A stretch of 64,000 bases of DNA, taken from positions 1 through 64,000 of the forward strand of contig NZ_VVIW01000012.1 of assembly GCF_011682045.1 (NCBI RefSeq), read 5' to 3'. The notes below the pieces were generated by a model that was not told the origin of the DNA, ran no database searches, and saw only the letters and a list, made by a program, of their open reading frames with translations. The translations under genes were made by a program, and so were the position numbers. Positions 1 through 64,000 of this stretch are shown one piece after another (the stretch's first letter is position 1; each line of letters opens with the position of its first letter). This DNA comes from Massilia aquatica (GTDB lineage: Bacteria > Pseudomonadota > Gammaproteobacteria > Burkholderiales > Burkholderiaceae_D).

Positions 1-77
1 GGAATCCATAGCACCTTCGCTAAGCAGATGTGCTATGGATTCCCGCCGAGGGCCGCCTTGGCGCGGGAACGACGGGG
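1..77. repeat. Dispersed palindromic repeat, copy 1 (cut by window edge)
   Basis: Contains the inverted pair ATCCATAGCACC / GTGCTATGGAT followed by the block CCGCCTTGGCGCGGGAACG. The same modules recur at 4689, 6881, 11292, 50016 and 56806, always between genes. It lies just past the 3' end of the PilU-like gene, and its left end is outside the window. Confidence 0.7.
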
Positions 78-84
78 GTTTTGC

Positions 85-1257
85 TTACTCTTCCTCTTCC
101 TCATCCATCGCCATCGACAAATCATTCGACTTCGATCCCACGGCGCCACCCGGCTCCTTGCGGTCGCCGCGCAGCTTGATCTGCAAGCGCAGGCCGTTGG
201 CCGAGTCGGCGTTGCGGATCGCTTCATCGTAGCCGATCTGCCCGCGGTTATACAACTCGTACAGCGCCTGGTCGAAGGTGCACATGCCCAGCTCGCGCGA
301 CTTGTGCATGATCTCCTTGATCGACTGGAAATTCCCCTTCAGGATCATCTCGCTGATGGTCGCCGTATTGAGCAAAATCTCGATCGCGGCCTTGCGCCCC
401 TTGCCATCCTCGGTGCGCACCAGCCGCTGCGAGACAATCGCGCGCAGGTTCGACGACAGGTCCATCAGCAGCTGGTTGCGCCGCTCTTCCGGGAAGAAGT
501 TGATGATCCGGTCCATGGTCTGGTTCGAATTGTTCGCGTGCAGGGTGCCCAGGCACAGGTGGCCCGTTTCGGCGAACGCGATCGCGTGTTCCATGGTCTC
601 GGTATCGCGGATCTCGCCGATCAGGATCACGTCCGGCGCCTGGCGCAGCGTGTTTTTCAGCGCCGCGTGCCACGAGTGCGTATCCACCCCCACTTCGCGG
701 TGGGTGATCAGGCAGTTCTTGTTCTTGTGGACGTATTCGACCGGGTCTTCCACCGTGATAATGTGCCCCGCCGAATTGGCGTTGCGGTAATCGATCATCG
801 CCGCCAGCGTGGTCGACTTGCCCGAACCGGTGCCGCCTACCACCAGCACCAGCCCGCGCTTGGTCATCACGACCTCTTTCAGCACTTCCGGCAGGTCGAG
901 TTTTTCGAAATTCGGAATTTCGGACGCGATCGTCCGGATCACCATCGCCACGCATTGCTGTTGTACGTACACATTCACGCGAAAACGACACACATTCGGC
1001 AACGAAATTGCGAAATTACATTCCATTTCCTTCTCGAACTCATTGCGCTGCTTGTCGTTCATTAACGACAGCGCCAGCGCGCGGGTCACTTCGCCGGTCA
1101 GCTTTTGCTGGCTCATCGGCTTCATCGCGCCCTGGAACTTCATACTCGGAGGAAAATCGGCCGAGATGAACAAGTCGGAGCCGCCCTGATGATGCATTAC
1201 GGTCAGCAATTTATGGATGTAGGCCTGCGCTTCAATCGGGCCAAAAGTGGTGGACAT
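85..1257 (-). CDS. PilT/PilU-family type IV pilus ATPase (extra PilU-like paralogue)
   Basis: 390 aa hexameric ATPase of the type IV pilus retraction family, acting at the inner-membrane base of the pilus. Visible motifs are Walker A GGTGSGKST (about residues 141-149), the Asp box ITVEDP (167-172), Walker B VILIGEIRD (210-218) and the His box TGHLCLGTLHAN (231-242). It resembles the PilU at 9657-10793 more than the PilT at 8598-9641; the stretch LPEVLK..VMTKRGLV is shared with PilU. The acidic C-terminus ends MDEEEEE, a PilU-like trait. The start is the ATG after AAAGGCGAGC. It is transcribed alone, divergent from oxyR. Family assignment is secure; whether it works with the main pilus or a second one is not visible. 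Confidence 0.93.
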   Translation of the reverse strand: MSTTFGPIEAQAYIHKLLTVMHHQGGSDLFISADFPPSMKFQGAMKPMSQQKLTGEVTRALALSLMNDKQRNEFEKEMECNFAISLPNVCRFRVNVYVQQQCVAMVIRTIASEIPNFEKLDLPEVLKEVVMTKRGLVLVVGGTGSGKSTTLAAMIDYRNANSAGHIITVEDPVEYVHKNKNCLITHREVGVDTHSWHAALKNTLRQAPDVILIGEIRDTETMEHAIAFAETGHLCLGTLHANNSNQTMDRIINFFPEERRNQLLMDLSSNLRAIVSQRLVRTEDGKGRKAAIEILLNTATISEMILKGNFQSIKEIMHKSRELGMCTFDQALYELYNRGQIGYDEAIRNADSANGLRLQIKLRGDRKEPGGAVGSKSNDLSMAMDEEEEE

Positions 1258-1330
1258 GCTCGCCTTTCAAGTGGTCGGCGGGTTGAAAATCCGCCTGCGG
1301 GCCAATTATATCGACTGCATTCCGGTAGAA

Positions 1331-1336
1331 TATAAT
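1331..1336 (+). promoter_or_regulatory. Candidate -10 box for oxyR
   Basis: TATAAT lies in the 153-bp divergent gap between the PilU-like gene and oxyR, about 75 nt upstream of the oxyR ATG. No good -35 hexamer sits 17 bp upstream, so this is only suggestive. Confidence 0.3.
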
Positions 1337-1410
1337 TTCTTTGCTGAGCCATATGCAACACCGTGTCATGACAGTCGCGCCGCGCCTGTCCTCTTCCAGC
1401 CCTCACCTTT

Positions 1411-2349
1411 ATGACCCTGACTGAACTGAAATATATCGTTGCCGTCGCGCGTGCGAGACATTTCGGACACGCCGCCGAAGCGTGTCACGTCGCCCAACCC
1501 ACCTTGTCGGTCGCCATCAAGAAGCTCGAAGACGAGCTGGGCGTGGTGCTGTTCGAACGCGGCGGCGCCGAAATTTCGGTCACGCCGCTGGGGGCGCAGA
1601 TCATCGCCCAGGCCGAACGGGTGCTGGAACAGACCGCCGCCATCAAGGAGCTGGCCAAGCAGAACAAGGACCCGATGGCCGGGCCCCTGCGCCTGGGCGT
1701 GATCTACACCATCGGCCCCTACCTGCTGCCGCCGCTGGTGAAGAACATCATTGAGCGGGTGCCGCAGATGCCCTTGATCTTGCAGGAAAACTTTACCGTG
1801 CGCCTGCTGGAACTGCTGCGCCAGGGCGAACTGGACGCGGCCATCATGGCGCTGCCGCTGCCGGAACACGGCATGTCGATGCAAACCCTGTACGACGAAC
1901 CGTTCGTGGTGGCCGTGCCGCAAAACCATCCTTGGGCCAAGCGAAAATTTGTGTCGGCCCAGGATCTGAAATCCGAAACGATGTTGTTATTAGGCAACGG
2001 TCACTGTTTCCGCGACCAGGTGCTGGAAGTGTGTCCGGAAATGGCGCGGTTCTCGTCGCCGGGCAACGGCATGCAGCGCACCTTTGAAGGCTCGTCGCTG
2101 GAAACGATCCGTCATATGGTGGCCAGCGGCATCGGCCTGACCGTTCTGCCGCGCGCCTCGGTGCCCGACATGCAATCGCGCAGCAACATGCTGGCCTTCG
2201 TGCCCTTCGAGGAACCGGTGCCGTCGCGCCGTGTGGTGATCGTGTGGCGCAAGAGTTTTACCCGCCGCGCCGCCATCGAGGCGGTGTGCGAAGCCGTCGC
2301 CGCCTGCGACTTGCCGGGCGTGGAGATGTTCACGCAAGAGGCAGCCTGA
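1411..2349 (+). CDS. oxyR: Hydrogen peroxide-sensing LysR-type regulator OxyR
   Basis: 312 aa LysR-family regulator with an N-terminal winged helix-turn-helix (about 1-60; AEACHVAQPTLSVAIKKLE) and a C-terminal sensing domain. The redox pair is present as GHCFRDQVLEVC, with Cys199 and Cys208, the same numbering as in E. coli OxyR. These two cysteines form the peroxide-induced disulfide in the family. The length is typical. It stands alone, divergent from the PilU-like ATPase and followed by the GTPase module after a 260-bp gap. Likely targets (catalase, peroxidases) are not beside it, though a glutathione peroxidase lies about 9 kb downstream. Autoregulation from the shared gap is plausible but not shown. 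Confidence 0.95.
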   Translation: MTLTELKYIVAVARARHFGHAAEACHVAQPTLSVAIKKLEDELGVVLFERGGAEISVTPLGAQIIAQAERVLEQTAAIKELAKQNKDPMAGPLRLGVIYTIGPYLLPPLVKNIIERVPQMPLILQENFTVRLLELLRQGELDAAIMALPLPEHGMSMQTLYDEPFVVAVPQNHPWAKRKFVSAQDLKSETMLLLGNGHCFRDQVLEVCPEMARFSSPGNGMQRTFEGSSLETIRHMVASGIGLTVLPRASVPDMQSRSNMLAFVPFEEPVPSRRVVIVWRKSFTRRAAIEAVCEAVAACDLPGVEMFTQEAA

Positions 2350-2403
2350 AACGCCATCCTTACCCGGCTGGACAAAAAAAGCACCGGAAGACAAACATTT
2401 AAT

Positions 2404-2475
2404 ATTGCATTTTATGCAATGCATTTAAAATACTTCTGATGCTCAAAAGAACTTATTCCGAAATCTTGCTATAAT
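2404..2475 (+). promoter_or_regulatory. Intergenic inverted repeat and -10 box ahead of the GTPase module
   Basis: The 260-bp gap after oxyR holds the perfect inverted repeat ATTGCAT-TTT-ATGCAAT (2404-2420) in an AT-rich patch, then a TATAAT at 2470-2475 about 135 nt before the next start codon. The repeat could be an operator or an oxyR terminator. No canonical -35 was found. Confidence 0.35.
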
Positions 2476-2610
2476 TCGCCTTATGCGCTGGAAAGCTTAC
2501 CAGACCTGATCGTTATGCGATGCGCATGCTAGCGCCGCCTGACGCGCCAGAGCCTGCCGTCGGCCCCGGGTTTCCCCTCCCCCTCATCTTGCCCTCCCTA
2601 AGGAGTTGCT

Positions 2611-3264
2611 GTGCCTGGCTTCAGAATTGGTGCGCCTGCGCTGCCCGCGAAGGACATTGCCTATATCCGCGCGCTGGTGCGCCTGTTTTCATATTCGGAC
2701 AAACTGGACTGGTCGTTTGTCGACGCCGCGCCCTACACGGCCGTGGTGGCCGAAGCGCCGCCCGCAGCCAATCGGTCCGGCGCCATCGACGCGCTGCTGC
2801 TGACCATGCCCGGCCACGCCCAGCTCACCCAAAAGATTGCCTACCCGATCCGCGCCGACCAGCTACGCGACTGGCTCAAGCGCGTGGGCGACGCCCTGCT
2901 GCCGGCCGGCGCGCCAGCGAATGCGGCCAGCGCAAGCGCGGGGTACGCAGTGCGCTACAAGCTGCGCCGCTGGCCGTCGGTGCTGCAGCTCGATGGCGAT
3001 CCGCTGCGCATCCGCATGGCGACCCAGATGTCGCGCAAGGCGCTCAGCGCGGCCGACCTGGCCGGCCTGACCGGGGCCGACATCAGCGTGTGCGCCGGCT
3101 TCATCGGCGTGCTGCACACGGCCGGCCTGCTGGCCGAGGTGGCGGCGCCGCAAACGCCGGCGCCGGCGCCGGCCAGCACTGCCCCGGCGCCCGCCAGTCC
3201 CGCTGGATTTACCTCCAGCCTGCTTAACAACATACGCCGCCGCATTGGCTTGTCAGGAAAATAG
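2611..3264 (+). CDS. Uncharacterised protein, first gene of GTPase/roadblock module
   Basis: 217 aa, starting at a GTG six bases after a strong AAGGAG (2600-2605). I do not recognise the family with certainty. The region around residues 138-175 (SRKALSAADLAGLTGADISVCAGFIGVLHTAGLL, shown here as a composite of helices) looks like a winged-helix fold. It is followed by a Pro/Ala-rich linker and a short basic tail ending RRRIGLSGK. The gene ends three bases before a small GTPase gene and starts a four-gene run with two roadblock proteins. In actinobacterial conservons the matching slot is held by a winged-helix DUF742 protein; analogy with that is my inference. The tail could contact a membrane or a partner protein. 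Confidence 0.75.
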   Translation: MPGFRIGAPALPAKDIAYIRALVRLFSYSDKLDWSFVDAAPYTAVVAEAPPAANRSGAIDALLLTMPGHAQLTQKIAYPIRADQLRDWLKRVGDALLPAGAPANAASASAGYAVRYKLRRWPSVLQLDGDPLRIRMATQMSRKALSAADLAGLTGADISVCAGFIGVLHTAGLLAEVAAPQTPAPAPASTAPAPASPAGFTSSLLNNIRRRIGLSGK

Positions 3265-3267
3265 GCG

Positions 3268-3810
3268 ATGAAAGAATACAAAATACTGTTTACCGGCACC
3301 ATGGGCGCCGGTAAAACCACGGCCATCGCCGCCATCAGCGAAGTCGCGCCGATCGTCACCGACGTGCGCAATACCGATTCCTCGGTGGCCAAGGAACGCA
3401 CCACGGTCGGCCTCGACTACGGCCTGCTGACGCTGGAGAACGGCGACCGCATCCGCCTGTTCGGCACGCCGGGCCAGCAGCGCTTCGACTTTTTGTGGAA
3501 GATCCTGGCCAACAAGGCGCTCGGCCTGATCATCCTGACCGACAACTCGCGTCCCGATCCGCTGGCCGACCTGGGCATGTTCCTCGACGGCTTTGCCGAT
3601 GCCCTGGCAACGATGCCGTGCGCAATCGGCGTCGGACGCCTGGACAGCCATCCCGAGCCGAGCCTCGAGCGCTACGCCGACCTGCTTGAAGCGCGCGGCC
3701 TGGTGCTGCCGATCATCGCGGTCGATGTCCGCCGGCGCGACGATGTGACCCTGTTGATCGATACCCTGCTGGCGCAACTGGAAGCCGGCTTACTGGAAGA
3801 ACCCCAATGA
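3268..3810 (+). CDS. MglA/CvnD-like small GTPase
   Basis: 180 aa Ras-like GTP-binding protein. The P-loop is GTMGAGKTT (residues 10-18). The switch I region contains TTVGLDYG, and the G3 motif reads GTPGQQRF where most family members have DTPGQ. The NKxD motif is degenerate (GVGRLD). This matches the bacterial MglA-type/conservon GTPases rather than translation GTPases. It lies between an uncharacterised protein (3-bp gap) and a roadblock protein, whose ATG overlaps this stop as ATGA, so translation is coupled. Roadblock proteins act as GTPase-activating partners for this family, so the genes probably form one switch. The missing G3 aspartate may alter hydrolysis. Confidence 0.85.
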   Translation: MKEYKILFTGTMGAGKTTAIAAISEVAPIVTDVRNTDSSVAKERTTVGLDYGLLTLENGDRIRLFGTPGQQRFDFLWKILANKALGLIILTDNSRPDPLADLGMFLDGFADALATMPCAIGVGRLDSHPEPSLERYADLLEARGLVLPIIAVDVRRRDDVTLLIDTLLAQLEAGLLEEPQ

Positions 3811-4199
3811 ACGCCAACGACATGCTGCCGCCCGGCCTGCTGCAATCCGCCAACGACCTGGCCACGCAATTCCTGCGCGACATCAACGGCGTCACTGCCG
3901 TGGTGGTGGCCACGGTGGACGGCTTCGCGCTGGCCAGCGCGTTTAACGGCGACAACGATGCCGGGCGGATTGCCGCCATGGCCAGTTCGATTTCCGCCAT
4001 CGGTTCGGTGGTGGCGATGGAAGCGGGCCTGGGCACCTACCGCAGCGTGACCATCAATACCGAATCGGGATTCGTGGTGGTGCACGCGGTGCCGCGCCGC
4101 GACGTCGAGCTGGTCATCAACGTGATCGCCGACGGCAATGCCATCCTGGCCCAGGTGGTGCACCGGGTCGGCACCGTGGCGCGCCAGCTGGCTATCTAG
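3807..4199 (+). CDS. Roadblock/LC7 domain protein
   Basis: 130 aa, a single roadblock/LC7 domain. The typical strand-turn pattern is GVTAVVVATVDGFALASAF, followed by a long helix through the AAMASSISAIGSVVAMEAGLG region and a strand around YRSVTINTESGFVVVHAVP. In MglB and conservon proteins this fold dimerises and regulates the partner small GTPase. The start overlaps the GTPase stop by four bases (ATGA), which supports translational coupling and a direct functional link. It differs from the second roadblock protein downstream, so the two probably do not replace each other. Confidence 0.85.
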   Translation: MNANDMLPPGLLQSANDLATQFLRDINGVTAVVVATVDGFALASAFNGDNDAGRIAAMASSISAIGSVVAMEAGLGTYRSVTINTESGFVVVHAVPRRDVELVINVIADGNAILAQVVHRVGTVARQLAI

Positions 4200-4283
4200 C
4201 GCGCCACACTCCTGTTTTTCGAAATCAAGGAATCTTTGCGCAGCCTTGATCTTCGTTCTCCTGCGCATGAAGGAACGTTTGAT

Positions 4284-4643
4284 ATGGCAACGATTAAAGA
4301 AGCACTCGACAGCATCATGAGCATCGACGGCGCCCAGTGCTGCGCAGTGGTGGACTCGTCCAGCGGCATGATGCTCGGTAACGCCGGCGGCGGCATGGAT
4401 ATTGAAATCGCGGCGGCGGGCAACACCGAAGTGATGCGCGCCAAGCTCAAGACCATGAAGGCGCTGGGTTTGAACGACAGCATCGAAGACATGCTGATCA
4501 CCTTGGGCCACGCGTATCACATCCTGCGCCCGATGGCCAAACAGGAAGGCGTGTTCGTGTATGCCGTGCTGGACAAGGCAAAATCGAATTTGGCCATGGC
4601 GCGCCGCAAGATTGCGGAAGTCGAGAAAGAACTGACGTTTTAA
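4284..4643 (+). CDS. Second roadblock/LC7-like protein
   Basis: 119 aa when started at the ATG after AAGGAA (4270-4275); a longer TTG-initiated frame upstream is less likely because it lacks a ribosome-binding site. The sequence IDGAQCCAVVDSSSGMMLGNAGG followed by a long amphipathic helix fits the roadblock fold, with a helical C-terminus (RRKIAEVEKELTF). It is the last gene of the module, 84 bp after the first roadblock gene. It probably binds the GTPase or the other roadblock protein. The domain call is by pattern, and the partner is inferred from gene order. Confidence 0.8.
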   Translation: MATIKEALDSIMSIDGAQCCAVVDSSSGMMLGNAGGGMDIEIAAAGNTEVMRAKLKTMKALGLNDSIEDMLITLGHAYHILRPMAKQEGVFVYAVLDKAKSNLAMARRKIAEVEKELTF

Positions 4644-4688
4644 GTGCATCAACAGCACTGACATTTTAAGTAACCGCTGCCCTCACAT

Positions 4689-4780
4689 CGTCGTCCCCGC
4701 GAAGGCGGGGACCCATAGCACCTGTGATCAACGGTGCTATGGATCCCCGCCGAGGTCCGCCTTGGCGCGGGGACGACGGG
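4689..4780. repeat. Dispersed palindromic repeat, copy 2
   Basis: The most complete copy here. Its outer arms are CGTCGTCCCCGC and GCGGGGACGACG, with the inner pair CCATAGCACC / GGTGCTATGG. It sits between the roadblock gene and ubiA. The nested palindrome could form a cruciform or an RNA hairpin. Confidence 0.75.
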
Positions 4781-4876
4781 TAGGGTTAGCGGTCGGAAAA
4801 CGCTCCCCGCCCCACCCCGCCCCAAACACAGTAAAATCCCAGCCTCGCCCACGACAGTCGCGCCCGCGACCCGATC

Positions 4877-5731
4877 ATGAACAAGCTGTCGCTGTACTTC
4901 CGCCTGGTCCGCCTGGACAAGCCAATCGGCATCGTGCTGCTGCTCTGGCCCACCTTGATCGCCCTCTGGATCGCGGCGCGCGGCACCCCCGACCTGACCA
5001 TCCTGCTGATCTTCACCCTCGGCACCATCTTGATGCGCTCGGCCGGCTGCGCCATCAACGACTACGCCGACCGCGATATCGACAAGCACGTCAAGCGCAC
5101 CGCCGAACGTCCCCTCACCAGCGGACGCATCAAGAGCTGGGAAGCGCTGGCCGTGGCCGCCGTGCTGGCGATCGTCTCCTTCCTGCTGATCCTGCCGCTC
5201 AACACGCTCACCAAGCAGCTCTCGGTGGCAGCCGTTCTCATCGCCGGCAGCTACCCCTACTTCAAGCGCTTCTTCGCCATTCCCCAGGCGTATCTGGGCA
5301 TCGCCTTCGGCTTCGGCATCCCGATGGGCTTTGCCGCCGTGCTGGGCCAGGTCCCTGCCGTGGCCTGGTGGCTGCTGCTGGCGAACGTGTTCTGGGCCGT
5401 GGCCTACGACACCGAATACGCCATGGTCGACCGCGACGACGACCTCAAGATCGGCATCCGCACCTCGGCGATCACCTTCGGCCGCTTCGACGTGGCCGCC
5501 GTCATGCTGTGCTACGGCGCCGCGCTCGCCATCATTCTCGTGTGCGGCTGGCTCGAAGGCTTGCGCGCCTGGTTCGTCGGCGGCATTGCCGTGGCCGCCG
5601 CTATGGCGCTTTATCACTACACTTTGATCCGTGGCCGCGAGCGGATGGCTTGTTTTGCCGCTTTTCGCCACAACAATTGGTTGGGTGCGGCCCTTTTTGC
5701 CGGTGTGGCGTTAGACTACGCGTTCAGCTGA
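4877..5731 (+). CDS. ubiA: 4-hydroxybenzoate polyprenyltransferase
   Basis: 284 aa integral-membrane prenyltransferase that attaches the polyprenyl tail to 4-hydroxybenzoate in ubiquinone synthesis. Both Asp-rich motifs are present: [15 protein letters not shown] (about residues 57-71) and [13 protein letters not shown] (about 177-189). They bind the Mg-diphosphate of the prenyl donor. Several hydrophobic helices are evident, and length and order match UbiA. It is preceded by a dispersed repeat and stands alone, with no ubiC chorismate lyase next to it. Confidence 0.96.
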
Positions 5732-5837
5732 TGTTGTTCCGATAACACGGAAAGTCAACGTTGCTGGCGTGTAAGATAGAGTCCGACGCGCCAGGCAGAC
5801 TGGGCTTTCTTATAAATTCACTTACGAGGTAACAAAA

Positions 5838-6158
5838 ATGATCGAATCCATCCCAACCAAGCCAGGCGCACGCGACCAGTTGATGAACGACCTGAAATCG
5901 GTGATCCAGGATGCCGAACAGTGGCTGCGCCACGGCAGCCAGCTGACCGGCGAAGAGCTGCAAGCGGCCAAGGCCAAGTTCGAGCGCACCATCACGACCG
6001 CCAAGGCCGACCTGATCCGCCTGGAAGAAGCGGTGGTCGAAAAAACCAAGATCGCCGCCAAGGCGACCGACGACTACGTGCAGGAAAACCCATGGAAAGC
6101 AGTGGGGATCGGGGCTGCGGCTGGCGTCATCATCGGCATGCTGATTTCGCGCAGGTAA
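5838..6158 (+). CDS. DUF883/YqjD-type membrane-anchored ribosome-binding-like protein
   Basis: 106 aa. A long N-terminal amphipathic helix (about residues 5-75) is followed by NPWKAVGIGAAAGVIIGMLISRR, a single C-terminal transmembrane anchor with the GxxxG-RR ending typical of the ElaB/YqjD/YgaM family. In E. coli, YqjD associates with ribosomes and the inner membrane in stationary phase. The next two genes match the E. coli order yqjD-yqjE-yqjK, which supports the call. A GAGG lies nine bases before the ATG. Confidence 0.88.
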   Translation: MIESIPTKPGARDQLMNDLKSVIQDAEQWLRHGSQLTGEELQAAKAKFERTITTAKADLIRLEEAVVEKTKIAAKATDDYVQENPWKAVGIGAAAGVIIGMLISRR

Positions 6159-6163
6159 GCGGC

Positions 6164-6541
6164 ATGGCGATCGTCGAATCGGTGGGGCGGATCGGGGCTA
6201 CCCTGATCGCCATGGTGCAAACGCGGCTGGAACTGGCCGCGGTCGAGGTGCAGGAGGAGCTACAGCGCTTCCTTGGGTATTTCGTGCTTGCGCTGGTGTC
6301 GCTGATCCTGTTCGGCGTCGCCTTGTTGCTGGTTGTGCTGCTGGTCGTAGTGATCTTCTGGGACAGCTACCGGCTCGAAGCCATCGGCGCCCTGGCAGCG
6401 CTGTTCGGCGTTGCGGGTGCTGTTGTTGCGCTGCAGGTCAAGCGCAGTTTCGACACGCGTCCGCGCCTGCTGGGAGCGACCGTGGCTGAACTGAACAAGG
6501 ACGTCAATTTCGTCAGGAATGCGGGGCACGGCGATGAGTAA
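6164..6541 (+). CDS. YqjE-like phage-holin-superfamily membrane protein
   Basis: 125 aa starting at the ATG five bases after the DUF883 stop. It has an amphipathic N-terminus (LIAMVQTRLELAAVEVQEELQ), then two transmembrane helices (about residues 44-68 and 74-97), then a short cytoplasmic tail. This is the YqjE/Phage_holin_3_6 pattern. The role in the family is not well defined; membrane stress or stationary-phase functions have been suggested. The tight spacing and order with neighbours mirror yqjD-yqjE-yqjK. Confidence 0.85.
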   Translation: MAIVESVGRIGATLIAMVQTRLELAAVEVQEELQRFLGYFVLALVSLILFGVALLLVVLLVVVIFWDSYRLEAIGALAALFGVAGAVVALQVKRSFDTRPRLLGATVAELNKDVNFVRNAGHGDE

Positions 6542-6857
6542 CGCGCAGATGGGTAATGACAAGCTGTCGCTGGCCGAACGGCGCGAGGCGCTGATCGTGC
6601 AGTGTTCGATGCAGCGTCGCGATGCCGCGCGCGAGATCGGCGCGCTGATCACGCCGTTGACGCATCCAACCGGCGCGATCGGCAAACTGCTCGGTGGTGG
6701 CGGCGGCGGGATGAAGCTGCCGCTCGGAATTGTCGGCACGGTGGCGGGGCTGGTGATGGCCAAGTCCGGCAAGATACTGCCGATGCTGACCGTGGGCCTG
6801 TCGCTGGTCAAGGCGGCGCGCAGTGTGATGGGGCTGGTGCGCAAGAAGCACGGCTAA
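6534..6857 (+). CDS. Hypothetical protein in the YqjK position
   Basis: 107 aa using the ATG that overlaps the YqjE stop by eight bases; an upstream start five codons earlier has no better support. The N-terminal LAERREALIVQCSMQRRDAAREI resembles the Arg/Gln-rich helix of YqjK. A Gly-rich stretch (GGGGGG) and two hydrophobic segments (about 62-75 and 82-98) follow. Its identity rests on position and weak pattern similarity only. Confidence 0.7.
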   Translation: MSNAQMGNDKLSLAERREALIVQCSMQRRDAAREIGALITPLTHPTGAIGKLLGGGGGGMKLPLGIVGTVAGLVMAKSGKILPMLTVGLSLVKAARSVMGLVRKKHG

Positions 6858-6880
6858 CCTCAGTCATTCCGCTATGCCCA

Positions 6881-6946
6881 AACCGTCGTTCCGCCCTATC
6901 CCCGTTGTTCCCGGCCTCGGCGGCCCCCTTGCCGGGAACGACGGTT
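6881..6946. repeat. Dispersed palindromic repeat, copy 3
   Basis: Perfect 12-bp outer arms AACCGTCGTTCC and GGAACGACGGTT enclose an inner GTTCCCGGC / GCCGGGAAC pair. It lies between the converging YqjK-like gene and proC, where it could also act as a bidirectional terminator. Confidence 0.7.
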
Positions 6947-6974
6947 TTGAATGTAGCGGTTTTGAGGGCGGCAG

Positions 6975-7796
6975 TTAGTCCGCACCCAACTCATCCCCCA
7001 ACTCCCTGCCCCGCGCCGCAGCCGCCTTGATCGCGGCAACCACCTTCTCTTTCACGCCGCTGCCTTCCATGCTGCTCAGCGCCGCATGGGTCGTGCCGCC
7101 CTTCGACGTGACGCGCTCGCGCAGCACCGACACCGCTTCATCCGACTGCGCCGCCAGCTGCGCCGCGCCGGTGAACGTGGCCAGCGCCAGCTGTTTGCCC
7201 TGCTCGGCCGACAGCCCCATCTCCTCGGCCGCCTGCTGCATCGCCTCGATAAAGTAAAACACATACGCCGGTCCGCTGCCCGACACCGCCGTCACCGGAT
7301 CGATCATGTCTTCGCCTTCGAGCCACACGGTCTGCCCCACGGCACGCATGATGGCGTCCGCCGCCGACTTCTGCGCCGCGTTCACGCCAGCCATGGCCAC
7401 CATGCCGGTGATGCCCATGCCGATCAGGGCCGGGGTATTCGGCATGGTCCGCACAATCGCGCCGTAGCCGCCGAGCCAGCGCGACAGATCGGCCGCGCGA
7501 ATCCCGGCCGCGATCGACAGGATCAGGGGCGCGCCAGTCAACTGCGGCAGCAGCGCCGCCGCCACCTCGCGCATCTGCTGCGGTTTGACCGCCAGCACGA
7601 TCGCATCGCACGCTGCCAGCGCGCCGTCGATCGCGCCGCTGGTGCTCACGCCGTGCTGCGCGTTCAGGCGCGCCAGCGCGTCGGCATTCGGATCGACCAC
7701 GTGAATATCCGCCCCCGCAGCCAGCTTGCCCGCCAGGCCGGCGATCAGCGCCGACGCCATGTTTCCACCACCGATAAACGCAATCTTCATAGTCAC
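6975..7796 (-). CDS. proC: Pyrroline-5-carboxylate reductase
   Basis: 273 aa cytoplasmic enzyme catalysing the last step of proline synthesis, NAD(P)H-dependent reduction of pyrroline-5-carboxylate. The N-terminal Rossmann motif is IAFIGGGNMASALIAGL. The C-terminal signature region VTSKGGTTHAALSSMEGSGV is intact. Length is normal for the family. It lies nine bases after yggS on the same strand, the common yggS-proC order, so the two are probably co-transcribed. Confidence 0.97.
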   Translation of the reverse strand: MTMKIAFIGGGNMASALIAGLAGKLAAGADIHVVDPNADALARLNAQHGVSTSGAIDGALAACDAIVLAVKPQQMREVAAALLPQLTGAPLILSIAAGIRAADLSRWLGGYGAIVRTMPNTPALIGMGITGMVAMAGVNAAQKSAADAIMRAVGQTVWLEGEDMIDPVTAVSGSGPAYVFYFIEAMQQAAEEMGLSAEQGKQLALATFTGAAQLAAQSDEAVSVLRERVTSKGGTTHAALSSMEGSGVKEKVVAAIKAAAARGRELGDELGAD

Positions 7797-7805
7797 CCTG
7801 TTTAG

Positions 7806-8507
7806 TTATTCGTATTTGCGCGAGCCGAAAATCGCACTGCCCACGCGCACGATGGTCGCGCCTTCCGCCACCGCCGCGCCAAGGTCGGCCGACATGCCCA
7901 TCGACAGGGTATCGAGCGCCATGCCGTCCGCGCGCAGCCGGTCGTACAGCACGCGCAACTTGCGAAACGCGGCGCGCTGCCTGTCGACCTGGGCTTCGGC
8001 TTCCGGGATCGCCATCAGCCCGCGCAGGCGCAAGTGTGGCAGTTGCGCCACTGCGCGCGCCAATTCAGGCAATGCTTCCGGCGTGACACCACTCTTGCTA
8101 GCCTCACCACTGATGTTAACTTGCAGACAAATATTCAAGGGCGCCAGTTGCGGCGGGCGTTGTTCCGATAAACGCTGCGCTATCTTGAGCCGTTCGACGG
8201 TATGCACCCACGCGAAGGACGATGCGATCGGGCGCGTCTTGTTGCTCTGTATGGGGCCGATGAAGTGCCACTCCATCGGCGCGGCCGGCAAGGCGTGCGA
8301 AACGGCGGCAATTTTATCTAATGCTTCTTGCAAGTAATTCTCTCCGAACGCATACTGCCCGGCGGCAGCGGCTTCAAGTATGGCCTCGGCAGGAAAAGTC
8401 TTGGAAACGGCGAGCAATTGCACGGCGTTCCGGGGGCGGCCTGCGGCGTCGGCCGCAGCAACAATACTCGCATCGACAGCTTGCAAGTTCTGGACGATTG
8501 TGGACAT
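7806..8507 (-). CDS. YggS-family pyridoxal phosphate homeostasis protein
   Basis: 233 aa from the ATG at 8507 (MSTIVQNLQ); the frame extends 17 codons further upstream but that part does not fit the family. It is a single-domain alanine-racemase-like TIM barrel binding PLP through the lysine in LLAVSKTFP. EWHFIGPIQSNKTR and the phosphate-binding SMGMSADLGAAVAEGATIVRVGSAIFG are conserved family signatures. The family has no known catalytic activity and buffers free PLP. It sits upstream of proC and divergent from pilT. Confidence 0.95.
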   Translation of the reverse strand: MSTIVQNLQAVDASIVAAADAAGRPRNAVQLLAVSKTFPAEAILEAAAAGQYAFGENYLQEALDKIAAVSHALPAAPMEWHFIGPIQSNKTRPIASSFAWVHTVERLKIAQRLSEQRPPQLAPLNICLQVNISGEASKSGVTPEALPELARAVAQLPHLRLRGLMAIPEAEAQVDRQRAAFRKLRVLYDRLRADGMALDTLSMGMSADLGAAVAEGATIVRVGSAIFGSRKYE

Positions 8508-8597
8508 AATCATTTTCGGCGGGCAATTCAATGCAGTCGGTAGTTGCGAAACGCACACATTATCGGCATGCGCCCATTCACGGCACAGGGATTATAA

Positions 8598-9641
8598 ATG
8601 GACATCTCCGAATTACTCGCTTTCTCCGTCAAGAACAAGGCATCCGACTTGCACCTCTCATCCGGCCTGCCGCCGATGATCCGCGTGCACGGCGACGTTC
8701 GCCGCATCAACTTGCCGCCGCTGGAGCACAAGGATGTGCACGGCATGATCTATGACATCATGAATGACGGCCAGCGCAAGCAGTACGAAGAAATGCTCGA
8801 GTGCGATTTCTCGTTTGCGATTCCGGGCCTGGCGCGCTTTCGCGTCAACGCCTTCAATCAGGAGCGCGGCGCGTCGGCGGTACTGCGGACCATTCCATCG
8901 AAAATCCTGAGCCTGGAAGACCTGAACGCGCCGCGCATTTTCGCCGACCTGGCGATGCGTCCGCGCGGCCTGGTGCTGGTCACCGGCCCGACCGGTTCGG
9001 GCAAGTCGACCACCCTGGCGGCGATGGTCAACCATCTCAACGAAAACGAGTATGGCCACATCCTGACCATTGAAGACCCGATCGAATTCGTGCACGACTC
9101 GAAGAAGTGCCTGATCAACCAGCGCGAAGTCGGCCCGCACACGCTCTCGTTCAACAACGCACTGCGCTCGGCGCTGCGCGAAGATCCGGACTGCATCCTG
9201 GTGGGCGAGCTGCGCGACCTGGAAACCATCCGCCTGGCCCTGTCGGCCGCGGAAACGGGCCACCTTGTGTTCGGCACCTTGCACACCTCCTCGGCCGCCA
9301 AGACCATCGACCGTATCGTCGACGTGTTCCCGTCCGAAGAAAAGGAGATGGTGCGCGCGATGCTGTCCGAATCGCTGCAGGCGGTGGTCTCGCAGACGCT
9401 GCTCAAGACCAAGGATGGCTCGGGCCGCGTGGCCGCGCACGAAATCATGATCGGCACGCCGGCGATCCGCAACCTGATTCGCGAAGCGAAGATCGCGCAG
9501 ATGTACTCCGCGATCCAGACCGGCAGCTCGGTCGGCATGCAAACGCTGGACCAGAACCTGACCGATCTGGTTCGCCGCAACGTCATTTCCGGCGCTGCTG
9601 CGCGTTCGGCCGCCAAAACGCCGGAAAACTTCCCCGGCTAA
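8598..9641 (+). CDS. pilT: Twitching motility retraction ATPase PilT
   Basis: 347 aa hexameric ATPase that powers type IV pilus retraction. It shows Walker A GPTGSGKST, Asp box LTIEDPIEF, Walker B CILVGELRD, His box TGHLVFGTLHTSSA and the AIRNLIRE motif that is required for retraction in PilT. An AGGGA precedes the start. pilU follows 15 bases downstream, the canonical arrangement. Length and motifs are complete. Confidence 0.98.
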   Translation: MDISELLAFSVKNKASDLHLSSGLPPMIRVHGDVRRINLPPLEHKDVHGMIYDIMNDGQRKQYEEMLECDFSFAIPGLARFRVNAFNQERGASAVLRTIPSKILSLEDLNAPRIFADLAMRPRGLVLVTGPTGSGKSTTLAAMVNHLNENEYGHILTIEDPIEFVHDSKKCLINQREVGPHTLSFNNALRSALREDPDCILVGELRDLETIRLALSAAETGHLVFGTLHTSSAAKTIDRIVDVFPSEEKEMVRAMLSESLQAVVSQTLLKTKDGSGRVAAHEIMIGTPAIRNLIREAKIAQMYSAIQTGSSVGMQTLDQNLTDLVRRNVISGAAARSAAKTPENFPG

Positions 9642-9656
9642 TTTTTAGGATATTTA

Positions 9657-10793
9657 ATGGAACGCGACCAGGCCTCAAAATTCATGTTCGATCTGCTGCG
9701 TCTGATGACCAGCAAGAACGGCTCGGACTTGTTCATCACCGCCGGCTTCCCGCCGGCGATCAAGATCGACGGCAAGATCACGCCGGTGTCGTCGCAGCCG
9801 CTCACGCCGGCCCACACCGCCGACCTGGCGCGCTCGATCATGAGTGACAAGCAGACCGCCGGCTTCGAACTGACCAAGGAAGCGAACTTCGCGATCAGTC
9901 CGGGCGACCTGGGACGCTTCCGCGTCTCCACCTTCATCCAGATGAGTTCCGTCGGCATGGTCCTGCGGACCATCACCACCGCCATTCCGCGCCTGGAAGA
10001 CCTGGGCCTGCCCGAGGTCCTGAAAGACATCGTGATGACCAAGCGTGGCCTGGTGATCATGGTCGGCGCGACCGGTTCGGGTAAATCGACGACCATGGCC
10101 GCGATGGTCGGGCACCGCAACGAAAACAGCTACGGGCATATCATCACGATTGAAGACCCGGTCGAATACGTCCACCCGCACAAGAACTGCGTGATCACGC
10201 AACGCGAAGTGGGCGTGGACACCGACTCGTTCGAAATCGCGCTGAAAAACTCGCTGCGCCAGGCGCCGGACGTGATCCAGATCGGCGAGATCCGCGACCG
10301 CGAAACGATGGAACACGCGATCGCCTTCGCCGAAACCGGTCACCTGTGCATGGCCACCCTGCACGCCAACAGCGCCAACCAGGCGCTCGACCGCATCATC
10401 AACTTCTTCCCCGAAGAGCGCCGCCAGCAGCTGCTGATGGACTTGTCGCTGAACTTGAAGGGCATGGTATCGCAGCGCCTGATTCCGATGAAGGAAGCCA
10501 AGGGCCGCTGCGTGGCGATCGAGATCATGCTCAACTCCCCGCTCATTTCGGACCTGATTTTCAAGGGCGATGTGCACGAGATCAAGGAGATCATGAAGAA
10601 GTCGCGCGAGCTGGGCATGCAGACCTTCGACCAGGCGCTGTTCGACCTGCACGAAGCCGACAAGATCACCTACGAAGACGCGCTGCGCAACGCCGACTCG
10701 GTCAATGACCTGCGCCTGAACATCAAGTTGAACGGCAAGGAAGCGAAGAACCGCGACCTGTCGGCCGGTACCGAGCACCTGGGCATCGTGTGA
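9657..10793 (+). CDS. pilU: Type IV pilus retraction ATPase PilU
   Basis: 378 aa PilT-dependent retraction ATPase. Walker A is GATGSGKST, Asp box ITIEDPVEY, Walker B VIQIGEIRD, His box TGHLCMATLHANSANQ. It follows pilT by 15 bp, preceded by AGGA. Its stop overlaps the GTG of the glutathione peroxidase gene. A second, PilU-like paralogue occurs at 85-1257; the two share long identical stretches but differ in the N-terminal domain and C-terminus. Confidence 0.97.
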   Translation: MERDQASKFMFDLLRLMTSKNGSDLFITAGFPPAIKIDGKITPVSSQPLTPAHTADLARSIMSDKQTAGFELTKEANFAISPGDLGRFRVSTFIQMSSVGMVLRTITTAIPRLEDLGLPEVLKDIVMTKRGLVIMVGATGSGKSTTMAAMVGHRNENSYGHIITIEDPVEYVHPHKNCVITQREVGVDTDSFEIALKNSLRQAPDVIQIGEIRDRETMEHAIAFAETGHLCMATLHANSANQALDRIINFFPEERRQQLLMDLSLNLKGMVSQRLIPMKEAKGRCVAIEIMLNSPLISDLIFKGDVHEIKEIMKKSRELGMQTFDQALFDLHEADKITYEDALRNADSVNDLRLNIKLNGKEAKNRDLSAGTEHLGIV

Positions 10794-11275
10794 CGGGGGC
10801 GCTCGACTTCAAGGCTGCCGATATTGCGGGCATGCCGGTGGACCTGGCCATGTACAAGGGCCAGGTGGTGCTGGTCGTGAACACCGCCAGCGAGTGCGGC
10901 TTCACCAAGCAGTACAAGGGCCTTGAAGTCGTGTACCAGCAGTTCCGCGACAAGGGCGTGGCGGTGCTGGGTTTTCCGTGCAATCAGTTCGGCGGACAGG
11001 AGCCCGGCAGCGAAAGCGAGATCGGCGCCTTCTGCGAAAAGAACTTTGGCGTGACGTTTCCGCTGTTTGCCAAGGTTGACGTCAATGGCGAGAATGCGCA
11101 TCCGCTGTTCCAGCATCTGAAAAAAGCGGCGCCCGGCTTGCTGGGCACCGAACGCATCAAATGGAACTTCACCAAGTTCCTGATCGGGAAAGACGGCAGC
11201 GTCTACAAGCGCTACGCGCCGGCGACCAAGCCGGAAGAACTGGTGGCCGATATCGAAAAGCTGCTGGGGAAATAG
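10790..11275 (+). CDS. Glutathione peroxidase family protein
   Basis: 161 aa thioredoxin-fold peroxidase reducing hydroperoxides. The active-site region is NTASECGFTKQYKGL, with the peroxidatic Cys in place of selenocysteine. The other catalytic residues sit in GFPCNQFGGQEPG (Gln) and KWNFTKFLI (Trp, Asn). The start is a GTG overlapping the pilU stop (GTGA), so translation appears coupled to pilU. Bacterial members often use thioredoxin rather than glutathione. A functional link with OxyR regulation is possible but not shown. Confidence 0.93.
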   Translation: MTGALDFKAADIAGMPVDLAMYKGQVVLVVNTASECGFTKQYKGLEVVYQQFRDKGVAVLGFPCNQFGGQEPGSESEIGAFCEKNFGVTFPLFAKVDVNGENAHPLFQHLKKAAPGLLGTERIKWNFTKFLIGKDGSVYKRYAPATKPEELVADIEKLLGK

Positions 11276-11291
11276 TCCCGCTGTCATGCCA

Positions 11292-11337
11292 CCCCGTCGT
11301 ACCCGCCGAGTGCCGCCTTGGCGCAGGTACGATGAGG
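11292..11337. repeat. Dispersed palindromic repeat, copy 4 (short form)
   Basis: Matches the right half of copies 1 and 2 (CCGCCGAGTGCCGCCTTGGCGCAGGTACG) without the CATAGCACC module. It lies downstream of the glutathione peroxidase gene. Confidence 0.55.
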
Positions 11338-11495
11338 ATTCGACTTATTCAGAAAACAAATATCCTTCATCAAATAATGTGCTTACATAATTTACTTTGT
11401 GAATGACATCCATTCGAATTTGAAATTGGAGTTATATGTTGCATTGCCACATAATGCCTGCATACCAAATCAAAACACAACGAAAAAGGATCGAT

Positions 11496-11702
11496 ATGAA
11501 CATCGTGAAGAACATGGAAGCCGTCGTCATCGCCGCAGTCGCACTGACCTTTGTCACCGCCATGGCCTCGGCCGAAGCGCCGCGCGCCCGCGCAGTTTCA
11601 AACGCGCCAGCCGCCGCCGTCAAAGCCGACAGCGAGATGACCACCATCGTCGTCACCGGCAAGCGTCTGACCGCAGCACAGAAAGCCAACCTGGCCGCGT
11701 AA
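11496..11702 (+). CDS. Small exported peptide with TonB-box-like motif
   Basis: 68 aa from the ATG that follows AAAAAGGA (11484-11491). A hydrophobic N-terminal segment (VVIAAVALTFVTAMASA) looks like a signal peptide cleaved after ASA. The mature part ends MTTIVVTGKRLTAAQKANLAA. The string TIVVTGKRL resembles the TonB box/plug start of TonB-dependent receptors, but there is no barrel. It lies alone between an AT-rich upstream stretch and the glcF 3' end. Function unknown; coding status is supported by the RBS and signal sequence only. Confidence 0.55.
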   Translation: MNIVKNMEAVVIAAVALTFVTAMASAEAPRARAVSNAPAAAVKADSEMTTIVVTGKRLTAAQKANLAA

Positions 11703-11716
11703 GAATCAAGTCAACA

Positions 11717-12943
11717 TCAGGCCAGCGCCTGATCGATCAATTCGATCCAGTGCGCAACCGGCGTTTCCGTACCCGACTGGAGATGTGTCTGGCAGCCGAT
11801 ATTGGCCGACACAATGAGCTCCGGACCGGTGGCCAGCAAACTGGCCAGCTTGCGGTCCCGTAGTTCCTTTGACAGCGCAGGCTGCAGTACCGAATAAGTG
11901 CCGGCCGAACCGCAGCACAGATGGCTGTCCGCGCACAAGGTCACATCGACGCCGGCGGCACGCAGCACCCCTTCCACCTTGCCCCGTATCTGCTGCCCGT
12001 GCTGCAGGGTGCAAGGCGGATGAAACGCCACCCGCTTCGCCACTTTCCCTTTCAGCTTCGCTCCCAGTTCGGCCTCGAACTGCGGCATGATTTCGCTCAG
12101 GTCGCGCGTGAGCATGGCGATGCGCGCCGCCTTGGCGGCGTAGGCGCTGTCGTGCGCCAGCAGGTGCCCGTACTCCTTCACCGTGACCCCGCAGCCGGAC
12201 GCCGTCATCACGATCGCTTCGATCTGTCCGCGCTCGACCAGCGGCCACCAGGCGTCGATATTGCGGCGCATATCGTCCAAACCGCCATCCTGGTCGTTCA
12301 GGTGATAGCGCAACGCGCCGCAGCAGCCGGCCTTGGGGGCGGTCAGCAACTGCACGCCGAAGGCATCGAGCACGCGCGCCGTGGCCGCGTTGATATCGGG
12401 CGCCATGGTGCTTTGCACGCAGCCTTGCAGCACCAGCATCTTGCGTGTGTGTTCGCGCGTCGGCCAGCGGCCCGCGCTGCGCGTACTGGGCAGCTTGTCC
12501 TGCAAGGCCGGCGAGAGCAGTGGCCGGAACAACTGGCCCGCCTTGAACGCCGGCCTGAAAATCCATGTGCGCGGCAGCGCTTCTTTCAGCACCGCGCGCT
12601 TGATGCGTTCGGCCAGCGGACGCCGGACCCGCTCTTCGACCACGCGGCGCCCGATGTCGGCCAGCCGTCCGTACCGCACGCCCGAGGGACAGGTCGTCTC
12701 ACAGTTGCGGCAGGTCAGGCAGCGGTCCAGGTGGGTCTGGGTCTTGGCGGTGACCGGCGCGCCTTCGAGCACCTGCTTGATCAGGTAGATGCGTCCGCGC
12801 GGGCCATCGAGTTCGTCGCCCAGCAGCTGGTAGGTGGGACAGGTGGCGGTGCAAAAGCCGCAATGCACGCAGGCGCGCAAAATGGCTTCGGCTTCATCGC
12901 CGTCCGGCGTGCCCTTGATGAAATCGGCGAGATTGGTTTGCAT
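11717..12943 (-). CDS. glcF: Glycolate oxidase iron-sulfur subunit GlcF
   Basis: 408 aa from ATG 12943 (MQTNLADFIKG), overlapping the glcE stop as TGATG. It has two 4Fe-4S motifs, CVHCGFCTATCPTY near residue 27 and CLTCRNCETTCPSG near 79. Two CCG-type Cys-rich domains follow, with GCCGALRYH and LCCGSAGTYS. It passes electrons from the flavin subunits of glycolate dehydrogenase to the quinone pool. It is the last gene of glcD-glcE-glcF. Confidence 0.97.
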   Translation of the reverse strand: MQTNLADFIKGTPDGDEAEAILRACVHCGFCTATCPTYQLLGDELDGPRGRIYLIKQVLEGAPVTAKTQTHLDRCLTCRNCETTCPSGVRYGRLADIGRRVVEERVRRPLAERIKRAVLKEALPRTWIFRPAFKAGQLFRPLLSPALQDKLPSTRSAGRWPTREHTRKMLVLQGCVQSTMAPDINAATARVLDAFGVQLLTAPKAGCCGALRYHLNDQDGGLDDMRRNIDAWWPLVERGQIEAIVMTASGCGVTVKEYGHLLAHDSAYAAKAARIAMLTRDLSEIMPQFEAELGAKLKGKVAKRVAFHPPCTLQHGQQIRGKVEGVLRAAGVDVTLCADSHLCCGSAGTYSVLQPALSKELRDRKLASLLATGPELIVSANIGCQTHLQSGTETPVAHWIELIDQALA

Positions 12944-14010
12944 CAGTACATCCGTCCGGGATTGAAAACCTGCGACGGATCGAAGGCCGCCTTCAGGCGT
13001 TGATGAATCCTGGCCACGCCAGGGGCCAGCGGCTGGAACACGCCCACGCTCTTGTCGCCGCCACGGAACAAGGTGGCGTGCCCGCCCACCGCCGTGACGG
13101 CGCGCCGGATATTCTGCGCCATGGTGGCGTCGGCATCGACCTTGAGCCAGCGCTGCGCGCCGCCCCACTCGATCAGCTGCGCGCCGCGCAGGATGATGGC
13201 GCCGGTGGTGGACGGCACCGACAACCGCCACAAGCTGCCCGCCCCATCGAAGTACGCGTGCCGCTGTTCGCGCAGAGCGGCCCAGAAGAGCGCGCCCTCT
13301 TCCACCGGTTCGCCGCCGAGCGTGCGCGCGGCTGCAATCACCGCCGCCTGCGCGCCCGACAGGCGCACCGTCAACACGCCCGCATGCCAGCAACTGGCCG
13401 AGATGGGCAGCGGCAGGCCGGCCCATTCGTTCAGGCGTTTGAGCGCGTCGATTTCATCCATCGCAAAACGCAGGGTGGTGTCGCACAGCGCGCGCGGCAG
13501 CACCTTGATGGAATGCTGCAGCATCAGCCCCAGCGTGCCCATGGAACCGGCCAGCAGGCGCGATACGTCGTAGCCGGCCACGTTTTTCATGACCTGGCCG
13601 CCGAAGGTGAGCACCTCGCCCTTGCCGTCCATGAGGACCGCCCCCAAGACGAAGTCGCGCAAGGCGCCGCTGCTGGCGCGGCGCGGGCCGGACAGGCCGC
13701 TGGCCACCACGCCGCCGATAGTAGCTCCCTCGCCGAAGTGCGGCGGCTCGAAGGCCAGCATCTGATTGCGTTCGGCCAGCGCCGCCTCGATCTCGGCCAG
13801 CGGCGTGCCGCAGCGCGCCGTGATAACCAGTTCCGTCGGCTCGTAGTCGACGATGCCGCTGTGGGCGCGCGTGTCGAGGATGTCGCCCTCGGTCGCCTGG
13901 CCGTACCAGTCCTTGCTGCCGCCGCCGCGAATGCGCAACTGGCGACCATCGCTGGCCGCCGCCAGCACCTGGCTTCTGAATCGTTCGATCTGCTGCACGT
14001 TATCTTCCAT
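12943..14010 (-). CDS. glcE: Glycolate oxidase FAD-binding subunit GlcE
   Basis: 355 aa from ATG 14010 (MEDNVQQIER). The N-terminal half is an FAD-binding PCMH domain (LRIRGGGSKDWYG; GEGATIGGVVASGLSGPRR). In the GlcDEF complex GlcE is the second, smaller flavin-type subunit, oxidising glycolate to glyoxylate together with GlcD. It begins two bases after the glcD stop and overlaps glcF, so the three genes are one transcript. The upstream in-frame extension of 82 codons overlaps glcD and is not used. Confidence 0.96.
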   Translation of the reverse strand: MEDNVQQIERFRSQVLAAASDGRQLRIRGGGSKDWYGQATEGDILDTRAHSGIVDYEPTELVITARCGTPLAEIEAALAERNQMLAFEPPHFGEGATIGGVVASGLSGPRRASSGALRDFVLGAVLMDGKGEVLTFGGQVMKNVAGYDVSRLLAGSMGTLGLMLQHSIKVLPRALCDTTLRFAMDEIDALKRLNEWAGLPLPISASCWHAGVLTVRLSGAQAAVIAAARTLGGEPVEEGALFWAALREQRHAYFDGAGSLWRLSVPSTTGAIILRGAQLIEWGGAQRWLKVDADATMAQNIRRAVTAVGGHATLFRGGDKSVGVFQPLAPGVARIHQRLKAAFDPSQVFNPGRMY

Positions 14011-14012
14011 GG

Positions 14013-15494
14013 TCAAAAACGCGGCAGGCCGGCGAATGGCAGCACGCCGCCGGAAACGCGCATCTTGCCGAATTCGGCGCAGCGGTTCAGGGTGGGAATG
14101 GCCTTGTCGGGATTGAGCAGGTGCCCGGTGTCGAAGGCGCGCTTGACGGCGAAGAAGGCATCGAGTTCGGCGCGCGTGAACTGGATGCACATCGAATTGA
14201 TCTTTTCCTTGCCCACGCCATGCTCGCCGGTGATGGTGCCGCCCACTTCCACGCACAGCGCCAGAATGTCGGCGCCAAAGGCTTCGGCGCGGTCGAATTC
14301 GCCGGGCTGGTTGGCGTCGAACAGGATCAGGGGATGCAGGTTGCCGTCGCCGGCGTGGAACACGTTGGCGCAGCGCAGGCCGTGGGTGACCTCCATCTGC
14401 GCGATCCCTGTGAGCACCTGCGCCAGGTTCTTGCGCGGGATGGTGCCGTCCATGCAGTAGTAGTCGGGCGAAATGCGGCCCGCCGCCGGAAAAGCGTTCT
14501 TGCGGCCCGACCAGAAGCGCAGGCGTTCGGCCTCGCTCTGCGACACCGCAATGGCGCTGGCGCCCGCCGCTTGCAGCACCGCCGTCATGCGTTCGATTTC
14601 CTCGTCCACTTCAAGGTGGGTGCCGTCCGCTTCGCACAGCAGAATGGCGGCGGCGTCGGTGTCGTAGCCGGCGCGCACGAACGGTTCGACCATGCGCGAC
14701 GAGGTCTGGTCCATCATCTCCAGCCCCGCCGGAATGATGCCGGCGGCGATCACGCTGGCCACCGCGTTCCCGCCCGTGACCACATTGTCGAACGAGGCCA
14801 TGATCACGCGCGCGGTGGCCGGCTTAGGGATCAGCCGCACCGTTACTTCGGTGACGATGCCCAGCATGCCCTCGGAGCCGATAAACACGGCCAGCAGGTC
14901 GAGGCCGGGGGCGTCGAGCGCTTCGCCGCCCAGTTCGATGATGTCGCCGTCGATGGTGGCCACGCGCACGCGCAGCACGTTATGCACGGTGAGTCCGTAT
15001 TTGAGGCAATGCACGCCGCCGGAATTCTCGGCCACGTTGCCGGCGATGGTGCAGGCGATCTGGGAAGACGGATCGGGCGCGTAGTACAAGCCGTGCGATG
15101 CGGCCGCATCCGAAATGGCCAGGTTGCGCACGCCCGGCTGCACCACCGCCAGGCGCGCGTACGGTTCCATGCGCACGATGCGGTTCATGCGCGCGGTCGA
15201 CAGCACCACGCCGTCGGCGATCGGCAGCGCCCCGCCCGACAAGCCGGTACCAGCGCCGCGCGGCACGATCGGCACATTCAGCTCGCGGCATACGTTCAGG
15301 ATCGCCAGTACCTGTTCCTCGTCGTCCGGCAGGGTGACGATCATCGGCAACTGGCGGTAGGCGGCCAGGCCATCGCACTCGTAGGGGCGCGTATCTTCGG
15401 GGTCGGACAGCACGCAGCGTTCCGGCAGCACCGCCAATAGCGCCTGGGCGACCTGGCGGCGGCGTTGGGGATCGATGGGGAGGGAGGCGGACAT
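14013..15494 (-). CDS. glcD: Glycolate oxidase FAD-linked subunit GlcD
   Basis: 493 aa FAD-linked oxidase, first gene of the glycolate dehydrogenase operon. The FAD-binding signature is VPRGAGTGLSGGALP, with NVAENSGGVHCLKYG and the C-terminal HAGDGNLHPLI and TGEHGVGKEKI motifs. Together they identify the GlcD/D-lactate dehydrogenase family; the following glcE and glcF make it glycolate oxidase. It is divergent from the cobalamin adenosyltransferase gene across a 73-bp gap. No glcC-type regulator is adjacent. Confidence 0.96.
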   Translation of the reverse strand: MSASLPIDPQRRRQVAQALLAVLPERCVLSDPEDTRPYECDGLAAYRQLPMIVTLPDDEEQVLAILNVCRELNVPIVPRGAGTGLSGGALPIADGVVLSTARMNRIVRMEPYARLAVVQPGVRNLAISDAAASHGLYYAPDPSSQIACTIAGNVAENSGGVHCLKYGLTVHNVLRVRVATIDGDIIELGGEALDAPGLDLLAVFIGSEGMLGIVTEVTVRLIPKPATARVIMASFDNVVTGGNAVASVIAAGIIPAGLEMMDQTSSRMVEPFVRAGYDTDAAAILLCEADGTHLEVDEEIERMTAVLQAAGASAIAVSQSEAERLRFWSGRKNAFPAAGRISPDYYCMDGTIPRKNLAQVLTGIAQMEVTHGLRCANVFHAGDGNLHPLILFDANQPGEFDRAEAFGADILALCVEVGGTITGEHGVGKEKINSMCIQFTRAELDAFFAVKRAFDTGHLLNPDKAIPTLNRCAEFGKMRVSGGVLPFAGLPRF

Positions 15495-15567
15495 GTCTTG
15501 ATTGTATGCGTAAACGCCGCTTTTGTCGTATGCTGGCTCATTATGATTCAGCTACGGGAAAACAATC

Positions 15568-16122
15568 ATGGGCAACCGACTTTCTAAAATCGCCACCCGC
15601 ACCGGCGACAACGGCACCACCGGCCTCGGTGACGGCAGCCGCACCGAAAAAGACAGCGTGCGCGTACACACCCTGGGCGAAGTGGACGAACTCAATTCCT
15701 TCGTCGGCCTGCTGCTGTGCGAAGACATGCCGGCCGAGCTGCGCGAAGAGCTGGTCTCGATCCAGCACGACCTGTTCGACCTGGGCGGCGAGATCTGCAT
15801 CCCCGGTTACACCCTGATCACCGACGAGCATGTGGCGCGGCTGGACGATCTGCTCGAAAAATACAATGCCGACCTGCCGCCGCTGAAGGACTTCATCCTG
15901 CCGGCCGGCTCGCGCGCGGCCTCGATTGCGCACGTGTGCCGCACGGTGTGCCGGCGCGCCGAGCGCAGCATCGTCACGCTGGGCAAAACCGAGACCATCA
16001 ACGATCATCCGCGCCAGTACGTGAACCGCCTGTCGGACCTGATGTTCGTGCTCTCGCGCGTGTTGAACCGCTTTGCCGGCGGCAGCGACGTGCTGTGGCA
16101 GCATGAGCGCAAGCGCGGATAA
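15568..16122 (+). CDS. PduO-type cob(I)alamin adenosyltransferase
   Basis: 184 aa trimeric enzyme that transfers adenosyl from ATP to cob(I)alamin. The N-terminal ATP-binding motif is TRTGDNGTTGLGDGSRTEKD, followed by VHTLGEVDELNSFVG. The C-terminal RRAERSIV and NRLSDLMFVLSRVLNR motifs complete the family signature. It is transcribed away from glcD and followed closely by a DUF5329 gene. No other cobalamin genes are in the window. Confidence 0.95.
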   Translation: MGNRLSKIATRTGDNGTTGLGDGSRTEKDSVRVHTLGEVDELNSFVGLLLCEDMPAELREELVSIQHDLFDLGGEICIPGYTLITDEHVARLDDLLEKYNADLPPLKDFILPAGSRAASIAHVCRTVCRRAERSIVTLGKTETINDHPRQYVNRLSDLMFVLSRVLNRFAGGSDVLWQHERKRG

Positions 16123-16127
16123 TCGCC

Positions 16128-16490
16128 ATGAAAAGAACACTGATTGCCACGCTGGCAGCGGCACTGTTAAGCGCCGGCAGCGCGTTTGCAGCGGCGCCCG
16201 ACGTCACCCGCACTGAAGTGACGCGCCTGCTCGACGCCGTCGAAAAGTCGCAGTGCCAGTTCAACCGCAACGGCAGCTGGCACGACGCAAAAGAGGCGCG
16301 CGCCCACCTGCAAAAGAAGTACGACTATCTGGAGAAGAAAAAGCTTGTGACCAGCACCGAAAGCTTCATCGAACGCGGCGCCTCGACCAGCAGCATGAGC
16401 GGCGACCCGTATCAGATTCGCTGCCCCGGCACGCCGGCGGTGACCAGCGCCGCCTGGCTCAAAGCCGAACTGGCGCGCCAGCGCAAGTAA
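16128..16490 (+). CDS. DUF5329 family exported protein
   Basis: 120 aa. It has a clear signal peptide (MKRTLIATLAAALLSAGSAFA) and a short mature domain with LLDAVEKSQCQFNRNGSWHDAKEARAHL at its start and IRCPGTPAVTSAAWL near the end. The two Cys residues may form a disulfide in the periplasm. The pattern matches the small DUF5329 family of proteobacterial exported proteins with no known function. It begins six bases after the adenosyltransferase stop and abuts the next gene. Confidence 0.85.
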   Translation: MKRTLIATLAAALLSAGSAFAAAPDVTRTEVTRLLDAVEKSQCQFNRNGSWHDAKEARAHLQKKYDYLEKKKLVTSTESFIERGASTSSMSGDPYQIRCPGTPAVTSAAWLKAELARQRK

Positions 16491-17414
16491 GTGGGCAAGC
16501 GTCAGCGGGCGCCTGCGGCCTGGATCCGCTGGCAACCAGGCATCGGGCCCGACCCGGAAGCGCTTGCGCGCATGGCGACAACGGCGCGCAAACCCGCAAA
16601 AGTCATGGGCGAAGCGTGGTTCATGGGTGACGACCGGGCGATGTTCGATTATTTGGGCACCGTGCCGGTCGACGAGCTGTCCGACGAACAGCTCGACAAC
16701 GTATTGTCGGAGATCGCCAGCGGCACGCGCAACTTCGGCCACATGGATGAATGGGATGACTGGTTCGCTTACCTGCTGCACCGGCTGGTCGCGCTGAAGC
16801 AGGCGCCGTCGCAACGTCATCTCATCGAACTGCTGACGACAGGTTTTTTCATCCAGCATCCGCAGCGCGACGACGACACCGATTACACCAACGCCTTGCA
16901 GACGCTGGGACAGGTCATCATGGGGCCTTCGCGCTGGCGTGACGGCCGGCTGATCCTCGATCATGTCTTGAACGGCCCTCCCGCCGGGCCTTCGGAAGCG
17001 TGGGGCTGGTGGAACGTCGGCGGCGACCTGTCGGTGTCGCTGTTCTTCTGCCTGAAGTACCTTCATCCGCAACACATCAAGGAGTGGCTCGGGTCAGTCT
17101 TCGCCATCGGCGATCCGCACTGGCGCGCGCAGATACTGGTGTGGCTGGGCGCAACGCAGGCGTTATGGGATGACGGCAGCGCCTTCCCCTCCGACCTGAA
17201 AAACCAGCCGCCGGACGCGGGATGGACCGATTCGATGCTGATTGACGGCAAACTGGCTCCTGCATTCATCAGCGAAGAAAACCGCAGCGCGTTCAAGGAA
17301 GCATTGCGGCCAGTGCTGGCGCTGCAACTGGACGACTGGCTCGCATCGATCGCGCAGGTCGATTATCTGGAGATGGAAGCAGTGCCTTACATGGTCGGCC
17401 TGCACGATCTCTAA
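16491..17414 (+). CDS. Hypothetical protein
   Basis: 307 aa from a GTG directly after the DUF5329 stop; internal ATGs at codons 28 and 39 are possible alternative starts. It is an acidic, Trp-rich soluble protein with no signal peptide or membrane segment. Repeated helix-like units (FDYLGTVPVDELSDEQLDNVL; DDWFAYLLHRLVALKQ) suggest an all-helical repeat fold. Trp-rich patches such as WGWWNVGGDLS are notable. I do not recognise the family. Its adjacency to DUF5329 suggests co-transcription but not function. Confidence 0.7.
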   Translation: MGKRQRAPAAWIRWQPGIGPDPEALARMATTARKPAKVMGEAWFMGDDRAMFDYLGTVPVDELSDEQLDNVLSEIASGTRNFGHMDEWDDWFAYLLHRLVALKQAPSQRHLIELLTTGFFIQHPQRDDDTDYTNALQTLGQVIMGPSRWRDGRLILDHVLNGPPAGPSEAWGWWNVGGDLSVSLFFCLKYLHPQHIKEWLGSVFAIGDPHWRAQILVWLGATQALWDDGSAFPSDLKNQPPDAGWTDSMLIDGKLAPAFISEENRSAFKEALRPVLALQLDDWLASIAQVDYLEMEAVPYMVGLHDL

Positions 17415-17460
17415 ACACCTGGCGGCGCCATCATGAAATGAAGTTCGCGACAAGCGCTAG

Positions 17461-18396
17461 CTATAACCGCAGCGCCTGGCGCAAACCGGCGGCCGCCGCA
17501 TCGAACAACTGGCGCGCCGCCGGCGTCAGCCCGAGCATGTGCATGCAACCATGGATCATGCCCTCGAGCGTGATACACGAGGCCTCGACCGATGCGTCCC
17601 GCAATCGCTGCGCATACGCTACTGCCTCATCGCGCAAGGGATCGAATTCGCACGCCATAACCGTGGCCGGGGGCAGCCCATGCAGCGATTGCGCGCGCAG
17701 CGGCGCCGCGTAGTCCGGGTCCGCACCGCCAGCATCGCCCAGATAGGTTGACCAGCAAAAGCGCATGGTTTCGAGCGTCAGCGAGTAGCCCTCGGCGAAT
17801 TCGGCGCAGGATGCGCTCGACAACCGGTCGTCCAGTGCCGGATACATGAGCAACTGGTGCGCAATCGCCGGGCCGCTGCGCTCGCGCGCCAGAAGCGCGG
17901 CCCCAGCGGCCAGGTTCGCTCCCGCGCTATCGCCGCCGACAGCGATGCGCGCGGGATCGATCCCGAGTATGACGGCATGCTCCGTCGTCCACACGAGCGC
18001 CGCATAAACGTCTTCCAGCGGCGTCGGGAACGGATGTTCAGGCGCCAGGCGGTAGTCCACCGACAGCACCATGCAGCCGGTCGCATTGGCCAGGGCGCGG
18101 CACGGATTGTCGTACAGGTCCACGGAACACAGGCACCAGCCGCCGCCATGGGCGAACACAATGGCCGGGCGCGCGCCGCTTGCTGGCGCATTGACCGGCA
18201 GGTAGACCCGCAGCGCGATCGGGCTGCCGGCGGCGCCCGGAATCTCGTAGTCGGCCACCGACGCCACCGGCTCCGGCGCCCAGTGCAAGCGGCGCAGGTT
18301 AGCATCGGTCGCGGCACGGATGCCGGCCAAGGAATCGGGTGCGACAGCGGCGCCAGCCTGCGCCAGGTAGGCGGCGATGTTCGGATCGAGGCTCAT
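17461..18396 (-). CDS. Alpha/beta hydrolase of the hormone-sensitive lipase family
   Basis: 311 aa from ATG 18396 (MSLDPNIAAYL); the open frame runs further upstream but there overlaps the preceding gene in another frame. The oxyanion-hole motif HGGGW and nucleophile motif GDSAGAN identify the HSL-type esterase/acetyl-hydrolase family. The catalytic Asp lies around EFDPLRDEA and the His around GMIHGCMH. Its start overlaps the upstream hydrolase stop (ATGA), placing it third in an operon with a sugar-isomerase-like gene. It probably hydrolyses a small ester or lactone; the substrate is unknown. Confidence 0.92.
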   Translation of the reverse strand: MSLDPNIAAYLAQAGAAVAPDSLAGIRAATDANLRRLHWAPEPVASVADYEIPGAAGSPIALRVYLPVNAPASGARPAIVFAHGGGWCLCSVDLYDNPCRALANATGCMVLSVDYRLAPEHPFPTPLEDVYAALVWTTEHAVILGIDPARIAVGGDSAGANLAAGAALLARERSGPAIAHQLLMYPALDDRLSSASCAEFAEGYSLTLETMRFCWSTYLGDAGGADPDYAAPLRAQSLHGLPPATVMACEFDPLRDEAVAYAQRLRDASVEASCITLEGMIHGCMHMLGLTPAARQLFDAAAAGLRQALRL

Positions 18397-19277
18397 CGCG
18401 GCGCCCCCTCTGCAAGGAACGGCAGCAGATGGAGCAGGAACTGCTCGGGGTTTTCTTCCATCACAAAGTGGCCGCAGTCGGCAAGCACGGCGCCGCGCAG
18501 ATCGGGAGCATGATCGCGCATCGTATCCTGCGGCGCGTTTTTGGTGGCGTGTTCGGCGCCGATTGCCAGCACAGGCATGGCCAGTGTTTTTGTCGCGCGC
18601 AGCGTGTTCTGGCGAATCGTCTCGGGAATCGCGCGGTAATAGGCAAAGCCGGCGCGCATGGCGCCCGGGCTGGCGTAGGCATCGGCGTAGACCTCGACCG
18701 CGACCCGCTCGCGCCGGTACGACCATTTGTCGAACATGAAGCGAATGTACTCGCGCTCCTTACCGGCGATCAGAAACTCCGGCAGGTCGAGCACCTGATT
18801 GAACATGAAGTGCCACAAGAACCGGTTGTCGGCCGGTGCCACGAAGATCGGCGGCGCCGCTGCCAGGCCCGGGATCACCGCTTCCGTTACCGCCAGCTTC
18901 GCCACCGCGGCCGGATAGTCGCTTGCCAGCGCATACGCAACCCACATGCCGATGTCGTGGCCGACCACGTCATAACGCGCGTGGCCCAACTGCTGCATGC
19001 ATTGATGCAGGATGCGCGCGACCGAACCGGTGTCGTAGCCATCCGCTGGACGGTCGGACAGGCCGGTCCCCGGGGGATCGACGGCAATCGCCTGGAAACC
19101 TGCTTGCGCCAGCGCCGTCATCACATGACGCCATGCGTACCAGGTCTGCGGCCAGCCGGGAATGAGCAGCACCGGCTTGCCGGCGCCGGCACTGACCAGG
19201 TGCAGGCGCTGCCCGTCTACCTGGAGGTAAGTGTGGTCCATGTCCGCAGCGCTGGCGTGGTGGGTGGGAGTCGTCAT
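18393..19277 (-). CDS. Alpha/beta hydrolase (epoxide hydrolase/haloalkane dehalogenase-like)
   Basis: 294 aa alpha/beta-hydrolase. The oxyanion segment is LLIPGWPQTWYAW, and the nucleophile elbow is VVGHDIGMW with Asp instead of Ser. That pattern is typical of epoxide hydrolases and dehalogenases. The catalytic His is in DCGHFVMEENPEQF. It is the second gene of the operon, 21 bp after the isomerase-like gene and overlapping the HSL-type hydrolase by four bases. Two hydrolases of different mechanism next to an isomerase suggest a catabolic pathway for an unknown substrate. Confidence 0.9.
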   Translation of the reverse strand: MTTPTHHASAADMDHTYLQVDGQRLHLVSAGAGKPVLLIPGWPQTWYAWRHVMTALAQAGFQAIAVDPPGTGLSDRPADGYDTGSVARILHQCMQQLGHARYDVVGHDIGMWVAYALASDYPAAVAKLAVTEAVIPGLAAAPPIFVAPADNRFLWHFMFNQVLDLPEFLIAGKEREYIRFMFDKWSYRRERVAVEVYADAYASPGAMRAGFAYYRAIPETIRQNTLRATKTLAMPVLAIGAEHATKNAPQDTMRDHAPDLRGAVLADCGHFVMEENPEQFLLHLLPFLAEGAPR

Positions 19278-19298
19278 TGTTTTTCCTTACTTTATGTA

Positions 19299-20354
19299 TT
19301 AAGCGATGCCAAGCAGTTGTTTCAGTTGCGCCGCGTCGACCGGCACGCCGGCGAAGTCGTCGAACACCTTGTCGGTGACCTCGATGATGTGGCGATTGAC
19401 GAAGTCGACGCCTTCGCGCGCGCCCTGGTCGGGGTGCTTCAGGCAGCATTCCCATTCCACGGTGGCCCAGCCGGCGTAGTCGTATTGCGTCAGCTTCGAG
19501 AAAATCGCCTTGAAGTCGACCTGGCCGTCGCCCAGCGAACGGAATCGGCCGGCGCGGTTTTCCCAGGATTGATAACCGCCGTAGATGCCCTGGCGCCCGC
19601 TCGGGTTGAACTCGGCATCCTTGACGTGAAACATGCGAATGTGGTCTTTGTAGATATCCAGGTAGTCCAGGTAGTTCAACTGCTGCAGCACGAAGTGACT
19701 GGGGTCGAACAGGATCGCGCAGCGCTGGTGGCCACCGACGCGCTCGTGGAACATCTCGAAGGTGACGCCGTCGTGCAGGTCTTCGCTCGGATGGATTTCG
19801 TAGCACAGGTTCACGCCGTTCTCGTCGCAGGCATCGAGAATCGGCAGCCAGCGGCGTGCCAGTTCGTCGAACGCGGTTTCGATCAGCCCGGGCGGACGTT
19901 GAGGAAAAGGGAACAGATACGGCCAGGCCAGGGCACCGGAAAAGGTGCCCATCTCGGTGAGGCCGAGACGGCGCGAGGCACGTGCGGCCAGCAGCAGGCG
20001 TTCGCGCGCCCATGCGGTGCGCGCCGCCGGATTGCCGCGCACCTGCGGCGGCGCAAAACCGTCGCACAGTACGTCGTAGGCCGGATGCACCGCCAGCAGT
20101 TGGCCGAAGATGTGCGTGGTCAGTTCGCTGATCACGAGGCCGTGCTCGGCCAGCGTGCCGCGCACCTGGTCGCAGTAGGCCTGGCTTTCGGCCGCCAGTT
20201 TCACATCGAACAAGCGTTCGTCCCAGGCCGGCAGTTGTACCGCCTTGTAGCCCAATTGCGCCGCCCAGGCGGCAATCGAAGGCAGGTCGTTGAAAGGCGC
20301 GGCCACGTCGCTGAACTGGGCCAGGTGGATACTTGGGCCTTGAATGGTTTTCAT
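19299..20354 (-). CDS. Sugar phosphate isomerase/epimerase family TIM-barrel protein
   Basis: 351 aa, AP-endonuclease-2-type TIM barrel. Metal-binding signature residues lie in NLCYEIHPSEDLH (Glu), CAILFDPSHFVLQ (Asp, His), MFHVKDAEF (His, Asp) and TVEWECCL (Glu). The family isomerises or epimerises sugars and cyclitols and also includes dehydratases. It heads an operon with two hydrolases and is divergent from a TetR regulator. A good sigma-70 promoter and an overlapping inverted repeat lie immediately upstream, so it is probably repressed by that regulator. Substrate unknown. Confidence 0.92.
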   Translation of the reverse strand: MKTIQGPSIHLAQFSDVAAPFNDLPSIAAWAAQLGYKAVQLPAWDERLFDVKLAAESQAYCDQVRGTLAEHGLVISELTTHIFGQLLAVHPAYDVLCDGFAPPQVRGNPAARTAWARERLLLAARASRRLGLTEMGTFSGALAWPYLFPFPQRPPGLIETAFDELARRWLPILDACDENGVNLCYEIHPSEDLHDGVTFEMFHERVGGHQRCAILFDPSHFVLQQLNYLDYLDIYKDHIRMFHVKDAEFNPSGRQGIYGGYQSWENRAGRFRSLGDGQVDFKAIFSKLTQYDYAGWATVEWECCLKHPDQGAREGVDFVNRHIIEVTDKVFDDFAGVPVDAAQLKQLLGIA

Positions 20355-20360
20355 CGGTTT

Positions 20361-20392
20361 TCCTATTCTTTGTCGATTGAAAAAGAATAGGA
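20361..20392. promoter_or_regulatory. Candidate TetR operator
   Basis: Perfect inverted repeat TCCTATTCTTT / AAAGAATAGGA with a 10-bp centre (arms 20361-20371 and 20382-20392). It lies in the divergent gap between the isomerase operon and the tetR gene and covers the operon's -10 box. Position and symmetry fit a repressor operator. Confidence 0.65.
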
Positions 20393-20412
20393 CATGACGG
20401 CGTTTCGGTCAA
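20384..20412 (-). promoter_or_regulatory. Sigma-70 promoter of the isomerase/hydrolase operon
   Basis: On the minus strand, -35 TTGACC (20412-20407), a 17-bp spacer and -10 TATTCT (20389-20384) lie about 30 nt upstream of the ATG. The -10 is inside the right arm of the inverted repeat, so a bound repressor would block polymerase. Confidence 0.65.
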
Positions 20413-20484
20413 GAGGATTTTTACGCCAAGCGCGCACGGCGAGGCGGTATACTGGCCGGCTAACGAATCAGGCGGGAGCAGTAC

Positions 20485-21084
20485 ATGGCGGGAAGGCCGA
20501 GGGAATTCGACCGCGATCTGGCACTGGTCAAAGCCAGGGATGCGTTTTGGGAGCGTGGTTACGAGGGTGTGTCGATGGCAGACCTGGTCCAGGTGATGGG
20601 CATTGCGTCAGCCAGGATTTATGCCGCCTTCGGGTCCAAGGAAAACCTGTTTCGCGAAGCGATTGCGCTGTACGAGGCCGATGAAGGCGGGTTTGCGGAG
20701 CGCGCCCTGGCACGGCCAGCGCCTGCACGCGCCGCCATCGAGGCCATGCTGCGCGACGCGGTGCTGGCGTACACCCGTGCGGGCGCGCCGCAAGGTTGCA
20801 TGGTGGTGTCGGCGGCGACCAATTACAGCAGCGGGAACGATGCCATTAACGCCTGGCTGGCCGGGCATCGACGGGCGCGCACCGATTCCATCATCGAGCG
20901 GCTGCGCCGTGCCGCGCAGGAGGGGGAGCTGAAGGCGGACGCCGACGTCGCCGCGCTGGGCGATTGTTACGCCGTCCTGCTGCATGGCATCTCGGTGCAG
21001 GCCCGTGATGGCATCGGCAGCGCGCGGCTGCTGGCCATGATTGCCCCGGCGATGCGGGCGCTGGACGAAGCGCTGGCCGATTAG
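20485..21084 (+). CDS. TetR/AcrR family transcriptional regulator
   Basis: 199 aa. The N-terminal helix-turn-helix domain covers about residues 8-55 (ALVKARDAFWERGYEGVSMADLVQVMGIASARIYAAFGSKENLF, given as its span rather than a motif of fixed length). The C-terminal half is an all-helical ligand-binding domain of normal size. It is divergent from the isomerase-hydrolase operon, which it probably represses through the inverted repeat at 20361-20392. A TATACT at 20448-20453 is a candidate -10 box for its own gene, placed beyond the operator. Ligand unknown; presumably a substrate of the neighbouring enzymes. Confidence 0.94.
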   Translation: MAGRPREFDRDLALVKARDAFWERGYEGVSMADLVQVMGIASARIYAAFGSKENLFREAIALYEADEGGFAERALARPAPARAAIEAMLRDAVLAYTRAGAPQGCMVVSAATNYSSGNDAINAWLAGHRRARTDSIIERLRRAAQEGELKADADVAALGDCYAVLLHGISVQARDGIGSARLLAMIAPAMRALDEALAD

Positions 21085-21179
21085 GCTGTCGGACCGGTGT
21101 ACCACTCCACTGCGAGCGCGGTCAGGAAGAACGGAGCGTTCAGCGCGATGAAAGGAGCGCCGGGTCGCAGGACAATACT

Positions 21180-21340
21180 TAAGTAAGTGCCCATAAATTC
21201 TTGTCATTTCCAGCTTCCATAAGCGGCGCCTTGCTGCGTTGCCCACCGCTAGCAGTGCTCGCACTGCGTCGCGGCGTGCGCCTTGCCAGGCATCCGCTTC
21301 TGTTCGCTATAAATGACAATAATTTCTGCACACTTACTTA
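21180..21340. mobile_element. MITE-like palindromic element
   Basis: About 160 bp with terminal inverted repeats: about 26 of the outer 30 bases match between the left end (TAAGTAAGTG..AAATT.TTGTCATTT) and the reverse complement of the right end. The centre is a perfect GCAGTGC-TC-GCACTGC stem (21252-21267). There is no open reading frame for a transposase. The right end supplies the dxs stop codon (TTA at 21338-21340, read TAA on the minus strand). No second copy is in the window. Confidence 0.6.
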
Positions 21341-23206
21341 GATGTTGTTGACCACCAGCCGCGGTTCGACTGCACCGAAGCGCTGGCGGATCGAGGCGGC
21401 GATGCCCTTGGCGTCAAGTCCCACACTGGCCAGCAACGCTGCCGGATCGCCATGGTCGATGAACTTGTCGGGCAAGCCGAGGATCAGCAGCGGCTTCTGG
21501 ATACCCAGCTCGGCCAGCGCTTCGGCCACCGCCGAACCGGCGCCGCCCATGACCGCGCCCTCTTCCACCGTCACCAGGTAGTCGTGGTCCTGCGCCAGCT
21601 GCTTGACCAGTTCCACGTCGAGCGGCTTGATGAAGCGCATATTGGCCACCGTCGCGTTCAACTCCTCGCCCGCCACCACGCTGCGCGCCACCATCGAGCC
21701 GAAGGCCATGATCGCCACACTGGCGCCCTGGCGCTTGATTTCGCCCTTGCCGATCGGGAGCGTCGTCAATTCCTTCTCGATCACCGCGCCGATGCCGGCG
21801 CCGCGCGGATAACGCACCGCCGCCGGACCGTTGTACTGGTAGCCAGTGCTGAGCATCTGGCGGCATTCGTTTTCGTCCGAGGCGGCCATGACCACCATGT
21901 TCGGAATGCAGCGCAGGTACGATACGTCGTAGTTGCCGGCGTGGGTGGCGCCATCGGCCCCCACCAGGCCGGCGCGGTCGAGCGCGAACAGCACGTCCAG
22001 GTTTTGCAGCGCCACGTCGTGGATCAGCTGGTCGTAGGCGCGCTGCAGGAAGGTGGAGTAAATCGCCACCACCGGTTTCAAGCCCTCGGTCGCCAGCCCG
22101 CCGGCAAAGGTCACCGAGTGCTGCTCGGCGATGCCGACGTCGAAATAGCGGTCCGGGAACTGCTCTTCGAAGCGCACCATGCCCGAGCCTTCGCGCATGG
22201 CCGGCGTGATGCCGACCAGGCGTTTGTCGGCGGCGGCCATGTCGCACAGCCAGTTGCCGAACACTTCCGTGTAGGTGGTCTTGCCGGCCTTGGCGGGCAA
22301 GATGCCTTCGGTCGGATTGAACTTGCCCGGCCCGTGGTACAGCACCGGGTCGGCTTCGGCCAGCTTGTAGCCCTGCCCTTTTTTGGTTACCACGTGCAGG
22401 AATTGCGGCCCCTTGAGCTTCTTGATGTTTTCCAGGGTCGGGATCAGCGAATCGAGGTCGTGGCCGTCGATCGGGCCGATGTAGTTAAAGCCGAATTCTT
22501 CGAACATCGTGGCCGGCACCACCATGCCCTTGGCGTGTTCTTCGAAGCGCTTGGCCAGTTCCAGCACGGGACCGGGCAGCACCGACTTGCCGACGTTCTT
22601 GGCGGCCGCGTAGAACTGGCCCGACATCAGGCGCGCCAGGTAGCGATTCAGGGCGCCAACCGGCGGCGAGATCGACATGTCGTTGTCGTTCAAGACCACC
22701 AGCAGGTTGATGTCTTCCTGTACGCCGGCGTTGTTGAGCGCCTCGAAGGCCATCCCGGCGGTCATGGAGCCGTCGCCGATGACGGCGATCGCGTGCCGCT
22801 GTTCGCCCTTGATCTTGGCCGCCTGCGCCATGCCCAGCGCGGCCGAAATCGAGGTCGACGAGTGGGCCGTGCCGAAGGTGTCGTATTCGCTTTCGTCGCG
22901 GCGCGGAAAGCCCGAAATGCCGTTCAACTGGCGCAGGCTGTGCATCTGGTCACGGCGGCCGGTGAGAATCTTGTGCGAGTAGGTCTGGTGGCCCACGTCC
23001 CACACGATGCGGTCATGCGGCGTGTTGAACACGTAGTGCAGCGCAATCGTCAGCTCCACCGTGCCCAGGTTGGACGAGAGGTGGCCGCCGGTCTTGGACA
23101 CGGAATCGAGCAGGAAGTGGCGCAACTCGTGCGCCAGGGGCGTCAGTTGTGCGCGCGCCAGCTTGCGCAGTTCGGCCGGTTCGTTGATTGTCTCTAGCAA
23201 GTTCAT
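21338..23206 (-). CDS. dxs: 1-deoxy-D-xylulose-5-phosphate synthase
   Basis: 622 aa thiamine-diphosphate enzyme that condenses pyruvate and glyceraldehyde-3-phosphate, the first step of the MEP isoprenoid pathway. The ThDP-binding motif is [18 protein letters not shown] with NDNDMSI. The transketolase central domain contains [13 protein letters not shown] and [14 protein letters not shown]. Length is normal. It is the last gene of xseB-ispA-dxs, beginning immediately after the ispA stop. Its stop codon lies in the terminal repeat of a MITE-like element, so the last codon context may have been set by insertion. Confidence 0.98.
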
Positions 23207-24097
23207 TTACGCTTTCCGCTGCACGATCAGGTCCGCCAACTGGCGCAGCCGATCTGCTTTTTCACCAAACGGCGCGAGCGCGTCATGCGCGTCGTTCCGC
23301 AATTTTCCTGCCAAGACCCTGGATGGCTCCAGGCCCAAAATCGATACGTAGGTCGGCTTGTTGGCCGCCGCGTCCTTGCCCGCGGTCTTGCCGAGGGTGG
23401 CCGAATCGGCGGTCGCATCGAGCACGTCGTCAACCACCTGGAAGGCCAGCCCGATGGCTTTGGCGTAGGCGTCCAGGGCCTTCATCTGGTCCGGGCCGAC
23501 ATCGGCGCCGGCCAGCGCGCCCAGCACCACCGAGGCGCGCAGCAGGGCGCCGGTTTTGAGCTGGTGCATCTGCTCGAGCTGTTCCAATGTGAGGCTGATG
23601 CCGACGCTGTCCAGGTCAATCGCCTGGCCGCCGCACATGCCGCCCGACCCGGCCGCGTGCGCGAGCAGGCGCAGCATCGCCACCTGGCGCGCCGCGGGAA
23701 TCTCCTGGCCTTCGGCCAGCACCAGGAACGCCTGCGATTGCAGCGCGTCGCCGACCAGCAGCGCGGTCGCTTCGTCGTAGGCCACGTGCACGGTCGGTTT
23801 GCCCCGGCGCAGGGCGTCGTCGTCCATGCAGGGCATGTCGTCGTGCACCAGCGAGTAGGCGTGGATCATTTCGACCGCGGCGGCGGCGCGCGCCAGCGCG
23901 TGCGCATCGGCGCCGAACAGCGCGCCGGCCGCATACACCAGCAGCGGGCGGACCCGCTTGCCGCCGCCGAGCACCGTGTAGCGCATCGCTTCGTGCAGCT
24001 TGTGCGGCACCACGCCGGCCCCCGGCAGCAAGGCGTCCAGCGCTTCTTCGGCGCGCGCCTGCACGGTTTTCATCCACTCGTCGAACGGGGCGCTCAT
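23207..24097 (-). CDS. ispA: Farnesyl diphosphate synthase (polyprenyl synthetase)
   Basis: 296 aa trans-prenyltransferase. The first Asp-rich motif is VHDDMPCMDDD, where two extra residues between the Asp pairs are typical of bacterial IspA; the second is VVDDVLDAT. Both coordinate Mg and the allylic diphosphate. It overlaps the xseB stop by four bases and is directly followed by dxs, the usual proteobacterial order. It supplies farnesyl diphosphate for quinone side chains (compare ubiA at 4877) and undecaprenyl phosphate. Confidence 0.97.
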   Translation of the reverse strand: MSAPFDEWMKTVQARAEEALDALLPGAGVVPHKLHEAMRYTVLGGGKRVRPLLVYAAGALFGADAHALARAAAAVEMIHAYSLVHDDMPCMDDDALRRGKPTVHVAYDEATALLVGDALQSQAFLVLAEGQEIPAARQVAMLRLLAHAAGSGGMCGGQAIDLDSVGISLTLEQLEQMHQLKTGALLRASVVLGALAGADVGPDQMKALDAYAKAIGLAFQVVDDVLDATADSATLGKTAGKDAAANKPTYVSILGLEPSRVLAGKLRNDAHDALAPFGEKADRLRQLADLIVQRKA

Positions 24098-24354
24098 TGC
24101 ATCCCCTCGCCGGCGCCATCGGCCGCGAAGGGTTTGAGCATGTCGCCTTCGAGCACCTTGACCTGGGACTCGACTTTTTCGAGCTGGGCGGCGCAGTAGC
24201 GCACCAGCTCCGAGCCGCGCGCGTACGCCGCGACCGAGGCCTCCAGCGGCAACTGGCCGGCTTCCATCTGGCTCACCAGCTGGGCCAGTTCGGCCATGGC
24301 CTGTTCGAACGATTCAGGCGCCGCTGCGGGTTCCACTAATAATTTCTTTGCCAT
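24094..24354 (-). CDS. xseB: Exodeoxyribonuclease VII small subunit
   Basis: 86 aa from ATG 24354 (MAKKLLVEP). The central ESFEQAMAELAQLVSQMEAGQLPLEASVAAYARGSEL is the XseB signature; two helices form a coiled hairpin that binds the XseA large subunit. The enzyme degrades single-stranded DNA to short oligonucleotides. xseA is not nearby, as is usual. First gene of the xseB-ispA-dxs operon. Confidence 0.95.
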   Translation of the reverse strand: MAKKLLVEPAAAPESFEQAMAELAQLVSQMEAGQLPLEASVAAYARGSELVRYCAAQLEKVESQVKVLEGDMLKPFAADGAGEGMQ

Positions 24355-24668
24355 AGTTACTTTATGTGAGTCCGCAGCATGCAACTTGTGCGCGGCGCGC
24401 CAGTCTAATCGCTTATTCTAGAACAATCCATCCCAACAGGTGGCGATTTGGCATTTTATCGTATTGAGGCTGTATCGATGAAAACCATGTTTTTCCTTCA
24501 ACATTTACCTCCGTCCACACCACATTCCCGTGCCGGACCGAGACGGTAGGGCCTGTTCCGCGCTATAATCGCCGGTTCTGTCCGAAATACCGTATTCCGC
24601 ACTCCAAAATACTGGTCTTTGGATTCTTTCTCTTCTTTACTCGGTGCACATATAAAAGGGGGGTTGGG
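24355..24668. other. Divergent intergenic region
   Basis: 314 bp between xseB and the Rieske oxygenase gene. It contains a TATAAT at 24564-24569 on the plus strand without a convincing -35. A G-rich stretch (AAAAGGGGGGTTGGG) directly precedes the oxygenase ATG. No ORF with coding character was found. Confidence 0.5.
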
Positions 24669-25769
24669 ATGTCCGATCTGGCTACCCACGCCAAGCTGGC
24701 GCGCTCATGCGCGCAGCTTCCGGTAGATGCTTACTTTGATGAAGCGCTGTTACAGCGCGAAATGCAGCAGTTGTTCCAGCATGGCCCGCGCTATGTCGGC
24801 CATACGCTGATGGTGCCCGAAACGGGCGACTTTGCCACGCTCGCGTCCGAGAATGAGGGCCGCATGCTGGTGCGCAACGGTAACGGGATCGAGGTCCTGT
24901 CCAACGTGTGCCGCCATCGCCAGGCGCTGATGTTCAATGGACGCGGCAACGCGAACAATATCGTCTGCCCGCTGCATCGCTGGACCTACGACCTCAAGGG
25001 TGAGCTGATCGGTGCGCCGCACTTCCCGGAAACGCCGTGCCTGAATCTGTCCAAGACGCCGCTGCAGGAGTGGAACGGGCTGCTGTTCGAACAGAACGGC
25101 TACAACGTGCTGGACAAGCTCAAGGACCTGTCGGTGACGAAGGATTTCGATTTTTCGGGCTATATGTTCGATCACGTCGAGGTGCAGAGCTGTAATTACA
25201 ACTGGAAGACCTTCATCGAAGTCTACCTGGAGGATTACCACGTCGAGCCGTTTCACGCGGGTTTGGGCGGCTTTGTCAGCTGCGACGACCTGCGCTGGGA
25301 GTTCGGGCGCGATTACAGCGTGCAGACGGTCGGCGTGAACCGCGGCCTGGGCAAGGCCGGTTCGCCCATCTACCAGCGCTGGCAGGAGCAGGTGCTCAAG
25401 TTCCGTGGCGGCGTGCCGCCCGAAAAAGGCGCGATCTGGTTCACCCTGTACCCGAACATCATGGTCGAGTGGTATCCGCACGTGCTGATCGTCTCGACCC
25501 TGTGGCCGGACGGCCCGCAAAAGACGCGCAACGTGGTCGAGTTCTACTACCCCGAAGAGATCGTGCTGTTCGAGCGCGACTTCATCGAGGCCGAACGCGC
25601 GGCGTACTTCGAGACCTGCGTGGAAGACGACGAAATCGCCATGCGCATGGACGCCGGGCGCCGCATCCTGCTGGCGCGCGGAGTCAACGAAGTCGGTCCC
25701 TACCAGTCACCGATGGAAGACGGCATGCAGCACTTCCACGAGTGGTACCGCAGTAACCTGGCGCTGTAG
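24669..25769 (+). CDS. Rieske (2Fe-2S) aromatic ring-hydroxylating oxygenase alpha subunit-like protein
   Basis: 366 aa. The Rieske cluster ligands are C81-x-H83 and C100-x2-H103. The mononuclear iron site has H191 and H196 in EDYHVEPFHAG. This is the alpha-subunit architecture of ring-hydroxylating oxygenases. No beta subunit, ferredoxin or reductase gene is adjacent, so it is probably a homotrimeric single-component type fed by a general reductase. It is divergent from xseB-ispA-dxs and followed by two EamA transporters with an 11-bp gap. Substrate unknown. Confidence 0.92.
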   Translation: MSDLATHAKLARSCAQLPVDAYFDEALLQREMQQLFQHGPRYVGHTLMVPETGDFATLASENEGRMLVRNGNGIEVLSNVCRHRQALMFNGRGNANNIVCPLHRWTYDLKGELIGAPHFPETPCLNLSKTPLQEWNGLLFEQNGYNVLDKLKDLSVTKDFDFSGYMFDHVEVQSCNYNWKTFIEVYLEDYHVEPFHAGLGGFVSCDDLRWEFGRDYSVQTVGVNRGLGKAGSPIYQRWQEQVLKFRGGVPPEKGAIWFTLYPNIMVEWYPHVLIVSTLWPDGPQKTRNVVEFYYPEEIVLFERDFIEAERAAYFETCVEDDEIAMRMDAGRRILLARGVNEVGPYQSPMEDGMQHFHEWYRSNLAL

Positions 25770-25780
25770 GGCGCCGATTC

Positions 25781-26686
25781 GTGGCCGCGCTCTGGATCCT
25801 GCTGGCGAGCTTCCTGTTCTCGCTCATGGGCGCGGCCGTCAAACTCGCTTCAAACGAGTATTCGGTGGCCGAAATCGTGTTCTACCGGGGCCTGGTCGGC
25901 ATCATCCTCCTGTTCCTGTTCATCCGCCACCAGGGCGGCAAGCTGCGCACCGAACACCTGACCGGCCATCTGTGGCGCGGCGCGATCGGCGTGGTGTCGC
26001 TGTGGATGTGGTTTTACGCGGCCACCAAGCTGCCGCTGGCCACCGCCGTGACCCTCAATTACATGTCCCCCATCTGGACCGCGGTGGCGATGATCGGCTT
26101 CGCCTGGTGGAAGGGCAAGGAGCGCATCGCCCCACCCCTGGTCGCGGCCATTTGCGTCAGCTTCGGCGGCGTCATGCTGGCGTTGCGTCCGGCCTTCGAG
26201 GCGCAGCAGTGGTTCGGCGCGCTCATGGCGCTGTTGTCGGGCGTGCTGGCCGCCATCGCCTACACCATGGTGCGGCGCCTGAGCCGCGCGGGCGAACCGG
26301 AATACCGGGTGGTGTTCTACTTTTTGGCGGTCAATATCGCGGCGGGCATCGCGGGCAGCCTGCTGCCGGGCGGCTCGCCCGACGGCGCGGCGTGGCATGC
26401 GCACTCGGCGCGCGGCGCGGCCCTGCTGCTGTTTATCGGGGCCTCGGGCGTGTTCGCCCAGATGGCGCTCACACGCGCCTGGCGCACCGGCAAGGTGCTG
26501 GTGGTGGCCAACCTGCAGTACACCGGCATCGTGTTTTCCAGCGTCTGGGGCATCCTGATCTGGCACGACCTGTTCGACTGGCATGTCTGGCTTGGCATGG
26601 TACTGATCCTCGCCTCCAGCGTGGCCGCCACGTTTTATAACACCGTCACCGAAAAGCGCGCCGCGGCGGCCCGCGCCAATAACTAA
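25781..26686 (+). CDS. EamA/DMT-family transporter (first of tandem pair)
   Basis: 301 aa, ten predicted transmembrane helices arranged as two EamA repeats. The GTG start is supported by alignment with the neighbour: this protein begins MAALWILLASF and the paralogue MAAALWMLFASF. Shared segments such as KLPLATAVTLNYM and GKVLVVANLQYTGIVFSS show a tandem duplication. Members export amino acids or other metabolites. It lies 11 bp after the Rieske oxygenase gene, so it may move that enzyme's substrate or product, but this is inference. Confidence 0.92.
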   Translation: MAALWILLASFLFSLMGAAVKLASNEYSVAEIVFYRGLVGIILLFLFIRHQGGKLRTEHLTGHLWRGAIGVVSLWMWFYAATKLPLATAVTLNYMSPIWTAVAMIGFAWWKGKERIAPPLVAAICVSFGGVMLALRPAFEAQQWFGALMALLSGVLAAIAYTMVRRLSRAGEPEYRVVFYFLAVNIAAGIAGSLLPGGSPDGAAWHAHSARGAALLLFIGASGVFAQMALTRAWRTGKVLVVANLQYTGIVFSSVWGILIWHDLFDWHVWLGMVLILASSVAATFYNTVTEKRAAAARANN

Positions 26687-26703
26687 GTACAACCAAGGAA
26701 ACC

Positions 26704-27630
26704 ATGGCAGCAGCACTGTGGATGTTATTTGCCAGCTTCGCCTTCGCCGCCATGGGCGCGGCCGTGAAACTGGCCTCAGGCACATATTCAACCTCCGAAA
26801 TCGTCATGTACCGTGGCTTGATCGGCACCGTCATGCTGCTCATCATGGTCAAGCACCAGGGCCTGAGCCTGCGCACCATGTTCTTCAAGGACCATCTGTG
26901 GCGCAGCTTTGTCGGCGTGGTGTCGCTGTGGATGTGGTTTTTCGCGATCGGCAAACTGCCGCTGGCCACCGCCGTCACCCTCAACTACATGGCGCCGATC
27001 TGGATCGCCGCGTTCCTGTTCTGCGCCGGCTGGTGGCACGCCAGGGACCATGTGGAGTGGCCGCTGATCGTCGCCGTGATCATGAGTTTTGTCGGCGTGA
27101 CCCTGGTGCTGCAACCGGCGATCGCCAGTAACCAGTGGCTGGGCGGCGCGGTCGGCCTGATGTCGAGCGTGATGTCGGCCATGGCCTACATGCAGGTGCG
27201 GCGCCTGGGCCAATTGGGCGAGCCCGAGTTCCGCGTGGTGTTCTATTTTTCGGCCATGACAGCTTCCGCCGGCCTGGTGGGCACCCTGCTCGAAGGACGC
27301 GCCGCCGGCGTGCCGCTATTCACGGCGCATAGCCTGCACAGCGCCGGCCTGCTGCTGGCCATTGGCGTGTCGGCCCTGTTCGCGCAGATCGCCATGACGC
27401 GCGCCTACCGCATCGGCAAGGTGCTGGTGGTGGCCAACCTGCAGTACACCGGCATCGTGTTTTCCAGCCTGTGGGGCATGCTGCTGTGGGGCGACCGCTT
27501 CACCTGGACCGTGTGGCTGGGGATGGCGGTGATTCTTGTGTCGGGCATCGCCGCGACGTTTTACAATACCCAAAGCACGCCACGCGGCGCCGCCGTCAGC
27601 AAGACCGATCCCATCGCAAGCGAACTTTAA
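26704..27630 (+). CDS. EamA/DMT-family transporter (second of tandem pair)
   Basis: 308 aa, ten transmembrane helices, close paralogue of the preceding gene (AKLASGTYSTSEIVMYRG against KLASNEYSVAEIVFYRG). It starts 17 bp downstream after an AAGGAAACC ribosome-binding site. The paralogues differ most in the loop around residues 130-160 and in the C-terminal tail, so they may form a heterodimer or have split substrates. A sulfurtransferase follows after 8 bp. Confidence 0.92.
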   Translation: MAAALWMLFASFAFAAMGAAVKLASGTYSTSEIVMYRGLIGTVMLLIMVKHQGLSLRTMFFKDHLWRSFVGVVSLWMWFFAIGKLPLATAVTLNYMAPIWIAAFLFCAGWWHARDHVEWPLIVAVIMSFVGVTLVLQPAIASNQWLGGAVGLMSSVMSAMAYMQVRRLGQLGEPEFRVVFYFSAMTASAGLVGTLLEGRAAGVPLFTAHSLHSAGLLLAIGVSALFAQIAMTRAYRIGKVLVVANLQYTGIVFSSLWGMLLWGDRFTWTVWLGMAVILVSGIAATFYNTQSTPRGAAVSKTDPIASEL

Positions 27631-27638
27631 GGACGCCC

Positions 27639-28490
27639 ATGTACACGACACTGATTTCCGCAGCCGACCTGGCCGGCCATATCGACAACCCATCGTGGGT
27701 GATGGTCGACTGCCGCCATGACCTGATGAACCTGTCCGCCGGGCGCGAGGCCTACGCCGCCGGCCACCTGCCGCACGCGCTGTTCGCCGATATCGAGAAC
27801 GAGCTGTCGGGCGCCAGGCGCGGCGCGGACGGCGCGTTTCGCGGGCGCCATCCGCTGCCGGTGCGGGCCGACCTGGTCGCCACCCTGCGCAGCTGGGGCA
27901 TCGACGACGAGACCCAGGTCATCGCCTACGACGCGCACGGCGGCATGTTCGCGGCGCGCCTGTGGTGGATGCTGCGCTGGGTCGGCCATCCGGCGGTGGC
28001 GGTGCTCGATGGCGGCCTGGCGGCCTGGCAGGCGGCGGGCCTGGCGCTGTCGACCGGGGCCGCGGCGCCAAAAAGCGGCAGCCTCACCGAACGCGCGCCG
28101 CTGGTGACCACCGTGTCGGCGGCCGACGTGCTCGATAATCTCGATGGCGGCAAGCGTGTGGTGCTCGACGCGCGCGCCCCCGACCGCTTCCGCGGCGAGA
28201 ACGAAACCATCGATCCGGTGGGCGGGCATATTCCCGGGGCGAAGAATCGCTTCTTCAAGGATAACCTGGGGCCGGACGGACGCTTCAAGGATGCGGCCCG
28301 ATTGAAGACCGAACTGGCGCCGCTGGTGGGCAATCCGCACGATGCCATCATGCAGTGCGGCTCCGGCGTGACCGCGTGCCACAACCTGCTGGCGCTGGAA
28401 GTGGCGGGCTTGCCGGGCGCCGCGCTGTATCCGGGTTCGTGGAGCGAGTGGTGCGCCGATCCGGCGCGCCCGGTGGCGACCGGGGCGTAA
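27639..28490 (+). CDS. sseA: Sulfurtransferase (3-mercaptopyruvate/thiosulfate type)
   Basis: 283 aa from ATG 27639 (MYTTLISAADL). Two rhodanese domains: the N-terminal one is inactive (YDAHGGMFAARLWWML) and the C-terminal one carries the catalytic loop CGSGVTA. That loop is typical of mercaptopyruvate sulfurtransferases and the SseA group. It moves sulfane sulfur to thiol acceptors or cyanide. It is the last gene of the oxygenase-transporter run and is followed by a strong hairpin. Confidence 0.92.
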   Translation: MYTTLISAADLAGHIDNPSWVMVDCRHDLMNLSAGREAYAAGHLPHALFADIENELSGARRGADGAFRGRHPLPVRADLVATLRSWGIDDETQVIAYDAHGGMFAARLWWMLRWVGHPAVAVLDGGLAAWQAAGLALSTGAAAPKSGSLTERAPLVTTVSAADVLDNLDGGKRVVLDARAPDRFRGENETIDPVGGHIPGAKNRFFKDNLGPDGRFKDAARLKTELAPLVGNPHDAIMQCGSGVTACHNLLALEVAGLPGAALYPGSWSEWCADPARPVATGA

Positions 28491-28494
28491 CTGG

Positions 28495-28519
28495 CAGGGC
28501 CGGCGCAGCGCCGGCCCTG
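28495..28519. terminator. Bidirectional terminator hairpin
   Basis: Perfect 11-bp stem CAGGGCCGGCG / CGCCGGCCCTG with a 3-nt loop, followed on the plus strand by TTGTTCTT. It separates the converging sulfurtransferase and RTX genes. Confidence 0.65.
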
Positions 28520-28525
28520 TTGTTC

Positions 28526-30355
28526 TTACATGCCGAACGGGGCTTCCGGCAGGCCGACCAGCATCAGCGGCGCCTGGTCCACGCTCTCCGGCGCGAACAC
28601 CGGTTCGGCCGCCTTGACCGGCAGCGACGACATGGCGACGATGACGGCGTCGACCTTCGACTGGAATGCCATCACATCGGTGTTGGCGGTGACCGAGGAG
28701 AGCATGGTCTTGACCAGGGCGGCGGCGGCGTCGCCGGCGTAGATGCCGCTCTTCGATGCCGTCTCCAGCGCGAAGGTGAAGTTGGTCGCGGCGCTGACCC
28801 GGTTGGCCACCAGGGCGGCGTCGATCTGCCCTTCGGCGGTGGTGTTGGTCTGCGCGCCAGCCATGATCGCCAGCGAAGCGTTGGGCCGGGTCAGCGTGCC
28901 GGCATCGATCGCTTTGGACCAGAACTCCAGCCCGCCCTGATCCGGGCTACGGCCCAGCACATTGTTGTAGATCGCTTTGACGAACGCCGTGGTGTCGCCG
29001 CCGTACATGGCTTTCGATTCGTCGCTGGTGCCGAACGAATCGATCAGGCCGCGCAGGCCGGCGTTGCCGGTGTAGGCGGCGGTCAGCTCGTTGGCGCTGG
29101 CCGGGGCTTTCAGGATGTCCAGCTGCTTGGCGAAATTGAGCAAGCCGCCACTGTCGGCAGCGCGCCCGAAATAGCTGAAGTACAGCGATTGCGCCAGCTT
29201 GACGTAGTTCATATCGATCGTGCGGTCGGTAAATGCGAGGCGTTCGACGCTGTTGAGCAAATCGGTGCCGGCATCGCCTTTTTTGTCGATCACGTAATAG
29301 TCGTTGCGGCCCACCATGATCGTGAAGTCGCTGGCCTTGTTTTCATACAAGCCGGTGTCCTGGCCTTCGCCGCCCAGCAAGACATCATCGCCCTGGCCGC
29401 CGAACAGGAAATCGTTACCGCGCCCGGCGCTGAGTTTGTCGTTGCCCTTGAAACCGTTGAGCTGGTCGTTGCCCAGGTCGGCCAGGATGTCGTTGGCGCT
29501 GTTATCGCCGCGCAGGTTGTCATCGTTGACGGTGTCGGTCATGAACGGCTTGTAGGCTTGCAGATCGGCGATGCTGTAGAGCGTGCCCGAGATCTTGACG
29601 TATTCGATACCATAGAATTTGGGGGAGCCATAGACGCTGAAACTGCCCCAGTCCGCCGGGGCGGACGACGACGTCCTGTCCTGAGGGGTAGCGTAATAGT
29701 ATTTGTCCGACGAGGTGTACTCGATGGTGTCGATGCCGGTTCCACCGTCGACCGTCTCCAATTGCGGGGAGATGATGATCACGTCGTTACCGCCGCCGCC
29801 CAGCAAGGTGGCGCTCCATTTGTAGGTCGATTTGATCACATCATTGCCGTCGCCGCCCAGATAGCCGGCCCGATACCCATCGAAGGTGTCGATCAGGACC
29901 GCGTCATTGCCCGGCGTGCCATGCGCATCGTAATCGACCAGCACCGTGAGCGACGCATTCGTGAAGCTGACCGATTGCTGCGCGGTCGCGCCAACGTAAA
30001 TGCGGCCGGTTTCCTGGGCCAGAAAGCCGGTATTGATCGAGTTGACGCTGTACTTCGAATTCCCGGTGGAACTTTCAATGATGAAGCCGTCGGCATCGTA
30101 GATCGTCAGCGTCGGGGCGTAATATGCGCTATTGCTGAATTGATACAGGCTTCCCGCGACCACGTCGATGGCATACACGCCGCCCGTCTTGATGGTGCTT
30201 TGATCCCATTTCTGGACATAACCCGGCGCGTGCTCCACGCTATCCACATACGGCTTGAAATCATTGAGCGCCTTGGCGTCCGCCGCTGCGCGGCTGGTTG
30301 CGGGCAAGCGGAAGTTGTAATCGGATTCAACGGGGAAACGAACGTAGATGGACAT
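28526..30355 (-). CDS. RTX-repeat protein with DUF4214 domain
   Basis: 609 aa from ATG 30355 (MSIYVRFPVESDYNF); a TTG two codons upstream is less likely. The N-terminal part (about 40-140) is beta-rich (GGVYAIDVVAGSLYQFSNS, YYAPTLTIYDADG), like a pre-peptidase C-terminal domain. The middle holds calcium-binding nonapeptide repeats (LGGDGNDVIKS, LLGGGGNDVII, AGRGNDFLFGGQGDDVLLGG). The C-terminal half matches DUF4214 (YFSYFGRAADSGGLLNFAKQL; VLGRSPDQGGLEFW). There is no N-terminal signal peptide, which fits type I secretion, but no ABC/MFP genes are nearby. Probably a secreted or cell-surface Ca-dependent protein. Confidence 0.88.
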   Translation of the reverse strand: MSIYVRFPVESDYNFRLPATSRAAADAKALNDFKPYVDSVEHAPGYVQKWDQSTIKTGGVYAIDVVAGSLYQFSNSAYYAPTLTIYDADGFIIESSTGNSKYSVNSINTGFLAQETGRIYVGATAQQSVSFTNASLTVLVDYDAHGTPGNDAVLIDTFDGYRAGYLGGDGNDVIKSTYKWSATLLGGGGNDVIIISPQLETVDGGTGIDTIEYTSSDKYYYATPQDRTSSSAPADWGSFSVYGSPKFYGIEYVKISGTLYSIADLQAYKPFMTDTVNDDNLRGDNSANDILADLGNDQLNGFKGNDKLSAGRGNDFLFGGQGDDVLLGGEGQDTGLYENKASDFTIMVGRNDYYVIDKKGDAGTDLLNSVERLAFTDRTIDMNYVKLAQSLYFSYFGRAADSGGLLNFAKQLDILKAPASANELTAAYTGNAGLRGLIDSFGTSDESKAMYGGDTTAFVKAIYNNVLGRSPDQGGLEFWSKAIDAGTLTRPNASLAIMAGAQTNTTAEGQIDAALVANRVSAATNFTFALETASKSGIYAGDAAAALVKTMLSSVTANTDVMAFQSKVDAVIVAMSSLPVKAAEPVFAPESVDQAPLMLVGLPEAPFGM

Positions 30356-30448
30356 GATCAAATAAGAAAGATTGAGTGAATCATAGTATGTATTGAATAT
30401 TTCTTTTTGTAAATGATTATTCGTTGCATTCCACTTGGGACAAGCCTG

Positions 30449-31192
30449 CTAATCGCTACCGCAGCCGGCGTCGCCTCCCCCCTCGTACGCGCCGCTGCCG
30501 CAGACCGCATGCCGGTCGCTGGTGCCGCTATCCCCGGGCGGGCGGCGCGGGCGCGCATGGCGCCGGTATTCCTCTTCGGTGACCAGGCCGGCCGCCAGCA
30601 ACTGCGCTGGCCGCAAGCTCTCCGCATAGGCCGGCACGGCCGCCGCGCGCCCGCGCGCGTCGAGGGCGACCGAGGCCACCTCGCCGTTGAACAGCAGGTA
30701 GCCGCAGCCGCCCGGCATGGCCAGCATGCGGTCCAGCGCGAACAGGCGCGGCAGGTTGGGCCCGGCCGCCGGCATGCGCTCGATGCGGCGCGCGCGCACC
30801 AGGCAGAGCGCCAGTGCGCGCCCCATGCCGCCGTTCATCTCGGGTGCTTCCACGTGCGGGATCACGCGCCCGAAGTGCTTGCGGCAAAAGGCGTTCAAAC
30901 CGGTCGGCGAGAGGCGCATCCAGGCGTGCCACACTGAGTCGGCCGCCATCGAGGGCAGGCCGCACGGCAGCTCCGCCTGGCGCACGCAATCGAAAAACGC
31001 CATCAGCCCTTCGGCGGCGCGGGCGAAAAAAAAGGCATCCTGGGGGATGCCTTTGAATTCGTGTTGCGCGGTGCGCTGCCAGAAGGGGTACAGCGTGGCG
31101 GGGAGGTCGGCCAGTTCGGCCCGGTACGGCGACTGTTGCGTAAGACGGGCGGCGCGGAAGGTGTTGATGTGGCTGGTAACGGTACTGAGCAT
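30449..31192 (-). CDS. Glycine-rich domain-containing-like protein
   Basis: 247 aa. The motif DSVWHAWMRLSPTGLNAFCRKHFGRVIPH matches the [DE]xxWHxxM..Y..FC...FG..I.H pattern of glycine-rich domain proteins (GRDP/DUF1399-like); the sequence is quoted in two overlapping parts: DSVWHAWMRLSP and AFCRKHFGRVIPH. The C-terminus is Gly/Ser/Cys-rich (SGAYEGGGDAGCGSD). It starts after AAAGGAG. A terminator-like hairpin with a U8 tract lies inside the gene at 31026-31054, about 140-165 nt from the start, where it encodes KGIPQDAFFF. It lies between the RTX gene and the crystallin pair. Function unknown. Confidence 0.8.
   Translation of the reverse strand: MLSTVTSHINTFRAARLTQQSPYRAELADLPATLYPFWQRTAQHEFKGIPQDAFFFARAAEGLMAFFDCVRQAELPCGLPSMAADSVWHAWMRLSPTGLNAFCRKHFGRVIPHVEAPEMNGGMGRALALCLVRARRIERMPAAGPNLPRLFALDRMLAMPGGCGYLLFNGEVASVALDARGRAAAVPAYAESLRPAQLLAAGLVTEEEYRRHARPRRPPGDSGTSDRHAVCGSGAYEGGGDAGCGSD
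31026..31054 (-). terminator. Intrinsic-terminator-like hairpin inside a coding sequence
   Basis: On the minus strand the stem AAAGGCATCC-CCCA-GGATGCCTTT runs into a total of eight T residues. This is a textbook Rho-independent terminator, but it lies about 46-55 codons into the 30449-31192 gene and in its sense orientation. Confidence 0.5.
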
Positions 31193-31311
31193 GTTCTCTT
31201 TCTCCTTTGTTGTTTTTTATGAGCACAGCCTCGCACAGGACGATGACAGCTTGATGACAAGCGCTTGAAATTATTCACCACTGCGCTTGCCATGCTGACG
31301 GCGGCCGTGAA

Positions 31312-31584
31312 TCAGGCCGACATCAGCCGCACCGATGAGATGGAATCGTTGGGAATATCCACCGCTTCCACCCACGAATAGCGGCCCGGTCCGAATACGC
31401 GCGATGCGGGTCCGCGATAATTACTGTCGCGATAAAACTTCCAGCGGCCCGATACCACGACGAAGGATGATACCTTATCATTAAAGAAATTGTCGTTCGG
31501 CGCATTCAAATTCGGCTCCGACCCGTACAAGTGTTTTTCGCGACCGCGAAAATCGATATGTTGATATAACACGACTTCAGCCAT
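31312..31584 (-). CDS. Beta/gamma-crystallin family protein A
   Basis: 90 aa, one beta/gamma-crystallin domain of two Greek-key motifs. The calcium-binding (N/D)(N/D)xx(S/T)S signatures are NDKVSS and NDSISS. Aromatic corners FRGREKHLYG and YRGPASRVFGPGRYSW mark each motif. There is no signal peptide. It is preceded by AGGAGGATAT, identical to the leader of the paralogue upstream (31662-31928). Microbial members are Ca-stabilised proteins of often unknown role, linked in some cases to stress, spore coats or surface structures. Confidence 0.92.
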   Translation of the reverse strand: MAEVVLYQHIDFRGREKHLYGSEPNLNAPNDNFFNDKVSSFVVVSGRWKFYRDSNYRGPASRVFGPGRYSWVEAVDIPNDSISSVRLMSA

Positions 31585-31661
31585 ATATCCTCCTTACCAG
31601 ATAACAGGCGGCAAGCGCAGCCGATACGCGCCACTGCGCTCGCCGCCAGTGAATGCCAGCC

Positions 31662-31928
31662 TTATACCAGCCTGACCGATGAAATGGAATCGTTCGGAAT
31701 ATTCACCGCTTCGGTCCAGTTATACAGGCCCGGCCCGAATACCTGCGACGCCGGCCCCTGGTAATTGGCATCGCGATAGAACTGCCAACGGCCCGACAGG
31801 ATGACAAACGATGAAGTCTTGTCGTTGAAAAAGTTATCGTCGGGTGCATTCAGATTCGATTCCGAAGTGAACAGATGTTTATGAGCACCGTGATAATTGG
31901 CGTGTTCAAAAAGGACGATTTCAGCCAT
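31662..31928 (-). CDS. Beta/gamma-crystallin family protein B
   Basis: 88 aa, close paralogue of the downstream gene. Shared strings include PNDSISSVRL, SGRW.FYRD and GPAS.VFGPG. Calcium motifs are NDKTSS and NDSISS. The start has the same AGGAGGATATATGGCTGAA context as the paralogue, so the duplication includes the ribosome-binding site. The 77-bp spacing and common strand suggest one transcript. No export signal is seen. Confidence 0.92.
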   Translation of the reverse strand: MAEIVLFEHANYHGAHKHLFTSESNLNAPDDNFFNDKTSSFVILSGRWQFYRDANYQGPASQVFGPGLYNWTEAVNIPNDSISSVRLV

Positions 31929-32150
31929 ATATCCTCCTAAACTGGCTACGAGGCAAAAGGTGGTCTCGCTTCACCGGATTGCTGCTTCAGGCTGTATTAT
32001 TAGGGAGGCTGACGGACTTAACAATAGCGCGGACTTGACCGGGACTAAATGCGCTGCGCATTGTCCTTCGAACTGAATAACAGGAAGAAATTTGATATCC
32101 GGAGCGGAATAAACTCCATCACCAGCGGCAATTACATGCCGCTGCGAAGT

Positions 32151-32969
32151 TTATCGTCCGTTGGTGAGAAACAAGACGATCAGCACGCCTACGCCGATCA
32201 GCAAGACTTGCGGAATCGATTCGCGCACGGTGGCGCGGCGTTGCATCTGCGGCATTAAATCGCTGACGGCAATGTACAGGAAGCCCGAGGAGGCAAACAC
32301 CAGCACGTAAGGAATCAGCCCGCTGGCGCGGTCCAGGGTGAAATAGCCAAGCAAGCCGCCGGCCACGGCCATGAGGCTGCACAGCAGGTTGAACAGATAG
32401 GCGCGGGTGCGCGAAAAGCCGGCATTGAGCAAGACGATGAAGTCGCCGATTTCCTGCGGGATTTCGTGGGCGATGATGGCCAGCCCGGTCACGATGCCCA
32501 GCTCCGGATTGGCCAGGAAGGCGGCGGCGATCAGGATGCCGTCGGTAAAGTTGTGCATGCCGTCGCCCAGCAGGATCATCCAGCCGGCCTTGCCTGCCTC
32601 GCGCTTGTCGTGCCCGTGGGCATGGTGGTGACCGTCGCCTTCGTGATGATGCGAATGGCGCAGGATGGCGAATTTTTCCAGCATGAAAAATGCCAGCAAG
32701 CCGGCCAGCAAGGTCGCGAACAGGCTGCGCGGGTCGGCGCCCGATTCGAACGCTTCCGGCAAGGCATGCAGGAGCGAGGTCGACAGCATGATCCCGACCG
32801 ACAGGCTGACCATCCGCTCGACCATCTTCGAGAGCAGGGCGAACGAAAACACCGCGGCGGCGGAAATGCTGAGCACACCCCCGATGGTCGTTGCCAGCAG
32901 GATGGAAATGAGGATTGGATCGATTTGGAAGCCTCTTGAACGAACTTGCGATGGTCGCGAGCCGGGCAT
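32151..32969 (-). CDS. ZIP family metal transporter
   Basis: 272 aa, about eight transmembrane helices. The transport site residues lie in HNFTDG (TM4) and HEIPQE (TM5), the conserved ZIP metal-binding pair. A His-rich cytoplasmic loop HSHHHEGDGHHHAHGHD (about 106-122) is typical. It probably imports Zn2+ or a related divalent metal. The first 15 residues are not family-like, so the true start may be a few codons later. No Zur-like operator was recognised. Confidence 0.92.
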   Translation of the reverse strand: MPGSRPSQVRSRGFQIDPILISILLATTIGGVLSISAAAVFSFALLSKMVERMVSLSVGIMLSTSLLHALPEAFESGADPRSLFATLLAGLLAFFMLEKFAILRHSHHHEGDGHHHAHGHDKREAGKAGWMILLGDGMHNFTDGILIAAAFLANPELGIVTGLAIIAHEIPQEIGDFIVLLNAGFSRTRAYLFNLLCSLMAVAGGLLGYFTLDRASGLIPYVLVFASSGFLYIAVSDLMPQMQRRATVRESIPQVLLIGVGVLIVLFLTNGR

Positions 32970-33009
32970 TGTACCGCTCCGGGCAGAGGAATGCCCAGTT
33001 CGCTGCCAT

Positions 33010-33034
33010 GGCGCCGGGCGGCAAGCCCGGCGCC
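33010..33034 (-). terminator. Terminator hairpin after the DUF4382 gene
   Basis: Perfect 10-bp stem GGCGCCGGGC-GGCAA-GCCCGGCGCC just past the DUF4382 stop codon and before the ZIP gene. There is no clear U tract. Confidence 0.45.
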
Positions 33035-33044
33035 AGGCGTCGCC

Positions 33045-34292
33045 TTACGGCGTCAGTTGCAGGTTGATACTGGTCTGGTCGCCGTTCGAGACATTGACTG
33101 GCGACACCGATTTAACGCTGTAGCCGGTGGCGACCGCATCGATGCGGTAATTGCCCACGCCCTGGGTCGGGGCGGCGCTGCTGAACACCAGCGGCGCGCT
33201 GGCGCTGTAGGTGGCGTACTGCGGCGCGCCAAGCGGCAGCGATCCGATCGTGTACGCGCCCGTGCCGGCGGCGGCATCGACCGCCTGGATCACCACCGTC
33301 TTGCCGTTTGTCACCGTCTGCATGGCCGCGACGTAGGGCTTGACGCTTGGCGCCAGCGGCAGCAGGCTGACCGTGCCGCTGACCGAGCGCATCAGGCTGG
33401 CCGGCATGGTAATCGGCGAGGCGCTGGTGCCGAGTGCGATATTGCTGGCGCCGCCCGGCACGCTCACATCGCCGATCACGGCCGCGGCGCGGCCGGTACC
33501 GACGAACACCACATCATAGGCGCCCGGGTTGAGGCGGCTGATCGCGAACGCACCGGTGGCCGCATTGACCGTGGTGCTGCCGATGACCTTGCCGTTTTGC
33601 TGGGCGCTCACCACCACGCCGCTGCCCGAGACCAGGGTGCTGACATACCCACTGATGCCGCTGCCCGCGGCCGCCATGGCGCTCACGGACGGGGTCAGCA
33701 GATAACCGCCGCCGGCCTTGTTGATGACCGAGCGGCAGGCGTCGAAATCGAGCACCAGGTTGTACGGCTGGCCGGCCACGACCTCGAAATTGCTGGTGAT
33801 CTTGACGCCGGTTTTCAGGTCCGCCGGGGTTTCCAGGGTGGTTTCGACCTTGGTCGAACTTGGAACGACGCTGTTGGCGAAGCCGTTGGCGGTATTCGGA
33901 TCGAGCAGCAGGCGCACCTGGGTGTAGCGCCCGGCGGGCACGCTGACCGAACCGAGCGGATCGAGCACGCCGTTGGCCAGGTTGAGCAGATTGATCTTGC
34001 GCGCCGGCGCCAGCACCACCTCGGACCAGCCGGTGTCGGCATCGGCCGCGGTCGCGCTCTGGTGCACGCGCACCTTGCTGACGGTGACGTTGACGGCGTC
34101 GAAGCCGCAGGCCGGGGCATCGGTCAGGGCGATATTCAAGGTGCCGGAGGTGCCGCCCAGCCCCGGCGGGGTGGTGCCGGGATTGGTGACGCTGTTGGCG
34201 CCGGGGCTGCCGCCGCCGCCGCCGCAGGCTGCCAGTGCCATCGCGGCGGCCACGGTGCTTGCCGTGCCAAGGCGGATAAATGTGCTCTTCAT
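33045..34292 (-). CDS. DUF4382 domain lipoprotein
   Basis: 415 aa from ATG 34292 (MKSTFIRLG). The signal peptide ends in the lipobox LAAC followed by a Gly run, so the mature protein is lipid-anchored, probably at the outer membrane. The N-terminal mature domain (about 45-195) matches DUF4382 (LNIALTDAPACGFDAVNVTVSKVRVH; RYTQVRLLLD). Carboxypeptidase-regulatory-like beta repeats follow (SGYVSTLVSGSGVVVSAQQ; GTYT-like turns). Such proteins are surface or periplasmic with no known activity. Single gene with its own hairpin terminator. Confidence 0.88.
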   Translation of the reverse strand: MKSTFIRLGTASTVAAAMALAACGGGGGSPGANSVTNPGTTPPGLGGTSGTLNIALTDAPACGFDAVNVTVSKVRVHQSATAADADTGWSEVVLAPARKINLLNLANGVLDPLGSVSVPAGRYTQVRLLLDPNTANGFANSVVPSSTKVETTLETPADLKTGVKITSNFEVVAGQPYNLVLDFDACRSVINKAGGGYLLTPSVSAMAAAGSGISGYVSTLVSGSGVVVSAQQNGKVIGSTTVNAATGAFAISRLNPGAYDVVFVGTGRAAAVIGDVSVPGGASNIALGTSASPITMPASLMRSVSGTVSLLPLAPSVKPYVAAMQTVTNGKTVVIQAVDAAAGTGAYTIGSLPLGAPQYATYSASAPLVFSSAAPTQGVGNYRIDAVATGYSVKSVSPVNVSNGDQTSINLQLTP

Positions 34293-34326
34293 CGTTCCCT
34301 CTTTCAGTAGGTATATCAATTAATTA

Positions 34327-37071
34327 TTAGTGTGCTTCATCCCAGTTTTTACCGATACCCACTTCAGCGAGCAGGGGTACTTTCAGGGCCGCCACGCCCG
34401 CCATCAGTTGCGGCAGCCTGGTCTTGACCAGCTCCAGTTCCGCCTGCGGCACTTCGAGCACCAGTTCATCGTGCACCTGCATGATCATGCGCGTGCCGAG
34501 CTGGTCGGCCTCGAGCCAGTCCTGGACCGCGATCATGGCCAGCTTGATCAGGTCGGCCGCGGTGCCCTGCATCGGCGCGTTGATCGCGGCCCGTTCCGCA
34601 CCCTGGCGGCGCGGGCCGTTGGGCGAATTAATCTCCGGCAGCCACAGGCGCCGGCCGAACACGGTTTCCACGTAGCCGCGCGCCTTGGCCTGCATGCGCG
34701 TGTCTTCCATGTACTGGCGCACGCCCGAAAAGCGCGCGAAGTACTTGTCGATATAGTTTTGCGCCGCCGAGCGTTCGATGCCCAGGTTGGCGGCCAGGCC
34801 GAAGGCGCTCATGCCGTAGATCAGGCCGAAATTGATGACTTTCGCATAGCGGCGCTGCTCGCCCTGCACCTCGGCCGGCGCCACGCCGAAGATCTCGGCG
34901 GCGGTGGCGCGGTGAATGTCTTCGCCCTCGGCAAAGGCGCGCAGCATGGCCGCGTCTTCCGAAATATGGGCCATGATGCGCAGTTCGATCTGCGAATAGT
35001 CGGCCGAGACGATTACGTTGCCCGGGCCGGCGATGAAGGCTTCGCGGATGCGGCGCCCCTCGGCGGTGCGGATCGGGATGTTCTGCAGGTTCGGCTCGTT
35101 CGACGACAGGCGCCCGGTCACGGCGACCGCCTGCGCGTAGTTGGTGTGCACGCGGCCGGTGGCGCGGTTGACCATCTTGGGCAGCTTGTCGGTGTAGGTC
35201 GACTTGAGCTTGGACATGCCGCGGTATTCGAGCAGGATTTTCGGCAGCGGGAAGTCTTCGGCCAGCTTTTGCAGCACTTCCTCGTCGGTCGAGGGCGCGC
35301 CGCTCGGGGTCTTCTTGATCACCGGCAGCTGGAGTTTGCCGAAGAAGATCTCGCCGATCTGTTTGGGCGAACCGAGGTTGAACGGGCCGCCGGCCAGCTC
35401 GTAGGCTTTCTGTTCGAGCTCCATGATGCGCGCACCGAGTTCGCCCGACTGCACATTTAATAGTTCGGCGTCGATCAGCACCCCGTTGCGCTCGATCTTG
35501 TGCAGCACCACGGAGGTGGGCAGCTCGATCTTGCGGTAGATGAAATTGAGCTTCTCGTCGCTCTCGACATGGCCCTGCATGGCCTGGTGCAGGCGCAGGG
35601 TGATGTCGGAATCCTCGGCCGCGTATTCGGTCGCGCGCTCCAGGTCCACCTGGTCGAAGCAGATCTGGCCGGCGCCCTTGCCGCACACCTCGGTGAAGGG
35701 AATCGTGGTGTAGCCCAGGTGGCGCAGGGCCATGCTGTCCATGTCGTGCGGCTTGTGCGACTCGAACACGTAGGATTCGAGCAGGGTGTCGTGCACGATC
35801 CCGCGCAGGGTCACGCCGTGGTTGGCGAAAATGTGGCTGTCGTACTTGAGGTTCTGGCCCAGTTTCGGCTTGGCGGCGTCTTCCAGCCAGGGCTTCATGC
35901 GCGCCAGGACGTCCTCGCGGTTCAGTTGTTCGGGCACGCCGGCGTAGCGGTGCGCCAGCGGGATGTAGGCGCCCTTGCCCGCTTCGACCGACAGCGAGAT
36001 GCCGACCATCTGCGCCGTCATCGGATCGAGCGAGGTGGTTTCGGTATCGACCGAGGTGACGGCGGCGGCGTCGACCAGGGCCAGCCAGCGTTCCAGGTCG
36101 GCCTCGGTGACCACCGTTTCGTACTCGCCGCGCATGACCGGCACCACCGCGCCGGGGAACAGCTCGCCCTCGGGGGAATTGAGCAGCGCGCGCGGGGCGC
36201 CCTCGTCGTCGCGCTGGATCACTTCGCGCAGCAAGGTCTTGAAACCATAGCGCTCGAAGAAGGCCTTCAGGCCCTCCTTGTTTTCCGGCTGCGCCACCAG
36301 GGTCTCCGAAATCGACACCATGTGCGCGGCCAGGTCGCAATCGGTCTTGACGGTGATCAGGGCGCGGCCCTGCGGCAGCCAGGGGAGCGCCTGGCGCAGG
36401 TTCTCGCCGACCGCGCCGCCGATGCTGGCGGCGTTGGCGATCACGCCATCGAGGCTGTCGTGCAGCGCCAGCCACTTGAGGGCGGTCTTGGGACCGCACT
36501 TGGCCACGCCCGGAATATTATCGACCGTGTCGCCGATCAGGGTCAGGTAATCGATGATGCGCTTGGGTGGTACGCCGAACTTGGCCAGCACGCCGGCTTC
36601 GTCGAGCTTCTCATTGCTCATCGTGTTGATCAGGGTGACCTTGTCGTTGACCAGCTGCGCCAGGTCCTTGTCGCCGGTCGAGACCACCGTATTCATGCCA
36701 AGGCTGGTGGCCTGGACCGACAGCGTGCCGATGACGTCGTCGGCCTCGACGCCGTCGACCATCAGGATCGGCCAGCCCATGTGGCGCACCACTTCATGGA
36801 TCGGCTCGATTTGCAGGCGCAGGTCGTCCGGCATGGACGCGCGCGTGGCCTTATATTCCGGATACATATCGTCGCGGAAAGTCTTGCCCTTGGCATCGAA
36901 CACGCAAGCGATATACGCGGCCGGATAATCCTGGCGCAAGCGGCGCAGCATATTGACCATGCCATGCATGGCGCCGGTGGGATGGCCATCCGGGCTGCGC
37001 AAATCGGGCAGGGCATGAAAAGCACGGTACAGATAACTGGAACCGTCGACTAACAGCAGGGTATTTTGCAT
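34327..37071 (-). CDS. polA: DNA polymerase I
   Basis: 914 aa from ATG 37071 (MQNTLLLVDGSSYLYRAFHAL); the open frame extends 74 codons upstream through a palindromic repeat and is not coding. Domains: 5'-3' exonuclease (about 1-290), 3'-5' exonuclease with SVDTETTSLDPM (DxE motif) and polymerase fingers/palm with SADYSQIELRIMAHIS and MQVHDELVLEV. The proofreading Asp and Glu are present, so it is a full Klenow-type enzyme for repair and Okazaki fragment processing. Confidence 0.98.
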   Translation of the reverse strand: MQNTLLLVDGSSYLYRAFHALPDLRSPDGHPTGAMHGMVNMLRRLRQDYPAAYIACVFDAKGKTFRDDMYPEYKATRASMPDDLRLQIEPIHEVVRHMGWPILMVDGVEADDVIGTLSVQATSLGMNTVVSTGDKDLAQLVNDKVTLINTMSNEKLDEAGVLAKFGVPPKRIIDYLTLIGDTVDNIPGVAKCGPKTALKWLALHDSLDGVIANAASIGGAVGENLRQALPWLPQGRALITVKTDCDLAAHMVSISETLVAQPENKEGLKAFFERYGFKTLLREVIQRDDEGAPRALLNSPEGELFPGAVVPVMRGEYETVVTEADLERWLALVDAAAVTSVDTETTSLDPMTAQMVGISLSVEAGKGAYIPLAHRYAGVPEQLNREDVLARMKPWLEDAAKPKLGQNLKYDSHIFANHGVTLRGIVHDTLLESYVFESHKPHDMDSMALRHLGYTTIPFTEVCGKGAGQICFDQVDLERATEYAAEDSDITLRLHQAMQGHVESDEKLNFIYRKIELPTSVVLHKIERNGVLIDAELLNVQSGELGARIMELEQKAYELAGGPFNLGSPKQIGEIFFGKLQLPVIKKTPSGAPSTDEEVLQKLAEDFPLPKILLEYRGMSKLKSTYTDKLPKMVNRATGRVHTNYAQAVAVTGRLSSNEPNLQNIPIRTAEGRRIREAFIAGPGNVIVSADYSQIELRIMAHISEDAAMLRAFAEGEDIHRATAAEIFGVAPAEVQGEQRRYAKVINFGLIYGMSAFGLAANLGIERSAAQNYIDKYFARFSGVRQYMEDTRMQAKARGYVETVFGRRLWLPEINSPNGPRRQGAERAAINAPMQGTAADLIKLAMIAVQDWLEADQLGTRMIMQVHDELVLEVPQAELELVKTRLPQLMAGVAALKVPLLAEVGIGKNWDEAH

Positions 37072-37177
37072 AGTGCCAAAAATGAGGTTGAGCCGGGACA
37101 GGAAAAGGCGCGGCAGCGTACCGGTCATTATCGCAGAAAGCGCGCCCGCCCCGAAGCCCGAACGCCCTGACCATATG

Positions 37178-37260
37178 TTGTAAAAACGGGGACAGACCCC
37201 GGTTTTACAACTTTTACCGGCGATTCCTTGCAAAACCGGGGTCTGTCCCCGGTTTTGCAA
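37178..37260. repeat. Inverted pair of GGGGTCTGTCCCC-type palindromic elements
   Basis: Two hairpins lie 15 bp apart in the polA/DUF2782 divergent gap. The first (37178-37212) has a 15-bp stem with one mismatch and loop ACAGA. The second (37228-37260) has a perfect 14-bp stem TTGCAAAACCGGGG / CCCCGGTTTTGCAA and loop TCTGT. The loops are complementary, so the copies are in opposite orientation. Confidence 0.75.
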
Positions 37261-37347
37261 CTTCGCCGGCTGGCTTGTATGAGGTGTTTCCACAGGCGGG
37301 GCGGGGGTTTGTTACAATGGTCTACACGACCTAAAGGCGACCCTATC

Positions 37348-37770
37348 ATGCTGCGCATTTCTTCTTTCCGCACTACTTCCCGCAATCTCCTGGCCTTGTG
37401 CCTGCTCGCTTCGGCCAGCCTGGCCGGCGCCCAGCAATCGAAGCCGAGCGATGCTCCGCCGAAGCTCGAACGCCTCGACGACGGCAACCTGGCCCCCGCC
37501 ATCGTGGCGCCGCGCGCCAACGAGCCGAAAATTTCCGAGAAGCGCGAGAACGGCCGTACCACGGAAGTGAAAGTTAAATCCGGCAAGAGCAGCTATACGA
37601 TGAAGGGCACCAATCCCGCCGCCGGCAGCTCGGGCCTGGACGCCAACGGCTCGCACCTGCGCGGCCCGCAGTGGCAAGTCGGTGAATTCGACCTGAACAA
37701 AAAGAAAAAGGCCGCCAGCGAAGCCGCCGCCGATGCCGCACCGGTGCCGGCCCCGCCCGCAGGCAAGTAA
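37348..37770 (+). CDS. DUF2782 family exported protein
   Basis: 140 aa from ATG 37348. The signal peptide ends near [12 protein letters not shown]. The mature part has the DUF2782 pattern ([27 protein letters not shown]) and a charged, Ala/Pro-rich tail ([11 protein letters not shown]). In many Burkholderiales it lies between polA and thrB, as here. Function unknown. It is divergent from polA across the paired palindromes. Confidence 0.88.
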
Positions 37771-37849
37771 TCCGCCCCCTCCCGCCGCGTGCCCTCCCCC
37801 GGGCGCGCGGCACTCATATCGACCGACTTACCTTACCCTTCGCTTTCAC

Positions 37850-38809
37850 ATGGCAGTTTTTACCGCGGTCACCCTGGATGACCTGACTTTGTTGCTGAAA
37901 AAGTTTCCATTAGGAAATGCTATCAACATCAAAGGGATCAGTTCCGGCATCGAAAACAGTAACTTTTTCATCGATACGGAGCGCGGCGAGTACGTGCTGA
38001 CGATTTTCGAGAACCTGTCCTTCGCGCAGCTGCCGTTTTATCTGCAGCTGATGCGCCACCTGGCCGACCGGGGCGTGCTGGTGCCGGCCCCGGTGCCGGA
38101 CGAGGCGGGCGAGCTGGTGGTGCCGCTGCATGGCAAGCCGGCCGCCATCGTCAGTAAACTCGAAGGCGGCTCGCAGATGGCGCCGCAGCCGGTCCACTGC
38201 GCCGCGGTCGGGGCGATGCAGGCGAAGATGCACCTGGCCGGACGCGACTTTGCGCTACAGCAGCCGAACCTGCGCGGTCTCGACTGGTGGAACGACACCA
38301 CGCCGCTGGTGCTGCCCTTCCTCGACGAACACAATGCCCATCTGCTGCGCGCCGAGATGCATTTCCAGAGCGCGTTTGCAGCCTGCGACCATTACCATCG
38401 CCTCGGGCGCGGTCCGATCCATGCCGACCTGTTCCGCAACAACGTGATGTTCGTCGGCGAGCGCCTGACCGGTTTCTTCGATTTCTATTTCGCCGGCTGC
38501 GACACCTGGCTGTTCGACGTGGCCGTCACCGTCAACGACTGGTGCATCGACGTCGCCACCGGCGTGCTCGATGCGGCCCGCGTGCGCGCCCTGGTCGACG
38601 CCTACCACGCGGTGCGCCCGTTCACCGCCGACGAGCAGGCCGCCTGGCAGCCGATGCTGCGCGCCGCCGCGCTGCGCTTCTGGCTCTCGCGCCTGTACGA
38701 CCTGTATGTGCCGCGCGAAGCCGAAATGCTCACGCCGCACGACCCGACCCATTTCGAGCGTATTTTGCGCGAACGCATCGCTACCCCCGCCCCAGGATTA
38801 ATCGCATGA
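37850..38809 (+). CDS. thrB: Homoserine kinase (ThrB, protein-kinase-like type)
   Basis: 319 aa from ATG 37850 ([12 protein letters not shown]). It belongs to the APH/choline-kinase fold homoserine kinases, not the GHMP type. The catalytic loop is [12 protein letters not shown] and the metal-binding Asp is in GFFDFYFAG. It phosphorylates homoserine in threonine synthesis. Its stop overlaps the next gene's ATG (ATGA). No thrA or thrC is adjacent. Confidence 0.93.
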
Positions 38810-39582
38810 GCCGCCTTCCCGCCATCACCGGATGGCACTGGATCAAGCAGGGTTTCGCCCTGTTCCGCAAGCAGCCCGCCATCCTCACCATGCTGCTGTT
38901 CGCCACTCTCCTGATGAGCCTGACCCTGGCCACCATTCCAGTGCTGGGGCAAATCATGACGATGGTGCTGATTCCCTCGTTCAGCATGGCGATCATGCAA
39001 GCCTGCAACCTGATCGGGCAAGACCAGCCGGTCACGCCCGGCGTGCTGCTGACCGGCTTTCGCCCGCCAGCCTTGAAGCGCCTGTGCAAGCTGGGCCTGA
39101 TTTATCTGTCGATCTCGATCGTGCTCGGCCTGATTCCGGCATTCATGATCTCGCCCGACTTCATCAAGCAGATGAGCGTGCCGCTGGCCGAACGCGGCGC
39201 CATCAAGATCAGCCCGGCGGACATGCAGGTGGTGCTGCTGGCCGGCCTGCTGCAAGGCGTGGCGCTGCTGCTGATGTGCTTTGCGCCGCCGCTGACCTAC
39301 TGGCAGCAGATGAAACCGGGCAAGGCGACCTTTTACAGCGTGTTCGGAATCTTCGGGGCGATCCGCCCGTTCGTGGTGATGCTGATGGCGTGGACCGCCA
39401 TGTTCTTCGGCGCCGTTTTGCTGATTGGAATGATACTGGGCAGCAGCCGCGGCGGGCAGATTGCCGTGCTCTGGCTGATGCTGCAATTCATGCTGCTGAT
39501 GCAATGCGCGATCTTTGCCGCCTACCGCCAGATCTTCGGCGACCCCTCGCTGCTGCCCAAGCAAGTCGATCTCAGCAAATAA
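38806..39582 (+). CDS. BPSS1780-like integral membrane protein
   Basis: 258 aa with about six transmembrane helices (for example [22 protein letters not shown] and [19 protein letters not shown] in overlapping hydrophobic blocks). The family is commonly found next to polA/thrB in Burkholderiales and has no assigned role. It is translationally coupled to thrB by ATGA. A hairpin follows at 39591. Confidence 0.82.
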
Positions 39583-39590
39583 GCTGATCG

Positions 39591-39614
39591 GCCGGCGGAC
39601 CGCAGTCCGCCGGC
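39591..39614. terminator. Hairpin between converging genes
   Basis: Perfect 10-bp stem GCCGGCGGAC-CGCA-GTCCGCCGGC, placed 8 bp after the membrane-protein stop and 9 bp before the uvrD stop. It could stop transcription from both sides, although no U tract is present. Confidence 0.5.
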
Positions 39615-39622
39615 ACGCCGGA

Positions 39623-41932
39623 TCAGGGCCCTACCCGTTCCAGCTTGGCGACCGACAGGTCGAGCACTTTCATGCCGGCCTTGCCGAAGTTGATCTGGGC
39701 GCGCGCGTTGCTGCCGCCGCCCTCGATATTGACAATCACCCCTTCGCCGAACTTGGCGTGCGCCACCGATTCGCCGATGCGCCATCCGGACCCGTTGCTG
39801 GCCGCTTTTTGCGCGATCTGCTGGGCGATCTTGTTGTCCGAGCCGCCAGTGAACTTGGCGTCGTCCCAGGCCGATTTTTTGTTCCCGAACCAGTGCGACT
39901 GCACGCGCGGCGACAGCCACTTGAGCGCCTCTTCCGGCAGCTCGTCGAAAAAGCGCGACTTCATGTTGTAGCGGGTTTGCCCGTGCAGCATGCGCGTCTG
40001 CGTAAAACTCATGTACAGGCGTTTGCGCGCGCGCGTGATGGCCACGTACATCAGGCGCCGTTCTTCGTCCACGCCATCCATCTCGCGCGAACTGCTCTCG
40101 TGCGGGAACAGGCCTTCTTCCAGGCCGGTGATGAACACGGCGTCGAATTCGAGTCCCTTGGCCGAGTGCACCGTCATCAGTTGCAGCGCATCCTGCCCGG
40201 CCTGGGCCTGGGCGTCGCCCGCTTCGAGCGAGGCGTGCGACAGAAACGCCGACAGCGGCGACATGACGATGTTGAGCGGCGTGTCGGCGTCGATGATCTC
40301 GACGCCGTCGCCTTCGACCAGCATCTCGCCCGCGCTGGCGTAGGTCTTGGGCCCGAGATAGGCCGGCGCGCCCTGGCCGAAGCCTTCTTCCTGCACGAAC
40401 TGGGTGGCCGCATTGACCATCTGCTCCAGGTTCTCGATGCGGTCGGCGCCTTCTTTTTCGTTCTGGTAGTGCTGCAGCAGGCCGCTGGCCTCGAGCACCA
40501 CGCGCACCATTTCGGGCAGCGCCAGTTGCTGTGTCTCGAAGCGGGCGCCTTCGACCAGCTTCACAAAACTGTTCAGCGAGGAACCCGATTTGCCGGCCAC
40601 GTAAGGCACTGCCGCGTACAGCGAGATGCCATGCTGCTCGGCGGCCGTCTGCAGCGCTTCGATCGAACGCATGCCGATCCCGCGCGTGGGGAAGTTCACC
40701 ACCCGCAAAAAGGCCGAATCGTTGTGCGGATTGTCCATCAGTTGCAGGTAGGCGATCGCGTGCTTGACCTCGGCGCGCTGGAAGTAGCGCTGGCCGCCGT
40801 ACACGGTGTACGGCAGGCCGGCCGCGAACAGCGCGTGCTCGATCACGCGCGACTGCGCATTCGAGCGGTACAAAATGGCGATCTCGCGCCGCAATGAACC
40901 CTCGGCCATCAGGGTCTTGGCTTCCTCGATGATCCACTGCGCTTCTTCCAGGTCGGACGAGGCTTCGTAGATGCGTACCGGCTCGCCGTGGCCGGCGTCG
41001 GTGCGCAGGTTCTTGCCCAGGCGCTTGCTGTTGTTGGCGATCAGGTGGTTGGCGCTGTCGAGGATGTGGCCGTGCGAGCGGTAATTTTGCTCCAGCTTGA
41101 TCAGGTTCTCGACCCGGAATTCGCGCTCGAAGGCGCTCATGTTGCCCACGTTGGCGCCGCGGAAGGCGTAAATGCTCTGGTCGTCGTCGCCCACCGCGAA
41201 CAGCGCGCCGGCCACCTGCTGGCCCTGCCCCGCCAGCAGCTTGAGCAGGTTGTATTGCAGGTCGTTGGTATCCTGGAACTCGTCGACCAGGATGTGCTTG
41301 AAACGCGCCTGGTAATGCTCGCGCAGTGGCTGGTTGCGTTGCAGCAGCTCGTAGGCGCGCAGCAGCAGCTCGGCAAAATCGACCACGCCTTCGCGCTGGC
41401 ACTGGTTGTCGTACAGATCGTACAACTCGACCATCTTGCGTTCGATCGGGTCGTGCGCCTCGACCCGGTTGGCGCGCAGGCCCTGGTCCTTGGCGTTGTT
41501 GATGAAATACATCAAATTCTTGGCCGGATACTTCTCGTCGTCGACATTGTTCGCCTTGAGCAAACGTTTAATCATCGACAACTGATCCTGCGAATCGAGG
41601 ATCTGGAAGGTTTGCGGCAGCGCGGCATCGCGGTAATGGGTGCGCAGGAAGCGGTTGCACAGGCCGTGGAAGGTGCCGATCCACATGCCGCGCGTGCTTA
41701 CCGGCAGCATGACCGACAGGCGGGTCAGCATTTCCTTGGCGGCCTTGTTGGTAAACGTCACCGCCATGATCCCGGCCGGCGACACCTGGCCGGTCTGGAT
41801 CAGCCAGGCGATGCGGGTCGTCAGCACGCGCGTCTTGCCGGAGCCGGCGCCCGCGAGAATCAGGGCGCTCTGCGGCGGCAGGGTGACGGCGGCGAGTTGT
41901 TCGGGATTGAGGTTGTGGAGGAGATTTTGCAT
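39623..41932 (-). CDS. uvrD: UvrD/Rep-family DNA helicase (UvrD)
   Basis: 769 aa from ATG 41932 (MQNLLHNLNPEQLAAV). Superfamily 1A helicase motifs: Q motif LNPEQ, Walker A LAGAGSGKTRVL, motif Ia TFTNKAAKEM, motif II LVDEFQDTN, motif III GDDDQSIYAFRGA, motif V TVHSAKGLEFDAVF, motif VI YVAITRARKRL. The C-terminal Tudor-like domain (AKFGEGVIVNIEGGG) is the UvrD/PcrA signature. It works in nucleotide excision and mismatch repair. Length is slightly above E. coli UvrD. Confidence 0.97.
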   Translation of the reverse strand: MQNLLHNLNPEQLAAVTLPPQSALILAGAGSGKTRVLTTRIAWLIQTGQVSPAGIMAVTFTNKAAKEMLTRLSVMLPVSTRGMWIGTFHGLCNRFLRTHYRDAALPQTFQILDSQDQLSMIKRLLKANNVDDEKYPAKNLMYFINNAKDQGLRANRVEAHDPIERKMVELYDLYDNQCQREGVVDFAELLLRAYELLQRNQPLREHYQARFKHILVDEFQDTNDLQYNLLKLLAGQGQQVAGALFAVGDDDQSIYAFRGANVGNMSAFEREFRVENLIKLEQNYRSHGHILDSANHLIANNSKRLGKNLRTDAGHGEPVRIYEASSDLEEAQWIIEEAKTLMAEGSLRREIAILYRSNAQSRVIEHALFAAGLPYTVYGGQRYFQRAEVKHAIAYLQLMDNPHNDSAFLRVVNFPTRGIGMRSIEALQTAAEQHGISLYAAVPYVAGKSGSSLNSFVKLVEGARFETQQLALPEMVRVVLEASGLLQHYQNEKEGADRIENLEQMVNAATQFVQEEGFGQGAPAYLGPKTYASAGEMLVEGDGVEIIDADTPLNIVMSPLSAFLSHASLEAGDAQAQAGQDALQLMTVHSAKGLEFDAVFITGLEEGLFPHESSSREMDGVDEERRLMYVAITRARKRLYMSFTQTRMLHGQTRYNMKSRFFDELPEEALKWLSPRVQSHWFGNKKSAWDDAKFTGGSDNKIAQQIAQKAASNGSGWRIGESVAHAKFGEGVIVNIEGGGSNARAQINFGKAGMKVLDLSVAKLERVGP

Positions 41933-42211
41933 GCCGTGATTATACCGGCGCGCCGCCATCGGACGGCGACGCTTTCGCTGGCGAACGGGCTTCTCGAGCG
42001 GCGGCGGCGGGTTTGGCTGCGCTCTCGGCCCTGGCTACGCCGGTCGTTGCGACACCGGCCTGGTTCGCCCCGTCGCGCCGATGCGTCGGCACCAAGGCGC
42101 TGAAGTGGATAACCATGCCGGCATCGGCCGCCGCTATTCCAAACACTTACTCATTCGACATGGTTGCCGAATTGCCGGCATGGCGTCGACTGTAGCTCGA
42201 TCCGGTGCCGC
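41933..42211. other. Gap between uvrD and the M56 gene
   Basis: 279 bp with little feature. A GTG-initiated 68-codon frame on the minus strand (41940-42146) has an Ala/Pro-rich tail but no ribosome-binding site or recognisable family, so I do not call it a gene. Confidence 0.4.
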
Positions 42212-44164
42212 TCAGGGTGCGCGCTGCCCCGGCACAGGCCGCGCCAGGCCGCGCGCGACGGCGTCGCGCAGCACCTCGCGCATGACGCGCTCGGCCACCT
42301 TGCCTTGCCGGTCCATTTCGCGCCCCAGCACGTTCATCTGTTTTCCCAGCGCTTCCATCGGCTTGCCGGCCTCTTTCATCTGTTCGCCGATGGCGTCGAG
42401 CGGTGCGCGCGCCTGCTCGATCCTGCCGTGCTGGCGCTCGAGCTGCGCGTGCTGCACGTCGAGCTGGCGTTCGATGTCGGCCAGCTTGAGGTTGAGCCCG
42501 TCGCGCTGGCCCACCAGTTGCACCCGGGCGGCGCCAGCGGCGTCGTCGATCCGGCGTTCGAGCTGCACGATCTCGCGCTGCAAGCGCGCCTGCTGGGCCG
42601 CCAGCGCCGTCGTCAGGCCGGCGAGGCGGCGCGTTTCGGCATGCTCAGGATCGCCGGCGCCGGCCTTGCGTTCCATCTCGCGGCCCAGCTGCTCGACCAC
42701 CTTGCCGTGCTGTTCCATCTCCTTGCCATGCACGTCCATGCGCTCGCCGAGGCGCTTGAGCGGCTCATAGGCCGCGTTCGCCTTCGCGAGCAGGGCCGGG
42801 TCCTGCACGACGTAGGCCATGCCGCCCTGGCGGAACCACAAGAAGTCGCCGGCGACGGCGTGTTTGGCGGCGGCGATGTCGTCGATATCGCCGCTGTCGC
42901 CACTTAACATGCCTTTGCGTTCAGGCCCCTGCACCAGCGCATACGACATGTCGCCGGCGCCTTTGGCGATGCTCACCGGAGGGCGCGGCGGCGCCGGTGG
43001 TGCAGGCGGCGCAGGTGGCGCTGACAGCACCGGTGGCAGCGGCGCGATCTCCATCGGCGCGGCGGGAATGGTCCCTGCGGCGGGCGGCGCCGGGGGAGCC
43101 GGCGGCGCTGGCGGCACCATCGGCACACTGGCGGCGCGCGCCGCTTTGGCGGCCGCCAAAGGCGCCGTTTGCGCATTGGCGTAGAACGCGGCGCAGGCGG
43201 CCGACAAGCCGAGAATCGGCAGCGCCATCTTCCAGTTCAGTGGTTCGGTATCCGGGCGGACCAGGCGTTTGATGCGGGACATAAGATTTCCTCCGTGAGC
43301 CCCATGGGCGAGTTGAGGTGTGGAGAACTGGAACTGGTCCAGTTCGGATAAAGCAAGCGCCAGACGCCGCGGTTCGCCGAGCATGCTTGCTGCAATGTCA
43401 TCTGCAACCTGTTCGCGTTCGATCCGCACCCGGTGCGACAGCCACCACACCGCAGGGTGATAGAACAGCACGATGTCGATCGCGCTCTGGATCAGGTTGA
43501 CCAGGTAATCGAGGCGCTTGATGTGCGCCATTTCGTGGGCCAGCAGGGCTTCGAGCAGGTCGGGCGGCATGCCCGTGAGCAACGAGGCCGGCACCAGGAT
43601 CACCGGGCGCCACCAGCCGGCCGTGACCGGGCCGGGCAAGTCGTGCACCAGCCCCAGCGCGACCTTGCGCACCACGCCGAAACGCAGCGCCAGCCGGTCC
43701 ACCCGCGCCTGCCAGGCGGCATCGTGCACATAGCGGCCCGGCTGGCTGCGGCGCCGCACCCAGGCCAGCCCGAGCATCAGGCGCAGCGCCAGCAGGCCGG
43801 CGCCGCAGCTCCAGAACAGCATCAATAGCGGCAGGCGCTGCTGCAAGACCGGTTCCCAACTGGCCACCTGCGCGGCCAGCAACGGCGCGCCGGCATCGAT
43901 GGCGGGCATGCCGCCCGCGCCCAGCGCCAGGATGGTGGTGCCCGCCCCCCGGGCGTCGAGCACGCGCTGCACCGTGCCGGCCAGCGGCAAGGCGGCGCAC
44001 AGCAGCAGCGCGCCGCAGCCGACGGCGTAGCGCAGCTGCGGGCGCGCACCGCGCAGCAGTCCCATCGCGAGCGCGGCCAAGCAGCCGATCAGTACGCCCT
44101 GCCACACAAAATCGAGCAAGGCCCAGCCCAGGCTGGGCACGATGACGGCGAGCATGTCGTTCAT
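42212..44164 (-). CDS. M56 family (BlaR1-like) membrane metallopeptidase
   Basis: 650 aa. Four transmembrane segments in the first ~320 residues flank the zinc site HEMAH (HExxH) in EALLAHEMAHIKRLDY; the downstream EREQVADD likely gives the third ligand. After a Pro/Ala-rich linker (about 345-400) comes a periplasmic-type region with a long coiled coil (about 480-640). There is no penicillin-binding sensor domain, so it is not a classical beta-lactam receptor. M56 proteins usually cleave a BlaI-type repressor encoded next door, but none is here. It lies downstream of the lanthipeptide genes on the same strand, separated by 260 bp with its own promoter. Confidence 0.9.
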   Translation of the reverse strand: MNDMLAVIVPSLGWALLDFVWQGVLIGCLAALAMGLLRGARPQLRYAVGCGALLLCAALPLAGTVQRVLDARGAGTTILALGAGGMPAIDAGAPLLAAQVASWEPVLQQRLPLLMLFWSCGAGLLALRLMLGLAWVRRRSQPGRYVHDAAWQARVDRLALRFGVVRKVALGLVHDLPGPVTAGWWRPVILVPASLLTGMPPDLLEALLAHEMAHIKRLDYLVNLIQSAIDIVLFYHPAVWWLSHRVRIEREQVADDIAASMLGEPRRLALALSELDQFQFSTPQLAHGAHGGNLMSRIKRLVRPDTEPLNWKMALPILGLSAACAAFYANAQTAPLAAAKAARAASVPMVPPAPPAPPAPPAAGTIPAAPMEIAPLPPVLSAPPAPPAPPAPPRPPVSIAKGAGDMSYALVQGPERKGMLSGDSGDIDDIAAAKHAVAGDFLWFRQGGMAYVVQDPALLAKANAAYEPLKRLGERMDVHGKEMEQHGKVVEQLGREMERKAGAGDPEHAETRRLAGLTTALAAQQARLQREIVQLERRIDDAAGAARVQLVGQRDGLNLKLADIERQLDVQHAQLERQHGRIEQARAPLDAIGEQMKEAGKPMEALGKQMNVLGREMDRQGKVAERVMREVLRDAVARGLARPVPGQRAP

Positions 44165-44209
44165 GGATGGATTCCTGCTTGCATGGTCTCTCCGTCAAAG
44201 GGTGAATGT

Positions 44210-44238
44210 AGAATAAAATATCTAGATAATTTTGTCTA
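44210..44238 (-). promoter_or_regulatory. Promoter of the M56 gene with paired TCTAGA sites
   Basis: On the minus strand, -35 TAGACA, a 17-bp spacer and -10 TATTCT end about 46 nt before the M56 ATG. The spacer and -35 are covered by TCTAGATAATTTTGTCTAGA (44221-44240), two palindromic TCTAGA sites 14 bp apart centre to centre. This is a plausible repressor-binding site. Confidence 0.5.
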
Positions 44239-44424
44239 GAACTATTTTTCTACTTCCCGGACAAGCGCGGGCGCGCCTCCGGTGAGCATGACTGTAGACG
44301 GGATGGCAAACACGTTCCAGCGGGAGGCGATGGGCGGTCGATTTGGAGGAACAGGCGGCTGCAATGCGCAACTAGCGCGCATGGGAGGGAACGCAAGCCG
44401 GCCAGCCGGCCGGCCTGCAAAACG

Positions 44425-47121
44425 CTATGGCAGCAGCGGAAACCCGAGCGCCGGAGCGTCCTCGCCCAGGCGCGCCAGGAAGTGCGCGATGCCACCCATG
44501 CCGACCATCAGGTCGGCGGTTGGCGCCACCGGATCTTCGGCCAGCCATACCAGGCTGCCGTCGGCGCAGCGGTGCCCGAGGTGGACGATGGTGCCGGCCA
44601 GGGTGAGCGCCTTGTCGCGCCATGCCGGCTCGCCCAGCGCCTGCGCCGCCTCCAGCAAGATCTCGCCGATCCCGGCCAGGCGGTGGCAGACGGTCAGGTT
44701 GGGCGCGCGCAGATGCGGATCGATGGCGTCCAGCGCGCGCCGCGCCAGCAGCGCCATGGCGGGGTCGCCGGTGAGCCGGTAGGCGCGCAGGAAGGTGAGC
44801 GCGATACCGGGCGCGCCGTGGCACCACCAGTGCCACGCGGCGCCCTGGCGGTCGCTGTAGCGCCACTGCAGCGCCGCCGTGCCGTCCACCGGCAAGGCAT
44901 GCCCCTCGAGCCAGCGCAAGCCGCGCGCGGCACTGGCGCGGCTACTGCGGTCATTGAAGCGCTCGCCATATTCAAGCAGGAAAAACACCATCCCGGCCAC
45001 GCCGTGGGCAAAGCCGCTCAGGGTTTCGCCGGACATGCCGGGCACGCCGTCCGGCATGACCCACGAGCCGTCGGGGGCCTGGGTGTCGACCAGATAGCGC
45101 GCGCAGCGCTGCGCCATGGCCAGCGGCGCGGGCGTGCCCAGGCTGTCGGCGCACATCATGGCGGCCAGGCCCTGCCCCGCCGCGCCGTGCGTGAGGTCGG
45201 GCCAGGTCACGGGCGCGGCGAACACGCGCTCGATCAGCTCGCCGATGCGCGGCGTGGCCGGCACCAGCCCGGCGCACACGGCTTCGGCGATGCCGACCGC
45301 CACGCCGGCATCGCCGAAGTGCAGGCCCGGCATGCCGCGGTCGGGCGTGATGGCGTCCGACAGCAGCCACTCGACGGCCGGCTTGAGCGCTGGCGCGGCG
45401 TCGTCCACGGCGATGCCGGCGCGTTGCAGGCGCGCCAGCGCGTACACCACGCCCGCCACGCCGCGGTTGGCGCCGCGCCGCAGTTCGTACGACGAAGCCT
45501 GTTCCTGGCCGCCGCCCGCATTCGCGATGCCCGCCGACAGCCACAATCCCGAGTGCGGATCGCGAAACGCGTGGCGCAGCAGGCCGAGGCCCGCAGCGTG
45601 GGCGCAGGCGGCAAAATCGATGGCCGGCGCCGCCGCCAGAACAGTGGCGCTTGGCGCGCAGCCCGTGCGCAGGCTGGCCTGGTAGGCCGCCAGTTGCTGC
45701 CCGATGGCCTCCAGCGTGGGCCGCGCCAGCGGGTCGTCGTCGACTCCGGCCAGCAGCACGTCAAGGAGCGCGTCGGGGACCGACGCGGCCAGGTGGCGCA
45801 CGTTGCGCGCGCGCGACTGGCCGCGCGCGAACAGGGTGCGGCGCGGATCGAGGCCGGTCAGGGCGAACAGGATCAGCGCCGCCACCGCATGGATGTCCTG
45901 GGCGAAGGTGGGTGCGGCGCCCGCTTCCTGTTCCGGCGCCATGAAGCCCGGCGTGCCCTTGCCGAACACGGGACTGGGGTCGCCCACGTGCTGCGCGATC
46001 TCCAGGTCGAGCAGCCAGGTGTTGCCGTCGTCGCCGAGCCAGACATTCGACACGCTCAGGTCGCGGTGCACGAAGCCGGCGCCGTGCAGGCGCTGGACCG
46101 CGTCGGCCAGCTGGCGCAGCGCTTCCAGCAGGCGCAGTTGGCCGGCGCGCCCGGCCGCGCTCCAGGGGCCGCGTTTCAGGGTCGCCTGGACCACGCTTTC
46201 GAGGTCGGCGCCGGCCAGGTAGGCCATCGGCAGATAGCCGTCGCCGCCGACCTCGAAGTACGGGTCGCACGCCGGCACCGGCACCGCGCCTTCCAGGCGC
46301 GCATGGATCTCGCCCTGGCGCCGCAGGCGCACCCGGATGTCGCGCCCGTGGAGGTCGGACAGGCAGTGCTTGCGCCCTTCCTTGATCACCCGGCCCGCCA
46401 CGCTGTCCTGCGAGCTGGCCAGGAGCGCCAGGTAGACATTGCCTTTGGCGTGCTGCTTGATGATGTCGACCAGTACATAGCCGGGGCCGAAGGTTGCGGG
46501 GCCGCCGGCGCCATGGGTGCCGGCGGGCGCGGGGACGGCGGCGCCCTCGAACGGGCAGGCGGCGAACGGCGGCGCCACGAAAGGCTGGGTGTAGGCGTCG
46601 GCGATGAGCTGGCCCGCGCCGTCGCGGATGTACAGGTGGTGCTGGCCGAGCAGGTCGCGCTCGACGATGGTGTTAAACCCCCCGTAGCGCGCGTACACCA
46701 GGTTCCCGAGCGCCATGTCGGACGTGATCACGGGGCCGTTGAAGCCTTGCGTGGCCTGCACCAGCTGCGCGGCGAGCGCGCTGGCGGCGGCGTCGTCGGC
46801 CGGGTAGATGGTGCAGAATTTGCCGACCTGGGTGGCGCCCAGGCCGCCTTCGTTGAGCAGTCCCAGCATGGTGGCGTCCCTGGCGATCTTGAATGGCACC
46901 CGGGCGGCGCGCAGGACGGGAACGATGGCGCCCAGCAGGGCGTGCGCCTCGGCCGGCACGCTGGACACGTGCAGCTTCCAGCCTTGCACGCGCTCGGTGC
47001 GGCCGACCTTGAGCCAGACGCCGCCGATGATGGGCGCGAGGCCCGCTTGCTGCAAATAGTGTTGGTAGGTCGGGGTGTCCGACAGTGCCCTGTCAGGTGA
47101 TGGGTTCATGGATGGGCTCAT
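44425..47121 (-). CDS. Three-domain lanthionine synthetase (class III/IV LanKC/LanL type)
   Basis: 898 aa RiPP-modifying enzyme. An N-terminal lyase domain (about 1-215) is followed by a Ser/Thr-kinase-like domain: Lys247 in GRVIKEGR, HRD at 352-354, Asn359, DLE in place of DFG at 372-374, and APE at 395-397. A C-terminal LanC cyclase starts near 500. The cyclase keeps Cys767 (WCHGAPG) and Cys812-His813 (VCHRLAGIGE), the zinc ligands of NisC. Class III enzymes usually lack them and class IV keep them. The enzyme would phosphorylate, dehydrate and cyclise Ser/Thr and Cys in the precursors. It overlaps precursor 1 by four bases (ATGA). M5 is an alternative start. Confidence 0.9.
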   Translation of the reverse strand: MSPSMNPSPDRALSDTPTYQHYLQQAGLAPIIGGVWLKVGRTERVQGWKLHVSSVPAEAHALLGAIVPVLRAARVPFKIARDATMLGLLNEGGLGATQVGKFCTIYPADDAAASALAAQLVQATQGFNGPVITSDMALGNLVYARYGGFNTIVERDLLGQHHLYIRDGAGQLIADAYTQPFVAPPFAACPFEGAAVPAPAGTHGAGGPATFGPGYVLVDIIKQHAKGNVYLALLASSQDSVAGRVIKEGRKHCLSDLHGRDIRVRLRRQGEIHARLEGAVPVPACDPYFEVGGDGYLPMAYLAGADLESVVQATLKRGPWSAAGRAGQLRLLEALRQLADAVQRLHGAGFVHRDLSVSNVWLGDDGNTWLLDLEIAQHVGDPSPVFGKGTPGFMAPEQEAGAAPTFAQDIHAVAALILFALTGLDPRRTLFARGQSRARNVRHLAASVPDALLDVLLAGVDDDPLARPTLEAIGQQLAAYQASLRTGCAPSATVLAAAPAIDFAACAHAAGLGLLRHAFRDPHSGLWLSAGIANAGGGQEQASSYELRRGANRGVAGVVYALARLQRAGIAVDDAAPALKPAVEWLLSDAITPDRGMPGLHFGDAGVAVGIAEAVCAGLVPATPRIGELIERVFAAPVTWPDLTHGAAGQGLAAMMCADSLGTPAPLAMAQRCARYLVDTQAPDGSWVMPDGVPGMSGETLSGFAHGVAGMVFFLLEYGERFNDRSSRASAARGLRWLEGHALPVDGTAALQWRYSDRQGAAWHWWCHGAPGIALTFLRAYRLTGDPAMALLARRALDAIDPHLRAPNLTVCHRLAGIGEILLEAAQALGEPAWRDKALTLAGTIVHLGHRCADGSLVWLAEDPVAPTADLMVGMGGIAHFLARLGEDAPALGFPLLP

Positions 47122-47492
47122 TTCCAGACGAAGAAGCGCGATTCGACATTGGTGGTGAAGCCGCAGCTGTCGCCGCAGGTATTACCGCAACTGAACTCGG
47201 TGCAGGTGACGTCGCAAGTCGAGCCGCCGCAGGTGACGCCGCCGCAGGTGTACGAGGTGCAGGAACAGGTATATTGCGGGCCGCAGGCTTGCAGCACGCG
47301 GTCGCGCTCCATCAGCGCGCTGGCGTCGGCGAGGAAGGCGCGCGCATCGACGGCGCGCATCGCGCGCCGCGTGGCGTCATCGAGGTAGGGCAGCGTGGCC
47401 AGCGCGGCGGCCGGGTTGCTGAGGAAGGTCTGGAACAATTCTGCGTTGCCACGCAGCTCGCCGACCAGGCGGGCGAAAGTGGTTCTGTCCAT
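47118..47492 (-). CDS. Lanthipeptide precursor 1 (Cys-rich)
   Basis: 124 aa from ATG 47492 (MDRTTFARLVGEL). The leader-like N-terminus (about 1-65) is helical, with the RiPP pattern F..LVGEL..N.ELF..FLSNP. The C-terminal third has ten Cys (residues 70, 76, 78, 83, 88, 93, 97, 102, 106 and 110), mostly preceded by Ser or Thr, as in YTCGGVTCGGSTCDVTC. The end SCGNTCGDSCGFTTN matches the end of both cores in precursor 2. The tail NVESRFFVWK is aromatic. Its stop overlaps the synthetase start. The leader/core boundary is not defined by a GG motif. Confidence 0.82.
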   Translation of the reverse strand: MDRTTFARLVGELRGNAELFQTFLSNPAAALATLPYLDDATRRAMRAVDARAFLADASALMERDRVLQACGPQYTCSCTSYTCGGVTCGGSTCDVTCTEFSCGNTCGDSCGFTTNVESRFFVWK

Positions 47493-47566
47493 GGCGGACT
47501 CCTTGTGCGGGTGATGCGGGGCCGAAAAGCGACGCGCCACCGCGAAGCGGCGCGTCGCCCTGCCGC

Positions 47567-48010
47567 TTAGCGGTTCCAGGCGGCCGGATTGATGACCACA
47601 TTACCCATGTCGGTAATGTTGGTGGTGTAGCCGCAGCTTTCGCCGCAGGTGTTGTCGCAGCTGCTCGAACAGGTATTGCCGCAGCGTTGCAATGAACCGC
47701 TCGCGCGCGAGAAGTAATCGACGGCGGGCGTGCTGATCGCCATCTCGGCGGTCAGGTTGGTGGTGTAGCCGCAGCTGCCGCCGCAGGTGTTGTCGCAGCT
47801 GCTCGAGCAGGTATTGCCGCAGCCGCGCGAGACGCCGATGGCGCGCGCGATCAGGGCAGCCGGATCCTGGCCGACCAGCGCGCCTTTGGCCTGGCGGTCA
47901 AGATCGCTCACCTGGGCGATGATGGTTTCGGGCGAAAAGATCAGCTGATGGAAAAACGCGGGATCGGATTTGGCCTTTTCGACCAGGCTCTGGAATACTT
48001 TGGGATCCAT
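47567..48010 (-). CDS. Lanthipeptide precursor 2 with two tandem cores
   Basis: 147 aa from ATG 48010, preceded by GGAGGT eight bases upstream. Leader-like helix about 1-60 (FQSLVEKAKSDPAFFHQLIF). Two nearly identical 22-residue units follow at residues 64-85 and 110-131: CGNTCSSSCDNTCGGSCGYT then TN, the second with Gly77/78-region Gly changed to Glu (CGES). Cys residues are at 64, 68, 72, 76, 80 and 110, 114, 118, 122, 126, an exact four-residue period. A 24-residue spacer (LTAEMAISTP..) joins them. First gene of the locus, 74 bp before precursor 1. The synthetase downstream makes it a likely substrate. Confidence 0.82.
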   Translation of the reverse strand: MDPKVFQSLVEKAKSDPAFFHQLIFSPETIIAQVSDLDRQAKGALVGQDPAALIARAIGVSRGCGNTCSSSCDNTCGGSCGYTTNLTAEMAISTPAVDYFSRASGSLQRCGNTCSSSCDNTCGESCGYTTNITDMGNVVINPAAWNR

Positions 48011-48041
48011 TTGAAACCTCCACAAGACGAAGCACTACAGA

Positions 48042-48081
48042 GGGGTGCACTTGCAAATTGACTACGGACGTACGGCACCCC
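48042..48081. promoter_or_regulatory. Inverted repeat upstream of the lanthipeptide genes
   Basis: GGGGTGC (48042-48048) and GCACCCC (48075-48081) flank a 26-bp loop, 32 bp upstream of the precursor 2 start. It lies in the 218-bp gap to the divergent DUF4240 gene and could be an operator or a leader hairpin. No clear promoter was identified. Confidence 0.35.
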
Positions 48082-48228
48082 GGGAAGTTCAATATAGGTC
48101 CGCATGACGGCGCGGTTTTTGATCGTGCCCAAACCCGGACTTGCGTACGGCGGTGTCCGGCCTGGCTGGTTTTCAGCGGCGGCGGCACGTCCGTTAGAAT
48201 GCCTGGTGGCATACATTTCACTAGGGAG

Positions 48229-48744
48229 ATGAACTTGGAAAAGAAGGATTTCTGGCAATTGATCGATGCCTCGCGCCTGGCTGCGGACAACGATCCCAAC
48301 GCGCAGGTCGACACGCTCGGCGCGTTGCTGCTGCAACTGGAAGCGGACCAGATCGTCGAATTCGACCGCGTGATGGTCGAGCACGTCAATCGCGCGTATC
48401 ACTGGGATGTATGGGCGGCGGGGTACATCATCGGCGGCGGCTGCTCGGACGATGGCTTCATGGATTTCATGGGGTGGCTGATCAGCAAAGGCGAACAGGT
48501 GTTCGAAACCGCGCTGCGCGATGCGGACAGCCTGGCCGACGTGGTCGAGGAGATCGACGGCGAATGCCAGGTCGAAGGAATCCTGTACGCGCCCGGCAAG
48601 GCATGGGAGCGAAAAACCGGACGCCCCGGCGGCGACTTCCCGCAACACATGTTCGCGTTCCAGAATGGCCCGCATGGCGAAAGCTGGGACGAGGACGAGG
48701 TCGACGCCAGGCTGCCGCGCCTGGCCGCCAGGTTCAACGGCTGA
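48229..48744 (+). CDS. DUF4240 domain protein
   Basis: 171 aa from ATG 48229 (MNLEKKDFWQLIDASR), just after AGGGAG. The frame extends upstream to 48058, but that part is non-conserved in character. The N-terminal KKDFWQLIDASRLAADNDP, LEADQIVEFDRVM and WAAGYIIGGGCSDDGFMDF segments are the DUF4240 signature. The C-terminus is acidic. Members are small cytoplasmic proteins of unknown role, some near immunity-type genes. It is divergent from the lanthipeptide locus, but a functional link is not established. Confidence 0.85.
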   Translation: MNLEKKDFWQLIDASRLAADNDPNAQVDTLGALLLQLEADQIVEFDRVMVEHVNRAYHWDVWAAGYIIGGGCSDDGFMDFMGWLISKGEQVFETALRDADSLADVVEEIDGECQVEGILYAPGKAWERKTGRPGGDFPQHMFAFQNGPHGESWDEDEVDARLPRLAARFNG

Positions 48745-48757
48745 TTAACGCCAGGGA

Positions 48758-48784
48758 GCGCCGGACCCGAGCCGGATCCGGCGC
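48758..48784. terminator. Hairpin between DUF4240 and frmA
   Basis: Stem GCGCCGGA / TCCGGCGC with an 11-nt loop sits 14 bp after the DUF4240 stop and 8 bp before the frmA stop. It is a modest candidate for a shared terminator. Confidence 0.35.
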
Positions 48785-48791
48785 GCTTGAT

Positions 48792-49898
48792 TTAGTACAG
48801 TACGACCGAGCGGATCGACTCGCCGCTCTTCATCAGGTCGAAGCCTTCGTTGATGCGTTCGAGCGGCAGGCGGTGCGTGATCAGGTCATCGATATTGAGC
48901 TTGCCTTCCATGTACCAGTCGACGATCTTCGGCACGTCGGTGCGCCCGCGCGCGCCGCCGAAGGCGGAGCCTTTCCATACGCGGCCGGTGACCAGCTGGA
49001 ACGGACGGGTCGAAATCTCCTGCCCCGCCGCCGCCACGCCGATGATGATCGACTGGCCCCAGCCCTTGTGCGACGATTCGAGCGACTGGCGCATGGTGGT
49101 CACGTTGCCGATGCACTCGAAGCTGTAGTCGGAACCGCCGTCGGTGAGCCCGATAATCGTGTCGACCACGTTCTCCACCTTGGACGGATTGATGAAGTGG
49201 GTCATGCCGAACTTGCGCGCCATCGCTTCGCGCTCGGGGTTCAGGTCGACGCCGATGATCTTGTCGGCGCCGACCATTCTGGCGGCCTGGATCACGTTCA
49301 GGCCGATGCCGCCCAGGCCGAACACCACCACGTTGGCGCCCGCTTCCACCTTGGCGGTAAACAGCACCGCGCCCACGCCGGTGGTCACGCCGCAGCCGAT
49401 GTAGCAGATCTTGTCGAACGGCGCGTCGGAACGCACCTTGGCCAGCGCGATCTCGGGCACCACGATGTAGTTCGAGAAGGTCGATGTGCCCATGTAGTGG
49501 TAAATCGGCTTGCCGTCGATCGAGAAGCGGCTGGTCGCGTCGGGCATCAGCCCGCGGCCCTGGGTCGAGCGGATCGACTGGCACAGATTGGTTTTCTGCG
49601 ACAGGCAGAATTTGCACTGGCGGCATTCGGGGGTGTACAGCGGGATGACGTGATCGTCCTTGCGCAGGCTGGTCACGCCCGGTCCCACGTCGACCACCAC
49701 GCCGGCGCCTTCGTGTCCCAGGATGGACGGGAAAATCCCTTCCGGATCGGCGCCGGAGAGGGTGTAGTAATCGGTGTGACAGATGCCGGTGGCCTTGATT
49801 TCGACCAGTACCTCGCCCGCGCGCGGGCCTTCCAGGTCGACTTCTTCAATCGTCAGCGGCTGGCCCGCCTTCCATGCAATCGCTGCCTTGGTTTTCAT
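48792..49898 (-). CDS. frmA: S-(hydroxymethyl)glutathione dehydrogenase (class III alcohol dehydrogenase)
   Basis: 368 aa from ATG 49898 (MKTKAAIAW). It oxidises S-hydroxymethylglutathione with NAD+, the main formaldehyde detoxification route, and reduces S-nitrosoglutathione. The catalytic zinc site starts at GICHTDYYTLSG and GHEGAGVVVDVGPGV. The structural zinc Cys cluster is PECRQCKFCLSQKTNLC. The NAD-binding motif is GLGGIGLNVIQ. Length is typical. No frmR repressor or S-formylglutathione hydrolase gene is adjacent. Confidence 0.97.
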   Translation of the reverse strand: MKTKAAIAWKAGQPLTIEEVDLEGPRAGEVLVEIKATGICHTDYYTLSGADPEGIFPSILGHEGAGVVVDVGPGVTSLRKDDHVIPLYTPECRQCKFCLSQKTNLCQSIRSTQGRGLMPDATSRFSIDGKPIYHYMGTSTFSNYIVVPEIALAKVRSDAPFDKICYIGCGVTTGVGAVLFTAKVEAGANVVVFGLGGIGLNVIQAARMVGADKIIGVDLNPEREAMARKFGMTHFINPSKVENVVDTIIGLTDGGSDYSFECIGNVTTMRQSLESSHKGWGQSIIIGVAAAGQEISTRPFQLVTGRVWKGSAFGGARGRTDVPKIVDWYMEGKLNIDDLITHRLPLERINEGFDLMKSGESIRSVVLY

Positions 49899-50015
49899 GT
49901 TGTTCCTGTCCCTCAGATGGTCGGAGCGCCGCAAGGGCGCAGTTTCGCCATCATATCAAGCCGGGGACAAGCGTGCAGATTTGGACGCCGGTGCTGCGCA
50001 TCGCTACACCCAAAA

Positions 50016-50058
50016 CCGTCATTCCCGCCAAGGGGGGCGCCAAGGCCGAGAATGACGG
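50016..50058. repeat. Dispersed palindromic repeat, copy 5 (diverged)
   Basis: Outer arms CCGTCATTCCCG / GAATGACGG resemble copy 3. The inner GCCAAGGGGGGCGCCAAGGC is shuffled relative to other copies. It lies between frmA and the response regulator. Confidence 0.5.
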
Positions 50059-50101
50059 TCTCATGGCTAGCGAAAAAACGACCCAATTTGACGGCATTCG
50101 C

Positions 50102-50512
50102 TTAGCATGCAGCCAATGCGTGCCGCTCCCACAAGGAGTGCAATTGCCCGGTCAGGCGCAGCGGCATCAGGGGCTTGGGAATGACCCCGATCGCGCCCGC
50201 CTCGGCATAGCGCGCAATGTCCGCCTCGGCCGTCAGGCCGGTCACGAACAGCGCGGGCGTGCCGGCCAGGTGCGGTATGCGGCGCAGCATGGCCAGGGTG
50301 GCCAGGCCGTCCAGATCCGGCATCATCACGTCCAGCAAAATCAGGTCGGGCTTGAAATCCATCGCGGCCAGCAGCGCTTCGCGCCCCGAACCGCAGTCGC
50401 GCACCTCGAACTTGCCGATCACTTCCAGCACCAGCTTGGCCGTGGTGCGCACGTGCAGGTCGTCTTCGACATACAAAATCGATTTCAGGCCGTGGCTTGC
50501 GTCGCTGTTCAT
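50102..50512 (-). CDS. CheY-like response regulator
   Basis: 136 aa from ATG 50512 (MNSDASHGLKSILYVEDD), a stand-alone receiver domain. The acidic pocket is in YVEDD, the phosphoacceptor is Asp61 in LILLDVMMPDLDG, the Thr is in LFVTGL, and Lys113 is in GVIPKP. There is no output domain, so it signals by protein contact. It begins two bases after the stop of the next gene upstream, an operon of two receiver proteins. No histidine kinase is nearby. Confidence 0.92.
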   Translation of the reverse strand: MNSDASHGLKSILYVEDDLHVRTTAKLVLEVIGKFEVRDCGSGREALLAAMDFKPDLILLDVMMPDLDGLATLAMLRRIPHLAGTPALFVTGLTAEADIARYAEAGAIGVIPKPLMPLRLTGQLHSLWERHALAAC

Positions 50513-50514
50513 GG

Positions 50515-51111
50515 CTAATCCCCCGCCGCCACGCACGGCGCAATCCCGAGCATGGACGAAATGGTGCTCCACAGCTGGCGCGGCGAGGTCCACGGCTTGG
50601 GCAAAAAGGCGCGCACCGGGTCGCGCGCGTCGGGCAGGCGCGCCGAATACACCAGCAAGGGGGTGGTCAACAACTCGGGCATGAGCGCGCGACCGTCGCC
50701 GTCGGACAGGCCGGGGTCGAGCACCACCAGCGAAAACAGTTGGGTAGCGAGCACGCGGCGCGCTTCGGCGATGGTGGCCACGTGGGTCACGTTCGCTTCC
50801 GGCGTCAGGAGCGTGGACAGCACCTGCGCGGTCTTTTCATCGCTGTCGATATGCAGCACGCGCGGCGCGTTGCGGGTCGCGCCGGCGCTCTCGCCCTTGC
50901 CGTCGGCGCGCGCCCGGGGCGTGAGCACCAGCGCGGCATCCATCAGGGGCGCGGTCAGGCGCGGTGCATCGGCGGCGGCATCGATGCCGATGAAGGCCGG
51001 GCCAATCGGCCAGCGCCTCGGCGTGTGGGAAAACAGGGTGCGGCGCTCTTTGGCGACGACTTGCGCGGGAGCGGAGGAAACGCAGAGTTTGTAGTTAGCG
51101 GTCGCTTTCAT
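50515..51111 (-). CDS. Receiver-domain protein with unusual N-terminus
   Basis: 198 aa from ATG 51111. Residues about 83-198 form a receiver domain (RVLHIDSDEKTAQVLSTLL; phosphoacceptor Asp132 in VVLDPGLSDGDG; Lys in AFLPKPW). The first 80 residues have no recognised domain and are rich in Ala and Arg. It is directly followed by a CheY-like gene, so both are likely co-expressed. The D-P-G after the phosphorylation site is normal for some receiver families. Confidence 0.8.
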   Translation of the reverse strand: MKATANYKLCVSSAPAQVVAKERRTLFSHTPRRWPIGPAFIGIDAAADAPRLTAPLMDAALVLTPRARADGKGESAGATRNAPRVLHIDSDEKTAQVLSTLLTPEANVTHVATIAEARRVLATQLFSLVVLDPGLSDGDGRALMPELLTTPLLVYSARLPDARDPVRAFLPKPWTSPRQLWSTISSMLGIAPCVAAGD

Positions 51112-51418
51112 GGCGACATCCTTTCTGAACCGGTTCGATCGGTATCCGGACGTGGCGGCGCAACAACGCACATGGCAAAGGCGCAACAACGTCAGGGGAA
51201 CAATCGGCGGAGCTGGGCCGAAAACATCTATCGGCCGCAGGGGAAAGGCGGCGCTGAAAAAGGGCGGACGCGAGCGGGTCAGGGCTCAATCACGCAGGGA
51301 ACTGTGTGAATAAAATGCAAGTCACGCGTTTAGTGTAGCAAATATTTGCCCTGCGGGAACACTGCTTTAGAAATTTTTATCTGAAAGCGTCCGCAATGCG
51401 CAACGCCTTCATGCGCCA
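51112..51418. other. Intergenic region with AT-rich palindrome
   Basis: 307 bp between two response-regulator genes. It contains the perfect 12-bp palindrome GCAAATATTTGC (51338-51349) in an AT-rich patch and is otherwise featureless. It likely holds the promoter for the receiver pair and the 3' end of the ANTAR gene's transcript. Confidence 0.45.
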
Positions 51419-52054
51419 TCACTTGGCTTTGAGACGATTTGCGAATCCGGAATGCAAACTGTTCAATGTTTCTTCGGCGGCGAGCAACTGGTCGGCCACT
51501 TCGTTGATCTTGCGCCGGCTCGAACGCGCATGGTCGCGCAGCACTTCGAAGGCGGTGTTGCGGTCGGTCTGGAACTTGCCCATCAGCAGGCCCACGGCCA
51601 GGCTGGTTTCGCGCCCGGCGGCCAGCGCCGCGTTCAGGTTCAGTTCGGTGCGGCGCAGCTCGCGGATATCGTCGGCGCGCGCCAGACCGGCTTCGAAGGC
51701 CGGCATCAGGCGCTCGGCGTCGACCGGCTTGACCAGGTAGCCCAGCGCGCCGTAGGCGGCCGCCTGGCGGGTCGATTCGCTGTCGCCGATGGCCGACAGG
51801 AACATGAACGGCACCGTGGTGTGGGTCTTGAGGTGGTGCGCCAGTTCCAGCCCGCTCATGCCGGGCATGGTGATGTCGAGCAGGGCCATGTCGGGCTCGC
51901 CGGCGGCGATCTGCTGCAGCGCTTCTTCGCCGGACGATGCGGTCACGGTGTCGTAACCGGCGTGGCCGATGACTTCATTGAGAAACTGCAGCAGCAGCGG
52001 GTCGTCGTCGACGATGAGGATGCGACGTTTCACGACAGGGGCGGAATTTGGCAC
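51419..52054 (-). CDS. ANTAR-domain response regulator
   Basis: 211 aa. Receiver domain about 10-125: DDD acidic triad, Asp60 phosphoacceptor in MALLDITMPGMSG, and Lys109 in YLVKP. A C-terminal ANTAR-type RNA-binding region (about 130-195, LAVGLLMGKFQTDRNTAFEVL) has the helical bundle with the conserved AxGxLM-like start. ANTAR proteins bind paired RNA hairpins in leaders and act as antiterminators. Its partner kinase is not in the window. It lies 36 bp downstream of thiE on the same strand and may be read through from the thiamine operon. Confidence 0.9.
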   Translation of the reverse strand: MPNSAPVVKRRILIVDDDPLLLQFLNEVIGHAGYDTVTASSGEEALQQIAAGEPDMALLDITMPGMSGLELAHHLKTHTTVPFMFLSAIGDSESTRQAAAYGALGYLVKPVDAERLMPAFEAGLARADDIRELRRTELNLNAALAAGRETSLAVGLLMGKFQTDRNTAFEVLRDHARSSRRKINEVADQLLAAEETLNSLHSGFANRLKAK

Positions 52055-52090
52055 GGAGGTCCTTTTACGCTGGGAAGAAGTGTAAAAAGA

Positions 52091-52762
52091 TTATACGGCC
52101 CCGGTCACGTTCGCGCACGTTTTCCGCTGCGCGCCGAACAAGGCATCGAACTGGCGCGCTGCGGCCGTGGGATCAGGGCTGGCATACACCGAAGTGATGG
52201 CCGCCACCATGTCGGCGCCGCGCTCGACCAGCGGCGCCGCGTTCTCGGGCGTCATGCCGCCGATGACCACCAGCGGCAGCGTGAGCTGGCTACGGGCTTC
52301 GAGCAGGATATCGGGCGCCGTGGTAAAGCTGTAGCGCTTGACCGGGGACGGATAAAAGCCGCCGAAGGCGGCGTAGGTGGCGCCATCGCGTTGGGCCGCG
52401 CGCGCCAGCGCCAGGTCGCCGTAGCAGGAGGCGCCGACGATCTTGCCTGGTCCCAGCGCGGCGCGCACCTTGGCCACGCAGGCGTCGGTTCCGCCCACGT
52501 GCACGCCGTCGGCGCCAAGCGTCAGGCACAGGTCCAGGTGGTCGTTGATCACCAGCGGCCGGCCGTAGCGGCGGCACAAGGCCAGCAGCGCGGCACCCTG
52601 GCGCCGGCGCAGGTCGGGGCTGGCGTCCTTGTGGCGGTACTGGACCAGCGCCACCCCGCCATCGAGGGCGGCGCGGGTGCAGTCGAGCAGGCGTTCGGTA
52701 TCGTCCCAGTTGGGGGTGACCAGGTAAAGTCCGCGCATGGGCAGTGTCGGTTTCAGTTTCAT
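52091..52762 (-). CDS. thiE: Thiamine-phosphate synthase
   Basis: 223 aa from ATG 52762 ([17 protein letters not shown]). TIM-barrel enzyme coupling HMP-PP and thiazole phosphate. Signatures are VQYRHKDA (substrate Lys), LVINDHLDLCLTLGADGVHVG and the phosphate-binding VIGGMTPENA. Its start overlaps the thiD stop by four bases. It is the last gene of the thiC-thiS-thiG-thiD-thiE operon. Confidence 0.96.
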   Translation of the reverse strand: MKLKPTLPMRGLYLVTPNWDDTERLLDCTRAALDGGVALVQYRHKDASPDLRRRQGAALLALCRRYGRPLVINDHLDLCLTLGADGVHVGGTDACVAKVRAALGPGKIVGASCYGDLALARAAQRDGATYAAFGGFYPSPVKRYSFTTAPDILLEARSQLTLPLVVIGGMTPENAAPLVERGADMVAAITSVYASPDPTAAARQFDALFGAQRKTCANVTGAV

Positions 52763-53517
52763 AGTAAGGAAGGTAAGCGCTGTGGAATGCGCTGCCCGGC
52801 GCCGATCGCGAACGATTGGGCCAGGCTTTGATGGGTATAGGACTGGGCGCGATCGAGGGCATCGGCCATCGATTCGCCCAGGGCCAGGCGGGCGGCAATC
52901 GCCGCGGCCAGGGTGCAGCCGCTGCCATGGAATTCGCCGGCCAGGCGTGGCCAGCGCCACTCCTGTTCCTGGTTGTCGCCGCGCCAGCGGTTGACCACCT
53001 CGGGGCCGTCGCCATGGCCGCCGGTGACCAGCACGTGCGGGCACGCGAGCGGGCCGAGCTCTTGCGCTTCGCGCAGGTTCGGCACCACCAGGGTGGCCAC
53101 GGCCAGCAGGGGCGCGAGCGCCGCCAGCGCGTCGCCGCGCGAAAGCGCATCGCCATGGCCGCTGGCCAGCACCGGGTCGAGCACCACCGGCAAGGCGGGA
53201 TCGCGCCGGCGCAGCTGATCGACTAGTGCGGCAATCGCCTCGGCGTTGGCGCGGTTGCCGGGGATGCCGAGTTTGACGGCGCCAATTTGCACGCTGTCGA
53301 TCAGCGCCTGCGCCTGGCGCGCCAGCAGGGAGGAGTCGACCGGCACCACGTCGTACACGCGGTTATGGTCCTGCACCGTCAGCGCGGTGACCACCGGCAG
53401 CGCGTGCGCACCCTGGGCCGCGATCGCGGCCAGGTCGGCGGCGATGCCGGCCCCGCCCGAGGGATCGAGACCGGCGAACACCAGCACCACCGGCATGGAC
53501 GCGCTGCGCGCTGTCAC
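52759..53517 (-). CDS. thiD: Hydroxymethylpyrimidine/phosphomethylpyrimidine kinase
   Basis: 252 aa if started at the GTG that overlaps the thiG stop (GTGA); ATG 53496 ([18 protein letters not shown]) gives 245 aa. Ribokinase-like fold with [13 protein letters not shown] and the C-terminal anion hole [15 protein letters not shown], including the catalytic Cys. It phosphorylates HMP-P to HMP-PP. Position between thiG and thiE supports the role. The coupled GTG is preferred because the operon uses overlaps elsewhere, but neither start has a strong ribosome-binding site. Confidence 0.93.
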
Positions 53518-54311
53518 GCGACTTTGCCCGCGACCGGCGAGGATGGCACGGCGGCGAAGCGCTTGGGCATGCGCCCGGCCAAAAACGCTTCGCGCCCGGC
53601 CCGCACCGCCAGGCGCATGGCGCCGGCCATGCGCACCGGATCGCGCGCGCCGGCGATGGCGCTGTTCATCAGCACACCGTCGCAGCCCAGTTCCATGGCA
53701 ATCGCCGCGTCCGAGGCGGTGCCCACGCCGGCGTCGACCAGCACCGGCACCTTGGCCTGCTCGATGATCAGCTGCAGGTTCCACGGGTTGAGGATGCCCA
53801 TGCCGGACCCGATCAGGGACGCCAGCGGCATCACCGCCACGCAGCCGATGTCTTCGAGCAGGCGCGCCTGGATCGGATCGTCGCTGCAGTAAACCATGAC
53901 GTCGAAGCCGTCCTTGACCAGCGCTTCAGCCGCGACCAGGGTTTCGGGCATGTGCGGGAACAGGGTCTTTTCGTCGCCCAGCACTTCGAGCTTGACCAGG
54001 TTGCGCCCGCCCAGCAGCTCGCGCGCCATCTGCAAGGTGTAGACGGCGTCCTTGGCGTTGTAGCAGCCGGCCGTGTTGGGCAGGATGGTGTACTGGTCGG
54101 GCGGCAGCACGTCCAGCAGATTGGGCGCGTTGCGGTCCTGGCCGATGTTTACGCGGCGGATCGCCACGGTGATGATTTCGGCCTGGGCGGCGTCGGTCGC
54201 CTCGCGCGTTTGCGCCAGGTCGCGGTATTTGCCGCTGCCGACCAGCAGGCGCGAATTGTAGGTCTTGCCCGCGATGGTCAGCAGGTCTTGATTATTCTCG
54301 TTCATGTTCAT
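53514..54311 (-). CDS. thiG: Thiazole synthase
   Basis: 265 aa from ATG 54311 ([29 protein letters not shown]); a second ATG is two codons later. TIM barrel with the family motifs [34 protein letters not shown] and [26 protein letters not shown]. It builds the thiazole ring from DXP, ThiS thiocarboxylate and dehydroglycine. DXP comes from dxs, also in this window. No thiO or thiH is in the operon to supply dehydroglycine. Confidence 0.97.
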
Positions 54312-54339
54312 GGTTGCTTCCTTGGTTGGTTCCCTATGC

Positions 54340-56656
<2,317 letters not shown>

Positions 56657-56805
56657 GTGCCGCCTTGCGGCAGCGAGCGCAATTATACCCCCTGATACGG
56701 GCGACAACATGGCTTTTTCGCCACGTGATACAGAACAACACCGGCTTGCGGGCAAGTGGGAGACTGGACCACCCGGGCTGCTTGCCAATGGCGCCAGCCT
56801 AAGCG

Positions 56806-56884
56806 CCGTCTTTCCCGCGCAGGCGGGAATCCATAGCACCTCCGCGCGAAGGTGGCATGAATCCGCGCCTGCGCGGGGACGACG
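56806..56884. repeat. Dispersed palindromic repeat, copy 6
   Basis: Contains GCGGGAATCCATAGCACC and GCGCGGGGACGACG as in copies 1 and 2; the right CATAGCACC arm is degraded to GGTGGCATGAAT. It lies between the TPP riboswitch and the S8 protease gene. Confidence 0.65.
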
Positions 56885-56944
56885 AATCTCAGGTCCTCGG
56901 CCTTCATGCCAGTCGCCTGCCAATCGTCACTTTGGAGAACCCTC

Positions 56945-58498
56945 ATGATGAAACTGTCAACCAGCGCCAGCGCGGTCCGCTTGCTGCTCTCGTCGCTTGC
57001 CATCGGCCTCACTGCGCACGCCGGCGCCGCCGTCGACACCACGCGCGTGATCGTCGCCTTCAAACCCGGCAAGGCGGCCATCGTGCGAGCGGCGGTATCC
57101 GGCGCGCACGGCGCGGTCAAGCACGAGATCCACGGCATGGATGCGATGGCGATCGAGGTGCCGGCCCAGGCCCTGAACGGCCTGCTGCGCAACCCGAACG
57201 TGGAATACATCGAGGAAGACGTGGTGCGCAAGGCCTTCGCCCTGAGCTCGGCGTCGACCGGCACGCCGTACGCCAGCGGCCAACTGGTCCCGTACGGGAT
57301 CAACCTGGTGCAGGCCGACCTGCTGCCCGATGCGAATGCCGCCAACCGCAAGGTGTGCATCATCGATTCAGGCTACGACCGCGCCCATGAAGACCTGAGC
57401 GCCAACAGCGTCGCCGGCGAGTACGACGCCGGCACCGGCAACTGGTACACCGACGAAAACCACCATGGCACGCACGTCGCCGGCACCATCGCGGCGATCA
57501 ACAACAGCGGCACCGGCGTGGTGGGCGTGAACCCCAACCGCCTCCTGAAACTGCACATCGTGAAGGTGTTCGGCGCCGCCGGCTGGGCCTATTCGTCAAG
57601 CCTGGCCAGCGCCGCCAACAAGTGCGGCAGCGCCGGCGCGAATGTCATCAGCATGTCGCTCGGGGGCGGACGCCCCAGCAAGACCGAGGAGCGCGCCTTC
57701 GATGCGCTGGCCGCCAAGGGCGTCCTGAGCATCGCCGCCGCCGGCAACGACGGCAACACGGTGGTGTCGTACCCGGCCGGCTACGCCAGCGTGATGATGG
57801 TCGGCGCGCTCGACGAAAACAAGGCCTGGGCCAGCTTCTCGCAGTACAACAGCAAGGTCGAAATCGCCGGCCCCGGCGTCGGCGTGCTCTCGACCGTGCC
57901 GATGAACAGCGGCTCCATGCCGGCGCTGACGGTGGGCGCGGCCGTGTACGCGCCGGGGTCGATGGACGGCTCGCCGGTCAAGACTGCCACAGCGCCGCTG
58001 GCCGACTTCGGCCTGGGCGACAAGGCCGATGCCGCCGTCTCGGGCAAGGTGTGCCTGATCGCGCGCGGGACCATCGATTTCGCCACCAAGGTCGCCAACT
58101 GCCAGAACAGCGGCGGCGTGGGCGCGGTGGTGTACAACAACGTCGCCGGAGGGTTCAGCGGCACGGTCGGCACGGCCACCCTGATTCCATCGGTATCGGC
58201 ATCGAGCGCCGAAGGTACGCAGCTGAAAACCCAGTTGGGCCAGAGCGCCACGGTGGCGGTGAAACCGGCCAGCTACGCCTACTTCGACGGCACCTCAATG
58301 GCGACGCCGCACGTGTCGGCGGTGGCGGCGCTGGTGTGGAGCTACTTCCCGACCTGCAGCGGAACGCAAATCCGCAACTCGCTCGGCAAGAGCGCGCTCG
58401 ACCTGGGCATGGCGGGGCGCGACACCAAGTACGGCTTTGGCCTGGTGCAGGCAAAAGCCGCCCACGACCGCATCAAGTTACTCGGTTGCGGGAATTGA
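56945..58498 (+). CDS. Secreted S8 family serine protease (subtilisin-like)
   Basis: 517 aa from ATG 56945, after TGGAGAA. Signal peptide (MMKLSTSASAVRLLLSSLAI.. to AGA), then an I9-type propeptide (VIVAFKPGKAA to VEYIEEDVV, about 34-93). Catalytic triad: Asp141 in IIDSGYD, His174 in HHGTHVAG and Ser451 in DGTSMATPH. A PA-type insert (about 360-420, KVCLIARGTIDFATKVANC) interrupts the catalytic domain before the Ser. The tail is short. It would be exported by Sec and self-processed. Single gene with two hairpins following. Confidence 0.95.
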   Translation: MMKLSTSASAVRLLLSSLAIGLTAHAGAAVDTTRVIVAFKPGKAAIVRAAVSGAHGAVKHEIHGMDAMAIEVPAQALNGLLRNPNVEYIEEDVVRKAFALSSASTGTPYASGQLVPYGINLVQADLLPDANAANRKVCIIDSGYDRAHEDLSANSVAGEYDAGTGNWYTDENHHGTHVAGTIAAINNSGTGVVGVNPNRLLKLHIVKVFGAAGWAYSSSLASAANKCGSAGANVISMSLGGGRPSKTEERAFDALAAKGVLSIAAAGNDGNTVVSYPAGYASVMMVGALDENKAWASFSQYNSKVEIAGPGVGVLSTVPMNSGSMPALTVGAAVYAPGSMDGSPVKTATAPLADFGLGDKADAAVSGKVCLIARGTIDFATKVANCQNSGGVGAVVYNNVAGGFSGTVGTATLIPSVSASSAEGTQLKTQLGQSATVAVKPASYAYFDGTSMATPHVSAVAALVWSYFPTCSGTQIRNSLGKSALDLGMAGRDTKYGFGLVQAKAAHDRIKLLGCGN

Positions 58499-58542
58499 TC
58501 CGGCCCCGGATCTGACGCAGGAACGTGCGGAGATGGTACGCT

Positions 58543-58578
58543 GATAAACTTTTGTTTATCCGGGGCGCGCCGCGCCCC
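58543..58578. terminator. Two consecutive hairpins after the protease gene
   Basis: GATAAAC-TTTT-GTTTATC is followed immediately by GGGGCGCG-C-CGCGCCCC. They sit between the protease stop and the glycosyltransferase ATG. Their strength suggests termination, but a U tract is absent. Confidence 0.35.
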
Positions 58579-58595
58579 TACCATTCCAGGCACGT

Positions 58596-59738
58596 ATGAC
58601 CAAAAAGATTTTGCTGTTAAGCGTTTCCGCCGGCGCCGGCCATATGCGCGCGGCCGAAGCGATTCGCGCCGCCGCCAACGCGGCCGCCGGCGGGGTCGAA
58701 GCGACCCATCTGGACGTGATGGATTACGTCCCTTCCGCCTTTCGCAAGATGTACACCGAGTTTTACCTGAAACTGGTGAACAAGGCGCCGGCGCTGTGGG
58801 GCTACCTGTACCAGGCCAGCAACGACGCCCGCCCGGACAGCACCATGCAGCAGCTGCGGCGCGGCCTGGAACGCCTCAACACGCGAGCGCTGATGACCGC
58901 CATCGACGCGGCGCAGCCGGACGCGATCGTCTGCACCCACTTCCTGCCGGCCGAAATTTTGGCGCGCGCGATCCGCAAGCGCGGCTTCACCACCCCGGTG
59001 TGGGTGCAGGTGACCGACTTCGACCTGCACCGCATGTGGATGCACGAGAACATGGCCGGCTACTTCGCCGGCAACGAGGAAGTCGCCTACCGCATGCGCC
59101 GCTGCGGCATTGCGCCCGAACGCATCCACGTGACCGGCATTCCGATCATGCCCGCCTTCGGCCAGGCGCTTGACCGCACCGCCTGCGCGCGCGAGTTCGG
59201 GCTCGATCCCAAGACCACCACCTTCCTGCTGATGGGCGGCGGCGCTGGCCTGGGCAGCCTGGAGACGGTGGCCGAACGCCTGCTGGCCCTGGAAGGCACC
59301 TTCCAGCTGATCGTTTTGGCCGGCAAGAACGCCAAGGCGCTGGCCGCGCTCAAGGTGTTGGAGATGCGCTTTCCGGGACGCCTGCTGGCGCAGGGCTTTA
59401 CCGACAAGGTGGAGCGCCTGATGGCATGCGCGGATCTGGTGATCACCAAGCCGGGCGGGCTGACAAGTTCCGAATGCCTGGCCATGGGCCTGCCGATGAT
59501 CGTCAATTCGCCGATTCCGGGGCAGGAAGAACGCAACGCCGATTACCTGCTCGAACAGGGCGTCGCCCTCAAGGCGGTCGACGGCCCCACCCTGGAATAC
59601 CGCATCGCGCACCTGCTGGCGCATCCCGATCAACTGGCGGCGATGAGCCGGCGCGCACGCGCGCTGGGCCGCTCGCATGCGGCCCAGGATGCCCTCGGCC
59701 ATGTGCTGGGTAACCCCGCCCGCACGCCATCGAACTGA
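58596..59738 (+). CDS. MGDG-synthase-like glycosyltransferase
   Basis: 380 aa GT-B fold glycosyltransferase. The N-terminal domain begins ILLLSVSAGAGHMRAAEAI (MGDG synthase signature, acceptor binding). The C-terminal domain has LLMGGGAGLGSLETV, ITKPGGLTSSECLAMGLPMI and PIPGQEERNADYL (nucleotide-sugar binding). The family glycosylates diacylglycerol or similar lipids at the membrane. Followed by an exported START-like protein 19 bp downstream. Donor and lipid substrate cannot be told from sequence. Confidence 0.9.
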   Translation: MTKKILLLSVSAGAGHMRAAEAIRAAANAAAGGVEATHLDVMDYVPSAFRKMYTEFYLKLVNKAPALWGYLYQASNDARPDSTMQQLRRGLERLNTRALMTAIDAAQPDAIVCTHFLPAEILARAIRKRGFTTPVWVQVTDFDLHRMWMHENMAGYFAGNEEVAYRMRRCGIAPERIHVTGIPIMPAFGQALDRTACAREFGLDPKTTTFLLMGGGAGLGSLETVAERLLALEGTFQLIVLAGKNAKALAALKVLEMRFPGRLLAQGFTDKVERLMACADLVITKPGGLTSSECLAMGLPMIVNSPIPGQEERNADYLLEQGVALKAVDGPTLEYRIAHLLAHPDQLAAMSRRARALGRSHAAQDALGHVLGNPARTPSN

Positions 59739-59757
59739 CCATACCGAAAAACGCCCC

Positions 59758-60360
59758 ATGACCAGACTCTTATTTGCCGCAACCCTTTTCAGCGCCTGCG
59801 CCGGCGCGCTGGCCGACACCGGCATCGACACCGCCAAGCTGACCGAAACCGAGGTCGCCCTGGCCGATGTGAGCCGTGCAGGCCAGCCCGGCAAGGCCTT
59901 CATGGCAGCCACCATCATCAACGCCCCAGTGCCGAAGCTGTGCGCGATGATCCAGGACTACGCCGCCTACCCGTCGTTCATGCCGAACGTGGACAAGGTG
60001 GCGGTGCTGCGCAAGGAAGACGCCGCGCAGGTCGACATGACGCTCAAGCTGCCGCTCGGGAAGGTGAAAAAATACCGCCTGCGCATGGAACCGAAGGTGT
60101 CCGCCGCCCAGTGCCAGCTATCGTGGAAAATGCTGCCCTGGCCCGGCGTGAGCGCCGAGGAAGCGATTGCCGACACCACCGGCTACTGGCTGCTGGCGCC
60201 GCACGCCAGCGACAAGAACAAGACCGTGGTCAAATACATGGTGTACACCGATCCGGGCCCGGTGCCGATGGGACTGGGGTGGATCGTCGACAGCATGAGC
60301 CGTGGCAGCATGCCCAAGACCCTGGAAGCGCTGCGCCAGCGCGCCGCCGCTGCGCAATAA
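59758..60360 (+). CDS. Exported START/SRPBCC-like protein
   Basis: 200 aa from ATG 59758. The signal peptide is [19 protein letters not shown]. The mature domain has the SRPBCC helix-grip pattern: [35 protein letters not shown]-like start (short form [15 protein letters not shown]), [16 protein letters not shown] strands and a C-terminal long helix ([18 protein letters not shown]). It probably binds a hydrophobic ligand in the periplasm. The preceding lipid glycosyltransferase and 19-bp spacing suggest a lipid-related role, by inference. Confidence 0.85.
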
Positions 60361-60427
60361 CTGCCCGTCGCGGCTGCGCCCCGTCCTCCTCTATAATGAA
60401 CGTTTTCGCAAAAATACACGACAAACC

Positions 60428-63238
60428 ATGGAATTAGACAAATCTTTCGAGCCCGCCGACATTGAACGCTACTGGCGCGCGGAGTGGGAAAAACGCGGCT
60501 ACTTCGCCGCGACCACCGACGCCGACAAGCCGTCGTTTTGCATCCAGCTGCCGCCGCCGAACGTCACCGGCACCCTGCACATGGGCCATGCGTTCAACCA
60601 GACCATCATGGATGGCCTGACCCGCTACTACCGCATGCGCGGCTATAACACCGCCTGGGTTCCGGGCACCGACCATGCCGGCATCGCCACCCAGATCGTG
60701 GTGGAGCGCCAGCTCGACGCGCAAAAAGTCTCGCGCCATGACCTGGGCCGCGAGAAGTTCGTCGCCAAAGTCTGGGAATGGAAAGAAAAGTCGGGCAACA
60801 TCATCACCGGCCAGATGCGCCGCATGGGCACCTCGCCCGACTGGGCGCGCGAATACTTCACCATGGATGAACCGCGCTCGAAGATCGTCACCGACGTGTT
60901 CGTGCGCCTGTTCGAGCAGGGCCTGATCTACCGCGGCAAGCGCCTGGTGAACTGGGACCCGAAGCTGGGCACCGCCGTATCGGACCTGGAAGTGGTGTCG
61001 GAAGAAGAAGACGGCTCGATGTGGTACATCCGCTATCCATTCGTGGACGGCAGCGGCCATCTGACGGTGGCCACCACGCGTCCTGAAACGCTGCTCGGCG
61101 ACGTCGCCGTGGCGGTCGATCCGACCGACGAGCGTTACCAGGCGATGGTCGGCAAGATGCTCAAGCTGCCGCTGACGGAACGTGAAATCCCGATCATCGC
61201 CGACGACTACGTCGACAAGGCCTTCGGCACCGGCTGCGTGAAGATCACCCCGGCGCACGACCTGAACGACTACGCCGTCGGCCAGCGCCACAAGCTGCCG
61301 ATGATCTGCGTGATGACGCTCGACGCGAAAATGAACGACGAAGCGCCGCAAGCCTACCGTGGCCTGGACCGTTTCGTGGCGCGTAAAAAAATCGTTGCCG
61401 ACCTCGATGCGCAAGGCTTGCTGCAGGAAGTCAAGCCGCACAAGCTGATGGTGCCGCGCGGCGACCGTACCGGCGTCGTGATCGAGCCGATGCTGACCGA
61501 CCAGTGGTTCGTGGCGATGACCAAGCCGGCGCCGGAAGGCACGTTCTTCCCCGGTAAATCGATCGCCGAAGTGGCGCTCGACAAAGTCGCCAGCGGCGAA
61601 ATCAAGTTCGTGCCCGAAAACTGGAACACCACCTACAACCAGTGGCTCAACAACATCCAGGACTGGTGCATCTCGCGCCAGCTGTGGTGGGGCCACCAGA
61701 TCCCGGCATGGTACGACGATGCCGGCAATATCTTTGTGGCCAAGACCGAAGAAGAAGCCAAGGCCAAGGCGCTGGCGGCCGGCGTGACGGCGCCGCTGCG
61801 GCGCGACGACGACGTGCTCGATACCTGGTTCTCGTCGGCGCTGGTGCCGTTTTCGACCATGGGCTGGCCGGAAGAGACGGTCGACCTCAAGACCTTCCTG
61901 CCGTCGTCGGTGCTGGTGACCGGCTTCGACATCATCTTCTTTTGGGTGGCGCGCATGGTCATGATGACCGCGCACTTCACCGGCAAGGTGCCGTTCGAGA
62001 CCGTGTACGTGCATGGCCTGGTGCGCGATTCGAGCGGGCAGAAAATGTCCAAGTCGAAGGGCAATACGCTCGATCCGATCGACCTGATCGACGGTATCGA
62101 TGTCGAAGCGCTGGTCGAAAAGCGCACCACCGGCTTGATGAATCCGCGCGACGCCGAAAAGATCGCCAAGGCCACGCGCAAGGAATTCCCGGCCGGGATT
62201 GCAGCCTACGGCACCGACGCGGTGCGCTTCACCATGGCCAGCTATGCTTCGCTGGGGCGCAACATCAACTTCGACCTGGGCCGCGCCGAGGGCTACCGCA
62301 ACTTCAACAACAAGCTGTGGAACGCCACCCGCTTCGTGCTGATGAACACCCAGGAAAAAGATTGCGGCGTGCCGGCAGATGCCGACCTGTCGCAGGGCGA
62401 CCGCTGGATCCTGTCGACCATGCAGCGCGCCGAGATGGAAGTGGCCAAAGGCTTCGACGACTACCGCTTCGATAACATCGCTTCGGCCATCCACAAGTTC
62501 GTGTGGTACGACTACTGCGACTGGTACCTCGAAATGGCCAAGGTCCAGATCCAGCACGGCACCGAAGGCCAGCAGCGCGCTACCCGCAACACCTTGCTGC
62601 GCGTGCTGGAAGTGATCCTGCGCCTGGCGCATCCGATCATTCCGTTCGTGACCGAAACGCTGTGGCAGACCGTCGCGCCGCTGGCCGGCAAAGTGCTCAA
62701 CCCGGCGGGCGACTCGATCATGGTGCAGCCGTACCCGGAAGCCAATCCGGCGCTCATCGACGAGCGCGCGGAAGAGTGGATGGTCCAGCTCAAGGCGCTG
62801 ACCGACGGCACCCGTACCCTGCGCGGCGAAATGAAGCTGCCGGAGTCGATGCGCGTGCCGCTGATCGTCGAAGCGGCCGACGCGGCCGACCGGGCGCGCC
62901 TGGAAAGCTACGCGGCTTACGTGCAGACCCTGGGCAAGCTGTCGGAAGTCAATATCGTCGACACCTTGCCGGAGTCGCCGGCGGCGGTGGCGGTGGTGGG
63001 CGCCACCAAGCTGATGCTCAAGGTGGAGATCGATGTCGGCGCCGAGCGTGAGCGCATGTCGAAGGAAATTGCGCGCATCGAAGGCGAAATCGCCAAGGTG
63101 AACGGCAAGCTGGGCAATGAAAGCTTCGTGGCGCGCGCGCCCGAAGCGGTCGTTGCGCAGGAAAAAGAGCGCCTGGTGGCATTCTCGGCCACCATCGAAA
63201 AGCTGCGCGAGCAGCTGGCCAAGTTGCCGGCAGCGTAA
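60428..63238 (+). CDS. valS: Valyl-tRNA synthetase
   Basis: 936 aa from ATG 60428 ([16 protein letters not shown]). Class I synthetase signatures: [15 protein letters not shown] (HIGH-type) and KMSKSKGN. The CP1 editing domain is present ([15 protein letters not shown]). The C-terminal coiled-coil tRNA-binding arm is seen in the last ~70 residues ([22 protein letters not shown]). Length typical. The upstream 42-codon extension overlaps the previous gene and is not used. Confidence 0.98.
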
Positions 63239-63644
63239 GCTGTCACAGCGGTGCGGCGCGCTTTTGATTCCACCAGGAATCAAAAGCGCGCTGTACGTAC
63301 GGAAAAAAATGTCAAGTTGAAAATAGAGACTGTCTTATTCGGTTAACATTTGATAATATTTTTCTGATAAGAACTTAAAGTTTCTCTATACTATCGCTCT
63401 TTGGTGAGTCGGATCCAGTCCCGCTATTGGTTCTCCGGTTAACACCTGCGATGTCCCTGATTTGTTCCCCCTGTTACCCGGTTGCGTGCGCTTGCACGGA
63501 CCTGGCGTTCCCAGCGCACATAACAACTTCATTCACCGGTTGACGCCGGCACGCAGACCAGCAACTTGAACACTGCCCACCGAATGGCCGTGATGGATAT
63601 CCATTGCCTGTCGTGGGTACGAGGATTTTTGAAAGAGGAATTAC
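63239..63644. other. 406-bp gap upstream of the lipoprotein gene
   Basis: Holds the valS hairpin (63256-63291), then an AT-rich stretch (about 63300-63400) with TATACT near 63388 that could be a -10 box. About 250 nt of moderately GC-rich leader follow, with no ORF, before the lipoprotein ATG. The long leader is unusual. No known riboswitch was recognised. Confidence 0.4.
63256..63291. terminator. Perfect 16-bp hairpin after valS
   Basis: GCGCGCTTTTGATTCC-ACCA-GGAATCAAAAGCGCGC, starting 18 bp after the valS stop. The stem is fully paired. No U run follows on the plus strand (TGTACGTACGG), so it may be a non-canonical or bidirectional terminator. Confidence 0.55.
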
Positions 63645-64000
63645 ATGAAACAATCAGCTTATGCCATCGCCCTGTCCAGCGCCCTGATCGCCGGTTGCGG
63701 CGGCGGGTCGTCCGAGTCGTCGACCGCACCGGCCATGGCGCCGGCGGCGCCGGTGGCTGTGGTGCCGGCGCCTGTACCTGCACCAGCGCCGGCGCCCGTG
63801 GTGACGCCGGAGCCGGTCGTGGCCGCGCCGACACCGGTGGTCACTGCGCAACCGGCGCCGGTCCCGGCTCCTGTACCAGCACCGACGTCCGCCCCGGTGC
63901 CTACGCCAGCCCCAGCGCCCGCCCCTGCACCGGCGCCGGCCCCTGTATCCGCACCGGCTCCGGCACCAGCGCCAGCACCTGCGCCAGTATCGGCCACATC
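63645..64000 (+). CDS. Pro/Ala-rich lipoprotein (partial, runs off the window)
   Basis: The first 118 codons from ATG 63645, after AAAGAGG. The signal peptide MKQSAYAIALSSALIAGCGGGSS has a lipobox ending LIAGC, so Cys17 would be lipidated. From residue 30 the protein is almost entirely Ala-Pro repeats with Val, Thr and Ser (VPAPVPAPAPAPVV; TPAPAPAPAPAP), a rigid linker that would hold a distal domain away from the membrane. That domain lies beyond the window, so function is unknown. Confidence 0.8.
   Translation, partial: MKQSAYAIALSSALIAGCGGGSSESSTAPAMAPAAPVAVVPAPVPAPAPAPVVTPEPVVAAPTPVVTAQPAPVPAPVPAPTSAPVPTPAPAPAPAPAPAPVSAPAPAPAPAPAPVSAT

What the first reader, a model, noticed from the sequence alone, without database searches (positions are those of the whole stretch)
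44425..48010. A compact lanthipeptide locus in a betaproteobacterium
Two Cys-rich precursor genes and a lyase-kinase-cyclase synthetase form a tight minus-strand run: precursor 2, 74 bp, precursor 1, then a 4-bp overlap with the synthetase. Class III/IV systems are best known from Actinobacteria. Leader-like helices, Ser/Thr-Cys-dense cores and translational coupling support a genuine RiPP pathway. The core sequence family is not one I recognise.
Basis: partly seen in the sequence, partly recalled or inferred. Interest (0 to 1): 0.85.

Follow-up and report, generated by a model that had tools for sequence, protein, structure and literature searches.

The report
Three-gene lanthipeptide cassette in Massilia
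A soil bacterium carries a three-gene cassette, seemingly for making sulfur-bridged peptides, from a proteobacterial branch of a kind known mainly from actinobacteria; no product has been seen yet.

Summary
On the minus strand at 44425-48010 lie two Cys-rich precursor genes (147 and 124 aa) and an 898-aa lyase-kinase-cyclase synthetase, with the stated 74-bp gap and 4-bp ATGA overlap. The same three genes occur in the same order in 6 of 17 genomes of the genus, between the same neighbours; a seventh, G010, has those neighbours 319 bp apart and no cassette. A homologous pair (precursor with the same doubled core, then synthetase, 41% identity) lies on a plasmid of the alphaproteobacterium Haematobacter massiliensis. 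The synthetase keeps lyase, kinase and zinc-cyclase residues and groups with class IV (LanL), not class III, but on a long branch and far below NCBI's LanL cut-off. Between the two bacteria all 13 Ser/Thr/Cys positions of the 22-residue core keep their kind (one Ser is Thr), while 6 of the other 9 change (p = 0.001). The precursors reach no Pfam, NCBIfam or PHROGs cut-off and carry a long, perhaps distantly NHLP-like, leader and repeated cores. I read this as a new class IV-like lanthipeptide lineage. Chemistry, export and activity are untested.

The parts
47567..48010 (-). Precursor 2, 147 aa: about 63-aa leader, core CGNTCSSSCDNTCGGSCGYTTN (residues 64-85), spacer, second core CGNTCSSSCDNTCGESCGYTTN (110-131), short tail
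   Evidence: homologue on the Haematobacter plasmid
47118..47492 (-). Precursor 1, 124 aa: about 69-aa leader, 46-aa core with 10 Cys whose last 23 residues align with the same core plus one residue
44425..47121 (-). Class IV-like lanthionine synthetase, 898 aa: RamC_N lyase 39-194, kinase 226-428, LANC_like cyclase 554-888
47118..47121 (-). ATGA overlap of the precursor 1 stop and the synthetase start
   Evidence: kept in the six genus members; absent in Haematobacter, where the gap is 77 bp

Best explanation
A self-contained three-gene lanthipeptide cassette of a proteobacterial, class IV-like lineage. The long leader of each precursor brings it to the synthetase. The kinase domain phosphorylates core Ser/Thr, the RamC-type lyase removes phosphate to give Dha/Dhb, and the zinc LanC domain adds Cys thiols to close (methyl)lanthionine rings. 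The core is a lattice in which nearly every Cys directly follows a Ser or Thr at steps of four or five residues; I infer a ladder of overlapping rings (for example Thr67-Cys72, Ser71-Cys76, Thr75-Cys80). The first Cys of the core has no conserved Ser/Thr just before it, so it stays free or closes backwards onto the terminal Thr-Thr. Because the core is repeated in precursor 2 and present again in precursor 1, one operon would give three core copies. No exporter or peptidase lies in the cassette, so leader removal and export must use genes elsewhere, or the product acts inside the cell. Shown: genes, conservation, catalytic and zinc residues, clade, presence/absence unit. Inferred: dehydration, rings, processing, function.
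For: Domains over cut-off; class IV model 512 bits against class III 311. Six of eight lyase residues named for ThurKC kept (K49, H51, K78, K101, D135, R145; mapped, named in PMC10604976). Kinase K247, D354, N359, D372, E374 and zinc ligands C767, C812, H813 in 7 of 7 clade members; C-C-H in 5 of 5 class IV and 0 of 14 class III references, all 19 references being over their class cut-off. Tree: clade 100/100, split from class III 100/100. Homologous precursor beside 7 of 7 synthetases. Ser/Thr/Cys lattice kept across two proteobacterial classes while residues between change, p = 0.0011. Purifying selection on cores. Three-gene presence/absence at one site.
Against: No product, dehydration or ring has been observed. 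The class IV score (512-551 bits in five clade members) is about half that of the five true LanL references (1062-1216) and no higher than some class III proteins reach on that model (561 for L070; 538 for L116), so only the gap between the two models, the zinc ligands and the tree speak for class IV. Long branches meet in the tree. ThurKC K108 and R191 align to Gly and Tyr. The window's own protein has CHR where the other six have CHG beside the zinc ligand, which could weaken this copy. No exporter or peptidase gene in the cassette. AlphaFold models were poor (mean pLDDT 40 and 48), so neither leader fold nor active-site geometry was tested.
Confidence: 0.87

Rival explanations
1. Cys-rich metal-binding proteins (metallothionein-like) beside a kinase-type synthetase that regulates them or acts on something else.
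For: Cys every four residues in the core; weak match of all six precursor 2 homologues to a Cys-rich repeat model (TIGR04114, best E 0.047); no exporter in the cassette.
Against: All eight Ser/Thr positions of the core are kept in kind, like the five Cys, across two classes of proteobacteria, which metal binding does not need. Lyase and zinc-cyclase residues are kept. Precursor and synthetase occur together.
Confidence: 0.06
2. Dehydration-dominant product: the synthetase makes Dha/Dhb, but few rings form, and the Cys stay free or pair as disulfides.
For: Lyase and kinase residues are kept; the window's own copy has CHR beside the zinc ligand; a lyase-kinase protein without a LanC domain exists on a Salipiger plasmid.
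Against: Zinc ligands C-C-H are kept in 7 of 7, and CHG in the other six.
Confidence: 0.05
3. Class III LanKC-type locus making labionin.
For: Same three-domain layout; class III loci occur in the same taxonomic family; the class IV score alone does not exclude it (561 bits for the class III protein L070).
Against: Zinc ligands present, unlike 14 of 14 class III references; no LxLQ motif in three precursors examined; class III score 311, under the 575 cut-off that all 14 references pass.
Confidence: 0.02

Closest known systems
Class IV lanthionine synthetase LanL (NCBIfam NF038150)
   Same: Lyase-kinase-LanC order, zinc ligands C-C-H, groups together against class III
   Different: 512-551 bits in five clade members against 1062-1216 in five LanL references and a 650 cut-off; long separate branch (1.72 changes per column); precursors upstream and 124-147 aa, not the 39-aa ALQxL peptides downstream of lanL in Kitasatospora
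Class III LanKC loci of the same family and order
   Same: Lyase and kinase residues at the sites compared
   Different: Zinc ligands absent in 10 of 10; short LxLQ-leader precursors seen at 6 of 10 loci; 10 of 10 exceed the class III cut-off
Haematobacter massiliensis plasmid pOT1-4 genes WP_131389806.1 and WP_035712020.1
   Same: Same precursor plan with doubled core, same gene order, 41% identical synthetase
   Different: One precursor, 77-bp gap, different neighbours; precursor annotated only as hypothetical protein
NHLP / Os1348-type leader families
   Same: Both leaders together align with the KLA.DD.FR..LL.DP stretch of Os1348-type peptides: profile E 3e-4, probability 40%, score 24.7 against at most 15.1 in 30 column-shuffled controls
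   Different: Below every curated cut-off (16.7 of 40 bits); each leader alone reaches only 7% and 11%; the Haematobacter precursor hits no model; no Gly-Gly end. Distant kinship at most

Membership tests
Class IV lanthipeptide synthetase (LanL) | One protein with RamC/OspF-type lyase, Ser/Thr kinase and LanC domains | tested here: met
   Pfam RamC_N, Pkinase, LANC_like over cut-off (same for Haematobacter)
Class IV lanthipeptide synthetase (LanL) | Zinc ligands Cys-Cys-His in the cyclase domain, absent in class III | tested here: met
   C767, C812, H813 in 7 of 7; 5 of 5 class IV; 0 of 14 class III
Class IV lanthipeptide synthetase (LanL) | Score over NCBI's LanL equivalog cut-off (650 bits) | tested here: not met
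   512 bits; 524-538 in three relatives scored; 551 in Haematobacter; five references 1062-1216
Class IV lanthipeptide synthetase (LanL) | Groups with LanL apart from LanKC | tested here: met
   26-row tree, split 100/100, unrooted and with a warning that long branches meet
Class IV lanthipeptide | Precursor of an annotated class IV type (ALQxL family) | tested here: not met
   No ALQxL or LxLQ in three precursors; no NCBIfam family over cut-off
Lanthipeptide | (Methyl)lanthionine in the product | not testable with these tools
   No mass spectrometry
Class III lanthipeptide (LanKC) | Cyclase without zinc ligands; LxLQ leader; over the class III cut-off | tested here: not met
NHLP / Os1348 leader family | Leader over the curated cut-off | tested here: not met
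   16.7 bits of 40; 6 of 6 precursor 2 homologues hit it weakly, best E 0.0039, and 2 of 6 hit NHLP; profile comparison E 3e-4

The most novel reading that the evidence does not exclude
A deep proteobacterial branch of kinase-lyase-cyclase synthetases whose substrates are protein-like, NHLP-type leaders carrying tandem cores, each folded into a ladder of overlapping (methyl)lanthionines, and whose product is used without a dedicated exporter. From recall, and from the passages seen, I know of no NHLP-type leader shown to be handled by a class III or IV enzyme.
Probability: 0.3. Interest if true: 0.68.

Novelty: new variant of a known kind. Interest (0 to 1): 0.52.

Why it matters
Few class IV lanthipeptides are characterised: four by the count of PMC9576775 (passages), the only one there from outside Actinomycetota coming from the myxobacterium Chondromyces crocatus. 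This lineage extends the type to alpha- and betaproteobacteria with precursors that a large survey would have left out, since it discarded ORFs over 120 aa (PMC7268733, passages). The strict Ser/Thr/Cys lattice, repeated cores and two-to-three-gene size make it a handy system for testing how a kinase-type synthetase reads a long leader and orders many adjacent rings.

Tried and rejected
The neighbouring M56 peptidase gene (42212-44164; Pfam) was considered as leader peptidase. It is present with the same alcohol dehydrogenase neighbour in G010, which lacks the cassette, and none is annotated within 10 kb of the Haematobacter pair (that gene table is incomplete), so I treat it as a bystander. 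The DUF4240 gene (ORF 48058-48744, from 48229 if it starts at the inner ATG) is missing between dehydrogenase and precursor in G013 and G004, so it is not part of the unit either.

Two weak precursor hits outside the genus (G597, G271) were looked at: among ORFs of 50 aa or more with 5 or more Cys none looks like a precursor. AlphaFold with 10 and 5 rows gave poor models; no fold search was run on them. The polarity of the presence/absence (gain, or loss in G010) was not determined. GC is 0.72-0.75 over the synthetase, about 0.63-0.65 to the right and 0.65-0.70 over the M56 gene to the left, which proves nothing about origin. PHROGs gave no hit at E 0.1 for three precursors; padloc was not searched.

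Literature searches for a prior description: (no paper). None of the listed titles or abstract starts describes this locus; most listed papers were not opened. PMC12350317 (passages) mentions two expressed class IV-type clusters in Greenland ice metagenomes whose organism I did not see; PMC10676384 (passages) mentions a class III/IV-like kinase in a Cystobacter cluster of another peptide class. Either could touch this lineage. Most subscription papers are not held.
Full report
WHAT IS THERE. On the minus strand the window holds precursor 2 (48010-47567, 147 aa), a 74-bp gap, precursor 1 (47492-47118, 124 aa) and, overlapping by ATGA, an 898-aa protein (47121-44425). Precursor 2 is a leader of about 63 residues, the core CGNTCSSSCDNTCGGSCGYTTN, a 24-residue spacer, the core again with one change, and a short tail. 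Precursor 1 has a homologous leader (profile comparison E 3e-8) and a 46-residue core with 10 Cys whose end aligns with the same core plus one residue.

THE SYNTHETASE. Pfam gives RamC_N (39-194), Pkinase (226-428) and LANC_like (554-888), all over cut-off. NCBIfam's class IV model scores 512 bits and the class III model 311; both miss their cut-offs (650, 575). Three relatives score 524-538 on the class IV model and Haematobacter 551. This is about half of what five LanL references score (1062-1216), and some class III proteins reach as much on that model (561 for L070; 538 for L116). Against this, those class III proteins score higher on their own model, and the window clade does not. The best match among solved structures is the sequence of entry 8car, over residues 33-889, E 3e-51, followed by class III LanKC entries. 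Of eight lyase residues named for ThurKC in PMC10604976 (section 9 read), six are kept: K49, H51, K78, K101, D135, R145; two are not, K108 to Gly and R191 to Tyr, the latter in a gappy stretch. The zinc ligands that ThurKC has lost (same paper, passages) are here Cys767, Cys812, His813.

THE TREE. In a 26-row tree (7 of this clade, 5 class IV, 14 class III) the clade is supported 100/100, class IV 97/96, and class III is split from the rest 100/100. All 19 references are over the cut-off of their own class. The clade sits on a branch of 1.72 changes per column, the tree is unrooted, and the program warns that long branches meet, so 'class IV-like' is safer than 'class IV'. C-C-H is present in 7 of 7 clade members and 5 of 5 class IV, and in 0 of 14 class III. 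The six lyase and the kinase residues compared are the same in all 26 rows, so they speak for activity, not class. The window protein alone of the seven has CHR instead of CHG after the last ligand.

DISTRIBUTION. RamC_N was found in 6 of 17 genomes of the genus, 13 of 392 of the family sample, 2 of 399 of the order sample and 1 of 398 of the phylum sample; each count includes the window's own genome. The six genus genomes carry the window type; L007 to L010 are Massilia mucilaginosa, rubra, frigida and atriviolacea, the sixth is G013 (L060). The other ten loci (L058, L059, L070-L077) are class III: 10 of 10 exceed the class III cut-off, and short precursors with an LxLQ leader were seen beside 6 of the 10. 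G004 carries both kinds. The precursor 2 profile hit 8 of 343 family genomes: the six above, and two weak hits that did not hold up.

AN INDEPENDENT PAIR. Among 72,556 plasmid records one, Haematobacter massiliensis pOT1-4, has a relative of precursor 2 (49.6% identity over 1-135, E 2e-32), 77 bp before a relative of the synthetase (41% over 901 positions; layout). Its core, CDVTCTSSCGATCAQSCGYTTN, is also doubled. Compared with the Massilia core, all 13 Ser/Thr/Cys positions keep their kind (one Ser to Thr) while 6 of the 9 others change; the chance that no change falls on the 13 is 0.0011. Neighbours differ: ArsR, SRPBCC proteins, TRAP and ectoine transport genes, IS elements. No peptide exporter or peptidase is annotated there, in a gene table that is incomplete.

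THE UNIT. In six genomes the cassette lies between an alcohol dehydrogenase gene and an M56 peptidase gene (Pfam). G010 has both genes, 319 bp between the matches, and no cassette. BLAST of that empty site against G013 shows homology ending at the dehydrogenase end and resuming about 100 bp on, with some 4.3 kb in between, of which the two precursors and the synthetase fill about 3.9 kb. The unit is thus three genes, gained there or lost in G010. In G013 precursor 1 is a 250-aa leader-core-leader-core protein with a degenerate first core, which suggests that leader and core behave as a module.

SELECTION. Core 1 has 0 nonsynonymous changes in 5 of 5 comparisons with the window, core 2 has 0, 0, 1, 0, 1, while the spacer has 3, 8, 18.5, 11.5 and 16.3. 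For the 46-residue core of precursor 1, three comparisons (L007, L008, L010; L009 and L060 were left out) give 1, 1 and 2.

LEADER. All six precursor 2 homologues hit the Os1348 NHLP-clan model weakly (best E 0.0039, cut-off not reached), and two hit the NHLP model. A profile of both leaders against eleven Os1348-type proteins of the same family gives E 3e-4, probability 40%, score 24.7 against a maximum of 15.1 in 30 column-shuffled controls; each leader alone gives 7% and 11%. That is distant, suggestive kinship only. The Haematobacter precursor hit no model. The low-confidence model of precursor 2 is helical over residues 3-62 (pLDDT about 44-60).

HOW IT LIKELY WORKS. Leader-guided phosphorylation, elimination and zinc-assisted cyclisation on cores in which Cys follows Ser/Thr at steps of four or five. 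In the precursor 1 core 9 of 10 Cys follow Ser/Thr (2 of 20,000 shuffles reach this); in the 22-residue cores 4 of 5 do, which alone is weak (about 800 of 20,000). The ring ladder is inference. Export and processing are unknown.

KNOWN OR NEW. A survey of class III/IV loci reports most from Actinobacteria and Firmicutes (PMC7268733, section 9 read) and discarded ORFs over 120 aa (passages), so both window precursors would have been left out. One class IV product from a myxobacterium is in print (PMC9576775, passages). I found no description of this lineage. I file it as a new variant: class IV-like, not a member of NCBI's LanL equivalog as now drawn.

Noticed in passing
L114:4587-7631 (Salipiger sp. 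CCB-MM3 plasmid NZ_CP014600.1): A 528-aa protein with RamC_N and kinase but no LanC domain in Pfam, preceded by a 91-aa ORF with a Thr-rich end (CTCHSRTVITTSTPLCTTTTTTTSA) and no Pfam match, followed by a methyltransferase: possibly a dehydration-only RiPP.
   Followed up: partly
L113:1877-5517 (Rhodococcus oxybenzonivorans pRB98): A 135-aa ORF with a Cys-rich end (DCCCSSCCFTCSMATQVTGCTSTFVQ) two genes before a LanC-family synthetase, which is annotated at 3604-5517 though the match begins near 3001: another long-leader precursor candidate.
   Followed up: partly
L058, L059, L070-L077: Ten class III LanKC loci in Burkholderiales, in more than one group of the tree, six of them with LxLQ precursors in view.
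   Followed up: partly
L060:8502-9254 (G013): Precursor 1 orthologue fused as leader-core-leader-core, with a degenerate first core.
   Followed up: partly
window 44680-44682 (synthetase residue 814): The window's synthetase alone of the seven has Arg after the zinc-ligand His (CHR for CHG), a private change that may weaken this copy.
   Followed up: no
G000:C5:120989-121117 and 49 other genomes of 294: The Os1348 NHLP-clan model hits 50 of 294 genomes of the family at E 1e-3, 9 over cut-off; several of the fetched ones are peptides of about 84-94 aa ending near PFLLSG, while many weak hits lie in longer ORFs. No modifying enzyme was checked.
   Followed up: no
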